A DNA stretch of 44,505 bases, taken from assembly GCA_947073765.1 (NCBI GenBank), contig CAMTMZ010000022.1, positions 1 to 44,505 of the forward strand, written 5' to 3'. This document shows, piece by piece, positions 1 to 44,505 of this stretch. The notes under the pieces were generated by a model. That model was not told where the DNA came from. It searched no databases and saw nothing but the letters and a program-made list of their open reading frames with translations. How positions within the stretch are numbered: position 1 is the stretch's first letter; every line of letters starts with the position of its first letter. A program made the translations under genes and the position numbers. This DNA comes from an uncultured Bacillota bacterium (GTDB lineage: Bacteria > Bacillota > Clostridia > Oscillospirales > Oscillospiraceae).

Positions 1-37
1 AGATTCCGGGGGGGAGTACGGAGATGGCAAATTCCAA
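1..37 (-). CDS. Possible start of a truncated gene
   Basis: On the minus strand a TTG codon at 37-35 follows a GGAGG site (50-46) at 8 nt spacing and opens a frame with no stop before the window edge (LEFAISVLPPES if TTG is read as Leu). It lies downstream of the substrate-binding protein, where an ABC permease gene would be expected, but only 12 codons are visible and they do not identify a family. This is an inference from the ribosome binding site alone. Confidence 0.3.
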   Translation of the reverse strand, partial: MEFAISVLPPGI

Positions 38-80
38 GGTGAGGTCCTCCCTTGCAGTTTTTTCCCGTGTAGAGGGGACT

Positions 81-126
81 GGGCTGTCTTGAAAAGGGCC
101 GGGCCCGACCCCTTTCAAGGCAGCCC
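81..126. repeat. Imperfect inverted repeat
   Basis: The 18-nt arms 81-98 and 109-126 pair with two mismatches around a 10-nt loop. It lies between the substrate-binding protein gene and the window edge. There is no U-run on either side, so it may be an RNA processing or stability structure rather than a classical terminator. Confidence 0.5.
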
Positions 127-133
127 ATCCGGG

Positions 134-169
134 TTTCCCCGGCGGAGCGCAGCGGCTCCGCCGGGGAAA
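134..169 (-). terminator. Strong hairpin downstream of the substrate-binding protein
   Basis: A perfect 14-bp stem (134-147 with 156-169) and an 8-nt loop lie 21 bases beyond the stop codon of the minus-strand gene. The position fits a terminator, but the following bases on the minus strand are not U-rich, so it could also protect the mRNA 3' end. Confidence 0.5.
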
Positions 170-189
170 TTTATGGGTGTAGGGTTTTC

Positions 190-1386
190 TCAGCTGGCTT
201 TCTGGACGGTCTCCAGCTCCCAGGCGCCGGTGTTGGTGGAGTGCTTGATATAAGCGGTGTCCCGGACGGCGTCGCCAATGCTGTCGAAGGCGATGTCGCC
301 GGAAACGCCGGTATAGGTGACGTTGGGCAGAGCGGCCTTGATGGCGGCGGGGTCGGCGGAGCCGGCGGCCTTGATGGCCTCCAGAGCAACATAGTAGGCG
401 TCATAGCCCATGGCGGAAACAGCGGCGATGGTGTCGTTGCCGCCGTTGGAGTCCTTGGCGGCGGCGTTGGAGTTGATATAGTTCTTGATGCCCTCGTCAA
501 ACTCAGGGGCGCCGCCCTCCTGATAGAAGGTGGAGACATAGAGCTGGATGTCGGTGCCGTTGGCGGCGTCCAGAACCATGTTGTCGTCCAGGGTGTCGGA
601 GCCCAGGATGGGGGCGGTGATGCCAAGGGACTGAGCCTGGGTGATGATCTGGGTGGCGTAGGCGATGGATACGGGGGTGAAAATGACGTCGGCGCCCTCA
701 GCCTTGGCCTGATTCAGGTAGGTGTTGAAATCAGAGTTGTTGGTAGGGAAGGAGGCGGTGATCACCTTGCCGCCGTTGGCCTCGAAGATCTGCTTGAAGA
801 AAGCGATCAGGCCCTGGTCATACTCACTGCCGCTCTCACCCAGGCAGTAGGCGGTTTGGGCCTGGAACTTGTCCATGGCGAAATTGGCCAGCACCTGGGC
901 CTGGAAATCGTCCAGGAAGCAGATGCGGAAATAGTGGTCGTTGCCGGCGGTAACGTTGGGGTTGGTGCAGGTGACGCCCATGGCGGCGATGCCGGCGTCT
1001 TTAAAGGTGTCGCTGGCGGCCATGGACACGCCGGAGCCGTAAGATCCCAGGACGATGGCCACGTTTTCGCTGACCAGCTGGGCGGCGGCAGAGGGGGCCT
1101 TGTCGGTAGAGGAGCCGTTGTCAGCGGGAACGAGCTGAACGGTGTAGGTCTCGCCGGCGATGTCTACAGTGGGGGTCTCGGAGTTGGCGAACTGCATGCC
1201 CAGCATCTCCTTCTTGCCGCCGGAGGCGGAGTCGCCGGAGACGGGCTCAAACACGCCGATCTTAATGACCTTGTCGCCGGAGGCGGGGGTGGAGCCGGCG
1301 GGCTGGCTGCTGCTGGGATTGCCGCCGCAGGCGGCCAGGCTCAGGACTGTGGCGCAGGCAAGCGCCAGAGAGAGTAGTTTTTTCAT
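190..1386 (-). CDS. ABC transporter substrate-binding lipoprotein, branched-chain amino acid (LivJ) type
   Basis: A 398-aa extracytoplasmic binding protein of the periplasmic-binding-protein type I / LivJ class, expected to hand a branched-chain amino acid or similar ligand to an ABC permease. Residues 1-20 form a lipoprotein signal peptide with lipobox LAAC (Cys20), followed by a Ser/Gly/Pro-rich linker. The mature part has the family's typical features: an IKIGVFEPVSG opening strand, a GSYGSG segment, repeated AA/SxG ligand-loop motifs and a GYDAYYVALEAIKAAG helix near the C terminus. Length is normal for the family. The start is an ATG preceded by AGGAGG about 7 nt upstream. A good promoter lies upstream at 1438-1466. 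No permease or ATPase genes are visible, but the window ends just downstream. The exact ligand cannot be read from the sequence. Confidence 0.93.
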   Translation of the reverse strand: MKKLLSLALACATVLSLAACGGNPSSSQPAGSTPASGDKVIKIGVFEPVSGDSASGGKKEMLGMQFANSETPTVDIAGETYTVQLVPADNGSSTDKAPSAAAQLVSENVAIVLGSYGSGVSMAASDTFKDAGIAAMGVTCTNPNVTAGNDHYFRICFLDDFQAQVLANFAMDKFQAQTAYCLGESGSEYDQGLIAFFKQIFEANGGKVITASFPTNNSDFNTYLNQAKAEGADVIFTPVSIAYATQIITQAQSLGITAPILGSDTLDDNMVLDAANGTDIQLYVSTFYQEGGAPEFDEGIKNYINSNAAAKDSNGGNDTIAAVSAMGYDAYYVALEAIKAAGSADPAAIKAALPNVTYTGVSGDIAFDSIGDAVRDTAYIKHSTNTGAWELETVQKAS

Positions 1387-1437
1387 TTTATTCCTCCTAA
1401 ACTTAACCGAGACTCTATGGTCCAGGGTAATATGAAG

Positions 1438-1466
1438 ATTTTACGGTATTTTTTCCGACTTTTCAA
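1438..1466 (-). promoter_or_regulatory. Sigma-A-type promoter for the substrate-binding protein
   Basis: On the minus strand TTGAAA (1466-1461), a 17-bp spacer and TAAAAT (1443-1438) match the vegetative consensus. The implied transcript start is about 45 nt before the ATG. The rest of the 1387-1759 gap holds only this promoter and the divergent one for the glycosyltransferase. Confidence 0.6.
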
Positions 1467-1689
1467 CCTTCATAATACACAGAAAGTTTTTCTTCCCAAG
1501 GCGCTTTGGGGCGGGGACACCGGCAAATGACGAAACAAGTGTGCGTGTGTTGCGGACGGAGAGGGGTTTGTCTGGAGTTTTTGCGGTCAAATGTCCGTTT
1601 GACAGAGACGGCTGCTTTGGTTATTTTGCCGGGCGGCAGGCTGGAAACGGGACAAAAACCGGACGGGCGGGAAAATGCGGCCCCATTTC

Positions 1690-1718
1690 TTGACATTCCC
1701 CCCAGGGCGGTATATGAT
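1690..1718 (+). promoter_or_regulatory. Near-consensus promoter for the GT2/GtrA pair
   Basis: TTGACA (1690-1695), exactly 17 bp, TATGAT (1713-1718). It lies about 40 nt upstream of the glycosyltransferase start codon. Confidence 0.75.
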
Positions 1719-1759
1719 TAGAAAATCATTTCCACCGGAAACAGGAGGAAGGCGTACAA

Positions 1760-2467
1760 ATGAATGTTTCGTTGGTGATTCCCGCATATAACGAGAGTGC
1801 AATCATACAGGATACCATCCGCGCGGCGTCTGATAAGCTGGCGGAGCTGGCGGAGGAATATGAGGTGCTCATCGTGGACGACGGCAGTACCGACGGCATG
1901 GACCGGCTGGTGTGGGAGTGGGGCGACCCCCATGTCCGCCTGGAACGATACACCCCTAACCATGGAAAAGGGCGGGCCGTGCGGACGGGAATGCTGGCGG
2001 CTCAGGGGGATATTATCCTGTGCACTGACGCTGACCTGGCCTACGGCGTGGAGGTCTTTTCTCTGATACTGGAGCGGTTTCAGGAGGGGGACGCCGACCT
2101 GGTGATCGGCTCCCGGCGCATGGAAGGGGAGGGATATCAGAATTACCCGCCCCTTCGGATTTTGATGTCCAAGTGCTTTGGACTGCTGTCCCGTGTGGTG
2201 TCCGGCCTGTCCTACGATACTCAGTGCGGCATCAAGGGCTACCGGAGACAGGCTGCCCGGGACATCTTCTCCCGGTGTACCGCCGACGGCTTCTCTTTTG
2301 ACTTTGAGGTGCTGATGCGCTCAGACAGGATGGGACTGAAAGTGGAGCAGATTCCTGTGTCGGTAATTAACTTCCGGGCCAGTAAGGTGAATGTGGTAAA
2401 GGACAGCGCCCGGATGTTCCGGGATGTATTCCGCATTCGCCGGACCGTGGGAAAGGAGCGGGCATGA
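1760..2467 (+). CDS. Family 2 glycosyltransferase, dolichyl/polyprenyl-phosphate sugar synthase-like
   Basis: A 235-aa GT-A glycosyltransferase of the dolichol-phosphate mannose synthase (DPM1) subgroup. It probably transfers a nucleotide-activated sugar to undecaprenyl phosphate on the cytoplasmic face of the membrane. Visible motifs are PAYNE (residues 8-12), VDDGSTDG (39-46) for nucleotide binding, DAD (90-92) as the metal site and the QCGIKGYRR segment typical of this subgroup. No transmembrane segments are present, as in soluble DPM1-type enzymes. AGGAGG lies 11 nt before the ATG. The stop codon overlaps the next gene by four bases, so the two are translationally coupled. Together they look like the lipid-linked sugar donor part of a cell-envelope glycosylation route; the sugar is unknown. 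Confidence 0.9.
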   Translation: MNVSLVIPAYNESAIIQDTIRAASDKLAELAEEYEVLIVDDGSTDGMDRLVWEWGDPHVRLERYTPNHGKGRAVRTGMLAAQGDIILCTDADLAYGVEVFSLILERFQEGDADLVIGSRRMEGEGYQNYPPLRILMSKCFGLLSRVVSGLSYDTQCGIKGYRRQAARDIFSRCTADGFSFDFEVLMRSDRMGLKVEQIPVSVINFRASKVNVVKDSARMFRDVFRIRRTVGKERA

Positions 2468-2949
2468 GAGAGAAGCTGATCTGCCTGGTCCGGCTTTTTG
2501 ACCCGAAAAGGTTTGTGAAGTTCGGGCTGATCGGGGTGCTCAACACCCTGGTGGACTTTGTAGTATTCTACGCAATGGACCGCTGGATCATCCGTGAGGG
2601 GCCCACCCTGGTGCTGCTGGGGATGACCGTGGCGGCCGGGCCCTATCTCTCCAATGCCATCGCCTATGTTGTGGCCAACGTGCACTCCTTTGTGTGGAAC
2701 AAGCTGTGGACCTTTGAGAAGCGGGACAGGGTGACGAAGGGGGAGGCGGGGCGGTACCTGGCCACCAGCGCCGGATATGTGCTCATCTCTACGGTGAGCC
2801 TGGCGGTGTGCATCCGGATTTTGTCTCTGCCCGTGGTGGCTGCCCTGGTGCCCCCGGGGTGGACGAATCTGCTGGCCAAGCTGCCAACTGCCTGCGTTAC
2901 CATCTTTTACAATTACCTGATGAATAAATTTTGGGTGTTCAAGGTCTGA
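2464..2949 (+). CDS. GtrA family membrane protein
   Basis: A 161-aa protein of the GtrA family (PF04138): four hydrophobic segments and the characteristic opening RFVKFGLIGVLNTLVDF, plus the SFVWNKLWTF and FYNYLMNKFWVF signatures. Family members are thought to flip or help handle polyprenyl-phosphate-linked sugars made by a GT2 partner. The ATG overlaps the stop of the upstream GT2 gene (ATGA), which supports a functional pair. It is followed at once by a terminator. The substrate is unknown. Confidence 0.9.
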   Translation: MREKLICLVRLFDPKRFVKFGLIGVLNTLVDFVVFYAMDRWIIREGPTLVLLGMTVAAGPYLSNAIAYVVANVHSFVWNKLWTFEKRDRVTKGEAGRYLATSAGYVLISTVSLAVCIRILSLPVVAALVPPGWTNLLAKLPTACVTIFYNYLMNKFWVFKV

Positions 2950-2955
2950 AATGTC

Positions 2956-2989
2956 CCGGCCCGGAGGATTGTCCTCCGGGCCGGCTTTT
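2956..2989 (+). terminator. Rho-independent terminator of the GT2/GtrA operon
   Basis: A 13-bp GC-rich stem (2956-2968 with 2972-2984), a 3-nt loop, then CTTTT. It sits directly after the GtrA stop codon. Confidence 0.8.
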
Positions 2990-2990
2990 G

Positions 2991-3219
2991 TCAGTTGAAC
3001 ATATCGACCATCTGAATCAGGTAAACAACATCATCCGCAAAGAAAAAGTACAGACATGGACCCGAACCGTTTTCGTTGGCACAGTACCACAAGTAGTCGT
3101 CGGGATAAGCCCACTGCCAGTTTTTCTCATCGGAGAGGAGGCCGCTTTTTGGGCTGGGACAGAGGATTGTTGATCTCCGTCTCCCCGGCCGACACGGATA
3201 AGGGAGTGGAGAGGGGGGG
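2991..3219 (-). pseudogene. Decayed fourth sensor-like paralog, main fragment
   Basis: On the minus strand, joining 6863-6836 to 3211 and skipping one target-duplication copy restores the start of a fourth member of the sensor-like family. One frame gives STPLSVSAGETEINNPLSQP followed by KKRPPL, clearly related to STPLSGSAREVELRLKNIFS plus GPKKRPPLP of the intact paralogs. The reading frame is already off by one base in the C-run after the MPR codons. After KKRPPL the frame hits a stop. A third frame then gives an intact-looking C-terminal tail (WQWAYPDDYLWYCANENGSG, then PCLYFFFADDVVYLIQMVDM and FN) that ends at the TGA at 2993-2991. The hydrophobic segment and most of the extracellular domain are missing. 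So the gene was damaged by an internal deletion and a frameshift, and also split by the IS4-type element at 3220-6835. Confidence 0.75.
3212..3219. repeat. Target-site duplication, left copy
   Basis: AGGGGGGG directly precedes the left terminal inverted repeat at 3220 and is repeated at 6836-6843 directly after the right one. Confidence 0.8.
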
Positions 3220-3239
3220 CCAATGTCATTAAGTTAAGG
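3220..3239 (+). repeat. Left terminal inverted repeat of the IS4-type element
   Basis: CCAATGTCATTAAGTTAAGG. It matches the complement of 6816-6835 at 19 of 20 positions and abuts the AGGGGGGG target duplication. Confidence 0.8.
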
Positions 3240-3261
3240 CTTCCAAGCGCCCCAAAAAAAG

Positions 3262-3300
3262 CCCACCACCTTCTTACTGAAAAAGGTGGTGGGTATTTTT
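3262..3300. terminator. Bidirectional terminator inside the mobile element
   Basis: An 11-bp stem (3262-3272 with 3283-3293) has a T-rich tail on the plus strand (TATTTTTT) and an A-run at 3254-3260 that gives a U-tract on the minus strand. It lies just downstream of the SLH remnant and probably was its terminator. Confidence 0.75.
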
Positions 3301-3342
3301 TCGGGTCTTACATGCTGTCAAAATGACAAAAATCGTCTGAAT

Positions 3343-3489
3343 TTACTGCCCCATAGCGCGATAGAGGAAGGTGACAATCTGTCCACGGGTACAGGTAGCG
3401 GCGGGAGAGAAGTTGCCGCCGCCTGTTCCGCTGTGATTTCGTTCTCTATCGCCCATGCCACAGCTTGCGCATGGACTGCATTCGTGTAA
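3343..3489 (-). pseudogene. C-terminal fragment of an S-layer-homology (SLH) domain protein
   Basis: On the minus strand the frame ending at the TAA at 3345-3343 encodes GTGGGNFSPAATCTRGQIVT followed by FLYRAMGQ, a textbook SLH-repeat end. Upstream, a second frame gives AVAWAIENEIT, the usual preceding SLH helix; the two frames are separated by a one-base deletion in ACAGCGGAACA. Only about 45 residues remain, with no start codon, and the fragment abuts the 3' end of the cargo gene. It is a remnant of a cell-surface protein caught inside the mobile element. Confidence 0.75.
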
Positions 3490-3512
3490 AAATCAGCAAA
3501 TCCGCAAATATA

Positions 3513-4433
3513 TCACTTTTTGCGATTCGAATACCATAGAAAATGGTCAAACTTTCTACGTCTAAAAGGAATATCGATACTCTTTTGATCTAGGAGTTCT
3601 TCAATGCAGTCATTAAAAGCAAGATAGTTACAAGTAGTCCGCCATTCTCCAATAGCGGACTTTGTAAGTTTGGGTATATAATAAGGCAGGGCATCTTTCA
3701 CTACTCTATCAAAAATAGAGTAGTCGTCTCGTTCATAAATTTCTACATTATGATATGTGCAATATTTGGATGCAAAAGAAAAGAGATTGATTTGCCCATT
3801 ACTTTCGGCAAGTTGACTGACTAATAACGGATCTCCTTGAGAAACCCGAATATCAAAGTCTTGGATACTCAATATCAAATCCACTATTTCAGAAAGGGAT
3901 ATTTTCTTTATATGTGTACTTATGTGGGTGGAATTTGTTAAATCAATGAGTGCAACTTTCATCGCAACCAATTCTCGGTCAACATTCTGGGGAAACCGTT
4001 TTAAAACATCATGTATTAAGGTGAAGTTTGAGCCATAGTCTGAAGTTGCAAGGACTTGTTGATGAACATATTCGATATTTTCTCGTGTAAGGGGCAGATA
4101 ATCTTTTTTGTTGTCAAGATTACGCCCATACGATATTGGTGTACAAGAACTTGATATCATAGATTGTGTTTCTGTTTTCGAACTCTTTTCTTGAGCAACT
4201 TTTATTGCTTTTCTAACATACCAATGAGGTCCTCGTTCTCCAAAGGATTCAATGTTAATTCCATTCAGCGACAAATAGTTTCTCAATAAGGAACGCTGTT
4301 TTCCCTGCGGTATTTCGCCAGTAGAAAGGTCAATCATATAGGGATACTTATTAAGCGGGCCATTTTTATATAGGGCATATTCTTTCCCCTCAATGGTGAT
4401 GACTGTATCTGCGTCTTTATATCTTTCTATCAT
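3513..4433 (-). CDS. Cargo protein of unknown function in the IS element
   Basis: A 306-aa protein that I do not recognise. It is markedly more AT-rich than the host genes and uses AGA/ATA/TTA-type codons that its neighbours avoid, a sign of transfer. There are no transmembrane segments or signal peptide. The N-terminal ~80 residues look like a small separate domain (motif YALYKNGPLNKYPYMIDL). The C-terminal ~100 residues contain NLFSFASKYCTYHN, then YSIFDRVVKDALPYYIP and an aromatic end (FDHFLWYSNR). A similar pattern (SFASKYC..HN followed by Y.IYD..V) occurs, as I recall, in uncharacterised proteins near defence or mobile loci, but that is memory, not a search. The ATG has only a weak ribosome binding site and lies 14 nt after an 18-codon micro-ORF with a strong one, so translational coupling is likely. 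No catalytic motif is evident. Confidence 0.75.
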   Translation of the reverse strand: MIERYKDADTVITIEGKEYALYKNGPLNKYPYMIDLSTGEIPQGKQRSLLRNYLSLNGINIESFGERGPHWYVRKAIKVAQEKSSKTETQSMISSSCTPISYGRNLDNKKDYLPLTRENIEYVHQQVLATSDYGSNFTLIHDVLKRFPQNVDRELVAMKVALIDLTNSTHISTHIKKISLSEIVDLILSIQDFDIRVSQGDPLLVSQLAESNGQINLFSFASKYCTYHNVEIYERDDYSIFDRVVKDALPYYIPKLTKSAIGEWRTTCNYLAFNDCIEELLDQKSIDIPFRRRKFDHFLWYSNRKK

Positions 4434-4447
4434 TTTATTTTACCACT

Positions 4448-4504
4448 TCATTTCAAAAGGCCTCGCCAAAAGCCAATGAAAACGCCCAATAGAAATCTCA
4501 ACAT
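4448..4504 (-). CDS. 18-aa hydrophobic micro-ORF upstream of the cargo gene
   Basis: An ATG at 4504-4502 preceded by GGAGGG (about 7 nt spacing) encodes MLRFLLGVFIGFWRGLLK and stops at 4448, 14 nt before the cargo ATG. It is hydrophobic with two Arg and a C-terminal Lys, like a minimal membrane peptide. It lies directly downstream of a good promoter. It could be a leader peptide that couples translation to the cargo gene, or a small membrane-active peptide. The coding case rests on the ribosome binding site, the promoter and the hydrophobic content. Confidence 0.45.
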   Translation of the reverse strand: MLRFLLGVFIGFWRGLLK

Positions 4505-4526
4505 AAATTATCCCTCCGATAAATTT

Positions 4527-4555
4527 TATATATGTACCCTGTCCCTCCTTGACAA
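4527..4555 (-). promoter_or_regulatory. Promoter of the cargo operon
   Basis: TTGTCA (4555-4550), 17 bp, TATATA (4532-4527) on the minus strand, about 22 nt before the micro-ORF start codon. Confidence 0.6.
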
Positions 4556-4988
4556 AGTCCAAAACTTTCAGATAGCTCTTTTAAATCAATTTTAGCCTAT
4601 CGCGGAAGAAATTGCAATAGCGTTTTCGGGAAAAGTCTGCAAAAACAGACTTTCCATCTTTTTCATTGTCATATCCCGGACTTGTTGATTCTTTCGTGTT
4701 ATATTTTTGATTCTTGCGGCTTAAGGAAATAGCCACCTATTTTTATATCATTTTGTAGACAAGTTGAGAATTTTATTTTCTCTTAACTAAATGCTAGTTT
4801 CTGGAAAATTTTCCCACAGAAAAACAGGGGGGTGCAAAAATAGCTTTTACAACGTATTTTGGACAGGTTGCAGTTTGAGTGCAAGCGTAATTTCAGCGAA
4901 AAAGGAGAAAACCGACCATTTTCTGGTGCATTGACCAGACATGTTGAAATTTTACTGAACCGCAAATCTTAAAAGTGGATTTGCCTGC
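4556..4988. other. AT-rich non-coding stretch between cargo gene and transposase
   Basis: No ORF with a credible ribosome binding site is visible on either strand. It contains a small hairpin (arms 4632-4639 and 4646-4653) and an imperfect inverted repeat (4762-4770 with 4778-4788). It ends at the internal copy of the terminal-repeat core. The remainder, to the transposase stop at 5107, shows nothing recognisable. Confidence 0.5.
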
Positions 4989-5001
4989 CATTAAGATAAG
5001 G
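4989..5001 (+). repeat. Internal copy of the terminal-repeat core
   Basis: CATTAAGATAAGG matches the core of both outer terminal repeats with one change and points the same way as the left end. It is a candidate original left end of the transposase-only IS. Confidence 0.5.
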
Positions 5002-5106
5002 CGGCACATTTTTTTGAAAAATCCCGCGATTTTGGCTCTAAAACCGGCCTTTTCAAAAATAGCGCCACGAAGAAGGGCGGGAGTTCAACCCCCAGCCCCT
5101 CTTTTT

Positions 5107-6390
5107 TTACGCCGCCACGCGATAGGTGAAGCCAACGAAGCCCTTCACTTTCAGTTTGCGCTTGTCTCGCCGTCCCTCCCGGATGGGTACAGTGTATCGG
5201 CTGATTTCTTGAAGTAGCTTCTCACTGTCGGCGCTGTTCGTCCTGAAATACTCCCGACAAAGGGCTACCGCCATCTTGAAGTTGACGCGGTAGGCATAAA
5301 CGCCCTCCGGCGGTTGTTTGACAACTGCTTCCCGCACAATTCTGCTTGTGAAGTTGAACATTGTCAGCGCCGCCCATATCTCCTGCTCTGCGAAAGCGTC
5401 CCGTTTGCCGTGGAGATTCACCAGGCCCAACGTGTATTTCAGGTCACGAAAGCTGGTTTCAATTCCCCAGCGCAGATGATACAGTTCCCGGATGTCCTCT
5501 AATGTGAATGTGCGCGGAAGAGACGTGGCGATTGTCTCAAACTCTCCCGTTTCAAGCTGGAACCGGACAATGCGGATTTTCATTTGATAAGGACTCGGAA
5601 AGTCCCAACGCCCCCGGCGCGTCTTTGCGCCCGGTTTGCTTTTTTTCGGGACTTGCAGAAAGATGTAACGCTTCTCTTTATCCTCCTTCGTCTGGGTTGT
5701 CGTGATGGTAAAACCGATCTCACAATCCAACTCAAACATGGGCAAACGAGCCACTTCCCGCATGGCGGAGTGGTTCTGTTTAATGCGGATTAAAAAGTCC
5801 GTGTTGGGCTTTTCAAGCAGGTGAGCCATCACGTTGTAGCTCTCATATCCACGGTCTGCGATTATAATTGTTTTTTCGGAAAAATGATTCCTCTTTATCA
5901 TCTCAATCAACGCACCGATTTCATCCTTTTGGGGCTCTGGCTGGATGAGCGCGTCGTAAAATATCTTGTTGCACAAATCATAAAGCGGGTTTAGGTGTAG
6001 TTGATTGTAGCCGTTTGGTGCGCTTTCGTTTTGAACGAATGAGGGAGCTTTAGGGTTGCGCGGGATGTTGACGGAAGTTCCATCTACTGCCAACAGGCGA
6101 TAACCACGAAAGTTCCCGCTATCCTCGCAAGAAGCGTTGAATCTCTGGAACACGTCCCGGAATGTCTCCGGGCTGATTTGTGCGCGGCGCTGTGAAATGG
6201 CGGCGGGGGTTACGTCAATGTCTGCCCGATGAAGTTCCTTTGCCAAAGAGCCGCCCTCCGCTCCGATTAGCAGACAGATTACGCCAGCCCTCGACAATTT
6301 GCGATTGCGGGACGGCTGGCCTGCTCTCATCTTTTCAGCCGCTTTCCTGATTGCATAGTTGAGCGTCTGATTTATAAAATTGATATTCAA
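5107..6390 (-). CDS. IS4-family DDE transposase
   Basis: A 427-aa transposase that appears intact. The DDE catalytic residues lie in LLAVDGTSVN (first Asp), IIADRGYES (second Asp) and the block YHLRWGIETSFRDLK, which fits the IS4 signature Y-x2-R-x3-E-x6-K exactly. An N-terminal helical DNA-binding region precedes it. The start is a TTG at 6390-6388, chosen because GGAGG (6403-6399) lies 8 nt upstream and no ATG is available before the conserved N terminus. The gene reads inward from the right end of the element. Expected role: cut-and-paste movement of the unit between the terminal inverted repeats. Confidence 0.93.
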   Translation of the reverse strand: MNINFINQTLNYAIRKAAEKMRAGQPSRNRKLSRAGVICLLIGAEGGSLAKELHRADIDVTPAAISQRRAQISPETFRDVFQRFNASCEDSGNFRGYRLLAVDGTSVNIPRNPKAPSFVQNESAPNGYNQLHLNPLYDLCNKIFYDALIQPEPQKDEIGALIEMIKRNHFSEKTIIIADRGYESYNVMAHLLEKPNTDFLIRIKQNHSAMREVARLPMFELDCEIGFTITTTQTKEDKEKRYIFLQVPKKSKPGAKTRRGRWDFPSPYQMKIRIVRFQLETGEFETIATSLPRTFTLEDIRELYHLRWGIETSFRDLKYTLGLVNLHGKRDAFAEQEIWAALTMFNFTSRIVREAVVKQPPEGVYAYRVNFKMAVALCREYFRTNSADSEKLLQEISRYTVPIREGRRDKRKLKVKGFVGFTYRVAA

Positions 6391-6780
6391 ATTTGTTTCC
6401 TCCGTTGGCTGTACTAGCCGCCGGACGAAAAAAGAACGACAAACGCACGCTCCAAAACATGGGGCATGTCTTTGACGTTCTCGTTCGCTACTAACTATCT
6501 AAAAATGTGTTTATGTGAGGCTATTCAAACATGTAAGCTATAAAAATCAATCAAAAATGGAAAACAAATTCAAAATATCAAACAAAATCAAATTCTGTAA
6601 ACTTAATAAAATGTGGTTATTGTGGTTTATTCAAAAATTTCCATGCGACCGTCCGTCACGACGACTGCGTATAGGGTAGCATATACCGCGCATACGTTCA
6701 ATATTTTTCGGGGTTAGTTTACACTTCGTTTACAATCCCGCTTTAACTTAACGATTTGCCCGGATTTCTGTATGACTGTT
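6391..6780. other. Long AT-rich leader upstream of the transposase
   Basis: About 390 bases between the transposase start and the right-end hairpin. It is AT-rich in the middle (6530-6640) and contains several short symmetric words but no convincing gene. Such regions in IS elements can hold transposase promoters and antisense regulators; I cannot point to a specific one here. Confidence 0.4.
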
Positions 6781-6810
6781 AAGGGGACAAATGCCCCGCA
6801 TTTGCCCCTT
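6781..6810. repeat. Sub-terminal hairpin at the right IS end
   Basis: Arms 6781-6793 and 6799-6810 pair with a single-base bulge. It lies just inside the right terminal inverted repeat and could block read-through transcription into the transposase or serve as a transposase contact site. Confidence 0.5.
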
Positions 6811-6815
6811 TAAGC

Positions 6816-6835
6816 CCTTAGCTTAATGACATTGG
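6816..6835 (-). repeat. Right terminal inverted repeat of the IS4-type element
   Basis: Read on the minus strand as CCAATGTCATTAAGCTAAGG, 19/20 identical to the left end; followed by AGGGGGGG at 6836-6843. Confidence 0.8.
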
Positions 6836-6863
6836 AGGGGGGGCGGGGCATTTTTTGATTCAT
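6836..6863 (-). pseudogene. 5' end of the disrupted fourth sensor-like paralog
   Basis: An ATG at 6863-6861 with an AGGAG site upstream starts MNQKMPRPP, the same opening as the intact paralogs (MKEQMPRTP). The C-run has one base fewer than needed for the paralog frame. The IS element is inserted nine codons in; the rest of the gene is at 2991-3219. Bases 6836-6843 are the right copy of the 8-bp target duplication. Confidence 0.75.
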
Positions 6864-6878
6864 GCTGCGCTCCTTTCG

Positions 6879-8837
6879 TCATGCAGATTCCTTCAGCACA
6901 AGCCGGCTGACGGTATCCTGTTCAAAGAAGAAAATCAGGTCGGCTCCCTGGCCCTGATACCACAGGCAGTCCCCTTCCAGGCCGGGGTAGGGTCCATCCT
7001 TAATCTCCGGGTAGGCGGCGCGCACCTTGGCCCGGCTGTCCCCCACCTTGATCCCCCGGGTGGTGGGCAGGCGGCGGGTGGTGTCCAGGTAAATGCAGAA
7101 CCGGTTGTTCCAGCCGCCGCGGCGGTACTGGGACGTGTAGCGGTCGCCGTATTCGGTCCAGGTGTCGCCGTGCTCCTCGGAGCCCTGGGCGGTGAACACC
7201 CCGTCGTAATTGCCGGGGCCGTAGGCGGTGGGGAAATCGGGGTTTTGCAGATCCCACAGGGCCGCGTCGTAGTCCACCAGCCCGTGGGCGGCGGCACGGG
7301 TCTGCTTTTCGATGTCCTCCACCCCCTCCGCCGGGAGGGCGCAGGCGAGGCGCTGGAAGGTGCGGAAGGAGGACACCTCAAAAAAGAGAAGCTGCTCGGG
7401 CATGGCCTTGCCGTCCTGACGGCGGTAGTATGACAGACTATACGCTCCCATCCAGTAGGGCTCCTCCACGCAGAAGAACCGGGGCTCCAGGGCGGAAATC
7501 ACGCCGTCGGGGTCGTATCCCTCCAGCCAGATCGCGGCCAAATCCAGCGCCTGCCGGGGGGCAGGGACCTGGGTAAAAATGTCCGCCAGCTTGGGCCGGG
7601 CGGTGAGGTAACCCGCGTCGTAGAGGGCTTCCACGGCGTACCAGTTGTAGGGGGACAGCCCGGCCAGCAGCCCCGGCTCCGGGGCGCCCTCCAGGAGGTA
7701 GTCGAAGAAGGTGGTGAGGAAGGTCAGCTCCTCCCCCTCCCGGAGGAACAGCAGGTGGGTTTGGCCGCCCATATACCTGTAATCGGAGCCGCCAGGGTTG
7801 CCGAAGTCCAGGTCCCAGGCGGAGAGGGTCAGGTTTTCCCTGTTCTTCCACTCGCTGCACAGGGAGAGCTGGGAGAAGTCGTTCCACTCCGCCTTCTCCT
7901 CCAGCCTTTGAATGGGCGTCCCGGCGGTGGGCACCCCCTCCCAGTCGGCTTGGGCGATGTAATCCCGGGCCGCGTCCCGCACAGCGGCGGGGACGGGGTC
8001 CACGTTCCGGGCGGTGGTGAGGGGGACCGTCCCCTGGTACTCCCACTGGGGCACGCCCTGCCACGCGGCGCTCATGTTGTTCCACCCCTCAGTACGGCGG
8101 TAGACCTCCACCGCCCCGGGAAGGGGGAGGTATTTGCAGTCGTACTTCTCCTCGTCCCACGCCGAAAGCCGCTGGGGCATGGCCGGGGCGGACATGGGGC
8201 TGGCGGGAATCTGATCCACCACCTCCAGAGTGTTGCCGTTGAAGCGGAAGTGCATAGGGGCGCCGCCGCTCTCCCAGCCCTGCCAGGTGACGGTGTTGGC
8301 ACAGACCAGATGCAGGCCGTCCGCCTCCTCCCAGGTGGAATACACCCCGGCGTCGCCGCCGATGTCGTAAAAGTCCACCGGATTTCCCCCCTGGTCGAAG
8401 GTTCCCAGGAGCAGGTTGTAAAACCCTCCCGTGTGGCCGCTGGCGGCCCAGCCCACCATGAGCAGGTTCAGGTCTTCCCCTGTCACGTTAAGCAGCGGTT
8501 CGCCCAAAGGGTCCTCCGGCAGGTAGTCGTCCCGCTGAGCCACCAGCTTGGGGGTTACCTCCTCCCAGTAGAGCATCCACCGGGCGCTCTCGTCGGCGGG
8601 CTCCACGGCGGAGGAATCGGGGGCGGAGATGTCAGGGGCATTGGACTGTGGCGGTTCCATTGTGTGGCAGGACACCAGATTGCCGCAGAAGATGCACACG
8701 CAGGCCATTAGAATCAGGAGCGGGAGCGGAGGCCGCTTTTTGGGGCCGGAGAAGATATTTTTCAGGCGCAGCTCCACCTCCCTGGCCGAACCGGACAGCG
8801 GGGTGGAAAAGGGGGTGCGGGGCATTTGTTCTTTCAT
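6879..8837 (-). CDS. Membrane-anchored BlaR1-type sensor-like protein, paralog 3
   Basis: A 652-aa protein. Residues 1-39 are a conserved basic segment (PRTPFSTPLSGSAREVEL then RLKNIFSGPKKRPPLP). Residues 40-57 are a hydrophobic helix ending in LVSC, which is either a membrane anchor or a lipobox (Cys57). The remaining ~595 residues are extracytoplasmic, rich in Trp and Tyr, with no domain I can name. The opening module resembles the stretch that in BlaR1 proteins follows the M56 protease (the RIRxIL helix and last transmembrane segment), here present without the protease. It is the third of four such genes after a BlaI/M56 pair, with a good ribosome binding site (AAAGGAG) and a 16-nt gap to the previous stop. 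Probable role: ligand-sensing partner of the M56 protein. That is an inference. Confidence 0.7.
   Translation of the reverse strand: MKEQMPRTPFSTPLSGSAREVELRLKNIFSGPKKRPPLPLLILMACVCIFCGNLVSCHTMEPPQSNAPDISAPDSSAVEPADESARWMLYWEEVTPKLVAQRDDYLPEDPLGEPLLNVTGEDLNLLMVGWAASGHTGGFYNLLLGTFDQGGNPVDFYDIGGDAGVYSTWEEADGLHLVCANTVTWQGWESGGAPMHFRFNGNTLEVVDQIPASPMSAPAMPQRLSAWDEEKYDCKYLPLPGAVEVYRRTEGWNNMSAAWQGVPQWEYQGTVPLTTARNVDPVPAAVRDAARDYIAQADWEGVPTAGTPIQRLEEKAEWNDFSQLSLCSEWKNRENLTLSAWDLDFGNPGGSDYRYMGGQTHLLFLREGEELTFLTTFFDYLLEGAPEPGLLAGLSPYNWYAVEALYDAGYLTARPKLADIFTQVPAPRQALDLAAIWLEGYDPDGVISALEPRFFCVEEPYWMGAYSLSYYRRQDGKAMPEQLLFFEVSSFRTFQRLACALPAEGVEDIEKQTRAAAHGLVDYDAALWDLQNPDFPTAYGPGNYDGVFTAQGSEEHGDTWTEYGDRYTSQYRRGGWNNRFCIYLDTTRRLPTTRGIKVGDSRAKVRAAYPEIKDGPYPGLEGDCLWYQGQGADLIFFFEQDTVSRLVLKESA
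8665..8837 (-). repeat. 173-bp conserved 5' cassette, copy A
   Basis: It covers the start codon to the TGGCA just past the Cys57 codon. By eye it differs from copy B (9746-9918) at only about 7 of 173 positions and is clearly related to copy C (11252-11424), while the genes downstream of the cassettes are unrelated. Confidence 0.8.
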
Positions 8838-8853
8838 GTGAAGCTCCTTTCCA

Positions 8854-9918
8854 TTATGAGAGGCTGTCCGTCAAGAGATCGGCCTGACCCAGGCGGTAAG
8901 CGCCATCCTCATAGACCAGGGGGAAGCAGGCCCGGGCCATGTAGCCCAGGGTGTCGCTGGTGAAGTCGATATCCAGCTCACAGAGGATGTGCCCTTCCGT
9001 GAGGCGGAAACGGACCACGTTTCCCGCCTCCATCCGCCCGGTCAGGCGGCCGCCCAGCTCGGTGACGTCCACCTCCAGGCTGCGGGGGCCGCTTTGCAGC
9101 TCCACCCGGTCCCTCTCCGGACTGAGGGCAATCTCCAGGGGGATTTCCGAGTAGTCGAGGAGAGCGTAGGTCATGGTGTCCAGGTCGAAGATGTACAGGC
9201 TTTCCGTGTAGGCCCCGGTGCCCCAGCCGTCGGTCAGGGCCAGCGCCGCCTCAAGCTGGCCGTCATCATCCAGGTCGTCCACCAGCAGGGGGGGATTGCT
9301 GCCGAAGTGGAGGCTGCCTCCCCAGTACAGGGGGAAGTAGGCTGTCCGCTCCCCCCAGCGCAGAACGATGCCGTCCTCCCACAGATTAGGCGCACTCTCC
9401 AGGTTCAGGTTGATGTCCCGGTAGGTCCCGGGAGGCATTCCGCCGAAGATAAAGTAGACCGTCACGTCAGATTCCTTGTCGTAGGCCACGGGCAAAAGGA
9501 GGTCCTCCCAGAAGTCCCCCCGGTAGGGGCCGGGGTAGAGATCCACCGCCTCCCGGGGCAGCTCCGCCGCCGGGAGGTTCTGAATGAGGGTGGTTTCCTC
9601 CTCGGTGAGAAATTCATAGGGCCTGTCCAACGTGGTTTCGTTGTATTGCAGAAGCTCTGTGTCCAGCTCCACCGGGGTCCACGCCTCGGGCGTCTGTTCC
9701 GGGACAGAGACATCCGGGGGTGCGGGAACGTCCGCCTCCGCCACTTGGCAGGACACCAGATTGCCGCAGAAGACGCACGCGCAGGCCATTAGAATCAGGA
9801 GCGGGAGCGGAGGGCGCTTTTTTGGGCCGGAGAAGATATTTTTCAGGCGCAGCTCCACCTCCCTGGCCGAACCGGACAGCGGGGTGGAAAAGGGGGTGCG
9901 GGGCACGTTTTCTTTCAT
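8854..9918 (-). CDS. Membrane-anchored BlaR1-type sensor-like protein, paralog 2
   Basis: A 354-aa protein with the same first 57 residues as its downstream neighbour (basic segment, hydrophobic helix, LVSC) but an unrelated extracytoplasmic part. That part contains an acidic VDDLDDDGQLEAALALTDGW segment like the calcium-binding loops of FG-GAP/VCBS-type beta-propeller repeats, followed by YIFDLDTM. A Pro-rich linker follows Cys57. The ribosome binding site is AAAGGAG and the gap to the upstream gene is 12 nt. Membrane location is clear; that it senses a ligand for the M56 protease is inferred from the shared module and operon position. A plain lipoprotein with a long cytoplasmic n-region is the alternative. 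Confidence 0.7.
   Translation of the reverse strand: MKENVPRTPFSTPLSGSAREVELRLKNIFSGPKKRPPLPLLILMACACVFCGNLVSCQVAEADVPAPPDVSVPEQTPEAWTPVELDTELLQYNETTLDRPYEFLTEEETTLIQNLPAAELPREAVDLYPGPYRGDFWEDLLLPVAYDKESDVTVYFIFGGMPPGTYRDINLNLESAPNLWEDGIVLRWGERTAYFPLYWGGSLHFGSNPPLLVDDLDDDGQLEAALALTDGWGTGAYTESLYIFDLDTMTYALLDYSEIPLEIALSPERDRVELQSGPRSLEVDVTELGGRLTGRMEAGNVVRFRLTEGHILCELDIDFTSDTLGYMARACFPLVYEDGAYRLGQADLLTDSLS
9746..9918 (-). repeat. 173-bp conserved 5' cassette, copy B
   Basis: The same length as copies A and C, about 96% identical to copy A by eye, including synonymous positions. This points to recent duplication or gene conversion. Confidence 0.8.
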
Positions 9919-9930
9919 GGCGGTCTCCTT

Positions 9931-11424
9931 TCAGGAAATGACCCGTTCGATGGTTTCCAGGTCAAAGCTGTGCCAGACCACATCCACCTTGGTGTCCTGC
10001 TCCTGGTAGAGGATGTTAAAGTCGGCCTCGCTGACCGGCGCGCCGGCATAATACCAGACCAGGTGCTCCCAGTCGCCATTGACCCGCTCCTGTTTTAGGA
10101 GAATCTCGGTCACCCACTGGTCGGGACCGCTGCCCCGCTGGTTGGGGATGAAGCGGGCAAAGCCTGCGCCGAACTCTGCCGCGCTGGAGGAAAATTGGAA
10201 CACGCCGTCCTGCTTCAGCTTTTGAAAGGAGCGGGGAAAGCGGGTGTAGCTGTACACCTGTCCCCCCTCCTGCCAGCGCAGGACCAGAAAGGCCAGCGCC
10301 GGGTCCCCCTCCTCGGTGATCAGCCAGACCACCGCCTCTTCGGTCCCGTCCTGATCCAGGTCCAGGTAGGCGAAGCGGGCGGGCCTGGCGGTGAAATCAG
10401 GGGTGGAGGTCACCGTCTCGGTAACCCGGCCGATGTCCAGAACCAGGCCGGTTTCCGCGTCGGTAAACGTCCGCTCTCCCAGCAGGGTAAAGCGCAGATC
10501 GGCTGCGGACTGGGAGCTGACGGGTGCGGGGGAGTAGCCGTTTTTGGGCTTTTCTCCGGCAAAATACCACTGGTTCCACAGAGGAGGGTCCAGCTGATCG
10601 GTCTCCTCGGCGGGGACCAGGGGGGTGGATAGGCCGTACTGGTCGTAGATTGTGACGGCCCGGTCCTCCCAGATATACAGCTGATCCGCCCCGCTGACCC
10701 CGTCCCGCAGGCTGTCGTCCGCATCGTCTTCCCGTCCGGTGAGGTAGAACACAGGCTGGCCGTCCGCCCGGATGCGGAATCCCTCCAGCGTCAGGTTGTG
10801 GAGGGCCAGCGGAAAACCAAGCTCCTGGGAGCTCAGGTCCAGCCGGGCCTGAACCAGGCCGTCAACCTGCTCCAGCAGCCCCTTTTCGTTCAGGCCCGCC
10901 AGGGCCAGCGCGTCCTGGGTGGACACCACAGTCCCCTCCTTTAAGTCGTAGACCAGGGAGAAGACGTGGCCGGTGTTCAGGTCGGTTTTGAAATAATCCT
11001 CAAAAAACAGCAGATTTAAGTGGCGATCGGTGGTGGAGGGGTAAAACAGGCACTTGTTGTCGCCCGCGATGCTGTGTTGAGCGAAGGCGTACTCCTCACG
11101 CAGGGTGTTGAGGGCGGCGTTGATGGAGTCCACAGCCTCGTTTTCCGTCCCGGCGGGGAGGGCCAGAGCGGGAATCTCAACCAAGTTGTCGTAGCGGTCG
11201 TAATATTGGGTCTCCATGACAATTACGGGGGCTTCAGGCGGCTTGGTGACATGGCAAGACACCAGATTGCCGCAGAAAAGGCACAAAGCGGCGATCAAAA
11301 TAATCAGCGGAAGGGGAGGCCGCTTTTTGGGGCCGGAGAGGATGTTGCGGATGCGCAGCTCCGTCTCCCGGCATGAGTCGGACAGCCGGGTGGAGAAGGG
11401 GGTGCGGGGAATATTATGTTTCAT
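9931..11424 (-). CDS. Membrane-anchored BlaR1-type sensor-like protein, paralog 1 (RsiV-like domain)
   Basis: A 497-aa protein with the shared 57-residue opening (IPRTPFSTRLSDSCRETEL, RIRNILSGPKKRPPLP, hydrophobic helix, LVSC). The first ~220 extracytoplasmic residues resemble the DUF4163/DUF3298 fold of RsiV-type anti-sigma factors: paired strands, an AVDSINAALNTL helix, and the HVFSLVYDLKEGTVVSTQDAL segment. A later FAYLDLDQDGTEEAVVW stretch looks like an FG-GAP-type calcium loop. Its ATG lies inside the last codons of the M56 gene (11-nt overlap, different frame), so it is translationally coupled to the protease and is the best candidate for its sensor partner. RsiV binds lysozyme; whether this one does is unknown. 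Confidence 0.72.
   Translation of the reverse strand: MKHNIPRTPFSTRLSDSCRETELRIRNILSGPKKRPPLPLIILIAALCLFCGNLVSCHVTKPPEAPVIVMETQYYDRYDNLVEIPALALPAGTENEAVDSINAALNTLREEYAFAQHSIAGDNKCLFYPSTTDRHLNLLFFEDYFKTDLNTGHVFSLVYDLKEGTVVSTQDALALAGLNEKGLLEQVDGLVQARLDLSSQELGFPLALHNLTLEGFRIRADGQPVFYLTGREDDADDSLRDGVSGADQLYIWEDRAVTIYDQYGLSTPLVPAEETDQLDPPLWNQWYFAGEKPKNGYSPAPVSSQSAADLRFTLLGERTFTDAETGLVLDIGRVTETVTSTPDFTARPARFAYLDLDQDGTEEAVVWLITEEGDPALAFLVLRWQEGGQVYSYTRFPRSFQKLKQDGVFQFSSSAAEFGAGFARFIPNQRGSGPDQWVTEILLKQERVNGDWEHLVWYYAGAPVSEADFNILYQEQDTKVDVVWHSFDLETIERVIS
11252..11424 (-). repeat. 173-bp conserved 5' cassette, copy C
   Basis: It is collinear with copies A and B with the same boundaries but more diverged. 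It overlaps the 3' end of the M56 gene by 11 nt. Confidence 0.75.
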
Positions 11425-12349
11425 GGTTGGTTCCGTCCTTTTCGCTGTTTTGCAGCCGTGCCACGGCGGTGAGAATGGTCTGACCGTAGGCGGCGTAGTC
11501 CTGGGGAGACAGGCGGCGCAGGGCCTCCTCGTCGCAGGCCAGTTCGGTGTCCCGCTCCACCAGGCGCACCATGTACCACATGAGGGGATTGAACCAGTAA
11601 AGGGCGTTGACCCACATGACCAAGACCTTCAGCGGGATATCACCCCGGCGGTAATGAACGAGCTCGTGAAGCAGGGAAAGGCCCAGCTCCTCTCCGGTGA
11701 TTTTCCCCTGGGGCAGAAGGATGGCGGGGCGGAGCGCGCCGGAGAGCATGGGGACCTTAAGCCCTTGGCACACCAGCAGGCGGGGACGGTGGTGAAGGTG
11801 GAGCTGGTCGCCTAAATGGTTGAAGGCGCTTACTGCGTCCCAGTCGTCCACAGGGGAGGACCACCGGCGCAGATAAGATAGAAAACGCAGGTGGGCCGCG
11901 CCGCTCCAGGCCAGAGTGGCAGCGGCGCCTGTCAGCCACAGGGCTGTGAGCATGAGGGGGAGGTCAACAGACTGTGTCCGCTCCGGCTGGCTGGGTGCGG
12001 AGCCGGCGGGGGCAGGTGGAGTGACGCTGCTGTCCGAGGTGTCGGGCTGGAGCGGACCGCCCTGGGAGCCAGCCGGGGGCGGGGAATCGGGCTCATCCGT
12101 GGGAGCGGGGAGCGGGGCGGGCTGGACGGCGGGGGGATTTGGGAGTGCCATGTGAATGGGAGCCCGGGCCTCCCCCTGAAAAATCAGCGGAAAGGGGACG
12201 GCCAGCCGCAGGCACAGCAGAAGCCAGCCCCAGCACCGCCACTTGGCGCCGTAACGGCCTCGAGTGGATCGGCCCATCCAGGCCAGCACAAGCACGGCGG
12301 CGGAGCCGCCCAGGGTGAGGGCTCCCAGGGTGAGGAGTATTTGATCCAT
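11414..12349 (-). CDS. M56 family (BlaR1/MecR1-type) membrane metalloprotease without sensor domain
   Basis: A 311-aa integral-membrane zinc protease. Hydrophobic segments lie at about 3-25, 41-58, 128-150 and 240-262. A Pro/Ser-rich loop (70-125) separates the second and third. The zinc motif is HELVH (228-232) in LLHELVHYRRGD, followed by ERDTELACDEEAL (265-277) with the further acidic ligand. Typical BlaR1 proteins run to about 585-600 aa with another transmembrane helix and a penicillin-binding or other sensor domain. This one stops about 35 residues after the ACDE motif, and the missing piece reappears as the opening of the next gene. The ATG overlaps the BlaI stop (TGATG). Expected role: on signal, cleave the BlaI-type repressor or trigger its removal, de-repressing the operon. 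The signal need not be a beta-lactam. Confidence 0.85.
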   Translation of the reverse strand: MDQILLTLGALTLGGSAAVLVLAWMGRSTRGRYGAKWRCWGWLLLCLRLAVPFPLIFQGEARAPIHMALPNPPAVQPAPLPAPTDEPDSPPPAGSQGGPLQPDTSDSSVTPPAPAGSAPSQPERTQSVDLPLMLTALWLTGAAATLAWSGAAHLRFLSYLRRWSSPVDDWDAVSAFNHLGDQLHLHHRPRLLVCQGLKVPMLSGALRPAILLPQGKITGEELGLSLLHELVHYRRGDIPLKVLVMWVNALYWFNPLMWYMVRLVERDTELACDEEALRRLSPQDYAAYGQTILTAVARLQNSEKDGTNHET

Positions 12350-12717
12350 CAGCCATGCCCTCCGTTCAGCTGGTCCAGCAGAGCCCGCAGCTCCTCCAGC
12401 TCGCCCCGGCGCATCCCCTCCCGGGCCAGGGCGGCCACAAAGTTCCGGGGAGAGCCGTAGAGCCGGTCCAGTACAGCCCGGCTGTCAAAAGACTGATATT
12501 CCTCCTGGCCCACCAAGGGGGTGTAGAGGTTGCTCCGGCCCTCCCGGCGGACGGCCACAAAGCCCTTATCCGCCAAGCGGGAGAGATAGGTGTTGATGGT
12601 GTTGGAGGCCCAGCCGAAGGGGGAGAGCCTGTCCTCTAACACAGCCCTGGGGGTGTTGGAACCGGTGGCCCAAAGGGCCTTCATGACCTCCAGCTCGGTG
12701 TCGGGAAGCCGCTTCAT
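12349..12717 (-). CDS. BlaI/MecI-type transcriptional repressor
   Basis: A 122-aa winged-helix repressor of the penicillinase-repressor family (PF03965). It has the opening LPDTELEVMKALWATG, the recognition-helix region WASNTINTYLSRLADKGFV and wing RREGRSNLYTP, with a helical C-terminal dimerisation part (FVAALAREGMRRGELEELRALLDQL). Length is normal. It is the first gene of the operon and its stop overlaps the start of the M56 protease gene. It most likely binds the dyad over its own promoter (12738-12759) and represses the operon until the protease inactivates it. The target signal is unknown. The ribosome binding site is weak (AAGTGGA). Confidence 0.88.
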   Translation of the reverse strand: MKRLPDTELEVMKALWATGSNTPRAVLEDRLSPFGWASNTINTYLSRLADKGFVAVRREGRSNLYTPLVGQEEYQSFDSRAVLDRLYGSPRNFVAALAREGMRRGELEELRALLDQLNGGHG

Positions 12718-12737
12718 AGAATCACATCCACTTCAAT

Positions 12738-12759
12738 TGTAGTTAATTGTAATACTACA
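12738..12759. promoter_or_regulatory. Candidate BlaI-type operator
   Basis: TGTAGT (12738-12743) and ACTACA (12754-12759) form an inverted repeat that covers the -10 box of the blaI-like promoter. TACA/TGTA half-sites are usual for BlaI/MecI operators. Two further tandem GTTACAA words (12781-12787 and 12791-12797) lie just upstream of the -35 box. Confidence 0.55.
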
Positions 12760-12780
12760 CTTGTCGTAATTTGCCGTCAA
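12752..12780 (-). promoter_or_regulatory. Promoter of the BlaI/M56/sensor operon
   Basis: TTGACG (12780-12775), 17 bp, TAGTAT (12757-12752) on the minus strand. It is overlapped by the TGTAGT/ACTACA dyad. Confidence 0.6.
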
Positions 12781-12866
12781 GTTACAAATGGTTACAATAT
12801 GGGGACATTTCCGAAGACCTGTACAATTTCTTTTGTCTTCTTAAAAAATACTTCACGGAATTTTCA

Positions 12867-12895
12867 TAGACTTTTTAAATGGACCATGGTAGAAT
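12867..12895 (+). promoter_or_regulatory. Possible promoter for the WecG/TagA gene
   Basis: TAGACT (12867-12872), 17 bp, TAGAAT (12890-12895); the -35 box is weak. It would give a leader of about 100 nt before the TTG start at 13009. Confidence 0.4.
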
Positions 12896-13008
12896 ATCGG
12901 GGAGGAAAACATTGGCTGTCTCTGTTTGAGCGACTGTTCCCCGGGGAATCATCAACTTGGGGGGCAAAACAGAACGGCTGTACGCGCCCGCGGCGCATGG
13001 AGGTTCGA

Positions 13009-13758
13009 TTGAAAAAAGAGGTTTTAGGAATCAGCTTTGACGACCTGACCCGGGAGGAGGCCGCCCAGGCGGGAGCGGCCCTGCTGGAGGAGGACAGGTT
13101 CCACTACGTGGTGACGCCCAATCCGGAATTCATCCTGGCGGCGGAGAGAGACGGGGAGTTTCGCCGGGTGCTTAACGAGGCCGATCTGGTGCTGGCTGAC
13201 GGCATCGGGGTGGTATACTCTGCGAAAATACAGGGTACGCCCCTGAAAGGGCGGGTGCCCGGGATTGAGTTCGCGGCGGATATGCTCGCCTGCCTCAACG
13301 AGCGGGGTGGGCGGCTCTATCTGCTGGGGGCCAAGCCCGGTGTGGCCGAGGAGGCCGGCCGGCGCCTTGTGGAGCGCTACCCCGGCATCATCTTGTGCGG
13401 CACCCAGGACGGCTACTTCAGAGATGAGGAGGCGGTGCTGCTGAAGGTGGCCGCCGCTCGGCCCGACCTGCTGTTTGTCTGCCTAGGGGCCCCGAAACAG
13501 GAGAAGTGGATGGCCCGGTGGGGTAAGCACACCGGGGCCCGGATGGCCATCGGCCTGGGGGGTGTGCTGGATGTGTTCGCAGGGAAGGTGGAGCGGGCCC
13601 CGGAGACGTGGCAGAAACTGGGACTGGAGTGGGCCTACCGGCTGAAAAAGGAGCCGCAGCGGGCCGGACGGATGGTCAGACTTCCCCTGGTGCTGGTGAA
13701 GGCGGCGGGGAAACGGATGAAACGCAGAGGGAGGTCCGCCGGAGGGGCGGCCCTGTAA
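13009..13758 (+). CDS. WecG/TagA/CpsF family glycosyltransferase (GT26)
   Basis: A 249-aa GT26 enzyme that adds N-acetylmannosamine or a related sugar to a lipid-linked sugar, as in teichoic-acid or exopolysaccharide linkage-unit synthesis on the inner membrane face. Motifs are TPNPEFILAAERD, LADGIGVVYSAK, GRVPGIEFAADML, LYLLGAKPGVAEEA, and LLFVCLGAPKQEKWM, the family's most conserved block. I choose the TTG at 13009 because GGAGG (12999-13003) is 5 nt upstream and the conserved sequence starts at KKEVLGISFDDL. An ATG at 12997 in the same frame is the alternative, and the frame stays open further upstream without family similarity. The next gene starts 20 nt downstream. Confidence 0.9.
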   Translation: MKKEVLGISFDDLTREEAAQAGAALLEEDRFHYVVTPNPEFILAAERDGEFRRVLNEADLVLADGIGVVYSAKIQGTPLKGRVPGIEFAADMLACLNERGGRLYLLGAKPGVAEEAGRRLVERYPGIILCGTQDGYFRDEEAVLLKVAAARPDLLFVCLGAPKQEKWMARWGKHTGARMAIGLGGVLDVFAGKVERAPETWQKLGLEWAYRLKKEPQRAGRMVRLPLVLVKAAGKRMKRRGRSAGGAAL

Positions 13759-13777
13759 ATAAAGGAGGACAAAACCG

Positions 13778-14317
13778 ATGGTATATATTTTGCTGGCCCC
13801 CGGCTTTGAGGAAGCGGAGGCCCTGGTGCCCGCCGACATGCTGCGCCGGGCGGAAATTGAGACGGCTCTGGTGTCCATTGCCGGGGAGACAGTGGCGGGC
13901 AGCCACGGCATTGGCGTTAAGGCGGACATGCTGCTGGACCAGGTGGACCTGGCCGGGGCGGACATGATTGTTCTGCCTGGAGGAGGCGCGGGCTATCAAA
14001 ATTTGGGTGAGGAGCCCAGGGTGGAGCGGCTGGTTCGGGAGGCCGCTGGCCGTGGAATATGGGTAGCGGCCATCTGCGCGGCGCCCACGCTTCTGGGCCG
14101 CTGGGGCCTGCTGGCGGGGAAGGCCGCCGTGTGCTACCCGGGCATGGAGGAGGGGCTGAACGGCGCCCAGCCCCAGATGGCCCGGGGCGTGGTGGTGGAT
14201 GGAAAGGTGATCACCGGCCGGGCAGCCGGTTCCGCCTTTGACTTTGGACTGACCCTGGTGGAGGTGCTGGTGGACCACGCGACCTCGGAGAAAGTGCGCG
14301 CCTCTATCTATTACTGA
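13778..14317 (+). CDS. DJ-1/PfpI family protein
   Basis: A 179-aa member of the DJ-1/ThiJ/PfpI superfamily. It has the acidic nucleophile-elbow partner near residue 14 (PGFEEAEA), the glycine-rich LPGGGAGYQNL loop and the nucleophile Cys100 in AAICAAPTLLG, plus a C-terminal TGRAAGSAFDFGLTLVEVL segment. This is the DJ-1 subtype (about 180 aa) found in Firmicutes, with proposed deglycase, protease or stress functions. AAAGGAGG precedes the ATG, 20 nt after the glycosyltransferase stop, so the two are probably co-transcribed. The specific activity cannot be told from sequence. Confidence 0.9.
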   Translation: MVYILLAPGFEEAEALVPADMLRRAEIETALVSIAGETVAGSHGIGVKADMLLDQVDLAGADMIVLPGGGAGYQNLGEEPRVERLVREAAGRGIWVAAICAAPTLLGRWGLLAGKAAVCYPGMEEGLNGAQPQMARGVVVDGKVITGRAAGSAFDFGLTLVEVLVDHATSEKVRASIYY

Positions 14318-14392
14318 GCTTGTCCCGCCCGGGAAAGGGGAGAGGGCGGGAGATAACTCCCCCGCCTCTTCGCTGTGTAGGGCTCCGTGCGC

Positions 14393-14569
14393 TCAGCAGC
14401 CGCAGTCGTTGTCGCAGCCACAGTCGTTGCAGCCGCAGTTGTTGCAGCCACAGTTATTGCAGCCGCAGTTGTTGCCGCAGCCGTTGCCGCCCCAGCCGAA
14501 CAGAATGATGATCAGAATGATGATCCACAGCGCGCTGCTGCCGCCCCAACCGTTGTTCCCACAGAACAT
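14393..14569 (-). CDS. Cys-rich membrane microprotein with CGCNN repeats
   Basis: A 58-aa ORF on the minus strand that is easily missed. It has an N-terminal MFCGNNGWGGSS, a hydrophobic segment ALWIIILIIILFGW (residues 13-26) and then a glycine/asparagine/cysteine tail made of repeated CGCNN units (12 Cys in residues 31-58, often as C-G-C). The start ATG (14569-14567) has an AGAGGTG site 7 nt upstream. A GC-rich inverted repeat lies downstream around 14346-14366. It is reminiscent of small Gly/aromatic one-helix spore-associated proteins (YjcZ-like), but the Cys array is different and would suit metal or redox chemistry or disulfide cross-linking at the surface. Function unknown. Confidence 0.75.
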   Translation of the reverse strand: MFCGNNGWGGSSALWIIILIIILFGWGGNGCGNNCGCNNCGCNNCGCNDCGCDNDCGC

Positions 14570-14685
14570 GATACTTCACCTCTCTTAAAATCGCGCCGGG
14601 ACGCTGTCCCCGCGTTCTGTACCATTCTATGGCCCGCCCTTGTCCCTGGTGACAGAGGCCGGAAAAAATGTTAGGAGCTGACCCT

Positions 14686-15852
14686 ATGCCCCAGGATAGT
14701 TATTATAACTCCAGAGACCGGCGCGGTGAGCGGGACCCCTACGCCTCCCGCGGCCGGGAACGGGAGTATGACCCACCGCACCGCCCCCAGAGGAGAAAAC
14801 GCCGCTCCGCCGTTCGCACTGCGGCCCTGGTAGTGCTGTATGTGGCGGCGGTCATTGGCGTGTCTATCCTGCTGGCCTGCGTGGGCTGGACCGCCGCCGG
14901 CGACGTGCTGGCCCTGAACAAGGAGGAGAAGTCCATCACCTTTACAGTGGCGGTGGATGAGGACTTTGACAGCGTGGTAGACAGGCTGGAGAAGGAGGGG
15001 ATGATTGAGTATAAGTTCCTCTTTAAGCTCTTTGCCGCCATTACAAACAAGAAGGACGTAATCGCCGCCGGAAGCTACACCCTGAACACCGATATGGACT
15101 ACCGTGCCCTGCTTGCGGGTATGAGCGCCAACGCCGCCAACCGCTCGGAGGTGAAGGTGACCATACCGGAGGGGTACAACATCGATCAGATTTTCGCTCT
15201 GCTGGAGGAGAAGGGGGTGTCTACCGTGGACAAGCTGCGGGACGCCGCCGCTAATCACGACTACGCGTTCTCCTTCCTCAAGGACATCCCTCTGGGGGAA
15301 TACCGGCGGCTGGAGGGCTACCTGATGCCTGCCACCTACGACTTTTACACCAACCACGACCCTGTGTATGCCATCAACAAGCTGCTGGTGCACTTTGACA
15401 GCCAGGTGAAGAACGACTTTAGGGAGAAGGTCGCCGCCACCGAATACTCTCTGCGGGATATTATCACCATTGCGTCCCTCATAGAGCGCGAGACAACTGG
15501 AGAGGACCGCACCGATATCGCCGCTGTCATCTACAACCGGCTGAACAACCCTGACGCCGGAACCCAGGGCTATCTGCAAATTGACGCCACCCTGGTGTAT
15601 ATCAACGGCGGCAAGGAGCCTACCGAGGCGGACAAGGCCATTGACTCCCCTTACAACACTTATCTGTATAAGGGCCTGCCCCCCACACCCATTGCCAACC
15701 CAGGCATGGAGTCGATTATCGCGGCGATGAATCCTTCGGACAGCAAGGACTTCTATTATGCCCTGGGGGATGATGATACCCACCACTTCTTCCGCACCTA
15801 CGATCAGCTGCAGAAGTTTATCAGCAGTCAGGATCGATATAAGGGCAATTAA
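14686..15852 (+). CDS. mltG: Endolytic transglycosylase MltG (YceG-like)
   Basis: A 388-aa membrane-anchored lytic transglycosylase that cuts nascent peptidoglycan strands and helps end glycan chain growth. A charged, Arg-rich cytoplasmic tail (1-40) precedes one transmembrane helix (about 43-67). A LysM-like region follows (VTIPEGYNIDQIFALLEEKGV), then the catalytic domain with Glu267 in IASLIERET and the closing SPYNTYLYKGLPPTPIANPG motif. The ATG at 14686 is preferred over 14668 because AGGAG (14673-14677) lies 8 nt before it. The U32 peptidase gene follows, as in the Firmicutes yrrL-yrrO neighbourhood. Confidence 0.93.
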   Translation: MPQDSYYNSRDRRGERDPYASRGREREYDPPHRPQRRKRRSAVRTAALVVLYVAAVIGVSILLACVGWTAAGDVLALNKEEKSITFTVAVDEDFDSVVDRLEKEGMIEYKFLFKLFAAITNKKDVIAAGSYTLNTDMDYRALLAGMSANAANRSEVKVTIPEGYNIDQIFALLEEKGVSTVDKLRDAAANHDYAFSFLKDIPLGEYRRLEGYLMPATYDFYTNHDPVYAINKLLVHFDSQVKNDFREKVAATEYSLRDIITIASLIERETTGEDRTDIAAVIYNRLNNPDAGTQGYLQIDATLVYINGGKEPTEADKAIDSPYNTYLYKGLPPTPIANPGMESIIAAMNPSDSKDFYYALGDDDTHHFFRTYDQLQKFISSQDRYKGN

Positions 15853-15856
15853 AACA

Positions 15857-15891
15857 CCAAGGGTCCGCCGGAAAATCCGGCGGACCCTTGG
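15857..15891. terminator. Perfect 15-bp hairpin between mltG and the U32 gene
   Basis: Arms 15857-15871 and 15877-15891 with a 5-nt loop. No U-run follows, so it may act as a processing signal or partial terminator. Confidence 0.55.
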
Positions 15892-15906
15892 CTGAGGAGA
15901 GATACC

Positions 15907-17121
15907 ATGAGAAAAATGGAACTGCTTGCCCCGGCGGGGGATATGGAGCGGCTGCGGATGGCGGTGGCCTATGGGGCGGATGCGGTATATCTGGCGGGGA
16001 ATGACTTTGGGATGCGCTCCTTCGCCGGCAACTTCTCCCCGGAGGAGCTGAAAACCGCTGTGGAGCTGTGCCGGGCCCGCCAGGTGCGGGTGCATGTCAC
16101 CTGCAACACGATGCCTCGGAACAGAGAGATTGCCTGTCTGCCGGAGTGGCTGGAGCAGCTCGAGGCGCTGGGGGTGGACGCCGTTATCCTGGCCGACGTA
16201 GGGGTGCTGGCCCTGGCAAAGCGGTATGCCCCCCATGTGCAGTGCCACATCTCCACCCAGGCCAGCATTGTCAACTACCAGTCTGCCCGGGCCTGGCACG
16301 AGCTGGGAGCCAGCCGGGTGATTCTGGCCAGGGAGCTGTCGTTAGAGGAGATCCGGGAGATCCGGGCCAAGACGTCAAAGGAGCTGGAGATAGAGGTCTT
16401 TGCCCACGGAGCCATGTGTGTGAGCTACTCGGGGCGGTGCCTGCTGTCCAACTACATGACCGGCAGGGACTCCAACCGGGGCTCCTGCGCCCAGCCCTGC
16501 CGCTACCAGTACGCCCTGGTGGAGGAAAAAAGGCCGGGGGAGTACTTCCCTGTTTACGAGGAGGACGGGGAGACATACATTATGAACTCCCGGGATATGT
16601 GCATGATCGACCATGTGGCCGAGCTGATGGAGACCGGAGTGGACTGCGTCAAACTGGAGGGGCGGGCCAAGTCGGCCTACTACACCGCCATTATCACCGG
16701 GGCCTACCGCCACGCCATCGACGCGGCGGCGGCAGGGGTCCCCCTGGACCCGGTGTGGCGGGACGAGGTGGAGCACATCAGCCACCGCCACTACTCTACC
16801 GGGTTTTTCTTCGGCCAGCCGGGGCAGTTTACCGAAAACGCCCGGTATGTCCGAGACTGGCAGATTGTGGCAACTGTACAGTCCTGCGACGGGGAAGGAA
16901 ACGCCGTTTTGACGCTGAATAACAAGTTCGCTGTGGGGGATGAGCTGGAACTGGTTGGCCCGGACGTCCGCCCCCGGGCACTGACGGTAGAGGCCCTCTG
17001 GGATAGAGACGGCGGCGCCCTGGAGGAGGTCCGCCACCCTCAAATGGTTTTCTGCATGAAGCTGCCCCGACAGGTTCCGCCCCTGTCGCTGCTGCGGCGG
17101 AAAGCGGATCTGTCGCCATAA
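15907..17121 (+). CDS. U32 family peptidase / tRNA hydroxylation protein (TrhP-like)
   Basis: A 404-aa U32-family protein. It has the N-terminal ELLAPAGDMERLRMAVAYGADAV barrel start, the QCHISTQASIVN segment and the diagnostic Cys cluster HGAMCVSYSGRCLLSNYMTG...GSCAQPCR, which in the family binds an iron-sulfur cluster. VDCVKLEGRAKSAYY follows, then a small C-terminal beta domain. Despite the name, characterised members (TrhP/YrrO) act with prephenate in 5-hydroxyuridine formation at tRNA position 34. The gene lies just downstream of mltG, as in other Firmicutes. A true peptidase role is possible but less supported. Confidence 0.9.
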   Translation: MRKMELLAPAGDMERLRMAVAYGADAVYLAGNDFGMRSFAGNFSPEELKTAVELCRARQVRVHVTCNTMPRNREIACLPEWLEQLEALGVDAVILADVGVLALAKRYAPHVQCHISTQASIVNYQSARAWHELGASRVILARELSLEEIREIRAKTSKELEIEVFAHGAMCVSYSGRCLLSNYMTGRDSNRGSCAQPCRYQYALVEEKRPGEYFPVYEEDGETYIMNSRDMCMIDHVAELMETGVDCVKLEGRAKSAYYTAIITGAYRHAIDAAAAGVPLDPVWRDEVEHISHRHYSTGFFFGQPGQFTENARYVRDWQIVATVQSCDGEGNAVLTLNNKFAVGDELELVGPDVRPRALTVEALWDRDGGALEEVRHPQMVFCMKLPRQVPPLSLLRRKADLSP

Positions 17122-17129
17122 CATGAGCA

Positions 17130-17160
17130 AGCGCGCCCCATATGGGGCGCGCTGACTTTT
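17130..17160. terminator. Bidirectional terminator between U32 gene and lexA
   Basis: A perfect 24-nt palindrome (17130-17153) followed by GACTTTTTT. It serves the convergent genes on both sides. Confidence 0.8.
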
Positions 17161-17784
17161 TTAATACCGCCGAACCACGGCCACCACCTTGCCAATAATC
17201 TGGGCGTAAGTGCCGTCGATGGGTTCGTAATCAGGGTTTTCAGGGAGGAGCCAGATGTGCCCATCCTTCCGCTGGTAGGTCTTCACGGTGGCCTCGTCCT
17301 CGAAGAGGGCCACCACGATCTCGCCGCTGCGGACCTCCTGCTGGCGGTGGACCACCACCAGGTCGCCGGGAAGAATGCCGGCGTTCAGCATAGATTCACC
17401 GCGCACCCGCAGAGCGAAGTGCTCGCCGGACAGACCCTGGGTGTCAAAGGTGAGATAGTCCTCAATGCACTCCTGCGCCAGGATGGGGGAGCCGGCGGCT
17501 ACGCTGCCTACTACGGGCACCTGGTTGGTTTGGGGATTGGCCTCCTCGGCGGCGGGGGGCGGAGCCACGGATACGCCGGGCAGGGAGATAGCCCGGGTTT
17601 TACCCTCCGCCTTGACAATGACGCCGGCCTCTTCCAGGCCCTTCATATGGAAGTGGACGGTGGAAGGGGATTTGAGCCCTACCTCGGCGCCAATTTCCCG
17701 GACAGAGGGGGGGTAGCCATGTTCGTTGGTGAAGGAGAGAATAAAATTGTAGATTTCCTGTTGTCTCCGGGAGAGTTTTGCCAT
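17161..17784 (-). CDS. lexA: LexA SOS repressor
   Basis: A 207-aa repressor of the DNA-damage response. The N-terminal winged helix (RRQQEIYNFILSFTNEHGYP, PSVREIGAEVGLKSPSTVHF) is followed by a Pro-rich hinge. The self-cleavage site is Ala97-Gly98 in GSVAAGSP, and the catalytic dyad is Ser131 (RGESM) and Lys168 (ATVKTY). The start at 17784 is chosen for its AGGAG site 8 nt upstream and because the conserved N terminus begins there. The upstream region has a perfect consensus promoter overlapped by a LexA-type dyad, so the gene is very likely autoregulated. Confidence 0.97.
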   Translation of the reverse strand: MAKLSRRQQEIYNFILSFTNEHGYPPSVREIGAEVGLKSPSTVHFHMKGLEEAGVIVKAEGKTRAISLPGVSVAPPPAAEEANPQTNQVPVVGSVAAGSPILAQECIEDYLTFDTQGLSGEHFALRVRGESMLNAGILPGDLVVVHRQQEVRSGEIVVALFEDEATVKTYQRKDGHIWLLPENPDYEPIDGTYAQIIGKVVAVVRRY

Positions 17785-17848
17785 GACAGAGACTCCTTTC
17801 GGGGGGCGGACAGCCCAAAATGCGGCCATATTACAGGGGGATATTGAG

Positions 17849-17877
17849 ATTATAACATACAATGGCGAGCATGTCAA
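17849..17877 (-). promoter_or_regulatory. Consensus promoter of lexA
   Basis: TTGACA (17877-17872), 17 bp, TATAAT (17854-17849), a perfect match to the vegetative consensus on the minus strand. Confidence 0.85.
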
Positions 17878-17888
17878 ACGAATGTTTC
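17875..17888. promoter_or_regulatory. Putative LexA box
   Basis: On the minus strand GAAACATTCGTTTG overlaps the -35 box of lexA. It keeps the AAC-N4-GTT core of the Gram-positive SOS box (CGAACATACGTTCG type) and matches about 10 of 14 positions. Confidence 0.6.
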
Positions 17889-17942
17889 ATAAATGTTTCA
17901 AAATCAGGATGGCTGAGGGCCGCTCTAATTTTTCGGGGACTG

Positions 17943-18563
17943 TCACTCTAAAAGGGTGGTCCAGGTTTGGGCGTGATAGGCGTCGAAGCACATTTTGACC
18001 TGGTCTTCGGAGGTCCTGTCGACAGACAGCTCAGGCAGCTCGTCCAGAGCAAACCAGCCGCTGGAGAGAGTCTCCAGATTGGGCTGGAAGGTTCCGCCGA
18101 TCAGGCTGCACAGCACGAAGACCTTGCAGATGCCGTAGGCGGAAGGGGGAGAGTTGTGACGATTTCGGTCCTGAAGGGCGATGACCAGGTCGGCGGTGAC
18201 GTCAAGCCCCGCCTCCTCCCGGACCTCCTTTACGGTATTCTCCCGAAGAGAGATATCTACATCTGCCCAGCCCCCGGGGAGGGACCAGCGACCGTCACTC
18301 TCCTGGACAAGGAGAATCTTTTCCCCCTGGAAGACAGCGGCACGGGTGTCCAGCTTAGGGGTCTGATAGCCGGTCTCGCCGCAGAAGAGATCTTTGACGC
18401 GGTCAAAGGACAAGTCGGTGTGCCGGGCCGCAATGTCGGCGGCGATGTCACGAATGCGGGCGTAGCGCTCCAGGTCATATTTGTCGTGGCCGTACTCCAG
18501 CCCGGCCTGGGCCAAAGCCTGAAGCTCTATCGCCCACTTCAGCCACTGAGGTCTGTTTTTCAT
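17943..18563 (-). CDS. NUDIX hydrolase with Nudix_N_2 N-terminal domain
   Basis: A 206-aa nucleoside-diphosphate-X hydrolase. Residues 1-60 (QWLKWAIELQALAQAGLEYG, then KYDLERYARIRDIAADIAAR) match the small helical N-terminal domain seen in a Firmicutes subgroup of NUDIX enzymes (PF12535). The NUDIX box spans about 97-120 with REEAGL at its end. Likely substrates are ADP-ribose or other NDP-linked compounds. The start at 18563 has AAAGGAGG just upstream; that ribosome binding site overlaps the stop codon of the DUF975 gene, so the two form an operon. Confidence 0.9.
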   Translation of the reverse strand: MKNRPQWLKWAIELQALAQAGLEYGHDKYDLERYARIRDIAADIAARHTDLSFDRVKDLFCGETGYQTPKLDTRAAVFQGEKILLVQESDGRWSLPGGWADVDISLRENTVKEVREEAGLDVTADLVIALQDRNRHNSPPSAYGICKVFVLCSLIGGTFQPNLETLSSGWFALDELPELSVDRTSEDQVKMCFDAYHAQTWTTLLE

Positions 18564-18577
18564 GAGGATTCCTCCTT

Positions 18578-19462
18578 TTAAAGCGGCGGCATGTCGGGCT
18601 GGTCCGACGCGTCGGCGGCGGCGAGGAGACGGGTGTCGTAGAAGCCGGCCCGGGCGGTGGCACGGTATGGCAGCAGCCACAGGGACACGGGGATGGTGAC
18701 CAGGGTGCTGAGGATGACCACCGGTGGGGAGTAGATGATGTTAAAGGCCTGGCTGAGCAGGGCCTGGTCTAGGATAAGCTGGGGGAAGGACAGACCGGCC
18801 CGGTCCAGGAAAAGGAGTATTACGACAAAGGTGAGAACAAAGTTGACCAGCTCCCAGCCGAGGAAGGAGAGCTCCAATTTGAACAGATCCCATTTCCATC
18901 CCCGCATGAGAGCGGCGCTGCGAAAAATAGGGGCGGCGGGGCCGTCATCCGGCCGGTCGGCCAGCAGGTAGGGGGCCAGGGCATACCGCAGTTGAAGGAG
19001 AATGACGGTGGCGGCCAGTCCAACGATAAAAAGCAGCAGGCTGAATACGCCCAGGACAGGCCCAGCCCCGGACAGGAGCAGGATGAGCACCGGCATGGAC
19101 AGCAGAAAGGCTACCACAAAGTACCAGCCCATGACCCGGACATAGATGCCCAGCTGCATGAGGATAACCCGCCCCGCCACGGAGAAGCCCTGCGTCAGGG
19201 AGTTGACGTCGGGATCCAGGTGCCGGTAGGTCCACAGCGCCCAGAGGCACAGGCCGAAACGGACCACGGTGGTGTACAGGGTGAGCAGCAGCTGAAAAAA
19301 AAGCAGTGAGGTCTGGGTGTGGGGGATAGGGAGGAAGCTGATAAGCCAGGATACCCCGGTGGTCATGGCGATGTAGGCCAGAGCCACCACCCAGAATTTG
19401 GGATCGGTGAGCGCTATGCGCTCCCTGGCCTGGCGTTTAAGTTCTATGCGGTCGAATTCCAT
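18578..19462 (-). CDS. DUF975 family membrane protein
   Basis: A 294-aa integral membrane protein of family DUF975 (PF06161), unknown function. An amphipathic N terminus (FDRIELKRQARERI) precedes six or so hydrophobic segments, and the characteristic block SAALMRGWKWDLFKLELSFL followed by GWELVNFVL is present. The start at 19462 is preferred over upstream codons because GGAG lies 8 nt before it. The promoter appears to be embedded in the terminator of the upstream beta-CASP gene. It is followed at once by the NUDIX gene. Confidence 0.88.
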   Translation of the reverse strand: MEFDRIELKRQARERIALTDPKFWVVALAYIAMTTGVSWLISFLPIPHTQTSLLFFQLLLTLYTTVVRFGLCLWALWTYRHLDPDVNSLTQGFSVAGRVILMQLGIYVRVMGWYFVVAFLLSMPVLILLLSGAGPVLGVFSLLLFIVGLAATVILLQLRYALAPYLLADRPDDGPAAPIFRSAALMRGWKWDLFKLELSFLGWELVNFVLTFVVILLFLDRAGLSFPQLILDQALLSQAFNIIYSPPVVILSTLVTIPVSLWLLPYRATARAGFYDTRLLAAADASDQPDMPPL

Positions 19463-19492
19463 GTGATATTCTCCAATCTGAAAGGTAAGCTC

Positions 19493-19521
19493 ATTATATG
19501 CCAAAAGCGGAGCGGGGGCAA
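19493..19521 (-). promoter_or_regulatory. Promoter of the DUF975-NUDIX operon, overlapping a terminator
   Basis: TTGCCC (19521-19516), 17 bp, TATAAT (19498-19493). The -35 box lies in the loop and arm of the upstream gene's terminator hairpin. Confidence 0.5.
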
Positions 19522-19534
19522 GTCCCCGCTCCGC
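19503..19534 (-). terminator. Terminator of the beta-CASP gene
   Basis: An 11-bp GC stem (19507-19517 with 19524-19534) followed on the minus strand by UUUU. Confidence 0.75.
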
Positions 19535-19548
19535 GAAAGATGAAAAGA

Positions 19549-21144
19549 TTACTTCCAGCTGTCCATAAGCTGCTTGAGCTGGCTGGAAAGCTTGTTGAGA
19601 TCCTTGTTGGACCGGCCGCGGCTGCGGTTGACCAGATCGGCCAGGTCTTGGGCAGCGGTTTGAAGCTGCAGGAAAGCGGAGGAGGGGATGGCCGCGGAGC
19701 CGATGGCGCGTTTGGGCTCCAGCTTGATGCCCTGGGCCAGCATGCAGTTGGTGGACAGGTCGTAGACTTCCTCATACAGCGGAGCGTGGGCGGGGATGCC
19801 CCGCTGGTTCAGGTCGTGGGCGAACAGCTCGGTGACCGCGCTGTCCCCGTGAACCACAAAGACCTGCTGGGGACGGGGGGAGAAGTAGTCGATCCAAGAC
19901 AGGAGATGGTCCCGGTCGGCGTGGGAGCTCAGGCCTTTGAAATTGACAATCTTGGCCTGAACGGCGATGTCCTCTCCGAACAGCCTCACGGATTTTGCTC
20001 CGTCCAGAAGCTGACGGCCCAGGGTGCCCTCCCCCTGATAGCCTACAAAGACCACGGCGCAGTTGGATCTCCACAGGTTATGCTTTAAGTGATGGCGGAT
20101 GCGGCCGGCGTCGCACATGCCGGAGGCGGAGATAATGATTTTTGGGGTCTTGTCATCGTTGAGGGCCCGGGATTCCTCTGTGGACTGGGTGAGGGTGAGG
20201 CCCGGGAAGGTGAACAGGTTTTCCCCCCCCTGGAGGACGGCGATGGCGTCGTCGTCCAGGTAGCCCTTCAGGTTGCCGGAGTAGATTTTAGTGGCCTCAG
20301 AGGCCAAAGGGGAGTCCACATACACCTTGAAGCTGGGCAGGGAGGTGACCAGGCCGTCCCGCTTGATCTCCCGCAGGTAGTACAGCAGCTCCTGAGTCCG
20401 CCCCACGGCAAAAGAGGGGATTATAATATTGCCCCCCTTGGAGAATACATCGTCGATGAGGTTGGCCAGGGCTCCGGCGTAGCTCTCCGGAGGCTCGTGA
20501 TTGCGGTCGCCGTAAGTGGACTCCATAACCACGTAGTTGGCGTCGCTCACAAAGGAGGGATCCCGGATAATAGGCTGATCCACATTGCCCAGGTCGCCGG
20601 AGAAGACAATTTTTTTGGTGACACCGTTCTCCGTGGCCCAGATTTCCACGCAGGAGGAGCCCAGCAGATGACCCGCGTCGTTGAAGCGGACCTGAACCCC
20701 ATCGCACAGGTCGAACAGCCAGCCGTACTCCACCGACTCCAGCATTTTGATGGCCGCCTCAGCGTCCATAAGGGTGTAGAGCGGTTCCACCGGGGGCCGG
20801 CCGGCCCGCTTGCCCTTTTGATTGTGCCACTGGGCGTCCCCCTCCTGGATATGGGCGGAGTCCCGGAGCATGACGGACAACAGCTGGACCGTCAGGCTGG
20901 TGGCGAGGATGCGGCCGTTGAAGCCCTGCTTCACCAGCAGGGGCAGACGGCCGGAGTGATCGATGTGGGCGTGGGTGACTAAGACATAGTCAATGTAGTT
21001 GGGGGCGAAGTCCAGGCAGTTGCCGTCATGCTCGTCCCGGCCCTGCTGAAGGCCGCAGTCGATGAGTATCTTTTTTCCGTTGACCTCCAGACAGTGGCAG
21101 CTGCCGGTGACCGCGTGGGCTGCGCCAAAAAATGTCAGTTTCAT
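19549..21144 (-). CDS. Metallo-beta-lactamase fold / beta-CASP RNase-like protein
   Basis: A 531-aa protein of the metallo-beta-lactamase superfamily with a beta-CASP insertion, the group of RNA-processing nucleases related to CPSF73. Visible motifs are THAHIDHSGRLP (zinc site), HLLGSS, FSGDLGN, the beta-CASP blocks PSFAVGRTQELLYYL and ISASGMCDAGRIRHHLKH, and the final GLSSHADRDHLLSWI. The C-terminal ~80 residues form an extra helical tail. The likely role is an RNA endo- or exonuclease, not antibiotic hydrolysis. The start at 21144 follows AAAGGAGG. The gene is monocistronic with its own promoter and terminator. Confidence 0.9.
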   Translation of the reverse strand: MKLTFFGAAHAVTGSCHCLEVNGKKILIDCGLQQGRDEHDGNCLDFAPNYIDYVLVTHAHIDHSGRLPLLVKQGFNGRILATSLTVQLLSVMLRDSAHIQEGDAQWHNQKGKRAGRPPVEPLYTLMDAEAAIKMLESVEYGWLFDLCDGVQVRFNDAGHLLGSSCVEIWATENGVTKKIVFSGDLGNVDQPIIRDPSFVSDANYVVMESTYGDRNHEPPESYAGALANLIDDVFSKGGNIIIPSFAVGRTQELLYYLREIKRDGLVTSLPSFKVYVDSPLASEATKIYSGNLKGYLDDDAIAVLQGGENLFTFPGLTLTQSTEESRALNDDKTPKIIISASGMCDAGRIRHHLKHNLWRSNCAVVFVGYQGEGTLGRQLLDGAKSVRLFGEDIAVQAKIVNFKGLSSHADRDHLLSWIDYFSPRPQQVFVVHGDSAVTELFAHDLNQRGIPAHAPLYEEVYDLSTNCMLAQGIKLEPKRAIGSAAIPSSAFLQLQTAAQDLADLVNRSRGRSNKDLNKLSSQLKQLMDSWK

Positions 21145-21180
21145 GGGAGCGCCTCCTTTGTTGATGGGATGGTTGTCTCT

Positions 21181-21209
21181 ATTGTACACGATTTTCCCGG
21201 GAAATGCCA
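21181..21209 (-). promoter_or_regulatory. Promoter with perfect palindrome upstream of the beta-CASP gene
   Basis: TACAAT (21186-21181) is a good -10 box, with a weak -35 (TGGCAT, 21209-21204) at 17 bp. A perfect 12-bp palindrome TTTCCCGGGAAA (21193-21204) fills the spacer, a position typical of operators. Confidence 0.45.
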
Positions 21210-21243
21210 TACCAATTTGTGAATAATGTGTAAAATTCGGCGG

Positions 21244-22020
21244 TTAAATCAGGCCAAAATGTTCCAGAGCGGTGAGAATTCCGTCCTCATCCACCGAGCC
21301 GGTTACATAGTCGGCCTGGTCCTTTACCCGCTGGCCGGCATTGCCCATGGCGACCCCAATATGGGCATGGCGGAGCATGGGCAGGTCGTTCTCCCCATCG
21401 CCAAAGGCCATGGTCTGGGACAGGTCAATGCCAAAATGATGCAGAAGCGCGTCCATCCCTTGGTCCTTTCCGCCGCCGGGGGCGATGACGTCCACAAAGG
21501 CGGGGTGCCAGCGCAGGGGGATCAGGCCGGGGAAAAAGCGCTCGCCGGCGGCAAGTTCGTCCTCCTTGGTAAAGAAAGCGACCGCCTGGTAGATGGTGCG
21601 GCCCCGGGCCCGGTCCAGGGGCGCGGAGGGGGGAATGGGGAGAGCCAGCTGATCCCGGTACAGATCCATTCGGGCGTCTCGGTTGATGGCGTATGTGTCG
21701 TGCTCCTCCACAATGGTACAGGGCAGACCGGTGTCTTCCAGCAGGTCCAGCAGCTGTTCCGCCGCCGCCGGGGAGATGGGGTTGCTGCGCAGCACCTTGT
21801 CCCCGGCAAAGCAGTACTGGCCGTTGAGGGTGATAAAGCCGTCGAAGGGAAATGCGTGGGAGACCTGGCCCAGGTCTCCCCGCTGCCGGCCGGTAGCGAT
21901 GAACAGTTTGACTCCCTTTTCCCGCAGGCGGCCCAGGCCGTCCAGCACGCCGGGGGAGATCCGGTGGGTGTTAAAGCTGACCAGCGTCCCGTCTATATCG
22001 AAAAAAATGGCTTTTGTCAT
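21244..22020 (-). CDS. Cof-type HAD-IIB family phosphatase
   Basis: A 258-aa haloacid-dehalogenase-type hydrolase of subfamily IIB (Cof/YwpJ/YkrA). Motif I is FFDIDGTL (nucleophile Asp8, acid Asp10), motif II is FIATGRQ, and motifs III-IV are in KDQGMDALLHHFG and MAFGDGENDLPML. The cap domain lies in the middle. Members dephosphorylate small phosphorylated metabolites such as sugar phosphates or FMN. AGGAGG precedes the ATG. The exact substrate is unknown. Confidence 0.93.
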   Translation of the reverse strand: MTKAIFFDIDGTLVSFNTHRISPGVLDGLGRLREKGVKLFIATGRQRGDLGQVSHAFPFDGFITLNGQYCFAGDKVLRSNPISPAAAEQLLDLLEDTGLPCTIVEEHDTYAINRDARMDLYRDQLALPIPPSAPLDRARGRTIYQAVAFFTKEDELAAGERFFPGLIPLRWHPAFVDVIAPGGGKDQGMDALLHHFGIDLSQTMAFGDGENDLPMLRHAHIGVAMGNAGQRVKDQADYVTGSVDEDGILTALEHFGLI

Positions 22021-22098
22021 AGTTATCCTCCTGTCGAACCGTTTACACTATTCTACCTCTAAAGCGATTTTATTTCCATATGCGATTTGGACGATTTT

Positions 22099-22129
22099 GG
22101 CATAAAGGTCTCCATCATTCCCATAGGAT
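22099..22129 (+). promoter_or_regulatory. Possible sigma-E-type sporulation promoter for yabP
   Basis: GGCATAAA (22099-22106) and CATAGGAT (22122-22129) roughly resemble the mother-cell sigma-E consensus (KMATATT / CATACANT). This is expected for yabP-yabQ but the match is weak. Confidence 0.3.
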
Positions 22130-22150
22130 AGAGGGAAAGGGGGAAGCGAC

Positions 22151-22444
22151 ATGGCATTTGTGGACGACCGGGCCCGTCCTGAGATGGCCCACCATATTAT
22201 TTTGGAGGAGCGGGAGCAGCTGTCTGTATCCGGTGTGGAGGAGGTGGAGAGCTTTGATGAGAGCACCATTCTCCTCACCACGGCCCAGGGGGCGCTGGAA
22301 ATCCAGGGGGAGGGGCTGCACATTGAAAAGCTCTCGCTGGATGGGGGAGATCTGCGGGTGGAGGGCAGGGTAAACGCCCTGCTGTATGAGGCGGACGGCG
22401 GCAGCCGGGGCGGGGGATTCCTCTCCCGTCTGCTGGGTGGATGA
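22151..22444 (+). CDS. yabP: Sporulation protein YabP
   Basis: A 97-aa YabP family protein required for spore cortex or coat assembly in the mother cell. It carries the family's ILEEREQLSVSGVEEVESFD and LEIQGEGLHIEKLSLDGGDL blocks and ends in a Gly-rich tail. Its stop overlaps the start of yabQ by four bases. The order yabP-yabQ-divIC-S1 protein is conserved in endospore formers, which marks the host as a sporulating lineage. Confidence 0.93.
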   Translation: MAFVDDRARPEMAHHIILEEREQLSVSGVEEVESFDESTILLTTAQGALEIQGEGLHIEKLSLDGGDLRVEGRVNALLYEADGGSRGGGFLSRLLGG

Positions 22445-23133
22445 GCGTTGATGTGACGCAGCAGGGTTTGGCTCTGTGTCAGGCCCTGCTGCTGGGAGGC
22501 GCCATGGGGGTGGCCTACGACCTGATGCGCATCCTGCGGGTGCGGATAAGACTTCCGCTATTGGGACCGCTGCTGGACCTGCTATTCTGGCTGACCGCTA
22601 CGGCGGCGCTGTTTATCTGGTCCCAAAGCGCCTGGGGCGGGCAGATCCGGCTGTACGGAGCGGCCTTCTGTCTGCTGGGTGGGGGACTGTATTTTTGGGC
22701 GGTGAGTCCCTGGCTGCTGAAACTGGGCTACCTGGGAGCCGATTTGGTGAGCCTGCTTTTGGGCATTTTGACCTTTCCGCTGGGGCTGTTTATGGCACTT
22801 CTGAAAAAAATCAGAAAAATTGTAAAAAACGTCTTCCTTTCCGGGGCGAAATGGTATAGAATAAGGGCGATAACAGAGCAGTTGGACACCGCAGCCCAAC
22901 GCCGTATCCTGCGTGAGAGGGGAGAGAGGAGCCGTGACCTTCAAACGGGCCGGATTTCTGACAAAAATCGTCGTTTTGGCGCTGCTGATTTACATGGCAA
23001 TCTCTCTGCTGGACCTGAGGGGGAAAATTCAGGAGGTGGAGGGACAGCGGGCGGACCTGGCCCGGCAGGTGACCGACCAGCGGCTGGAAAACCAAAAGCT
23101 GGAAGAGGCCATCGCAAACAGCTCCGACCCTGA
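22441..23133 (+). CDS. yabQ: Spore cortex biosynthesis protein YabQ, with anomalous C-terminal extension
   Basis: YabQ family membrane protein. Residues 1-125 hold four to five hydrophobic segments (ALLLGGAMGVAYDLMRILRV, LDLLFWLTATAALFIWSQ, and others) followed by the basic KKIRKIVKNVFLSGAKW tail, all typical. The normal protein should end near residue 160. Here the frame continues about 65-70 codons inside divIC in a different frame, giving a Gly/Pro/Arg-rich sequence with no family character. A lost stop codon or a frameshift (real or sequencing) near 22880-22930 is the probable cause. The core is very likely functional; the tail is doubtful. Confidence 0.85.
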   Translation: MSVDVTQQGLALCQALLLGGAMGVAYDLMRILRVRIRLPLLGPLLDLLFWLTATAALFIWSQSAWGGQIRLYGAAFCLLGGGLYFWAVSPWLLKLGYLGADLVSLLLGILTFPLGLFMALLKKIRKIVKNVFLSGAKWYRIRAITEQLDTAAQRRILRERGERSRDLQTGRISDKNRRFGAADLHGNLSAGPEGENSGGGGTAGGPGPAGDRPAAGKPKAGRGHRKQLRP

Positions 23134-23209
23134 GATGCTGGAGCAGGTAGCCCGGGACCGAGGCTATGTGGAGGAGAACGAGACTTTGTTTGTTGACGTG
23201 GCCAACTAA
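22934..23209 (+). CDS. divIC: Septum formation initiator DivIC/FtsB family
   Basis: A 91-aa bitopic division protein: a short cytoplasmic end, one transmembrane helix (FLTKIVVLALLIYMAISLL), a coiled coil (KIQEVEGQRADLARQVTDQR onward) and the C-terminal SDPEMLEQVARDRGYVEENE motif. It links FtsL and the divisome. Start: the GTG at 22934 lies just after a purine-rich GGGGAGAGAGGAG site; a GTG at 22913 in frame is the alternative. It overlaps the extended yabQ frame by about 200 bases. Confidence 0.9.
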   Translation: MTFKRAGFLTKIVVLALLIYMAISLLDLRGKIQEVEGQRADLARQVTDQRLENQKLEEAIANSSDPEMLEQVARDRGYVEENETLFVDVAN

Positions 23210-23269
23210 ACGGCCGCGCCGCCCCGGCGTGTGTGTTGTGAATTTTACAAGGGAGGATTTGGCGCTTTA

Positions 23270-23746
23270 ATGGAGTTAGGTGTAGGGGCCATCGTGGATG
23301 GCAAGGTGACAGGTATTACAAAATTTGGGGCCTTCGTGGCCCTGCCGGAGGGGAAGTCTGGGCTGGTCCATATTTCGGAGATCGCCTATTCCTATGTGAA
23401 TGAGGTGAGCGACCATCTGCAGGAGGGGCAGGAGGTCAAGGTGAAGATCATCGGCATCGACCAGGCCAAGCGGATCAATCTGTCCATCAAGCAGGTGGAA
23501 CCACCGCCCCAGCGCGCCCCACGTCAGGGTGGAGGACCCCGCCCGGGAGGGAGCGGAGGGCGCCCCCCCCGCCAGAGCGGCGGCGCGCAGCGCCCTATGG
23601 GCTTTGTCCACCAGGCCCCCAAGGAACCCACCGACTTTGAGGACCGGCTCAAGCAGTTTATGCAGTCTTCAGACAGCAAGCTGTCTGAGCTGCGCTACAT
23701 CGAGAAGAAGGGCGGAAACCGCCGGGGCGGCGGCGGACGCCGTTAG
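23270..23746 (+). CDS. S1 domain RNA-binding protein (YabR-like)
   Basis: A 158-aa protein. Residues 1-75 form one S1/OB RNA-binding domain (VGAIVDGKVTGITKFGAFVA, SGLVHISEIA, VKVKIIGID, INLSIKQ). The rest is a low-complexity Arg/Gly/Pro/Gln tail with a short helix (FEDRLKQFMQSSDSKLSELR) and an RG-rich end. The size and downstream-of-divIC position match YabR of Bacillus. The GGGAGG site is about 13 nt from the ATG, slightly long. Role presumably RNA binding; targets unknown. Confidence 0.9.
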   Translation: MELGVGAIVDGKVTGITKFGAFVALPEGKSGLVHISEIAYSYVNEVSDHLQEGQEVKVKIIGIDQAKRINLSIKQVEPPPQRAPRQGGGPRPGGSGGRPPRQSGGAQRPMGFVHQAPKEPTDFEDRLKQFMQSSDSKLSELRYIEKKGGNRRGGGGRR

Positions 23747-23764
23747 GTCTGCGCGCATTTGAGA

Positions 23765-23791
23765 GGGGCCGTCTGCGGACGGCCCCTTTTT
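23765..23791 (+). terminator. Terminator of the yabP-divIC-S1 operon
   Basis: A 9-bp GC stem (23765-23773 with 23778-23786), TGCG loop, then TTTTT. Confidence 0.85.
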
Positions 23792-23814
23792 GGTTATGAG
23801 GGGAGGATTTTGGT

Positions 23815-24321
23815 ATGGCTTGCGTGATTCGCAGATGGAGGGTCTCGGATCAGGAACGTCTTGCGGAAATGCTCAGCAATCCGAAGGTCCTGGACAACCT
23901 GCGGGACGGTCTGCCCTACCCCTACACCCCGGCGGACGGGGAGACGTATATCCGCTCCATGCTGGCGGCGGACGAGGATAAGACCTTCGCCTTTGCCATC
24001 ACTGTGGACGACCGGGCAATTGGCAGCATCGGGGTGTTCCGCCGCGAGAATATCCACTTCCGGACCGCCGAGCTGGGCTACTATATCGGCGAGCCCTACT
24101 GGGGAAAGGGCTATGCCACCAGCGCGGTGAAGCAGGTGTGCCGGTATGTCTTTGACCATACGGATATCCTCCGGATTTTCGCCGAGCCCTTTGCCCGCAA
24201 TGCGGCCTCCTGCCGGGTGCTGGAAAAGGCGGGTTTTCAGCTTGAGGGGACCCTGCGCAGCAATGCGGTGAAGAACGGGGCGGTACTGGACATGAAGCTG
24301 TATGCGCTGGTGAGGGCATAA
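23815..24321 (+). CDS. GNAT family N-acetyltransferase (RimJ/RimL type)
   Basis: A 168-aa acetyltransferase. It has an IRRWRVSDQERLAEML opening, the acetyl-CoA loop YWGKGYATSAVKQVCRYVF, and the N-terminal-acetyltransferase style ending RNAASCRVLEKAGFQLEGTL. Possible substrates are ribosomal or other protein N termini, or small amines; the sequence does not decide. GGGGAGG precedes the ATG. A minus-strand terminator lies directly against its stop codon. Confidence 0.88.
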   Translation: MACVIRRWRVSDQERLAEMLSNPKVLDNLRDGLPYPYTPADGETYIRSMLAADEDKTFAFAITVDDRAIGSIGVFRRENIHFRTAELGYYIGEPYWGKGYATSAVKQVCRYVFDHTDILRIFAEPFARNAASCRVLEKAGFQLEGTLRSNAVKNGAVLDMKLYALVRA

Positions 24322-24349
24322 AAAAGACGCCCTTTCTCAAAAGGGCGCC
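24320..24349 (-). terminator. Orphan minus-strand intrinsic terminator
   Basis: Read on the minus strand, GGCGCCCUUU pairs with AAAGGGCGUC (with a G-U pair that becomes an A-C mismatch on the plus strand) and is followed by six U. No minus-strand gene lies upstream of it for about 3 kb. Confidence 0.6.
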
Positions 24350-24392
24350 CATGTGCGGGGAGAGACTCGCACAAAGCATATTGGTCGAGCTG
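24320..24392 (-). ncRNA. Candidate small RNA
   Basis: A possible promoter (TTGACT 24426-24421, 17 bp, TAGACT 24403-24398) on the minus strand is followed about 75 nt later by the orphan terminator at 24349-24320. The transcript would contain an extra hairpin (TGTGCG...CGCACA) and no ORF. It matches no RNA family I recognise. This is a prediction from signals only. Confidence 0.35.
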
Positions 24393-24465
24393 GGACAAGT
24401 CTACCATAATTTACCAGACAAGTCAATGGGAACCTTTGTCTGGTTTTGTCGACGGAGGAAAATTT

Positions 24466-25620
24466 ATGCTGATCATCAACGGTACCATCCACACCATGGA
24501 CGGTCCAGTCATCGAAAATGGCTATGTAGCTGTCACAGGCAGTAAGATTACCCAGGTGGGCCCTATGGGAGACTGTCCCAAACGCTGGGAGGGGGAGACC
24601 ATCGACGCAGAAGGGGGACACGTCTGCCCCGGCTTTATCGACGCCCACTGCCACTTGGGGATGTTCGGGGATGGCGTGGGGTTTGAGAGCGATGACGGCA
24701 ACGAGGAGACCGACCCCTGCACCCCCCAGCTTCGAGCCATCGACGCTATTAACCCTCTGGACCGCTGCTTTTCTGAGGCCCGGGCGGCGGGAGTGACCAC
24801 CGTGCTCACCGGGCCGGGGTCGGCCAACCCCATTTCCGGCCAGTTTGCCGCCATGAAAACCGACGGGCGGTGGGTGGACGCCATGATAGTCAAGGCCCCG
24901 GTATCCATGAAGCTGGCCCTGGGGGAGAACCCCAAGCAGGTCTACCACCACCGGGACGAGACCCCGGTGACCCGCATGGCCACCGCCGCCATTATCCGGG
25001 AGAACCTGCGCAAGGCGGTGGAGTACGGGGAAAAGCTGGACAAGGCGGACCAGGATGAGGACAGTGATCCCCCCGACTATGACGCCAAGCTGGAGGCCCT
25101 GCTGCCGGTGGTCCGGGGGGAGCTGCCCGTCCACATCCACGCCCACCGGGCGGACGACATCGCCACCGGAGTGCGCATCGCCCGGGAGTTCGGGCTCAAG
25201 TGCGTCATCGTCCACGGCACGGAGGGCCACCTGATTCCTGAGCTGCTGGCCCGGGAGAACATCCCTGTCATCACCGGCCCCGCTCTGGGAGACCGCTGCA
25301 AGCCGGAGCTGGCCAACATGACCCTGGAGAACCCCGCGATCCTCCGCGGGGCGGGGGTGCCCGTGGCCATCTGCACCGACCACCCGGAGGTGCCCATCCA
25401 GTACCTGCCTCTGTGCGCCGCCCTGGCCGTGAAGGGCGGACTGGAGGTGGAGCAGGCCCTGGCCGCCATCACCATCAACGCGGCCGAAATTGCGGGACTG
25501 GACGACTGCCTTGGCTCCTTAACTCCGGGAAAGGAGGCGGACATGGTCATTACCAGCTGCCACCCCCTGGAGCTGCTGGGAGAGGTGCGGGCCGTCCTCA
25601 TCGGAGGAAGAAGAATTTAG
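24466..25620 (+). CDS. Amidohydrolase family protein (imidazolonepropionase-like)
   Basis: A 384-aa metal-dependent hydrolase of the amidohydrolase superfamily. The metal site begins at His61-x-His63 in PGFIDAHCHLG. Later ligands are in HIHAHRADD, VIVHGTEGH and ICTDHPEVP (Asp). The C-terminal NAAEIAGLDDCLGSLTPGKEADMVI completes the composite beta-sandwich typical of imidazolonepropionase/dihydroorotase-like enzymes. Probably cytosolic. The start at 24466 follows GGAGG. The substrate is unknown: there are no histidine-degradation neighbours, so I avoid calling it HutI. Confidence 0.88.
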   Translation: MLIINGTIHTMDGPVIENGYVAVTGSKITQVGPMGDCPKRWEGETIDAEGGHVCPGFIDAHCHLGMFGDGVGFESDDGNEETDPCTPQLRAIDAINPLDRCFSEARAAGVTTVLTGPGSANPISGQFAAMKTDGRWVDAMIVKAPVSMKLALGENPKQVYHHRDETPVTRMATAAIIRENLRKAVEYGEKLDKADQDEDSDPPDYDAKLEALLPVVRGELPVHIHAHRADDIATGVRIAREFGLKCVIVHGTEGHLIPELLARENIPVITGPALGDRCKPELANMTLENPAILRGAGVPVAICTDHPEVPIQYLPLCAALAVKGGLEVEQALAAITINAAEIAGLDDCLGSLTPGKEADMVITSCHPLELLGEVRAVLIGGRRI

Positions 25621-25639
25621 AAAATATTAACAAAAACCA

Positions 25640-25668
25640 TTGGACTTTTTTGCCCTTTGTGGTATAAT
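25640..25668 (+). promoter_or_regulatory. Promoter of hpf
   Basis: TTGGAC (25640-25645), 17 bp, TATAAT (25663-25668). It gives a leader of about 60 nt. Confidence 0.75.
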
Positions 25669-25735
25669 AGGGATAACCGGAGGGAAGTTCCCTGCCCGGC
25701 CTATACCAGCCCTTTGGGCGAAAGGAGCGAATGAA

Positions 25736-26284
25736 ATGAAATTTGTGTTTACGGACAAAAAGGTGACCCTGCCCGACTCTGTACACAAGTATGCGGAGAA
25801 AAAGGTGGGAAAGCTGGACCGTTTCTTTAAGGAGGACGCCACCGCCGCCATCACATTCAGTGTGGAGAAGGAGCGGAACAACAAGGTGGAGATCACCATC
25901 CGCTCCAGCGGCACCATCTTCCGGGTGTCTGAGAGCACCTCCGATATGCACGCCTCCATTGATGCCGCGGTGACGACCCTGGAGCGGCAGATCCGCAAGA
26001 ACAAAACCCGCCTGGAGAAGCGGCTGCGCCAAGGGGCCTTTGAGCGGGCGCTGGACGCGGAGGTATCCACCTTCGCCCCTGAGGAGCCGGAGGAGGGCGA
26101 GTACCGCATTGTACGCAGCAAGACTTTCCCCATCAAGCCCATGACCAAGGACGAGGCCATTTTGCAGATGAACCTGGTGGGCCACAACTTCTTTGCTTTC
26201 CGGAATGAGGATGCCGGCGGCGCGTTTTCGGTGGTCTACCGCCGCAACGACGGGGACTATGGCCTGATTGAGGACGAGCAGTAA
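25736..26284 (+). CDS. hpf: Long-form ribosome hibernation promoting factor
   Basis: A 182-aa long HPF. The N-terminal RaiA-like domain (1-100; MKFVFTDKKVTLPDSVHKYA, KLDRFFKED, DMHASIDAAVTTLERQIRKN) binds the 30S decoding region. A linker and the C-terminal dimerisation domain (IVRSKTFPIKPMTKDEAILQ, NLVGHNFFAFRNEDAGGAFS, VVYRRNDGDYGLIE) drive 100S ribosome formation in resting cells. The start at 25736 has AGGAG 8 nt upstream. It has its own promoter and a GC-rich hairpin (26295-26318) after the gene. Confidence 0.96.
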   Translation: MKFVFTDKKVTLPDSVHKYAEKKVGKLDRFFKEDATAAITFSVEKERNNKVEITIRSSGTIFRVSESTSDMHASIDAAVTTLERQIRKNKTRLEKRLRQGAFERALDAEVSTFAPEEPEEGEYRIVRSKTFPIKPMTKDEAILQMNLVGHNFFAFRNEDAGGAFSVVYRRNDGDYGLIEDEQ

Positions 26285-26294
26285 GAAAATACTC

Positions 26295-26318
26295 AGGGCC
26301 GGGCTTTTGCCCGGCCCT
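26295..26318 (+). terminator. Hairpin after hpf
   Basis: A 10-bp GC stem (26295-26304 with 26309-26318) with a TTTT loop. There is no U-tail, so terminator strength is uncertain. Confidence 0.5.
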
Positions 26319-26339
26319 TGCTAAAAGGAGGAGATGCCT

Positions 26340-27332
26340 GTGAGCCGAGAACGCGTGTTGGCCCTGCTGCGGGAGCGGGAGGGAGAGTACCTGTCCGGAG
26401 AGGCCATGAGCCGCACCCTGGGCATCAGCCGGGCCGGGGTGTGGAAAGCCATTGAGGGCCTGCGGCAGGAGGGGTACACCATCGCCTCCGCCCCAAACCG
26501 GGGCTACCGCCTGGAAAATGCCCCCGACCGGCTGCGGGTGGGAGAACTGTTCGGGCTGCTGTCCGACGCGAAAATCGGCTCCCAGCTGGTATGTCTGGAT
26601 GTGATCGACTCCACCAACACCGAGTGCAAGCGCCGGGCTATGGATGGGGCTCCCGAGGGCCTGGTGGTCACGGCGGAGGAGCAGACCGGGGGGCGGGGGC
26701 GCCGGGGAAGGGGATTTCAGTCCCCCAGGGGAAAGGGGCTGTATCTCTCCGCCCTGTTCCGTCCGGATATGGAACCGGCCCGGGTAAATGACTTCACTGC
26801 CTGGGTGGCGGTGGCGGTGTGTGACGGGATTGAGTCCTGCTGCGGCGTCCGCCCACAGATTAAGTGGACCAACGACATTGTGCTGGAGGGCAAAAAGCTG
26901 GTGGGAATCCTCACCGAGCTGGGAATTGAGAGTGAGACCAACGTGTTGGACTATATGGTTACCGGAATTGGGGTCAACGTCAACCAGGCCGCGGAGGACT
27001 TTTCCGAGGAGATCCGGGACATGGCCACCTCCCTGGCTCGGGTCCTGGGCCGTCCGGTGCGGCGGGCGGAGTTGTGCGCCCATATTGTACGGGCCCTGGA
27101 TCGGATGTATGCCGCCTACCCTGATGATCGGGCGGAGTATCTGGCAAAGTATCGGGCTGACTGCATCACCACCGGCCATCAGGTACAGCTTATTACCCCC
27201 ACCGCCCGCCGGCAGGCCTTTGCCCTGGAGATCAACGATGATTTCAACCTGGTGGTGGAGCTGTACAACGGTAAAAAGGAGATCATCTCCGCCGGGGAGG
27301 TGTCCGTGCGGGGAATGTACGGATATGTATAA
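26340..27332 (+). CDS. birA: Bifunctional biotin protein ligase / repressor BirA
   Basis: A 330-aa bifunctional BirA. The N-terminal winged helix (residues 1-60: RVLALLREREGEYLSGEAMS, LGISRAGVWKAIEGLRQEGY) would repress biotin genes. The ligase core has GGRGRRGRGFQSPRGKGLYL (biotinyl-AMP loop) and KWTNDIVLEGKKLVGILTE, with a C-terminal SH3-like domain. It attaches biotin to acyl-CoA carboxylases and similar enzymes. I choose the GTG at 26340 because AAAGGAGG is then 8 nt upstream; the in-frame ATG at 26334 would be too close to it. Confidence 0.95.
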   Translation: MSRERVLALLREREGEYLSGEAMSRTLGISRAGVWKAIEGLRQEGYTIASAPNRGYRLENAPDRLRVGELFGLLSDAKIGSQLVCLDVIDSTNTECKRRAMDGAPEGLVVTAEEQTGGRGRRGRGFQSPRGKGLYLSALFRPDMEPARVNDFTAWVAVAVCDGIESCCGVRPQIKWTNDIVLEGKKLVGILTELGIESETNVLDYMVTGIGVNVNQAAEDFSEEIRDMATSLARVLGRPVRRAELCAHIVRALDRMYAAYPDDRAEYLAKYRADCITTGHQVQLITPTARRQAFALEINDDFNLVVELYNGKKEIISAGEVSVRGMYGYV

Positions 27333-27394
27333 GAAAAGCCGCCCAGCGGGAATGTGAGAAGTGATACATCCCAGAAAAGGATCAGGGAAAAGGG

Positions 27395-27425
27395 GATAAG
27401 GAGAGGGATTAGCCCTCTCCTTATC
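27395..27425. terminator. Bidirectional terminator between birA and the lipase-like gene
   Basis: A 13-bp stem (27395-27407 with 27413-27425) and 5-nt loop between convergent genes. A-rich and T-rich flanks are modest. Confidence 0.65.
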
Positions 27426-27426
27426 A

Positions 27427-28353
27427 TTATGTCAACTTGTTTTCAATCCAGGCAAGCAGGTCGTCAAAGACCTCCTGGCGGTTTAATTCATTGAACATCT
27501 CGTGTCGGCCGCCGGGATAGAGCTTTACGGTTACATCCCTGCACCCGGCGGAGCGGAACATCCCCTCCACCTTTCGCACCCCGGCTCCCATGGAGCCCAC
27601 CGGGTCCTGATCGCCGGAGAGGAAATAGACAGGGGTGCTCTTATCCATCCTGGCCAGATTGGATTTGTCCGCGATAAACTGCAGTCCCTCCATCATGTCC
27701 CGGAACATGGCTACCGTGGGAACGAAGGTACACAGCGGATCGGCCAGATAGGCGTCTACCGCCGCCTTGTCCCGACTGAGCCAGTCGGAGGGGGTGCGGT
27801 TGGGCTTGAACGCCTTGTTGTAGGACCCCAGAGACAGGCTGTTGACCAGTCCGCTCACGTGGTCAGGTCCCTTGAGCCTGCACAGAGTTCCGGCCAGGGC
27901 CTTGCCGGAGGCCACCGCGGCGGCGCTCTCCTGACCGGTGCCGGAGAGGACAGCGGCGCTCACTGTGCCCGGCCAGCGGATAAGGTAGGTGCGGGTGAGG
28001 AAGGAGCCCATGGAGTGGCCCAGGATGACATAGGGCAGGGAGGGGTGCTTCTCTCCCTCCAGCTCCCGCAGGCGGCGGACATCTCGGACAACCAGATTCC
28101 AGCCGCCTGTAGGGCCAAAATAGCCAAACTTGCCCCCGGCGGTGAGACCGTGGCCCAGGTGGTCCTCACCGCACACCAAGTAGCCCCGGGAGGCCAGGAA
28201 GCGGGCCGGGGCGTCATAGCGTCCGATGTGCTCCGCCACGCCGTGGACAATCTGCACCACCCCTCGGGGAGCGCCCTCGGGCACCCACTCCCGGGCGTGG
28301 ACGGTGTGGATCCCATTGGAGGAGGGATAGGAAAAATCTAAAGTCTGGATCAT
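27427..28353 (-). CDS. Alpha/beta hydrolase, monoacylglycerol-lipase-like
   Basis: A 308-aa serine hydrolase of the Hydrolase_4 (PF12146) group. It has an oxyanion/HG region IVHGVAEHIGRYDAPARFLA, GEDHLGHG, the nucleophile elbow GHSMGSFLTRTYL, a later DQDPVG (acid) and GGRHEMFNELN (His). Such enzymes act on monoacylglycerols or lysophospholipids, or related esters, in the cytoplasm. GAGGTG precedes the ATG. It is monocistronic and convergent with birA. Confidence 0.9.
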   Translation of the reverse strand: MIQTLDFSYPSSNGIHTVHAREWVPEGAPRGVVQIVHGVAEHIGRYDAPARFLASRGYLVCGEDHLGHGLTAGGKFGYFGPTGGWNLVVRDVRRLRELEGEKHPSLPYVILGHSMGSFLTRTYLIRWPGTVSAAVLSGTGQESAAAVASGKALAGTLCRLKGPDHVSGLVNSLSLGSYNKAFKPNRTPSDWLSRDKAAVDAYLADPLCTFVPTVAMFRDMMEGLQFIADKSNLARMDKSTPVYFLSGDQDPVGSMGAGVRKVEGMFRSAGCRDVTVKLYPGGRHEMFNELNRQEVFDDLLAWIENKLT

Positions 28354-28447
28354 AGGGCACCTCGCTTTCTTTGGTAGAGGCAGGCATTACATGCCTGCGT
28401 GCGGCTGATAAACTACTATACAGCATACCCCAAAAGATGGGGTCAAG

Positions 28448-29236
28448 TCAACCCATCTGTTCCAGAAGAGAGCGAATCGTGCCGGCATGGAAGGCGCCCT
28501 CCTGGGCCAACTCCAGGTAGAGTTCCTTCAGGCAGGGGTCTGCGGTGGACTGGGCGGCCTGATTGTTTATGTGCTCCCACTGCTGCTCCCAGAGGAACTG
28601 CTGGCGCAGGGCCAGGGGCAGAGCGGCAGGCAGCGCGGGGGCGGCGCATTTAGGGGAGTAACGGGTGCCGGTGATGAGAAAGTAGGCCGCGGACAGCCGG
28701 CGGAAAGCCAGCCGGTGGTCGCAGGCCAGGGCGGACAGAGCCTTGGCGCAGGGGCCGGATGCCCGGCGGGCCATGATCTGGCCGGTGGCGGCCCCCGCCC
28801 GGGCCAAGGTCATCAGTTCCTCCAGCCGGGTGCTGTCACCCTGGGAGGCTTCCCCCAGACAGAAGGAGGGGGACGTGGGGCCAGGGATCGGCTCCGGCGT
28901 TTCCGGGCAGGCGGGACACTCCGGGCAGCTGGGGCAGTCAGGGCATTGGGTCTGCTGAGGACAGTCCGGAACCGGGGTGGGGGCCGGGCAGTCGGGCACC
29001 GGGGGCTGCTCTGGATTGACAGGAGGCTGTTCCTCTGCCGGGGGAGTCTCCACCGGCGGGATCTCCTCGGGTGGAGGAGTGGGTTCAGCGGGGACGGCGG
29101 GAAGGGCAGTGTCAGGGATAGATGTATCCGAGCGGGGGGCGGCCTGACCGGGCATGACCCGATCCCATACCCGCTGGAAGGTGGCCGGATCGACATTCTG
29201 CCCGGCCAGGGAGGGCATATCTACTTTTAATTCCAT
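28448..29236 (-). CDS. Ferritin-like protein with Pro/Cys-rich linker
   Basis: A 262-aa protein. Residues 1-30 form a conserved-looking head (MELKVDMPSLAGQNVDPATF). Residues 35-140 are low complexity: Pro/Glu-rich, then runs of C-P-x-C such as CPDCPSCPECPACPETPEP, with about ten Cys in some forty residues. The C-terminal ~120 residues are helical (RLEELMTLARAGAATGQIMA, CAKALSALACDHRLAFRRLS, LWEQQWEHINNQAAQ, YLELAQEGAFHAGTIRSLLE) and look like a ferritin-like four-helix bundle with Glu/His positions. AGGAG precedes the ATG. It may be a metal-binding or spore-coat-like protein; the exact function is unknown. Confidence 0.7.
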   Translation of the reverse strand: MELKVDMPSLAGQNVDPATFQRVWDRVMPGQAAPRSDTSIPDTALPAVPAEPTPPPEEIPPVETPPAEEQPPVNPEQPPVPDCPAPTPVPDCPQQTQCPDCPSCPECPACPETPEPIPGPTSPSFCLGEASQGDSTRLEELMTLARAGAATGQIMARRASGPCAKALSALACDHRLAFRRLSAAYFLITGTRYSPKCAAPALPAALPLALRQQFLWEQQWEHINNQAAQSTADPCLKELYLELAQEGAFHAGTIRSLLEQMG

Positions 29237-29462
29237 GAATGAAAACTCCTTTGCTGGAAAAATGTAGGCACAGGGGCTGTTCCATTCTATGCCTCCCGGC
29301 TGGATTTGGACTGTGGAGTGGAGATGGCGGATACAGGCCGAAGGGGGGCAGAACACACAGATCCGCAGAGAGGCCTGCTTGTTTTTTTCTACAAAAACAA
29401 AGAAAAAATATGGAGTTTTTCCGGCGATTTACCATAAAATTTGGGAATTGCAGGTGTTTCCA

Positions 29463-29491
29463 TTGACATTTCCCCGGGTCCATGCTAGGAT
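29463..29491 (+). promoter_or_regulatory. Promoter of the lysine riboswitch / NhaC transcript
   Basis: TTGACA (29463-29468), 17 bp, TAGGAT (29486-29491). It initiates about 10-15 nt before the riboswitch. The gap before it (29237-29462) shows no gene. Confidence 0.75.
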
Positions 29492-29511
29492 GATTGCAAT
29501 TCAATTTAAGT

Positions 29512-29670
29512 GGATAGAGGTGCGGCGCTCATGCGTACCGCGGGACAAGGCCAGGCAGCCGTCCCGGGGGAGAGGGTGCGCCGCCGAAGGTCGGACGGCC
29601 TGCCTGAGCCGTTGGTCCTGGGCCGGAGGGAAAATATCCCACGGACTGTCACGAGAGTGGAGCGCTATCC
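29512..29670 (+). promoter_or_regulatory. Lysine riboswitch (L-box)
   Basis: The leader has the L-box hallmarks in order: a P1 stem GGATAG (29512-29517) with CTATCC (29665-29670), the AGAGGTGCGGCGCTCATGCGTA region, the conserved GCCGAAGGTC block near 29583, then the GGACTGTCACGAGAGTGGAGC closing block before the 3' side of P1. It is followed by an intrinsic terminator before the transporter gene, so lysine binding should cause premature termination. Recognised by eye; a covariance search would settle it. Confidence 0.85.
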
Positions 29671-29708
29671 AGAGGTCCCCGGTCCAAGGCTGGGGGCGTC
29701 CGGTTTTG

Positions 29709-29745
29709 CCGTGGAGCGCGCTGCTGCGCACCGCGGTTTTATTTT
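29709..29745 (+). terminator. Attenuator terminator of the lysine riboswitch
   Basis: Stem 29709-29719 with 29726-29736 (one mismatch, one G-U), then TTTTATTTT. It lies between the aptamer and the start codon. Confidence 0.75.
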
Positions 29746-29794
29746 GCGCGAACGGGGTTGTGTGTGACCCTAAACTACATAGGAGGGAATACAA

Positions 29795-31525
29795 ATGAGA
29801 ACCAGAAGAAACTGGGCTGTGCGTACGATTGTCCTTGTAATGCTATTGCTGGCTATGGTATGCACCGCCTTCGCCGCCGGGGACCCCACAGAGGAGTCCG
29901 GCACCAAGATGATCGAGTGCCCCGACTGCGGTGCGGTGGGGATTGTGCTGTCTGATGAGGCGGAGGCCGTCACCTGCGGCAGCTGTGAGGGTGCGGGCTA
30001 TGTCCAGTCCCCCAGCAATTTTTTCAATACCCCCATGTCCCTGCTGCCTCCCATCATCGCCATCGCCTTGGCCCTGATTACCAAGGAGGTCTACTCCTCC
30101 CTGTTTATCGGGATTCTGGTGGGCGGACTGCTCTACTCCAACTTCTCCTTTGAGGGGACGGTGCTCCATGCGTTCAACGATGGAATTGTAGCCTCACTGT
30201 CTGATAGCTACAATGTGGGGATCCTGATCTTCCTGGTGATTCTGGGCATTATGGTGTGTCTGATGAACAAAGCGGGCGGCTCCGCCGCCTTTGGCCGCTG
30301 GGCCAAGAAGAACATCAAGTCCCGGGCCGGGGTGCAGCTGGCTACCATTGTGCTGGGCTGTTTGATCTTCATTGACGACTATTTCAACTGCCTCACTGTG
30401 GGCTCCGTGATGCGTCCTGTCACCGACAAACAGAATGTCTCCCGGGCCAAGCTGGCTTACCTGATCGACGCGACCGCCGCGCCCATCTGCATCATTGCCC
30501 CCATCTCCTCCTGGGCCGCCGCCGTGGCGTCCTTTGCCGAGGACGGCCAGGGGCTGAACCTGTTCATCCGTGCCATTCCCTATAACTTTTACGCGCTGCT
30601 TACCGTGGTGATGATGGTGGGAATGGTGCTGCTGCGGGTGGAGTACGGTCCTATGGCGAGATATGAGCGCAACGCGATGGAGAACGGCGATCTGTTCTCC
30701 GGCTCCAACCCCTATGCCATGCTGGATGAGGAGAATGATGAGTCTAAGGGCATCGTGCTGGACCTGGTGCTGCCCATCCTGGTGCTGGTTGCAGCTTGTG
30801 TGATCGGAATGATCTATTCCGGCGGCTTTTTCTCCGGAGAGACATTCTCGGCCGCCTTCTCCAACTCCGACGCCTCCGTGGGTCTGATGTTGGGTTCCGC
30901 CTTCGGCCTGCTGTTCGCTTTCATCTACTACCTGGTCCGCAAGTCTATGACGTTTAAGGAGATGATGGGCTGTATCCCCGAGGGCTTTAAGGCCATGGTG
31001 CCCGCTATCCTGATCCTCACCTTCGCCTGGTCCCTGAAGGGAATGACCGACTCCCTGGGCGCCAAGTTCTTCGTGCGGGACTTTGTCCGCTCCGCCTCCG
31101 GGCTTCAGATTTTCCTGCCTGTTATCGTCTTCGCGGTGGGCTGCCTGCTGGCCTTTGCCACCGGTACCAGCTGGGGCACCTTCGGCATTCTGATTCCCAT
31201 TGTGCAGAGTGTGTTCGACATGGACAACCCCATGGCCATTATCTGCATCTCCGCCTGCATGGCCGGAGCCGTGTGCGGCGACCACTGCTCCCCCATTTCC
31301 GATACCACCATTATGGCCTCCGCCGGCGCTCAGTGTGACCACATTAACCATGTGTCCACCCAGCTGCCCTATGCGGTCTCCTGCGCCGTGATCTCCGGCG
31401 TCACCTATCTCATCGCCGGCCTGCTGGTGATGACCGGCGCGCCCGGTATTGTCTCTCTGCCCATCGGCGTTGTGCTGATGCTGATTTTCCTGTTTGTGAT
31501 AAGAGGCAAAAAGAGCGTGGCTTAA
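29795..31525 (+). CDS. NhaC-family transporter under lysine riboswitch control
   Basis: A 576-aa membrane transporter of the Na+/H+ antiporter NhaC superfamily (PF03553), with about 11-12 hydrophobic segments and motifs such as FIDDYFNCLTVGSVMRPVTD, APICIIAPISSWAAAVASFA, SWGTFGILIPIV and GDHCSPISDTTIMASAGA. Members downstream of L-boxes are proposed lysine importers, so lysine uptake is the likeliest role. The N terminus is unusual: a signal-like helix (NWAVRTIVLVMLLLAMVCTA, FAAG) is followed by a zinc-ribbon-like segment ECPDCGAVGIV...VTCGSCEGAGYV (about residues 38-70) before the first core transmembrane helix. AGGAGG lies upstream of the ATG. Confidence 0.88.
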   Translation: MRTRRNWAVRTIVLVMLLLAMVCTAFAAGDPTEESGTKMIECPDCGAVGIVLSDEAEAVTCGSCEGAGYVQSPSNFFNTPMSLLPPIIAIALALITKEVYSSLFIGILVGGLLYSNFSFEGTVLHAFNDGIVASLSDSYNVGILIFLVILGIMVCLMNKAGGSAAFGRWAKKNIKSRAGVQLATIVLGCLIFIDDYFNCLTVGSVMRPVTDKQNVSRAKLAYLIDATAAPICIIAPISSWAAAVASFAEDGQGLNLFIRAIPYNFYALLTVVMMVGMVLLRVEYGPMARYERNAMENGDLFSGSNPYAMLDEENDESKGIVLDLVLPILVLVAACVIGMIYSGGFFSGETFSAAFSNSDASVGLMLGSAFGLLFAFIYYLVRKSMTFKEMMGCIPEGFKAMVPAILILTFAWSLKGMTDSLGAKFFVRDFVRSASGLQIFLPVIVFAVGCLLAFATGTSWGTFGILIPIVQSVFDMDNPMAIICISACMAGAVCGDHCSPISDTTIMASAGAQCDHINHVSTQLPYAVSCAVISGVTYLIAGLLVMTGAPGIVSLPIGVVLMLIFLFVIRGKKSVA

Positions 31526-31553
31526 ATCCTCTGAAAGCGATTATAACTAAGAG

Positions 31554-31580
31554 AAAGGCCGCCCCGTTGGGGCGGCCTTT
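31554..31580. terminator. Bidirectional terminator after the NhaC-family gene
   Basis: A 12-bp stem (31554-31565 with 31569-31580) with A/T-rich ends, between convergent genes. Confidence 0.8.
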
Positions 31581-31586
31581 CCAGGT

Positions 31587-31955
31587 TTATTCCGTGGGCT
31601 TGACAAACCCGATTTTGACGGCTGGATTTTTGGCGGAGATGTGGTCCAGGCACTGCTGGCCTGTGGTTTTATCCATGACCTGGCCCCGGCGCTCCTGGCC
31701 GTCGGCGCAGTCCATAACCAGATAAAACTGATCAAAGTTGGCGGTGGCGCAGCACATACGGGCCTTGACCTCCTCCTGGCGCAGCCAGACACGGAGAATT
31801 TGTCCGTAGGGGAGATAGGATACGCCGGAGAATTTGCGGAAAAAGAGGTGGCGCTCCCCCAACTGTACCTTGCCTACGTCCCGGGCCTGGGCATACTCCT
31901 GCTCCAGTGTATCGGGAGAGAGAGACGCGCTGGGAATCTCTGGTTTAAACTTCAT
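31587..31955 (-). CDS. Hypothetical protein, 122 aa
   Basis: Small soluble protein with no family I can name. It has no signal peptide or membrane segment. Pattern: an N-terminal EIPSASLSPDTLEQEYAQAR helix, then alternating strands (LFFRKFSGVSYLPYGQILRV, KARMCCATANFDQFYLVMDC) and a C-terminal DHISAKNPAVKIGFV, which may be a small PH-like or similar beta domain. AAGGAGG precedes the ATG by 7 nt, so it is a real gene. It is convergent with the NhaC-family gene and divergent from rplU. Confidence 0.75.
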   Translation of the reverse strand: MKFKPEIPSASLSPDTLEQEYAQARDVGKVQLGERHLFFRKFSGVSYLPYGQILRVWLRQEEVKARMCCATANFDQFYLVMDCADGQERRGQVMDKTTGQQCLDHISAKNPAVKIGFVKPTE

Positions 31956-32172
31956 AAGACCGCCTCCTTGTATAATGAAAGTAGCTGAAACTCTTGCCGG
32001 CTGCGCCTCCAAAGGCCGCCAGGGAGGAGCTATGGCTTTGGAGGTCCGGGATGCCGCATTTTGGGGATTGATTTGGAACGGTTAATTTTTTGTTTCCACA
32101 ATTGTACCACAGGTGGGACAATAATGCAAGGGATTCCTATTAAGAAAAGACGAAAAAATGTGCCGAAAGCCC

Positions 32173-32201
32173 TTGACAACAGCATGTGTCACTGATAAAA
32201 T
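32173..32201 (+). promoter_or_regulatory. Promoter of the rplU-prp-rpmA operon
   Basis: TTGACA (32173-32178), 17 bp, TAAAAT (32196-32201). The stretch between the hypothetical gene and this promoter (31956-32170) shows only a doubtful short ORF. Confidence 0.85.
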
Positions 32202-32207
32202 ACTAAG

Positions 32208-32281
32208 GCCGCATTGAATGGGTATTCAAGTGGGACAGCCCCGCCCATGAGAGCGAGTCCGTAATAAAGGAGTTGAATACT
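32208..32281 (+). promoter_or_regulatory. Putative ribosomal protein L21 leader
   Basis: The 70-nt leader contains a TTGAAT/ATTCAA hairpin (32214-32229) followed by a GGGACAGCCCC and GCGAGTCC region and an AAAGGAG ribosome binding site. Its position and size fit the L21 leader element of Firmicutes, an autoregulatory structure. I did not align it, so the assignment is tentative. Confidence 0.45.
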
Positions 32282-32593
32282 ATGCAGGCTATCATTGTAA
32301 CCGGCGGCAAGCAGTATAAAGTGGCGGAGGGCGACACTCTGTTCATCGAGAAGCTGGAGGCCGAGGCCGGACAGACCGTTACCTTCGACCAGGTTCTGGC
32401 GGTGCTGGATGGAGACAAGGCTACCTTTGGCGCGCCCACTGTGGAGGGCGCTTCCGTGGCTGCCACCGTGGTCAAGAACGGCAAGGGCAAGAAGATCCGC
32501 ATCTTCAAATACACCCCCAAGAAGGGCTACCGTAAGCGCCAGGGCCACCGTCAGCCCTACACCAAGGTGGAGATCGGCGCCATCAAGGCCTGA
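32282..32593 (+). CDS. rplU: 50S ribosomal protein L21
   Basis: A 103-aa L21 with the typical [20 protein letters not shown] start and the C-terminal signature [19 protein letters not shown]. Start chosen by the GGAG site 9 nt upstream. Its stop overlaps the ATG of prp (TGATG), giving the conserved Firmicutes order rplU-prp-rpmA. Confidence 0.97.
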
Positions 32594-32922
32594 TGACCAC
32601 CGTAACCTTTCATATCGAGGGCAGCCGCATCACGGGCTTTGAGATGCAGGGCCACAGCGGCTATGCCCCCCAGGGGGAGGACATTGTCTGCGCCGCCCTT
32701 ACCAGCGCCGTCCGCCTGACCGAGTGCGCCGTAAACGATGTGCTGGGGCTGGAGGCATCGGTAAAGGTGAGGGACAAGGATGCGTCCATTTCCCTCAAGC
32801 TCCCCAATGGCATGGGACAGGCCAATGAGAAAACCTGCCAGACTCTTCTGGAGGCGCTTATGGTTCACTGTGTTCAGCTGGCGGAGGAGTATCCTGAAAA
32901 TATTACCGTCATGGAGGTGTAA
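32593..32922 (+). CDS. prp: Ribosomal-processing cysteine protease Prp
   Basis: A 109-aa Prp (YsxB family). The catalytic pair is His21 in QGHSGYA and Cys33 in DIVCAALT. It removes the N-terminal extension of L27. Here the substrate is visible next door: rpmA begins [14 protein letters not shown], with the cleavage site between Phe9 and Ala10. It overlaps rplU by one base. Confidence 0.95.
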   Translation: MTTVTFHIEGSRITGFEMQGHSGYAPQGEDIVCAALTSAVRLTECAVNDVLGLEASVKVRDKDASISLKLPNGMGQANEKTCQTLLEALMVHCVQLAEEYPENITVMEV

Positions 32923-32925
32923 GAG

Positions 32926-33216
32926 ATGCTGAATATTGGTTTACAGTTTTTCGCCCATAAAAAGGGCGTGGGCTCCACCCGCAACGGCCGCGATTCCAAG
33001 GCCAAGCGGCTGGGCGTGAAGCGAGGCGACGGCCAGTTTGTGCTGGCCGGCAATATCCTGGTCCGTCAGCGGGGCACCCATATCCATCCCGGCGTCAATG
33101 TGGGCAAGGGCAGCGACGATACCCTGTTCGCCATGAAGAGCGGCCGGGTGAAGTTTGAGCGCCTGGGCAAGGACCGCAAGCAGGTTTCCATTGTGGAAGA
33201 GGCCGTTGCGGAGTAA
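32926..33216 (+). CDS. rpmA: 50S ribosomal protein L27 with Prp-cleaved N-terminal extension
   Basis: A 96-aa L27 precursor. Residues 1-9 (MLNIGLQFF) are the Firmicutes-type extension removed by Prp to expose AHKKG, which reaches the peptidyl-transferase centre. The mature part shows [20 protein letters not shown] and [15 protein letters not shown]. It starts 4 nt after the prp stop and is followed by a strong terminator. Confidence 0.97.
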
Positions 33217-33223
33217 CATGATG

Positions 33224-33257
33224 AAAAGCCGCAAACGATAACGTTTGCGGCTTTTTT
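33224..33257 (+). terminator. Terminator of the rplU-prp-rpmA operon
   Basis: Stem 33228-33237 with 33242-33251, extended by A/T pairs, loop ATAA, then TTTTTT. Confidence 0.9.
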
Positions 33258-33278
33258 ACAGCAAAGGAGGAGCGGCCT

Positions 33279-33887
33279 GTGGATATTCGGGAGAAGCAGC
33301 ACGGAGGGCTGCTTTATCTGCCGGGGGATGAGTCTCTGCAGAGGGAGCAGCTGAGATGTTTGGATCGGCTGTATGAGTTTAATCAGTGCAAACCCTCTGA
33401 CCTGAAAGGAAAGAAGACGCTGCTGGGAGAGATGTTCGCCGAGATCGGGGAGAACTGCTATATTGAGACTCCTCTGCACGCCAACTGGGGCGGGCGGCAT
33501 GTCCACTTTGGAAGGAATATCTATGTCAATTTTAATCTGACGCTGGTGGACGACACCCATATCTATGTGGGGGACTACTGTCAGATCGGGCCCAACGTGG
33601 TACTGGCCACGGCGGGCCACCCCATTGACCCGGAGTTACGGAAGGCGGGCTATCAATATAACGCTCCTGTCCGCATTGGCCGCAACTGCTGGCTGGGGGC
33701 GGGGGTGATTGTGGTGCCTGGGGTCACCATTGGGGACAATGTGGTGGTGGGGGCCGGGAGCGTGGTGACCCGCGACCTGCCCGACAACGTAATCGCCGTG
33801 GGCAGCCCCTGCAAGATCCTGCGGGAGGTAGACGACCACGACCGGGAATACTACTTTAGAGACCGTAAGGTGAACCCGAAGCTGTAA
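33279..33887 (+). CDS. Sugar O-acetyltransferase (maltose/galactoside type)
   Basis: A 202-aa left-handed beta-helix acetyltransferase of the LacA/Maa/NodL group. It has an N-terminal helical cap (QREQLRCLDRLYEFNQ), hexapeptide repeats (VHFGRNIYVNFNLTLVDDTH, IYVGDYCQIGPNV), the catalytic His in ATAGHPIDPE and the closing GAGVIVVPGVTIGDNVVVGA and GSVVTRDLPDNVIAVGSPCK. It transfers acetyl from acetyl-CoA to a sugar hydroxyl. The start is GTG at 33279 with AAAGGAGG 8 nt upstream. It may be co-transcribed with the two small genes that follow. Confidence 0.93.
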   Translation: MDIREKQHGGLLYLPGDESLQREQLRCLDRLYEFNQCKPSDLKGKKTLLGEMFAEIGENCYIETPLHANWGGRHVHFGRNIYVNFNLTLVDDTHIYVGDYCQIGPNVVLATAGHPIDPELRKAGYQYNAPVRIGRNCWLGAGVIVVPGVTIGDNVVVGAGSVVTRDLPDNVIAVGSPCKILREVDDHDREYYFRDRKVNPKL

Positions 33888-33899
33888 GGAGGCGTACCG

Positions 33900-34199
33900 A
33901 TGGAGCAATGGCTTTATGTGATGTTTATTGAAAAGACCAAGACCTACAACAAGCTGACCAAGGCCGCTGTGGAGCGGCACGTTGCCAATCTGAGACAACT
34001 GGACGAAGAGGGACACATTGAGCTGGCCGGGGTGTTCAAGGGCTACCCCGGCGTGGCGGGCATGTATATCCTGAAAGCGGAGAGCCTTGAGGCGGCGGAG
34101 GAGCTGTGCAAGCGGGAGCCGCTGGTGGCGGAGGGCTTCGCCACCTATAAGCTGAAAGCCCTTCAGCCGGCGAATAAGGAAAATAACTATCTGTTATAA
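33900..34199 (+). CDS. YciI-like small protein
   Basis: A 99-aa protein resembling the YciI/dimeric alpha-beta barrel family: a first strand WLYVMFIEKT, then a helix with KAAVERHVANLRQLDEEGHI, a strand ELAGVFKG, MYILKAESLEAAEELCKREP and a C-terminal strand. Function unknown; relatives are small-molecule binders or weak hydrolases. AAGGAGG is upstream. It forms a tandem pair with the next gene. Confidence 0.75.
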   Translation: MEQWLYVMFIEKTKTYNKLTKAAVERHVANLRQLDEEGHIELAGVFKGYPGVAGMYILKAESLEAAEELCKREPLVAEGFATYKLKALQPANKENNYLL

Positions 34200-34214
34200 A
34201 GAAAGGAGATAGCT

Positions 34215-34526
34215 ATGAGCTTAAAAGAGGGAAGCGTGCTGTTCGCAAGGATCGATTACAAAATCGGAGACAAACAGGAGACAGAGCAGGACGCCATAGA
34301 CTCCATGGAATATCTGCAAAAAATCGCGCGGGAACGTTACCTGGCAGCGGGCGTATTCGGCAATATGGAACTGGGGACTATGGATGGAGCGATGGTGCTT
34401 TTTGAGGCGGCAGACCTTCAGGAGGCGCAGAAAATCGCGAATGACGACCCGATCATTCAAAGAGGCTATTACCGGTGCGACGTGTATCAGTGGAATGTGA
34501 TGCTTCTGTCCGAGGGCGCAAATTGA
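34215..34526 (+). CDS. Second YciI-like small protein
   Basis: A 103-aa protein with the same fold pattern as its upstream neighbour (SVLFARIDY strand, DSMEYLQKIARERYLAAGVF, GAMVLFEAADLQEAQKIAND, DPIIQRGYYRCDVYQW), but diverged. The conserved features are the A-G-V-F strand and the DP-x2-x-x-G turn after the second helix. AAAGGAG precedes the ATG. It is a likely ancient tandem duplicate, possibly a heterodimer partner. Confidence 0.7.
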   Translation: MSLKEGSVLFARIDYKIGDKQETEQDAIDSMEYLQKIARERYLAAGVFGNMELGTMDGAMVLFEAADLQEAQKIANDDPIIQRGYYRCDVYQWNVMLLSEGAN

Positions 34527-34617
34527 TAAATGCTCCGGGAATACTGCCTTAATGCGCAGGTACTGTATGGACGCAGGCGCAGACATAAAGAATGATAACA
34601 GTTAGGAGGTGCCCGAT

Positions 34618-35898
<1,281 letters not shown>

Positions 35899-35925
35899 CC
35901 GCGGCCCCCGCCTGACCGGTGGGGG

Positions 35926-36543
35926 CTATTCAATTGTCAGACCCGGCCTGCCCTGCTTTACCGCCTCTGCCAGAAGAAGGAATGGCGGGTGGGCGGGGCT
36001 GTGGGATACGAGCTTGAGGCGTTTGGGCTCCAGGCTTTGGGCTCGAAGGGCGCAAAGGACGTCCACCAGCCGCTCCGGGCGGTGGCACAGGGCAAAACGG
36101 CCCCCATTTTTCACCAGACGGGAAGCGGCGGAGCACAGTTCCTCCAGGGAGCAGTGCTCCTCGCTGCGGGCGGGGCCGGCGCTGGTCCCGCTGCCCACGG
36201 GGAAATAGGGCGGGTTGGAGACAACCAGGTCAAAGCCTCCGGCGGGGAGAGAGAGGGTGCGCAGATCACCGCAAATAATCTCCCCAGACAGAGTGTTGAC
36301 CGCCAGGTTTTCCCGGGCAATTTGAGCGGACAGGGGATCGATATCTACCCCGGTGAGGGTGAGTCCCTCCGCCCGGCGGGCCAGTAGCAGAAGGAGCGCC
36401 CCGCTGCCTGTGCCCAGGTCGCACACGCGCCAGCCGGACTTCACGGTAGAGAAGCCGCCAAGGGCAAGGGCGTCACCCCCAAGGGGAAAGACTCCCTCGG
36501 GCCAGGAGAGGGAATATGGGCCTAACGATTCTGTGTTTGACAT
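35926..36543 (-). CDS. TrmN6/YfiC-like tRNA1(Val) adenine-N6 methyltransferase
   Basis: A 205-aa class I SAM-dependent methyltransferase. It has the SAM motif VCDLGTGSGALLLLLARR, TGVDIDPLSAQIARENLAVN, and the N6-adenine catalytic motif NPPYF. Size and the divergent placement next to rsmI match yabB of Bacillus, an adenine-37 N6 methyltransferase of tRNA1(Val). The start at 36543 is taken at MSNTESLGPYSLSW, where family similarity begins; the ribosome binding site is moderate. Confidence 0.88.
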   Translation of the reverse strand: MSNTESLGPYSLSWPEGVFPLGGDALALGGFSTVKSGWRVCDLGTGSGALLLLLARRAEGLTLTGVDIDPLSAQIARENLAVNTLSGEIICGDLRTLSLPAGGFDLVVSNPPYFPVGSGTSAGPARSEEHCSLEELCSAASRLVKNGGRFALCHRPERLVDVLCALRAQSLEPKRLKLVSHSPAHPPFLLLAEAVKQGRPGLTIE

Positions 36544-36639
36544 AAAAACACCGCCTTTTGGGGATGGAGCGGGATGGCAACAGATTTTGCGCATTCCGCT
36601 ACATTATTTTCAAAAAGGATACCACATTTTTCTGGTCTA

Positions 36640-36648
36640 TGCTATAAT
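36640..36648 (+). promoter_or_regulatory. Extended -10 promoter of rsmI
   Basis: TGCTATAAT (36640-36648) combines a perfect -10 box with the TGN extension. No good -35 box is present. Confidence 0.55.
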
Positions 36649-36682
36649 ACTGGTAAAAATGATTGATTGAGGAGGCGCCGGG

Positions 36683-37519
36683 ATGGCAGGGACGCTCTAT
36701 CTGGTTCCCACCCCGATCGGGAATCTGGGGGATATTTCCAAGCGGATGGCCGATATCCTGGCCCACGTGGATTTTGTGGCGGCGGAGGACACCCGGGTAT
36801 CGGTAAAGCTGCTCAACCACCTGGGGCTGAAGAAGCCTATGGTGACTTATCATCGGCACAATACCGACAGCGGCGGGCAGGCTGTGATTGACCGGCTGAT
36901 GGCCGGAGAAAGCTGTGCTCTGGTGACTGACGCGGGCACCCCCGCTGTCTCCGACCCTGGGGAGGAGCTGGTGTCCCGGTGCGCCGGGCTGGGTATCGCC
37001 GTGTGCGCCATTCCCGGACCCTGCGCCTTGATTACCGCCCTGGCTGTGTCCGGCCAGCCCACGGGCCGGTTTACGTTTGAAGGCTTTTTGGCGATGAATA
37101 AGAAAAATCGCCGAGTTCACCTGGAATCCCTGCGGGGGGAGGAACGCACCATGGTGTTTTACGAGGCCCCCCATAAGCTGGCCGCTACCCTGCGGGACCT
37201 GGCGGATACCTTTGGGCCGGAGCGGCCTGTTACCCTGTGCCGGGAGCTGACCAAGCTCCATGAGGAGGTCCGCCGCACCACTCTGGGAGAAGCGGCAGCC
37301 TTCTATCAGGAAAACGCTCCCAAGGGGGAGTTTGTGCTGGTGGTGCGGGGAGCGGAGCCGGTGGAGGAGCGGGAGGCCACCCTGGAGGACGGGCTGCGGC
37401 TGGTGGAGAGGCTGCGGGAGGAGGGGCTGTCCCTCCGGGACGGAGTGAAACGGGCCGCCAGGGAGCTGAAGCTGTCCCGCAATCAGCTCTATGAGGCCGC
37501 CCTTGGCAGAGAGGGCTGA
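36683..37519 (+). CDS. rsmI: 16S rRNA (cytidine(1402)-2'-O)-methyltransferase RsmI
   Basis: A 278-aa tetrapyrrole-methylase-fold enzyme that 2'-O-methylates C1402 of 16S rRNA in the ribosomal P site. It has the opening LYLVPTPIGNLGDISKRMAD, the segment VAAEDTRVSVKLLNHLGLKK, VTDAGTPAVSDPGEELVSRC, and IPGPCALITALAVSG. Further blocks are FEGFLAMNKKNRRVHLESL and FYEAPHKL. GAGGAGG lies 7 nt before the ATG. Confidence 0.96.
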   Translation: MAGTLYLVPTPIGNLGDISKRMADILAHVDFVAAEDTRVSVKLLNHLGLKKPMVTYHRHNTDSGGQAVIDRLMAGESCALVTDAGTPAVSDPGEELVSRCAGLGIAVCAIPGPCALITALAVSGQPTGRFTFEGFLAMNKKNRRVHLESLRGEERTMVFYEAPHKLAATLRDLADTFGPERPVTLCRELTKLHEEVRRTTLGEAAAFYQENAPKGEFVLVVRGAEPVEEREATLEDGLRLVERLREEGLSLRDGVKRAARELKLSRNQLYEAALGREG

Positions 37520-37585
37520 AAAAACGCACAGATATTTACAAAATTGGATAGAATAGAGAGAAACCATAAAACGAGGTGCTGTGCA

Positions 37586-38959
37586 GTGAAGGATAATCGT
37601 ATTGAGGAGTATATCAGACCGGGCGCCCGCGCCCATCTGGTGGGAATAGGTGGAGTGTCCATGGCTCCTCTGGCGGAGGTGCTGAAGGGCAAAGGCGTGA
37701 AGGTAACCGGTTCAGATATGCAGGAGAGTAAGACTGTGAACCACCTTCGGGCGCTGGACATCCCGGTGACCATTGGTCATCTGCCGGAGAGCGTGAAAGG
37801 GGCGGGGTGCGTGATCCGCACCGCCGCCGTCCACGATGATAACCCGGAGATCGCGGCCGCCCTGATGGAGGGAATCCCCGTTTTTGAGCGGGCCCAGGCC
37901 TGGGGAGCCATTATGGGACACTACAAAAACGCCCTGTGCGTGGCGGGCACCCACGGCAAGACCACCACAACGTCTATGTGCGCGCACATCTTTTTGGCCG
38001 CCGGCAGGGACCCCTCGGTTATGATCGGCGGCACCCTGCCGATTCTGGGAGCGGGCCACCGGGTTGGGCATGGGGATACCATCATTGCGGAGGCGTGCGA
38101 ATACTGCAACTCTTTTTTGTCCTTTGCCCCGACAGTGGCGGTGATTCTCAATGTGGAGGAGGACCACCTGGACTTCTTTCAAGACCTGGATGATATTAAG
38201 AGATCCTTCCGGAGGTTTGCCCAGCTGGTGCCCTCTAACGGCAGCGTAATTGTCAACAGGGACAACAACGGGGCCAGAAGCATGGCCCATGGGCTGGATG
38301 TTTTCACCTTTGGCCTGGAGGCCGGGGCGGAGTGTACCGCTGTAAATCTGCGGGAGGAGAAGGGGTACCCCCGCTTTGATATCTATATCCGTGATGAGTT
38401 TTACGCCCACGCTTCGCTGCAGGTATGCGGACGGCACAATGTGTCCAACGCACTGGCGGCCGCCGCTGCCGCCTATGTGCTGGGTGTGCCGGGAGAGGCG
38501 GTGGAAGAGGGGCTGAGCACCTTTGCCGGCGCTGGCCGCCGTTTTGAGAAAAAAGGGGTTTTCAACGGGGCGGACGTCTACGATGACTATGCCCACCATC
38601 CAGATGAGCTGCGGGCCCTGCTGACGACGGCGAAGACCCTGGGTTACCAGCGGGTGGTGTGCGCCTTTCAGCCCCACACGTACTCACGCACCGCCGCGCT
38701 GTTCCATCAGTTCTGCCAGGTGCTTCAGCTGGCCGACAAGGTGCTGCTGGCCCCCATCTACGCAGCCCGGGAGACGGATACGATGGGGATGTCCGCGGAG
38801 AAAATGGCTGAGGAAATTCCCGACGCGGTGTGCTGCCGGGGACTGGAAGATGTGGCGGAACGGCTGGCGGCGCTGGCCCGTCCCGGTGACCTGATTCTTA
38901 CGGTGGGGGCCGGGGATATTTACCTGGCCGGAGAGAGTCTGATGGGCTGTCAGGCCTAA
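37586..38959 (+). CDS. murC: UDP-N-acetylmuramate--L-alanine ligase MurC
   Basis: A 457-aa Mur ligase that adds L-Ala to UDP-MurNAc, the first peptide step of peptidoglycan synthesis. It has the N-terminal HLVGIGGVSMAPLAEVLKGK, the ATP loop GTHGKTTTT (from about residue 121), the middle-domain EACEYCNSFLSFAPTVAVIL and NVEEDHLDFF, and the C-terminal YDDYAHHPDELRALL and FQPHTYSR. I prefer the GTG at 37586 (AGGTG upstream, conserved N terminus follows); a longer frame reaches 37544. A GC-rich hairpin is not visible after it. Confidence 0.96.
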   Translation: MKDNRIEEYIRPGARAHLVGIGGVSMAPLAEVLKGKGVKVTGSDMQESKTVNHLRALDIPVTIGHLPESVKGAGCVIRTAAVHDDNPEIAAALMEGIPVFERAQAWGAIMGHYKNALCVAGTHGKTTTTSMCAHIFLAAGRDPSVMIGGTLPILGAGHRVGHGDTIIAEACEYCNSFLSFAPTVAVILNVEEDHLDFFQDLDDIKRSFRRFAQLVPSNGSVIVNRDNNGARSMAHGLDVFTFGLEAGAECTAVNLREEKGYPRFDIYIRDEFYAHASLQVCGRHNVSNALAAAAAAYVLGVPGEAVEEGLSTFAGAGRRFEKKGVFNGADVYDDYAHHPDELRALLTTAKTLGYQRVVCAFQPHTYSRTAALFHQFCQVLQLADKVLLAPIYAARETDTMGMSAEKMAEEIPDAVCCRGLEDVAERLAALARPGDLILTVGAGDIYLAGESLMGCQA

Positions 38960-38989
38960 CAAAATGCTATAAAAAGCAACCTCCTGATA

Positions 38990-39018
38990 TTTACAACCGG
39001 GACGGACCAAGGTAAAAT
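38990..39018 (+). promoter_or_regulatory. Promoter of the diguanylate cyclase gene
   Basis: TTTACA (38990-38995), 17 bp, TAAAAT (39013-39018). Confidence 0.65.
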
Positions 39019-39060
39019 AAAAATAGTACGCCTCCGAAAATTGAAAGGGGAGTGCACGCC

Positions 39061-40854
39061 ATGCCTGCGGGAAAAAAGAAATATAGCACAAAACTGGCCA
39101 TTTTGGTCACGGCTTGCGGTGTGGTTCTTCTGGGCGTGGTAGTGGGAGGGCTGATTCTCCGCTGCCGCGCGCTGGAGCTGCGGCTGGATGAGGTGTTTTT
39201 GGAGAGCTTGCGGTCTCACACGATTGAAAGCGGAAGAAGCGCCCAGCGGCTGATCGATGAGACGCAGCTGCTGCTGGAGGACGCCGTTCTTCTGCTGAAG
39301 GAGAAGGAACGGCCGCTGGACAAGGTTTGGGTCAACCCACTGCTGAGCACGGTGAACGTAGGAGGACGGCAGCTGGAGCTGAACTACCTGAATATGGATG
39401 ACCTGGAGAAAGCCGCGCTGGGCAGCGAGGAGCAGAGGGTGCTTCAGCAGCTCCGGAGGGGGATCAGGGTGGTAGGGGACATAGTCAGCGAGAGTGAGGA
39501 GCTGTACTTTCTTGTGGTGTGCCCTGTGGAGCTGGAGGGACAGCTGGTGGGCGCGGTGCAGGCCAGAATAGTGGCCTCCCAGTTGATTGAGCAGGGACAC
39601 GACTCCGCGCTGTTCCAGAGTATTCACCGTGTGATCGCCGGGGAGGACGGTCGGGTGGTCTGCGGCAGCGTGGTAGAGACCAGGGGGGTCAGTCTGCTGC
39701 AGCTGGGGGAGAGAGACGGACTGCCCCAGGTGTATGCGGAGCAGTTTGAACACCTCTACCAAAGCAGTGAGAGCGGCGCTTTCTGCTATGAGACGCTGCA
39801 GGGACAGGGCTATGCGGCCTGGGGGCCTGTGTCTTACAATGGCTGGCGTGTGGTGCATTTTTCCCAGACACCTGATCTGAGGATACAGCGCTCCTCCATG
39901 ACGCAGACAGTGGTGTTGGTGATGAGCCTGGCGGTGTGCGCCGCGATGGCCGCCTTTATTTGGCGTCAGCGGGCTAAGCTGGCGGCGGAGAAGCTGCGCT
40001 ACAGCGCCCTGGCCGAGTTTAAGGACACCCTGATCTTTGAGTATAACTGCCAGAAAGACAGCATGGAGTTTACCTCGAATGCCCTGGAGACTCTGGATCT
40101 GGAGAACGCACGGCTGGAGGACGTTACAGACTTGAAAAACGAGTTTGCCGTGTTCCACCCGGACGACATCGAGACGGTACGGCAGGCGCTCTGGAGTGCC
40201 GAGCATATGGATGAGGACCAAATTGAGCACGACCGCATCCGCCTGAAAAGACGGGATGGAAAATACAGCTGGTACCGAAGCCAGTATAAGGCGGTGTTTG
40301 GGCCCGAGGGCAAAGTGATCCGGGTGATTGGCACGCTGACGGACATCAGCGCCCAGATCGACCGGGAGATTGAGCTGCGCAACCAGGCCCAGCGGGACCC
40401 CTTGACCGGGGTGTATAATCGGGCGGGTGTGAAGCTGATCAACGCCCGGCTGGAGCAGATTTCCCGGGGTATCCTCTTCATGCTGGATATGGACGACTTT
40501 AAATCTGTCAATGACACCTACGGCCATGCTGCCGGTGACCGGCTGCTGATGGCCATCGGCGGGGTGCTGCTGGAGACTTTCCGCACTGACGATATTGTGG
40601 CCCGGGTAGGCGGAGATGAGTTTGTGGCTTTCCTGTCAGGTTCCGACAGCCGGGTCACGGCGGAGCTGAAAGGGCAGGAGCTGCTGGAGCGGATACGGAA
40701 CCTGAAAGTGGAGGGAATCGCCACTCAGGTGACCGTAAGTGTGGGCGCAGCCAGCGCTCCGGCTCAGGGCCGGACCTACGAGGCCCTCAGCCAGGCTGCG
40801 GACGAGGCCATGTATCAGGTGAAGCACGGCGGCAAGAGCGGCTTTGTGCTGCGA
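39061..40854 (+). CDS. Membrane diguanylate cyclase with extracellular sensor, PAS and GGDEF domains
   Basis: A 598-aa signalling enzyme (the stop codon is at 40855-40857). A transmembrane helix (about 12-32) is followed by a ~250-residue extracytoplasmic sensor region (Cache-like in size, family not certain), a second helix near 283-303, a PAS domain (about 312-445; FHPDDIETVRQALWSAE, DGKYSWYRSQYKAVF, VIGTLTDISAQ) and a C-terminal GGDEF domain. The active site GGDEF is at residues 517-521 and intact, so it should make c-di-GMP from GTP. An allosteric I-site RTDD (508-511) lies five residues before it, predicting product inhibition. The ATG at 39061 follows GGGGAG. It has its own promoter and terminator. 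Confidence 0.93.
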
Positions 40855-40863
40855 TAGGAAACA

Positions 40864-40897
40864 AAAAATCACCCCTAGATAGGGGTGATTTTTTTCG
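40864..40897. terminator. Bidirectional terminator between the cyclase and trxA
   Basis: Stem AATCACCCCT with AGGGGTGATT around AGAT, flanked by A-run and T-run (ATTTTTTT), between convergent genes. Confidence 0.9.
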
Positions 40898-40906
40898 TCA
40901 GATTTG

Positions 40907-41218
40907 TTAAAGATTCTGCTCCAGCACCTGGATATATACATCGGGGGGCATGACACCGACCTTGCGGTCGATCTCCTTGCCGTCCTTAAAGAAAATGACG
41001 GTAGGGATGTTCATCACGGTGTACCGCATAGCCAGGGGACCCTCCTCGTCGGTGTTGACCTTGCCGATGACGGCTTTGCCCTCATACTTTTCCGCCAGGC
41101 TTTCGATGACAGGCCCCAGCATCTGGCAGGGGCCGCACCACTCGGCCCAGAAGTCCACCATCATCAGTTTGCCCTCTGCGAGGGTATTGTCAAAGGTATC
41201 TTTGTTAAAGTGAATCAT
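40907..41218 (-). CDS. trxA: Thioredoxin
   Basis: A 103-aa thioredoxin with the active site WCGPC (Cys28, Cys31), the VDFWAEWCGPCQML block, the cis-Pro motif NIPTVIFFKDG and Asp22 (the family's buried Asp). It reduces protein disulfides in the cytoplasm. It lies 60 nt downstream of trxB on the same strand and should be reduced by that protein. Confidence 0.95.
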   Translation of the reverse strand: MIHFNKDTFDNTLAEGKLMMVDFWAEWCGPCQMLGPVIESLAEKYEGKAVIGKVNTDEEGPLAMRYTVMNIPTVIFFKDGKEIDRKVGVMPPDVYIQVLEQNL

Positions 41219-41278
41219 GGTTATTTTCCTTTCTTTTGTTATATTTCTGCGGGGCAGCCTGGAGCGGCCCCTGTTTGG

Positions 41279-42124
41279 CTACAAAGCGTCCAGATATTCG
41301 CAGGCGGACAGGCCGGCTACATGGCCCTCACCCACCGCCTTGGACACCTGGAGGGCGCCGCCAGTGCAGTCCCCGGCGGCAAAGACGCCGGGCAGGTTGG
41401 TAGACATGCTCCGGTCTACCTTAATCACACCGCCCTCTGTCTCCAAGGCGGGCAGCAGGTCGGTGGGGGCTACCGCACGGCGCAGGATAAACACTCCGGC
41501 GCAGGGAATGGAGGTGCCGTCCGCCTCCAGAGAGGTGACTGCCTGTTCTCCGTGGATCGCCAGCCGGCCAGCCTGGACATAGGGGATGCCGCCGTCCAGC
41601 CCCTGGGGGCGATGGGGGGAGACGTAGACCACCTGGCAGCCCAGGCTTTTGAGGTAGTTGGCCTCTAAAGGGGCGTCGGGGGCCAGGCCCACCACGGTGA
41701 CAGGTTTGTTCCGGTAAAGCATACCGTCGCAGGTGGCGCAGTAGCTCACCCCCCGGCCCAGATACTCCGACTCTCCAGGATATTTGGCTGCCCGAACCAC
41801 ACCTGGGGCCAGGACCAGAGCCCGGCCCTGGTAGACCTGGCTGCCCACCGTGACGGAAAAGCCGTTCCATACCAGCAGGGACAAAGCCTTTCCTACTACA
41901 AATTCTGCGCCCAGGGTGGAGGCGTGGGTGACGAACTTTTCCAGAAGCTCCGGGCCTGTGAGCCCGGGGAGGCCGGGGTAGTTGTCTACCAGCTCTGCTT
42001 TGGCAAGGGGGCTATCCTGCCAGCGGTTGCCGATGACCAGCACATTTTTGTCCCGGCACCGGGCGGCTACCGCCGCCGCGAGACCAGCCGGACCGCTGCC
42101 CAGTATAATGATATCCCAGGACAT
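41279..42124 (-). CDS. trxB: Thioredoxin-reductase-like flavoprotein, atypical NADPH domain
   Basis: A 281-aa FAD-dependent reductase, shorter than usual TrxB (about 305-320). It has the FAD motif GSGPAGLAAAVAARCRDKNV (from residue 9), the redox-active CATC (Cys129, Cys132) in SYCATCDGML, and the closing GVFAAGDCTGGALQVSKAVG FAD contact. The NADPH part is odd: the expected GGGDSAxEEA reads GLAPDAPLEA (146-155) and the HRRxxxRA motif is absent (SPHRPQGLDG). It therefore may not use NADPH. It resembles the pyridine-nucleotide-independent, ferredoxin-dependent flavin thioredoxin reductases described in clostridia, or a related DTR type; this is an inference. It is first in a trxB-trxA operon with AGGAGG upstream. 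Confidence 0.85.
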   Translation of the reverse strand: MSWDIIILGSGPAGLAAAVAARCRDKNVLVIGNRWQDSPLAKAELVDNYPGLPGLTGPELLEKFVTHASTLGAEFVVGKALSLLVWNGFSVTVGSQVYQGRALVLAPGVVRAAKYPGESEYLGRGVSYCATCDGMLYRNKPVTVVGLAPDAPLEANYLKSLGCQVVYVSPHRPQGLDGGIPYVQAGRLAIHGEQAVTSLEADGTSIPCAGVFILRRAVAPTDLLPALETEGGVIKVDRSMSTNLPGVFAAGDCTGGALQVSKAVGEGHVAGLSACEYLDAL

Positions 42125-42147
42125 AAAGCACCTCCTCTTTCACTGGT

Positions 42148-42176
42148 ATTATACCCGTTTTCTACGGGAAGAGCAA
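42148..42176 (-). promoter_or_regulatory. Promoter of trxB-trxA
   Basis: TTGCTC (42176-42171), 17 bp, TATAAT (42153-42148) on the minus strand, shortly before the trxB start. The gap to glnS (42177-42389) otherwise shows only a possible glnS promoter (TTGCAT-18 bp-TAAAAT, 42300-42329). Confidence 0.7.
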
Positions 42177-42389
42177 TAACCTGACGCTGATTTTACCGGA
42201 ACACACCGTTGTTTTCTGTAACTTTATCACAAAATAGGGCGTATTTCCCGGCGGTTTCCCCACGTCCTGCCGGAAGAGCGGAAGATATGCGGGAAAACCT
42301 TGCATTTTCCTTGGGAACAGGTGTAAAATGAATAAGATATTTTATGCTGGCCGGCGGGCCGGTATACCAAGGAGACAGGAGGAAACGCT

Positions 42390-44096
42390 ATGTCGGAAGA
42401 GGTCAAAGCCGCCATTGAGGAGACGGCCCCGGAGAGCCAGAACTTTATCCATCAGTTTATCCAGGAGGACATTGCCCAGGGAGGGCGCTGCGCCGGGATG
42501 CAGGTACACACCCGCTTCCCCCCCGAGCCCAACGGTTATTTGCATATTGGCCACTGCAAGGCCTTGATTATCGACTTCGGCTCCGCGGAGAAGTTCGGCG
42601 GCATCTGTAACCTGCGTATGGACGACACAAACCCCGCGAAGGAGGACACTGAGTTTGTGGATGCCATCAAAGAGGACATCCACTGGCTGGGCTTCGACTG
42701 GGGGGACCGGTTCTTCTACGGCAGCGACTACTTTGAAAAGACCTACGAGCTGGCCATCGGGCTGATCAAAAAGGGGCTGGCCTACGTCTGCGAGCTTACC
42801 CCCGAGCAGTTTCGGGAGTACCGGGGGGATGTGAACACCCCCGCCCGCTCCCCCTGGCGGGACCGGCCTGTGGAGGAGAACCTGGACCTGTTCCAACGCA
42901 TGCGCGCCGGTGAGTTCCCGGAGGGCAAGTATACCCTTCGAGCCAAGATCGATCTGGCCAGCGGCAACTTTAATATGCGCGACCCGGTGCTCTACCGCAT
43001 CCGTTATATCGAGCACCACCGCCAGGGCACCAAATGGTGCATCTTCCCCATGTATGACTTTGCCCACCCCATTCAGGACGCCCTGGAGGGGATCACGCAC
43101 TCTCTTTGCTCCCTGGAGTATGAGGACCACCGACCCCTCTACGACTGGGTCATCAACAATACCGACGTGCCCTCTAAACCCCGGCAGATTGAGTTTGCCC
43201 GGCTGGGGATTAACTACACGGTGATGTCCAAGCGGAAGCTGCGAAAGCTGGTGGAGGAGGGCTATGTCTCCGGCTGGGATGACCCCCGCATGCCCACTCT
43301 GTGCGGCCTGCGCCGGCGGGGCTACACCCCCGCCTCCATCCGCAATTTCTGTGACCGCATCGGGGTGGCAAAGAACACCTCTACCGTGGAGTTCGGCTTT
43401 TTGGAGCACTGCCTGCGGGAGGATCTGAACGACCATGCCCGGCGGGTGATGGCTGTGCTGCGGCCCATTAAGCTGACTATCACCAACTACCCTGAGGGCC
43501 AGTCTGAGACCTTTGAGGTGGAGAACAATCCTAACGACCCCGCCGCCGGCACCCGGAGCGTCACCTTCTCCCGCAGCCTGTATGTGGAGGCGGAGGACTT
43601 CCTGGAGACCCCTATCCCGAAGTACAAGCGCCTCTACCCGGATGGACCCGAGTGCCGCCTGAAGGGGGCATACCTGGTGAAGTGCACCGGCTGTGTGAAG
43701 GACGAGGGGGGCAAGGTGGTGGAGATTTTGGCCGAGTATGACCCTGACTCCAAGGGTGGAAACCCTGCCGACGGACGGAAGGTGAAAGGGGCCACCATCC
43801 ACTGGGTGGACGCCGCCACCGCCGTGGACGCCCAGGTGAGGCTGTACGACAACCTCTTTGCCGATGAAAATCCAGACGGGGGCGACAAGGACTTTTTAGA
43901 CTGCCTCAATCCCGGATCCCTGGAGGTGCTGGAGGGGTGCAAGCTGGAGGCCTCTTTGGCCGCCGCCCAGCCTGCTGACCGATTCCAGTTCCTGCGCCTG
44001 GGCTACTTCTGCGCCGACAGCAAGGACTCCAGGCCTGGCACGCTGGTGTTTAACCGGGCTGTCAGTCTGAAGGACAGCTTTAAGCCTGGTAAGTGA
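42390..44096 (+). CDS. glnS: Glutaminyl-tRNA synthetase
   Basis: A 568-aa class I aminoacyl-tRNA synthetase. It has FPPEPNGYLHIGHCKAL (HIGH at 52-55), LRMDDTNPAKEDTEFVDAIK, the GlnRS-type YIEHHRQGTKWCIFPMYDFA, and the VMSKRKL version of KMSKS (278-284). The C-terminal anticodon-binding beta barrels end at VFNRAVSLKDSF. GlnRS rather than GluRS is indicated by the long C-terminal double barrel and by the block RMDDTNPAKE. AGGAGG lies before the ATG. Many Firmicutes lack glnS and use GatCAB instead, so its presence is a lineage trait. Confidence 0.95.
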   Translation: MSEEVKAAIEETAPESQNFIHQFIQEDIAQGGRCAGMQVHTRFPPEPNGYLHIGHCKALIIDFGSAEKFGGICNLRMDDTNPAKEDTEFVDAIKEDIHWLGFDWGDRFFYGSDYFEKTYELAIGLIKKGLAYVCELTPEQFREYRGDVNTPARSPWRDRPVEENLDLFQRMRAGEFPEGKYTLRAKIDLASGNFNMRDPVLYRIRYIEHHRQGTKWCIFPMYDFAHPIQDALEGITHSLCSLEYEDHRPLYDWVINNTDVPSKPRQIEFARLGINYTVMSKRKLRKLVEEGYVSGWDDPRMPTLCGLRRRGYTPASIRNFCDRIGVAKNTSTVEFGFLEHCLREDLNDHARRVMAVLRPIKLTITNYPEGQSETFEVENNPNDPAAGTRSVTFSRSLYVEAEDFLETPIPKYKRLYPDGPECRLKGAYLVKCTGCVKDEGGKVVEILAEYDPDSKGGNPADGRKVKGATIHWVDAATAVDAQVRLYDNLFADENPDGGDKDFLDCLNPGSLEVLEGCKLEASLAAAQPADRFQFLRLGYFCADSKDSRPGTLVFNRAVSLKDSFKPGK

Positions 44097-44102
44097 AAGT
44101 GT

Positions 44103-44136
44103 ATTCCCCCCGGAACGCCGGCGTTCCGGGGGGAAT
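44103..44136 (+). terminator. Perfect inverted repeat after glnS
   Basis: A 34-nt, nearly continuous palindrome of GC-rich sequence (44103-44136) directly after the stop codon. No clear U-tail. Confidence 0.6.
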
Positions 44137-44155
44137 TACGGAGGAAAAGTTGCTC

Positions 44156-44184
44156 TTGCCAAGCGGTGAGATATCGTGTATAAT
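44156..44184 (+). promoter_or_regulatory. Promoter of tRNA-Leu
   Basis: TTGCCA (44156-44161), 17 bp, TATAAT (44179-44184), 12 nt upstream of the tRNA. Confidence 0.75.
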
Positions 44185-44196
44185 AACATTAGAAAT

Positions 44197-44283
44197 GCCG
44201 GTGTGATGGAATTGGTAGACGTAGCGGACTCAAAATCCGCCGCTGGCGACAGCGTGGGGGTCCGAGTCCCCCCACCGGCACCA
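44197..44283 (+). tRNA. tRNA-Leu (CAA)
   Basis: An 87-nt class II tRNA. The acceptor stem is GCCGGTG paired with CACCGGC, with discriminator A and an encoded CCA. The anticodon arm is GCGGA-CTCAAAA-TCCGC with anticodon CAA, reading UUG. A long variable arm (CGCTGGCGACAGCG) is present and the T-arm has loop TCCGAGT. All features fit tRNA-Leu. It has its own promoter and terminator. Confidence 0.96.
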
Positions 44284-44288
44284 ATTTA

Positions 44289-44335
44289 GACAAAACCTGT
44301 GTATAGGGTTACTATGCACAGGTTTTGTCGTTTTT
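44289..44335 (+). terminator. Terminator of tRNA-Leu
   Basis: A 13-bp stem (44289-44301 with 44317-44329) followed by GTTTTTG. Confidence 0.9.
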
Positions 44336-44475
44336 GTGGCGGAATATACAAATGGATTTTTCTGACATTGTGCAGAAATAACAACTCGAAGAAATAAAAA
44401 TATCATCTATTCCTATGTTTTATCTCTCGAACGGAGATATGGCATAGGATTTTTAATTTTTAGGAGGAATTAAAC

Positions 44476-44505
44476 ATGAGAATACCGTATGCTTTTCACC
44501 TGACT
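44476..44505 (+). CDS. Start of a truncated gene
   Basis: An ATG at 44476 with AGGAGG (44462-44467) 8 nt upstream opens MRIPYAFHLT and runs off the window. The 140 bases before it are AT-rich, with a nested inverted repeat (CCTATG...CATAGG enclosing TATCTC...GAGATA, about 44412-44449). The product cannot be identified from ten codons. Confidence 0.6.
   Translation, partial: MRIPYAFHLT

Follow-up and report, generated by a model that had tools for sequence, protein, structure and literature searches.

A BlaR1-type receptor probably encoded in pieces, with one short M56 protease common to several membrane-anchored sensor chains

The closest described systems are BlaR1 and MecR1 of Staphylococcus aureus with the repressors BlaI and MecI (PDB 8exp; PMC9834060). 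Each receptor is a single chain in which an M56 gluzincin with HExxH and ExxxD motifs is followed by a loop with hydrophobic P4 and P1' positions, an arginine after the loop, and a last helix leading to an outside, penicillin-binding sensor domain. PMC9834060 describes the roles of the BlaR1 Leu280-Phe284 loop and Arg294, and reports a domain-swapped dimer in which Arg294' completes the active site. How the transmembrane signal reaches the protease is not settled: it is still unclear according to a review (PMC7593790), and the 2023 structures put forward an answer (PMC9834060). BlaR1-family proteases with BlaI-type partners also include a Mycobacterium tuberculosis homologue, which lacks an equivalent sensor domain (PMC9834060), and PetP/PetR of Synechocystis (PMC7896320); the passages on them name no array of sensor chains for either. 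We found no published description of a split, multisensor BlaR1 among the matches listed for broad queries, which covered few subscription papers and no preprints.

The window, meaning the whole 44,505-nt stretch analyzed here (contig CAMTMZ010000022.1 of GCA_947073765.1, an uncultured Bacillota bacterium of the Oscillospiraceae), encodes a BlaI-type repressor and an M56 protease, but in this locus and its relatives the protease is accompanied by one to seven separate sensor-like chains, with several ectodomain types and no detected penicillin-binding domain. We consider it probable that these genes encode a BlaR1-type receptor in pieces, with one short M56 protease common to several membrane-anchored sensor chains. 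The features of the window locus are as follows.

12754..12767, minus strand: operator half-site 1, ACGACAAGTGTAGT, upstream of blaI (dyad and spacing common to most split loci)
12730..12743, minus strand: operator half-site 2, ACTACAATTGAAGT (exact pattern match)
12349..12717, minus strand: BlaI-type repressor, 122 aa (PF03965, E 8e-26; PDB BlaI/MecI matches, E 7e-10 to 7e-4)
11414..12349, minus strand: split M56 protease, 311 aa (PF05569, E 3.4e-45; hydropathy)
9931..11424, minus strand: sensor chain 1, 497 aa, with its module at 11254-11424 (module profile)
8854..9918, minus strand: sensor chain 2, 354 aa, with its module at 9748-9918 (module profile)
6879..8837, minus strand: sensor chain 3, 652 aa, with its module at 8667-8837 (module profile)
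6810..6863, minus strand: 5' start of a fourth sensor gene, truncated by a transposon (read from sequence)
3220..6835, unstranded: inserted element of 3.6 kb, with 20-nt inverted ends at 3220-3239 and 6816-6835, 95% complementary
5107-6390, minus strand: DDE transposase inside the inserted element
2991..3216, minus strand: decayed module remnant and sensor tail past the insertion (module profile; read from sequence)

The layout described in the initial annotation was borne out: blaI and the M56 gene have one base in common (12349), the protease, which has both HELVH and ACDE, stops 37 residues past ACDE (about 35 had been given), and all three downstream genes begin with a common N-terminal module that is 74 to 75% identical to the first copy and keeps Cys57. 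Position 6836, previously taken as the edge of the array, is not its edge, in that a fourth module copy begins at 6863 and is interrupted by the inserted element. Past the insertion, a decayed module at 3112-3216 matches the module profile at E 1.8e-5 with one stop; E-values of the window copies come from a profile that itself includes two of those copies.

The window protease keeps HELVH, E269xxxD273, Tyr288 and Ile292, and by motif and spacing the last four residues would correspond to E242, D246, Y261 and I265 of BlaR1. Hydropathy of the 311-aa protein shows no hydrophobic helix past the active site, and the curated NCBIfam BlaR1/MecR1 model NF000326 scores it at 105.8 bits, under the 400-bit cut-off. 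Split proteases of related loci end similarly, at a median of 31 residues beyond ExxxD (range, 25 to 57; n = 60, a set in which at least L067 and L070 are truncated by contig ends). Within the 120 residues beyond the active site, 44/44 fused and 0/59 split M56 proteins have a hydrophobic helix, the latter figure holding largely by construction, as the split class was defined by its short tail. HExxH...ExxxD is retained in 60 of 61 split proteases and Tyr-x3-Ile/Val/Leu in 59. In a tree of 95 M56 matches (those under 120 residues excluded) built on a short alignment of 143 columns, the split proteases may form one clade (AU p 0.639); a long-branch fused row, L154, was placed among the split rows, and with that row removed a single change between split and fused forms suffices (SH-aLRT 86).

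Among 61 genomes of the genus, 37 besides that of the window carry a close short M56 protease, and 36 of these loci, selected by protease similarity alone, were taken for comparison, one genome being left out because its locus is broken across contigs. The expectation that short M56 genes in relatives would be followed by module genes held in 35 of these 36 non-window loci, each with a module gene on the same strand; in the exception (L063), the stretch stops ∼200 nt past the protease and a module fragment lies on the opposite strand. A profile seeded by the three window copies recovered 111 module stretches in 37 loci, the window counted (E 1e-4), and since 36 of these loci were chosen by their protease, the recurrence of the module is not due to chance. 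At E 1e-3, no module gene apart from the receptor gene was seen in any of the 24 fused-M56 loci of the genus (4 to 10 kb each). A short protease is also present in 23 of 27 loci from other genera (L125 to L151), where only the protease counts as independent evidence, these loci having been chosen by module matches; of the remaining four, three have no protease on stretches that each end at a contig end (L140, L141 and L147) and one is fused (L149).

These arrays are compact: the median gap is 25 nt between the protease and the first sensor gene (56 loci) and 20 nt between one sensor gene and the next (91 pairs). The broken fourth copy of the window and the fragments in some arrays would fit a fused receptor broken by mutation, its remnants left in place; we strongly disfavor this explanation as highly improbable, given that the sixty split proteases may be a single clade with catalytic residues retained, and that promoter dyads are common to the loci and gene spacing is tight.

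The module comprises 57 N-terminal residues with a loop motif (F-S-T-x-L), Arg24, a KKRPP segment, and one helix that leads to Cys57 in a lipobox-like LVSC. Its proposed similarity to the region that follows the M56 domain in BlaR1-type proteins was confirmed in 16/16 fused proteins, which a motif pattern selected among the genus's 24 fused loci, with the match starting 33 to 38 residues past ACDE. Taken one by one the E-values are weak (1e-5 to 0.11) while the place is constant, and reversed controls reached at best E 0.44; at the stricter E 1e-3 the profile matches within 8/24 fused genus loci. Stronger fused matches occur in G055 of the same genus (7e-10) and in other families. A profile of the fused proteins matches BlaR1 (8exp) at E 4.3e-23 in an alignment that spans Leu280-Phe284 and Arg294. 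The link between module and BlaR1 goes via these fused relatives, because the module profile alone did not retrieve BlaR1 from the PDB.

Judged from this correspondence, the break between protease and sensor is placed within the predicted autocleavage loop, so that the loop pattern and the putative equivalent of the BlaR1 active-site arginine, Arg294, are found on a separate chain. The loop-plus-arginine motif is present in 21/24 fused and 164/171 split modules, the latter count being partly built in, as these modules were collected by profile; two of the seven split modules without it are L129 copies that retain the arginine, and either the loop or the arginine is missing from a few module genes. 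Arg24 is invariant across 63 aligned sensors of many ectodomain types, an alignment of 68 representatives plus window sensor 1 from which six short, cut, or frame-shifted sequences, at least two of them without loop and arginine, were removed by hand. The loop P1 residue is proline in 70 of 164 modules, and cleavage of the loop may therefore not occur.

The fused counterparts that the initial annotation suggested looking for exist alongside split versions, and together with the homology of the post-M56 region they support its reading of a split receptor. Fused M56 receptors of the same family (for example, L084, L149 and L164) likewise have a BlaI neighbor and module-like sequence after the M56 domain, with an LVxC end in some, but their module and ectodomain sit in the protease chain, and no separate sensor genes were seen in L084 and L164. 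Tandem fused receptors (L153, L160 and L161) similarly combine several receptors with one BlaI, but there each ectodomain has its own protease. With the exceptions of L154 and L157, L149 and L152 to L164 were picked by module-profile match.

Lipoproteins carry a lipobox consensus, and their n-region is typically short. The module genes might accordingly be ordinary lipoproteins with an unusually long n-region, the output of an operon that BlaI and M56 merely regulate, from which LspA would remove the whole module. A lipobox-like end, by the broad pattern [LVIA][ASTVI][GAST]C, is indeed found in 150/171 split modules. Half-site 2 is the sole operator-pattern match in its own genome with up to 1 mismatch, and exact operator copies in nine genomes, where this pattern search revealed no target genes beyond the own operon, lie only at the promoters of the arrays themselves, as expected of such an output. 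We nevertheless regard this explanation as unlikely, as the 37 residues ahead of the helix are conserved along with it and share ancestry with the segment that follows M56 in fused receptors; the cysteine is absent from both chains of L127 and from three others ending in LVA, and it occurs in 10/24 fused matches, where it cannot be the mark of a plain secreted lipoprotein. A regulated two-step proteolysis, in which the chains sense and a cut at the lipobox or past the helix, like that of RsiV by signal peptidase, frees a helix-loop peptide acting on M56, appears quite improbable: the few chains without cysteine speak against it, and LspA cleavage is usually constitutive once a protein is lipidated.

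For the split receptor, we infer that the short protease, which has no loop cleavage site, helix alpha-9, or last transmembrane helix, would be supplied with these by the module, while each sensor chain would add its own ectodomain outside the cell. A sensor chain would dock onto the protease via its helix and loop, with Arg24 completing the active site in trans, in the manner of Arg294' in the BlaR1 dimer; ligand or damage at any ectodomain would shift the helix and activate the protease, which would inactivate BlaI and thereby induce the operon and perhaps other genes. More tentatively, up to seven interchangeable single-helix receptors may compete for or co-occupy one M56 dimer, possibly as mixed pairs, with Arg24 acting in trans and the loop serving as a substrate or a pseudo-substrate; a single repressor could in this way integrate several envelope signals, including lysozyme-like or cell-wall ligands. 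The module DNA would then be a cassette spread or homogenized by recombination, onto which new ectodomains could be plugged. If true, this would make the protease-repressor pathway a modular, many-input hub in bacteria of which one, Flintibacter muris, is in culture (strain DSM 110149, with seven module genes at locus L168). A receptor cut naturally at its autocleavage loop, with a swappable signalling half, would make the minimal M56-activating unit (∼57 residues) directly testable, with many natural ectodomains on one and the same module.

Modules of one locus resemble each other even on different ectodomains, with a mean likeness of 0.776 versus 0.646 to the modules of like sensors elsewhere, and this order holds in 81 of 86 sensors, other-locus pairs in different groups yet with a BLAST hit having been excluded from the "different family" class. 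When the nearest single module is taken instead, a like sensor from another locus is the closer one for 24/86 sensors, with ties for 8. Likeness within loci is also higher at four-fold sites (0.734 versus 0.599), which suggests that part of it comes from gene conversion or recent duplication and not solely from selection for a common partner.

The ectodomains had been called unrelated, which holds within the window, where no pair matches by BLASTP at E 1e-4, but not across loci, where shared domains recur in mosaic arrangements; relatives bearing parts of both connect sensor 1 with sensor 3. At E up to 1, none of the three window chains matched a Pfam or NCBIfam family, and the 9 Pfam families found in the 63 sensors include no penicillin-binding sensor domain. 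Residues 64-255 of sensor 1 have a predicted RsiV-like fold, followed by a second domain, and sensor 2 is beta-rich without a confident match. RsiV (PDB 5jen; PMC5014341) likewise has a membrane helix and a cytoplasmic signalling part, but it is a lysozyme receptor and anti-sigma factor whose partner is a sigma factor rather than an M56 protease, and no sequence similarity of sensor 1 to it was detected: neither a Pfam family of the RsiV type (DUF4163/DUF3298) nor a PDB profile match was obtained at E up to 1. According to the same source, Rv1980c has the fold of the RsiV-type domain and did not bind lysozyme. The ectodomains presumably sense outside signals.

The repressor belongs to the Penicillinase_R winged-helix family (PF03965; it scores 91.1 bits, the cut-off being 22.6). 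An N-F-V stretch in 37/59 split-locus repressors was considered as a candidate BlaI cleavage site and set aside, as a pairwise alignment to MecI puts it out of register. In the closest relatives, a WecG/TagA glycosyltransferase gene adjoins blaI divergently. This TagA-like gene occurs in 22/60 loci, at a distance in two, and in none of the stretches from other genera, and given that occurrence its position probably reflects local synteny rather than a functional tie.

The genes at issue are arranged as follows.

12349-12717, reverse strand: BlaI-type repressor
11414-12349, reverse strand: M56 protease of 311 residues, its start overlapping the repressor stop by one base
9931-11424, reverse strand: sensor gene 1, overlapping the protease gene by 11 bases
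8854-9918, reverse strand: sensor gene 2, a module gene
6879-8837, reverse strand: sensor gene 3, a module gene
from 6863: fourth module copy, cut by an inserted element
3220-6835: inserted element of 3.6 kb with 20-nt inverted ends (3220-3239 and 6816-6835)
3112-3216: decayed module beyond the element (E 1.8e-5, one stop)

The initial annotation had described the repressor-protease overlap and a common N-terminal module on the genes that follow, and both were confirmed, with one shared base at 12349 and 74-75% identity of the first 57 residues of the sensor genes to the first copy in the window. The sensor ectodomains, which it had called unrelated, gave no pairwise BLASTP match within the window at E 1e-4. 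The element, whose insertion point is the fourth sensor gene, encodes a DDE transposase and a 306-aa open reading frame without a Pfam match. A lone weak module match lies elsewhere in the same genome (G000:C4:13368-13478, E 4.8e-4), and a WecG/TagA glycosyltransferase gene (2.8e-58; 12799-13758, forward strand) is divergent from blaI, which it adjoins only in the closest relatives.

This split arrangement, in which a short M56 protease is accompanied by separate module genes, is real and conserved. A genus search with the protease alone covered 61 genomes and gave matches in 58; 37 genomes besides that of the window have a close short protease, and 36 of these were fetched and joined with the window to give 37 loci. 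The short protease, present in 37/37, is the selection criterion; the module played no part in that choice, so its presence in 35 of the 36 fetched loci is independent evidence. BlaI is present in 35 of the 37 loci, the other two (L067 and L070) beginning within the protease, and a same-strand module gene in 36, with 1 to 7 matches each, fragments counted; the pattern that the initial annotation suggested surveying for thus recurs in related genomes. Fused versions, which it had also proposed looking for, exist at 24 M56 loci retrieved from the genus (L071-L094), where no separate module gene was found at E 1e-3 in the 4-10 kb fetched for each.

When the family was searched with the module profile at E 1e-3, 111 of 400 genomes, belonging to 48 of 106 genera, had a match; among the matches inspected, many of the weaker ones were fused proteins. 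Outside the genus, 23 of 27 stretches (L125-L151) combine the short protease with module genes, three run to a contig end without showing a protease, and one is fused; in L139, L143, L145 and L146 module genes flank the protease on both sides. At the level of the order (E 1e-8), 14 of 394 genomes match, 11 from the same family and three from outside it, all of them fused, so that in these samples the split form is seen only in its own family. Of 18 named loci that came out of a one-pattern scan, 17 have a short M56 or its end followed by module genes, and the other (L170) begins inside the array; Flintibacter muris DSM 110149 (L168) has seven module genes, Colidextribacter sp. OB.20 (L176) four, and Bacterium 1xD42-67 (L182) five module matches, one a fragment.

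The proposal had been made to hinge on similarity between the module and the region behind M56 in receptors of this type, and such similarity was found: the module profile matches the segment just behind M56, 33-38 residues after ACDE, in all 16 fused proteins selected by a motif pattern among the 24 fused loci. E-values on single fused stretches range from 1e-5 to 0.11 (best whole-sequence E for reversed-sequence controls, 0.44), and hhalign gave E 3.6e-6 with a probability of 87.5. A larger search at E 1e-3 matched 8 of the 24 fused loci, and stronger fused matches were also found (e.g., 7e-10 in genome G055). A profile of 20 fused proteins, spanning M56 and the following segment, matches Staphylococcus aureus BlaR1 (8exp) across the joint at E 4.3e-23, an alignment that places the L-[ST]-T-x-[LF] motif at Leu280-Phe284 and the motif's arginine at Arg294. 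According to PMC9834060, the BlaR1 autocleavage loop comprises residues 271-289 and is cut at Ser283-Phe284, Leu280 occupies S4, P1' prefers a bulky hydrophobic residue, and Arg294', contributed by the swapped helix alpha-9', joins Asp246 in completing the active site. The gene break of the split system falls within the counterpart of this loop.

Hydrophobic P4 and P1' residues with an arginine ten residues on are present in 164/171 split modules and 21/24 fused ones, a conservation partly built in because modules were found by profile, and Arg24 does not vary among 63 aligned sensors spanning ectodomain types (six of 68 representatives omitted by hand). P1 is variable, with Pro in 70/164, and for this reason we do not claim loop cutting in the modules. 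In each element compared, namely the repressor, the protease motifs, the loop, its arginine and the last helix, the system matches BlaR1, but by the usual definition it is not BlaR1, having neither the single chain nor the penicillin-binding sensor.

In the 120 residues that follow the active site, a hydrophobic 19-mer is present in 44/44 fused and 0/59 split proteases, the latter count largely by construction, since "split" is defined by a short tail. Split proteases stop a median of 31 residues past ExxxD (range 25-57, n=60), and of 61 such proteases 60 keep HExxH...ExxxD and 59 the helix alpha-8 pattern Tyr-x3-Ile/Val/Leu. The modules, for their part, have a hydrophobic 17-mer in 160 of 162 cases, and mean net charge is +4.2 ahead of it and -2.5 past Cys57 (117 modules), a distribution that fits an inside N-terminus. 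AlphaFold2 predicts for sensors 1 and 2 a helix at 16-30 or 18-29, another at 38-56 or 38-52, followed by folded ectodomains, with low to middling confidence on the module part. One sensor chain at another locus (L037:4182-5243, reverse strand) carries on the shared module a LytR-CpsA-Psr domain (5.6e-31), which belongs to a cell-wall polymer attachment enzyme family. At L153, L160 and L161, a single BlaI is followed by a tandem series of two to three full-length fused M56 receptors, which is another route to several sensors per repressor.

A quick protease tree (60 split rows versus 35 fused) has two changes between split and fused, or one without the long-branch row L154, and a single clade of split proteases was not rejected (p 0.639). 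One ancient split followed by array growth is the simplest, if unproven, reading. Module likeness averages 0.776 within a locus between chains with different ectodomains (146 pairs) and 0.646 across loci between chains with like ectodomains (696 pairs), and four-fold sites agree (0.734 versus 0.599). By means, 81 of 86 sensors have modules closer to those of their own locus; by nearest single module, 54 are closer to their own locus and 24 to their family, with 8 ties. Genes 2 and 3 of the window share 164/171 module bases, identity dropping to background where the module ends. The within-locus likeness, extending to four-fold sites, indicates that the module behaves as a cassette copied or converted within the genome; pressure to fit a shared partner may contribute as well, inseparably from copying or conversion.

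Most split loci have, upstream of blaI, a TTGAC...TAGTAT promoter overlaid by two inverted half-sites, ACTTCAAnTGTAGT and ACTACAnnTGAAGT or close variants of them. In L127 and L148 no such site is seen at one mismatch. Across nine genomes the operator pattern occurs 18 times at up to one mismatch. Array promoters, positioned from the coordinates of the genus-wide protease search, hold every one of the ten exact copies plus a single mismatched one, and the seven other matches are scattered and fewer than the 27 for a reversed control pattern; the pattern would miss weaker sites, such as the window's own half-site 1. Because operator copies are concentrated at array promoters, BlaI most likely regulates its own operon. 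The confinement of exact copies to these promoters in the genomes searched leaves room for a reading in which the module proteins are the output of the operon and not sensors.

For the module proteins, lipidation of Cys57 and cleavage by LspA would be what separates a helix-anchored receptor from a lipoprotein. A lipobox-like end of the LVSC type is present in 150/171 split modules and likewise in 10/24 fused matches, and Cys is absent from some chains; LVSC and its kin at Cys57 fit the lipobox pattern. In L149, L164, L086 and L084, a lipobox-like LVAC or LVSC directly follows the last transmembrane helix within a polytopic fused M56 receptor.
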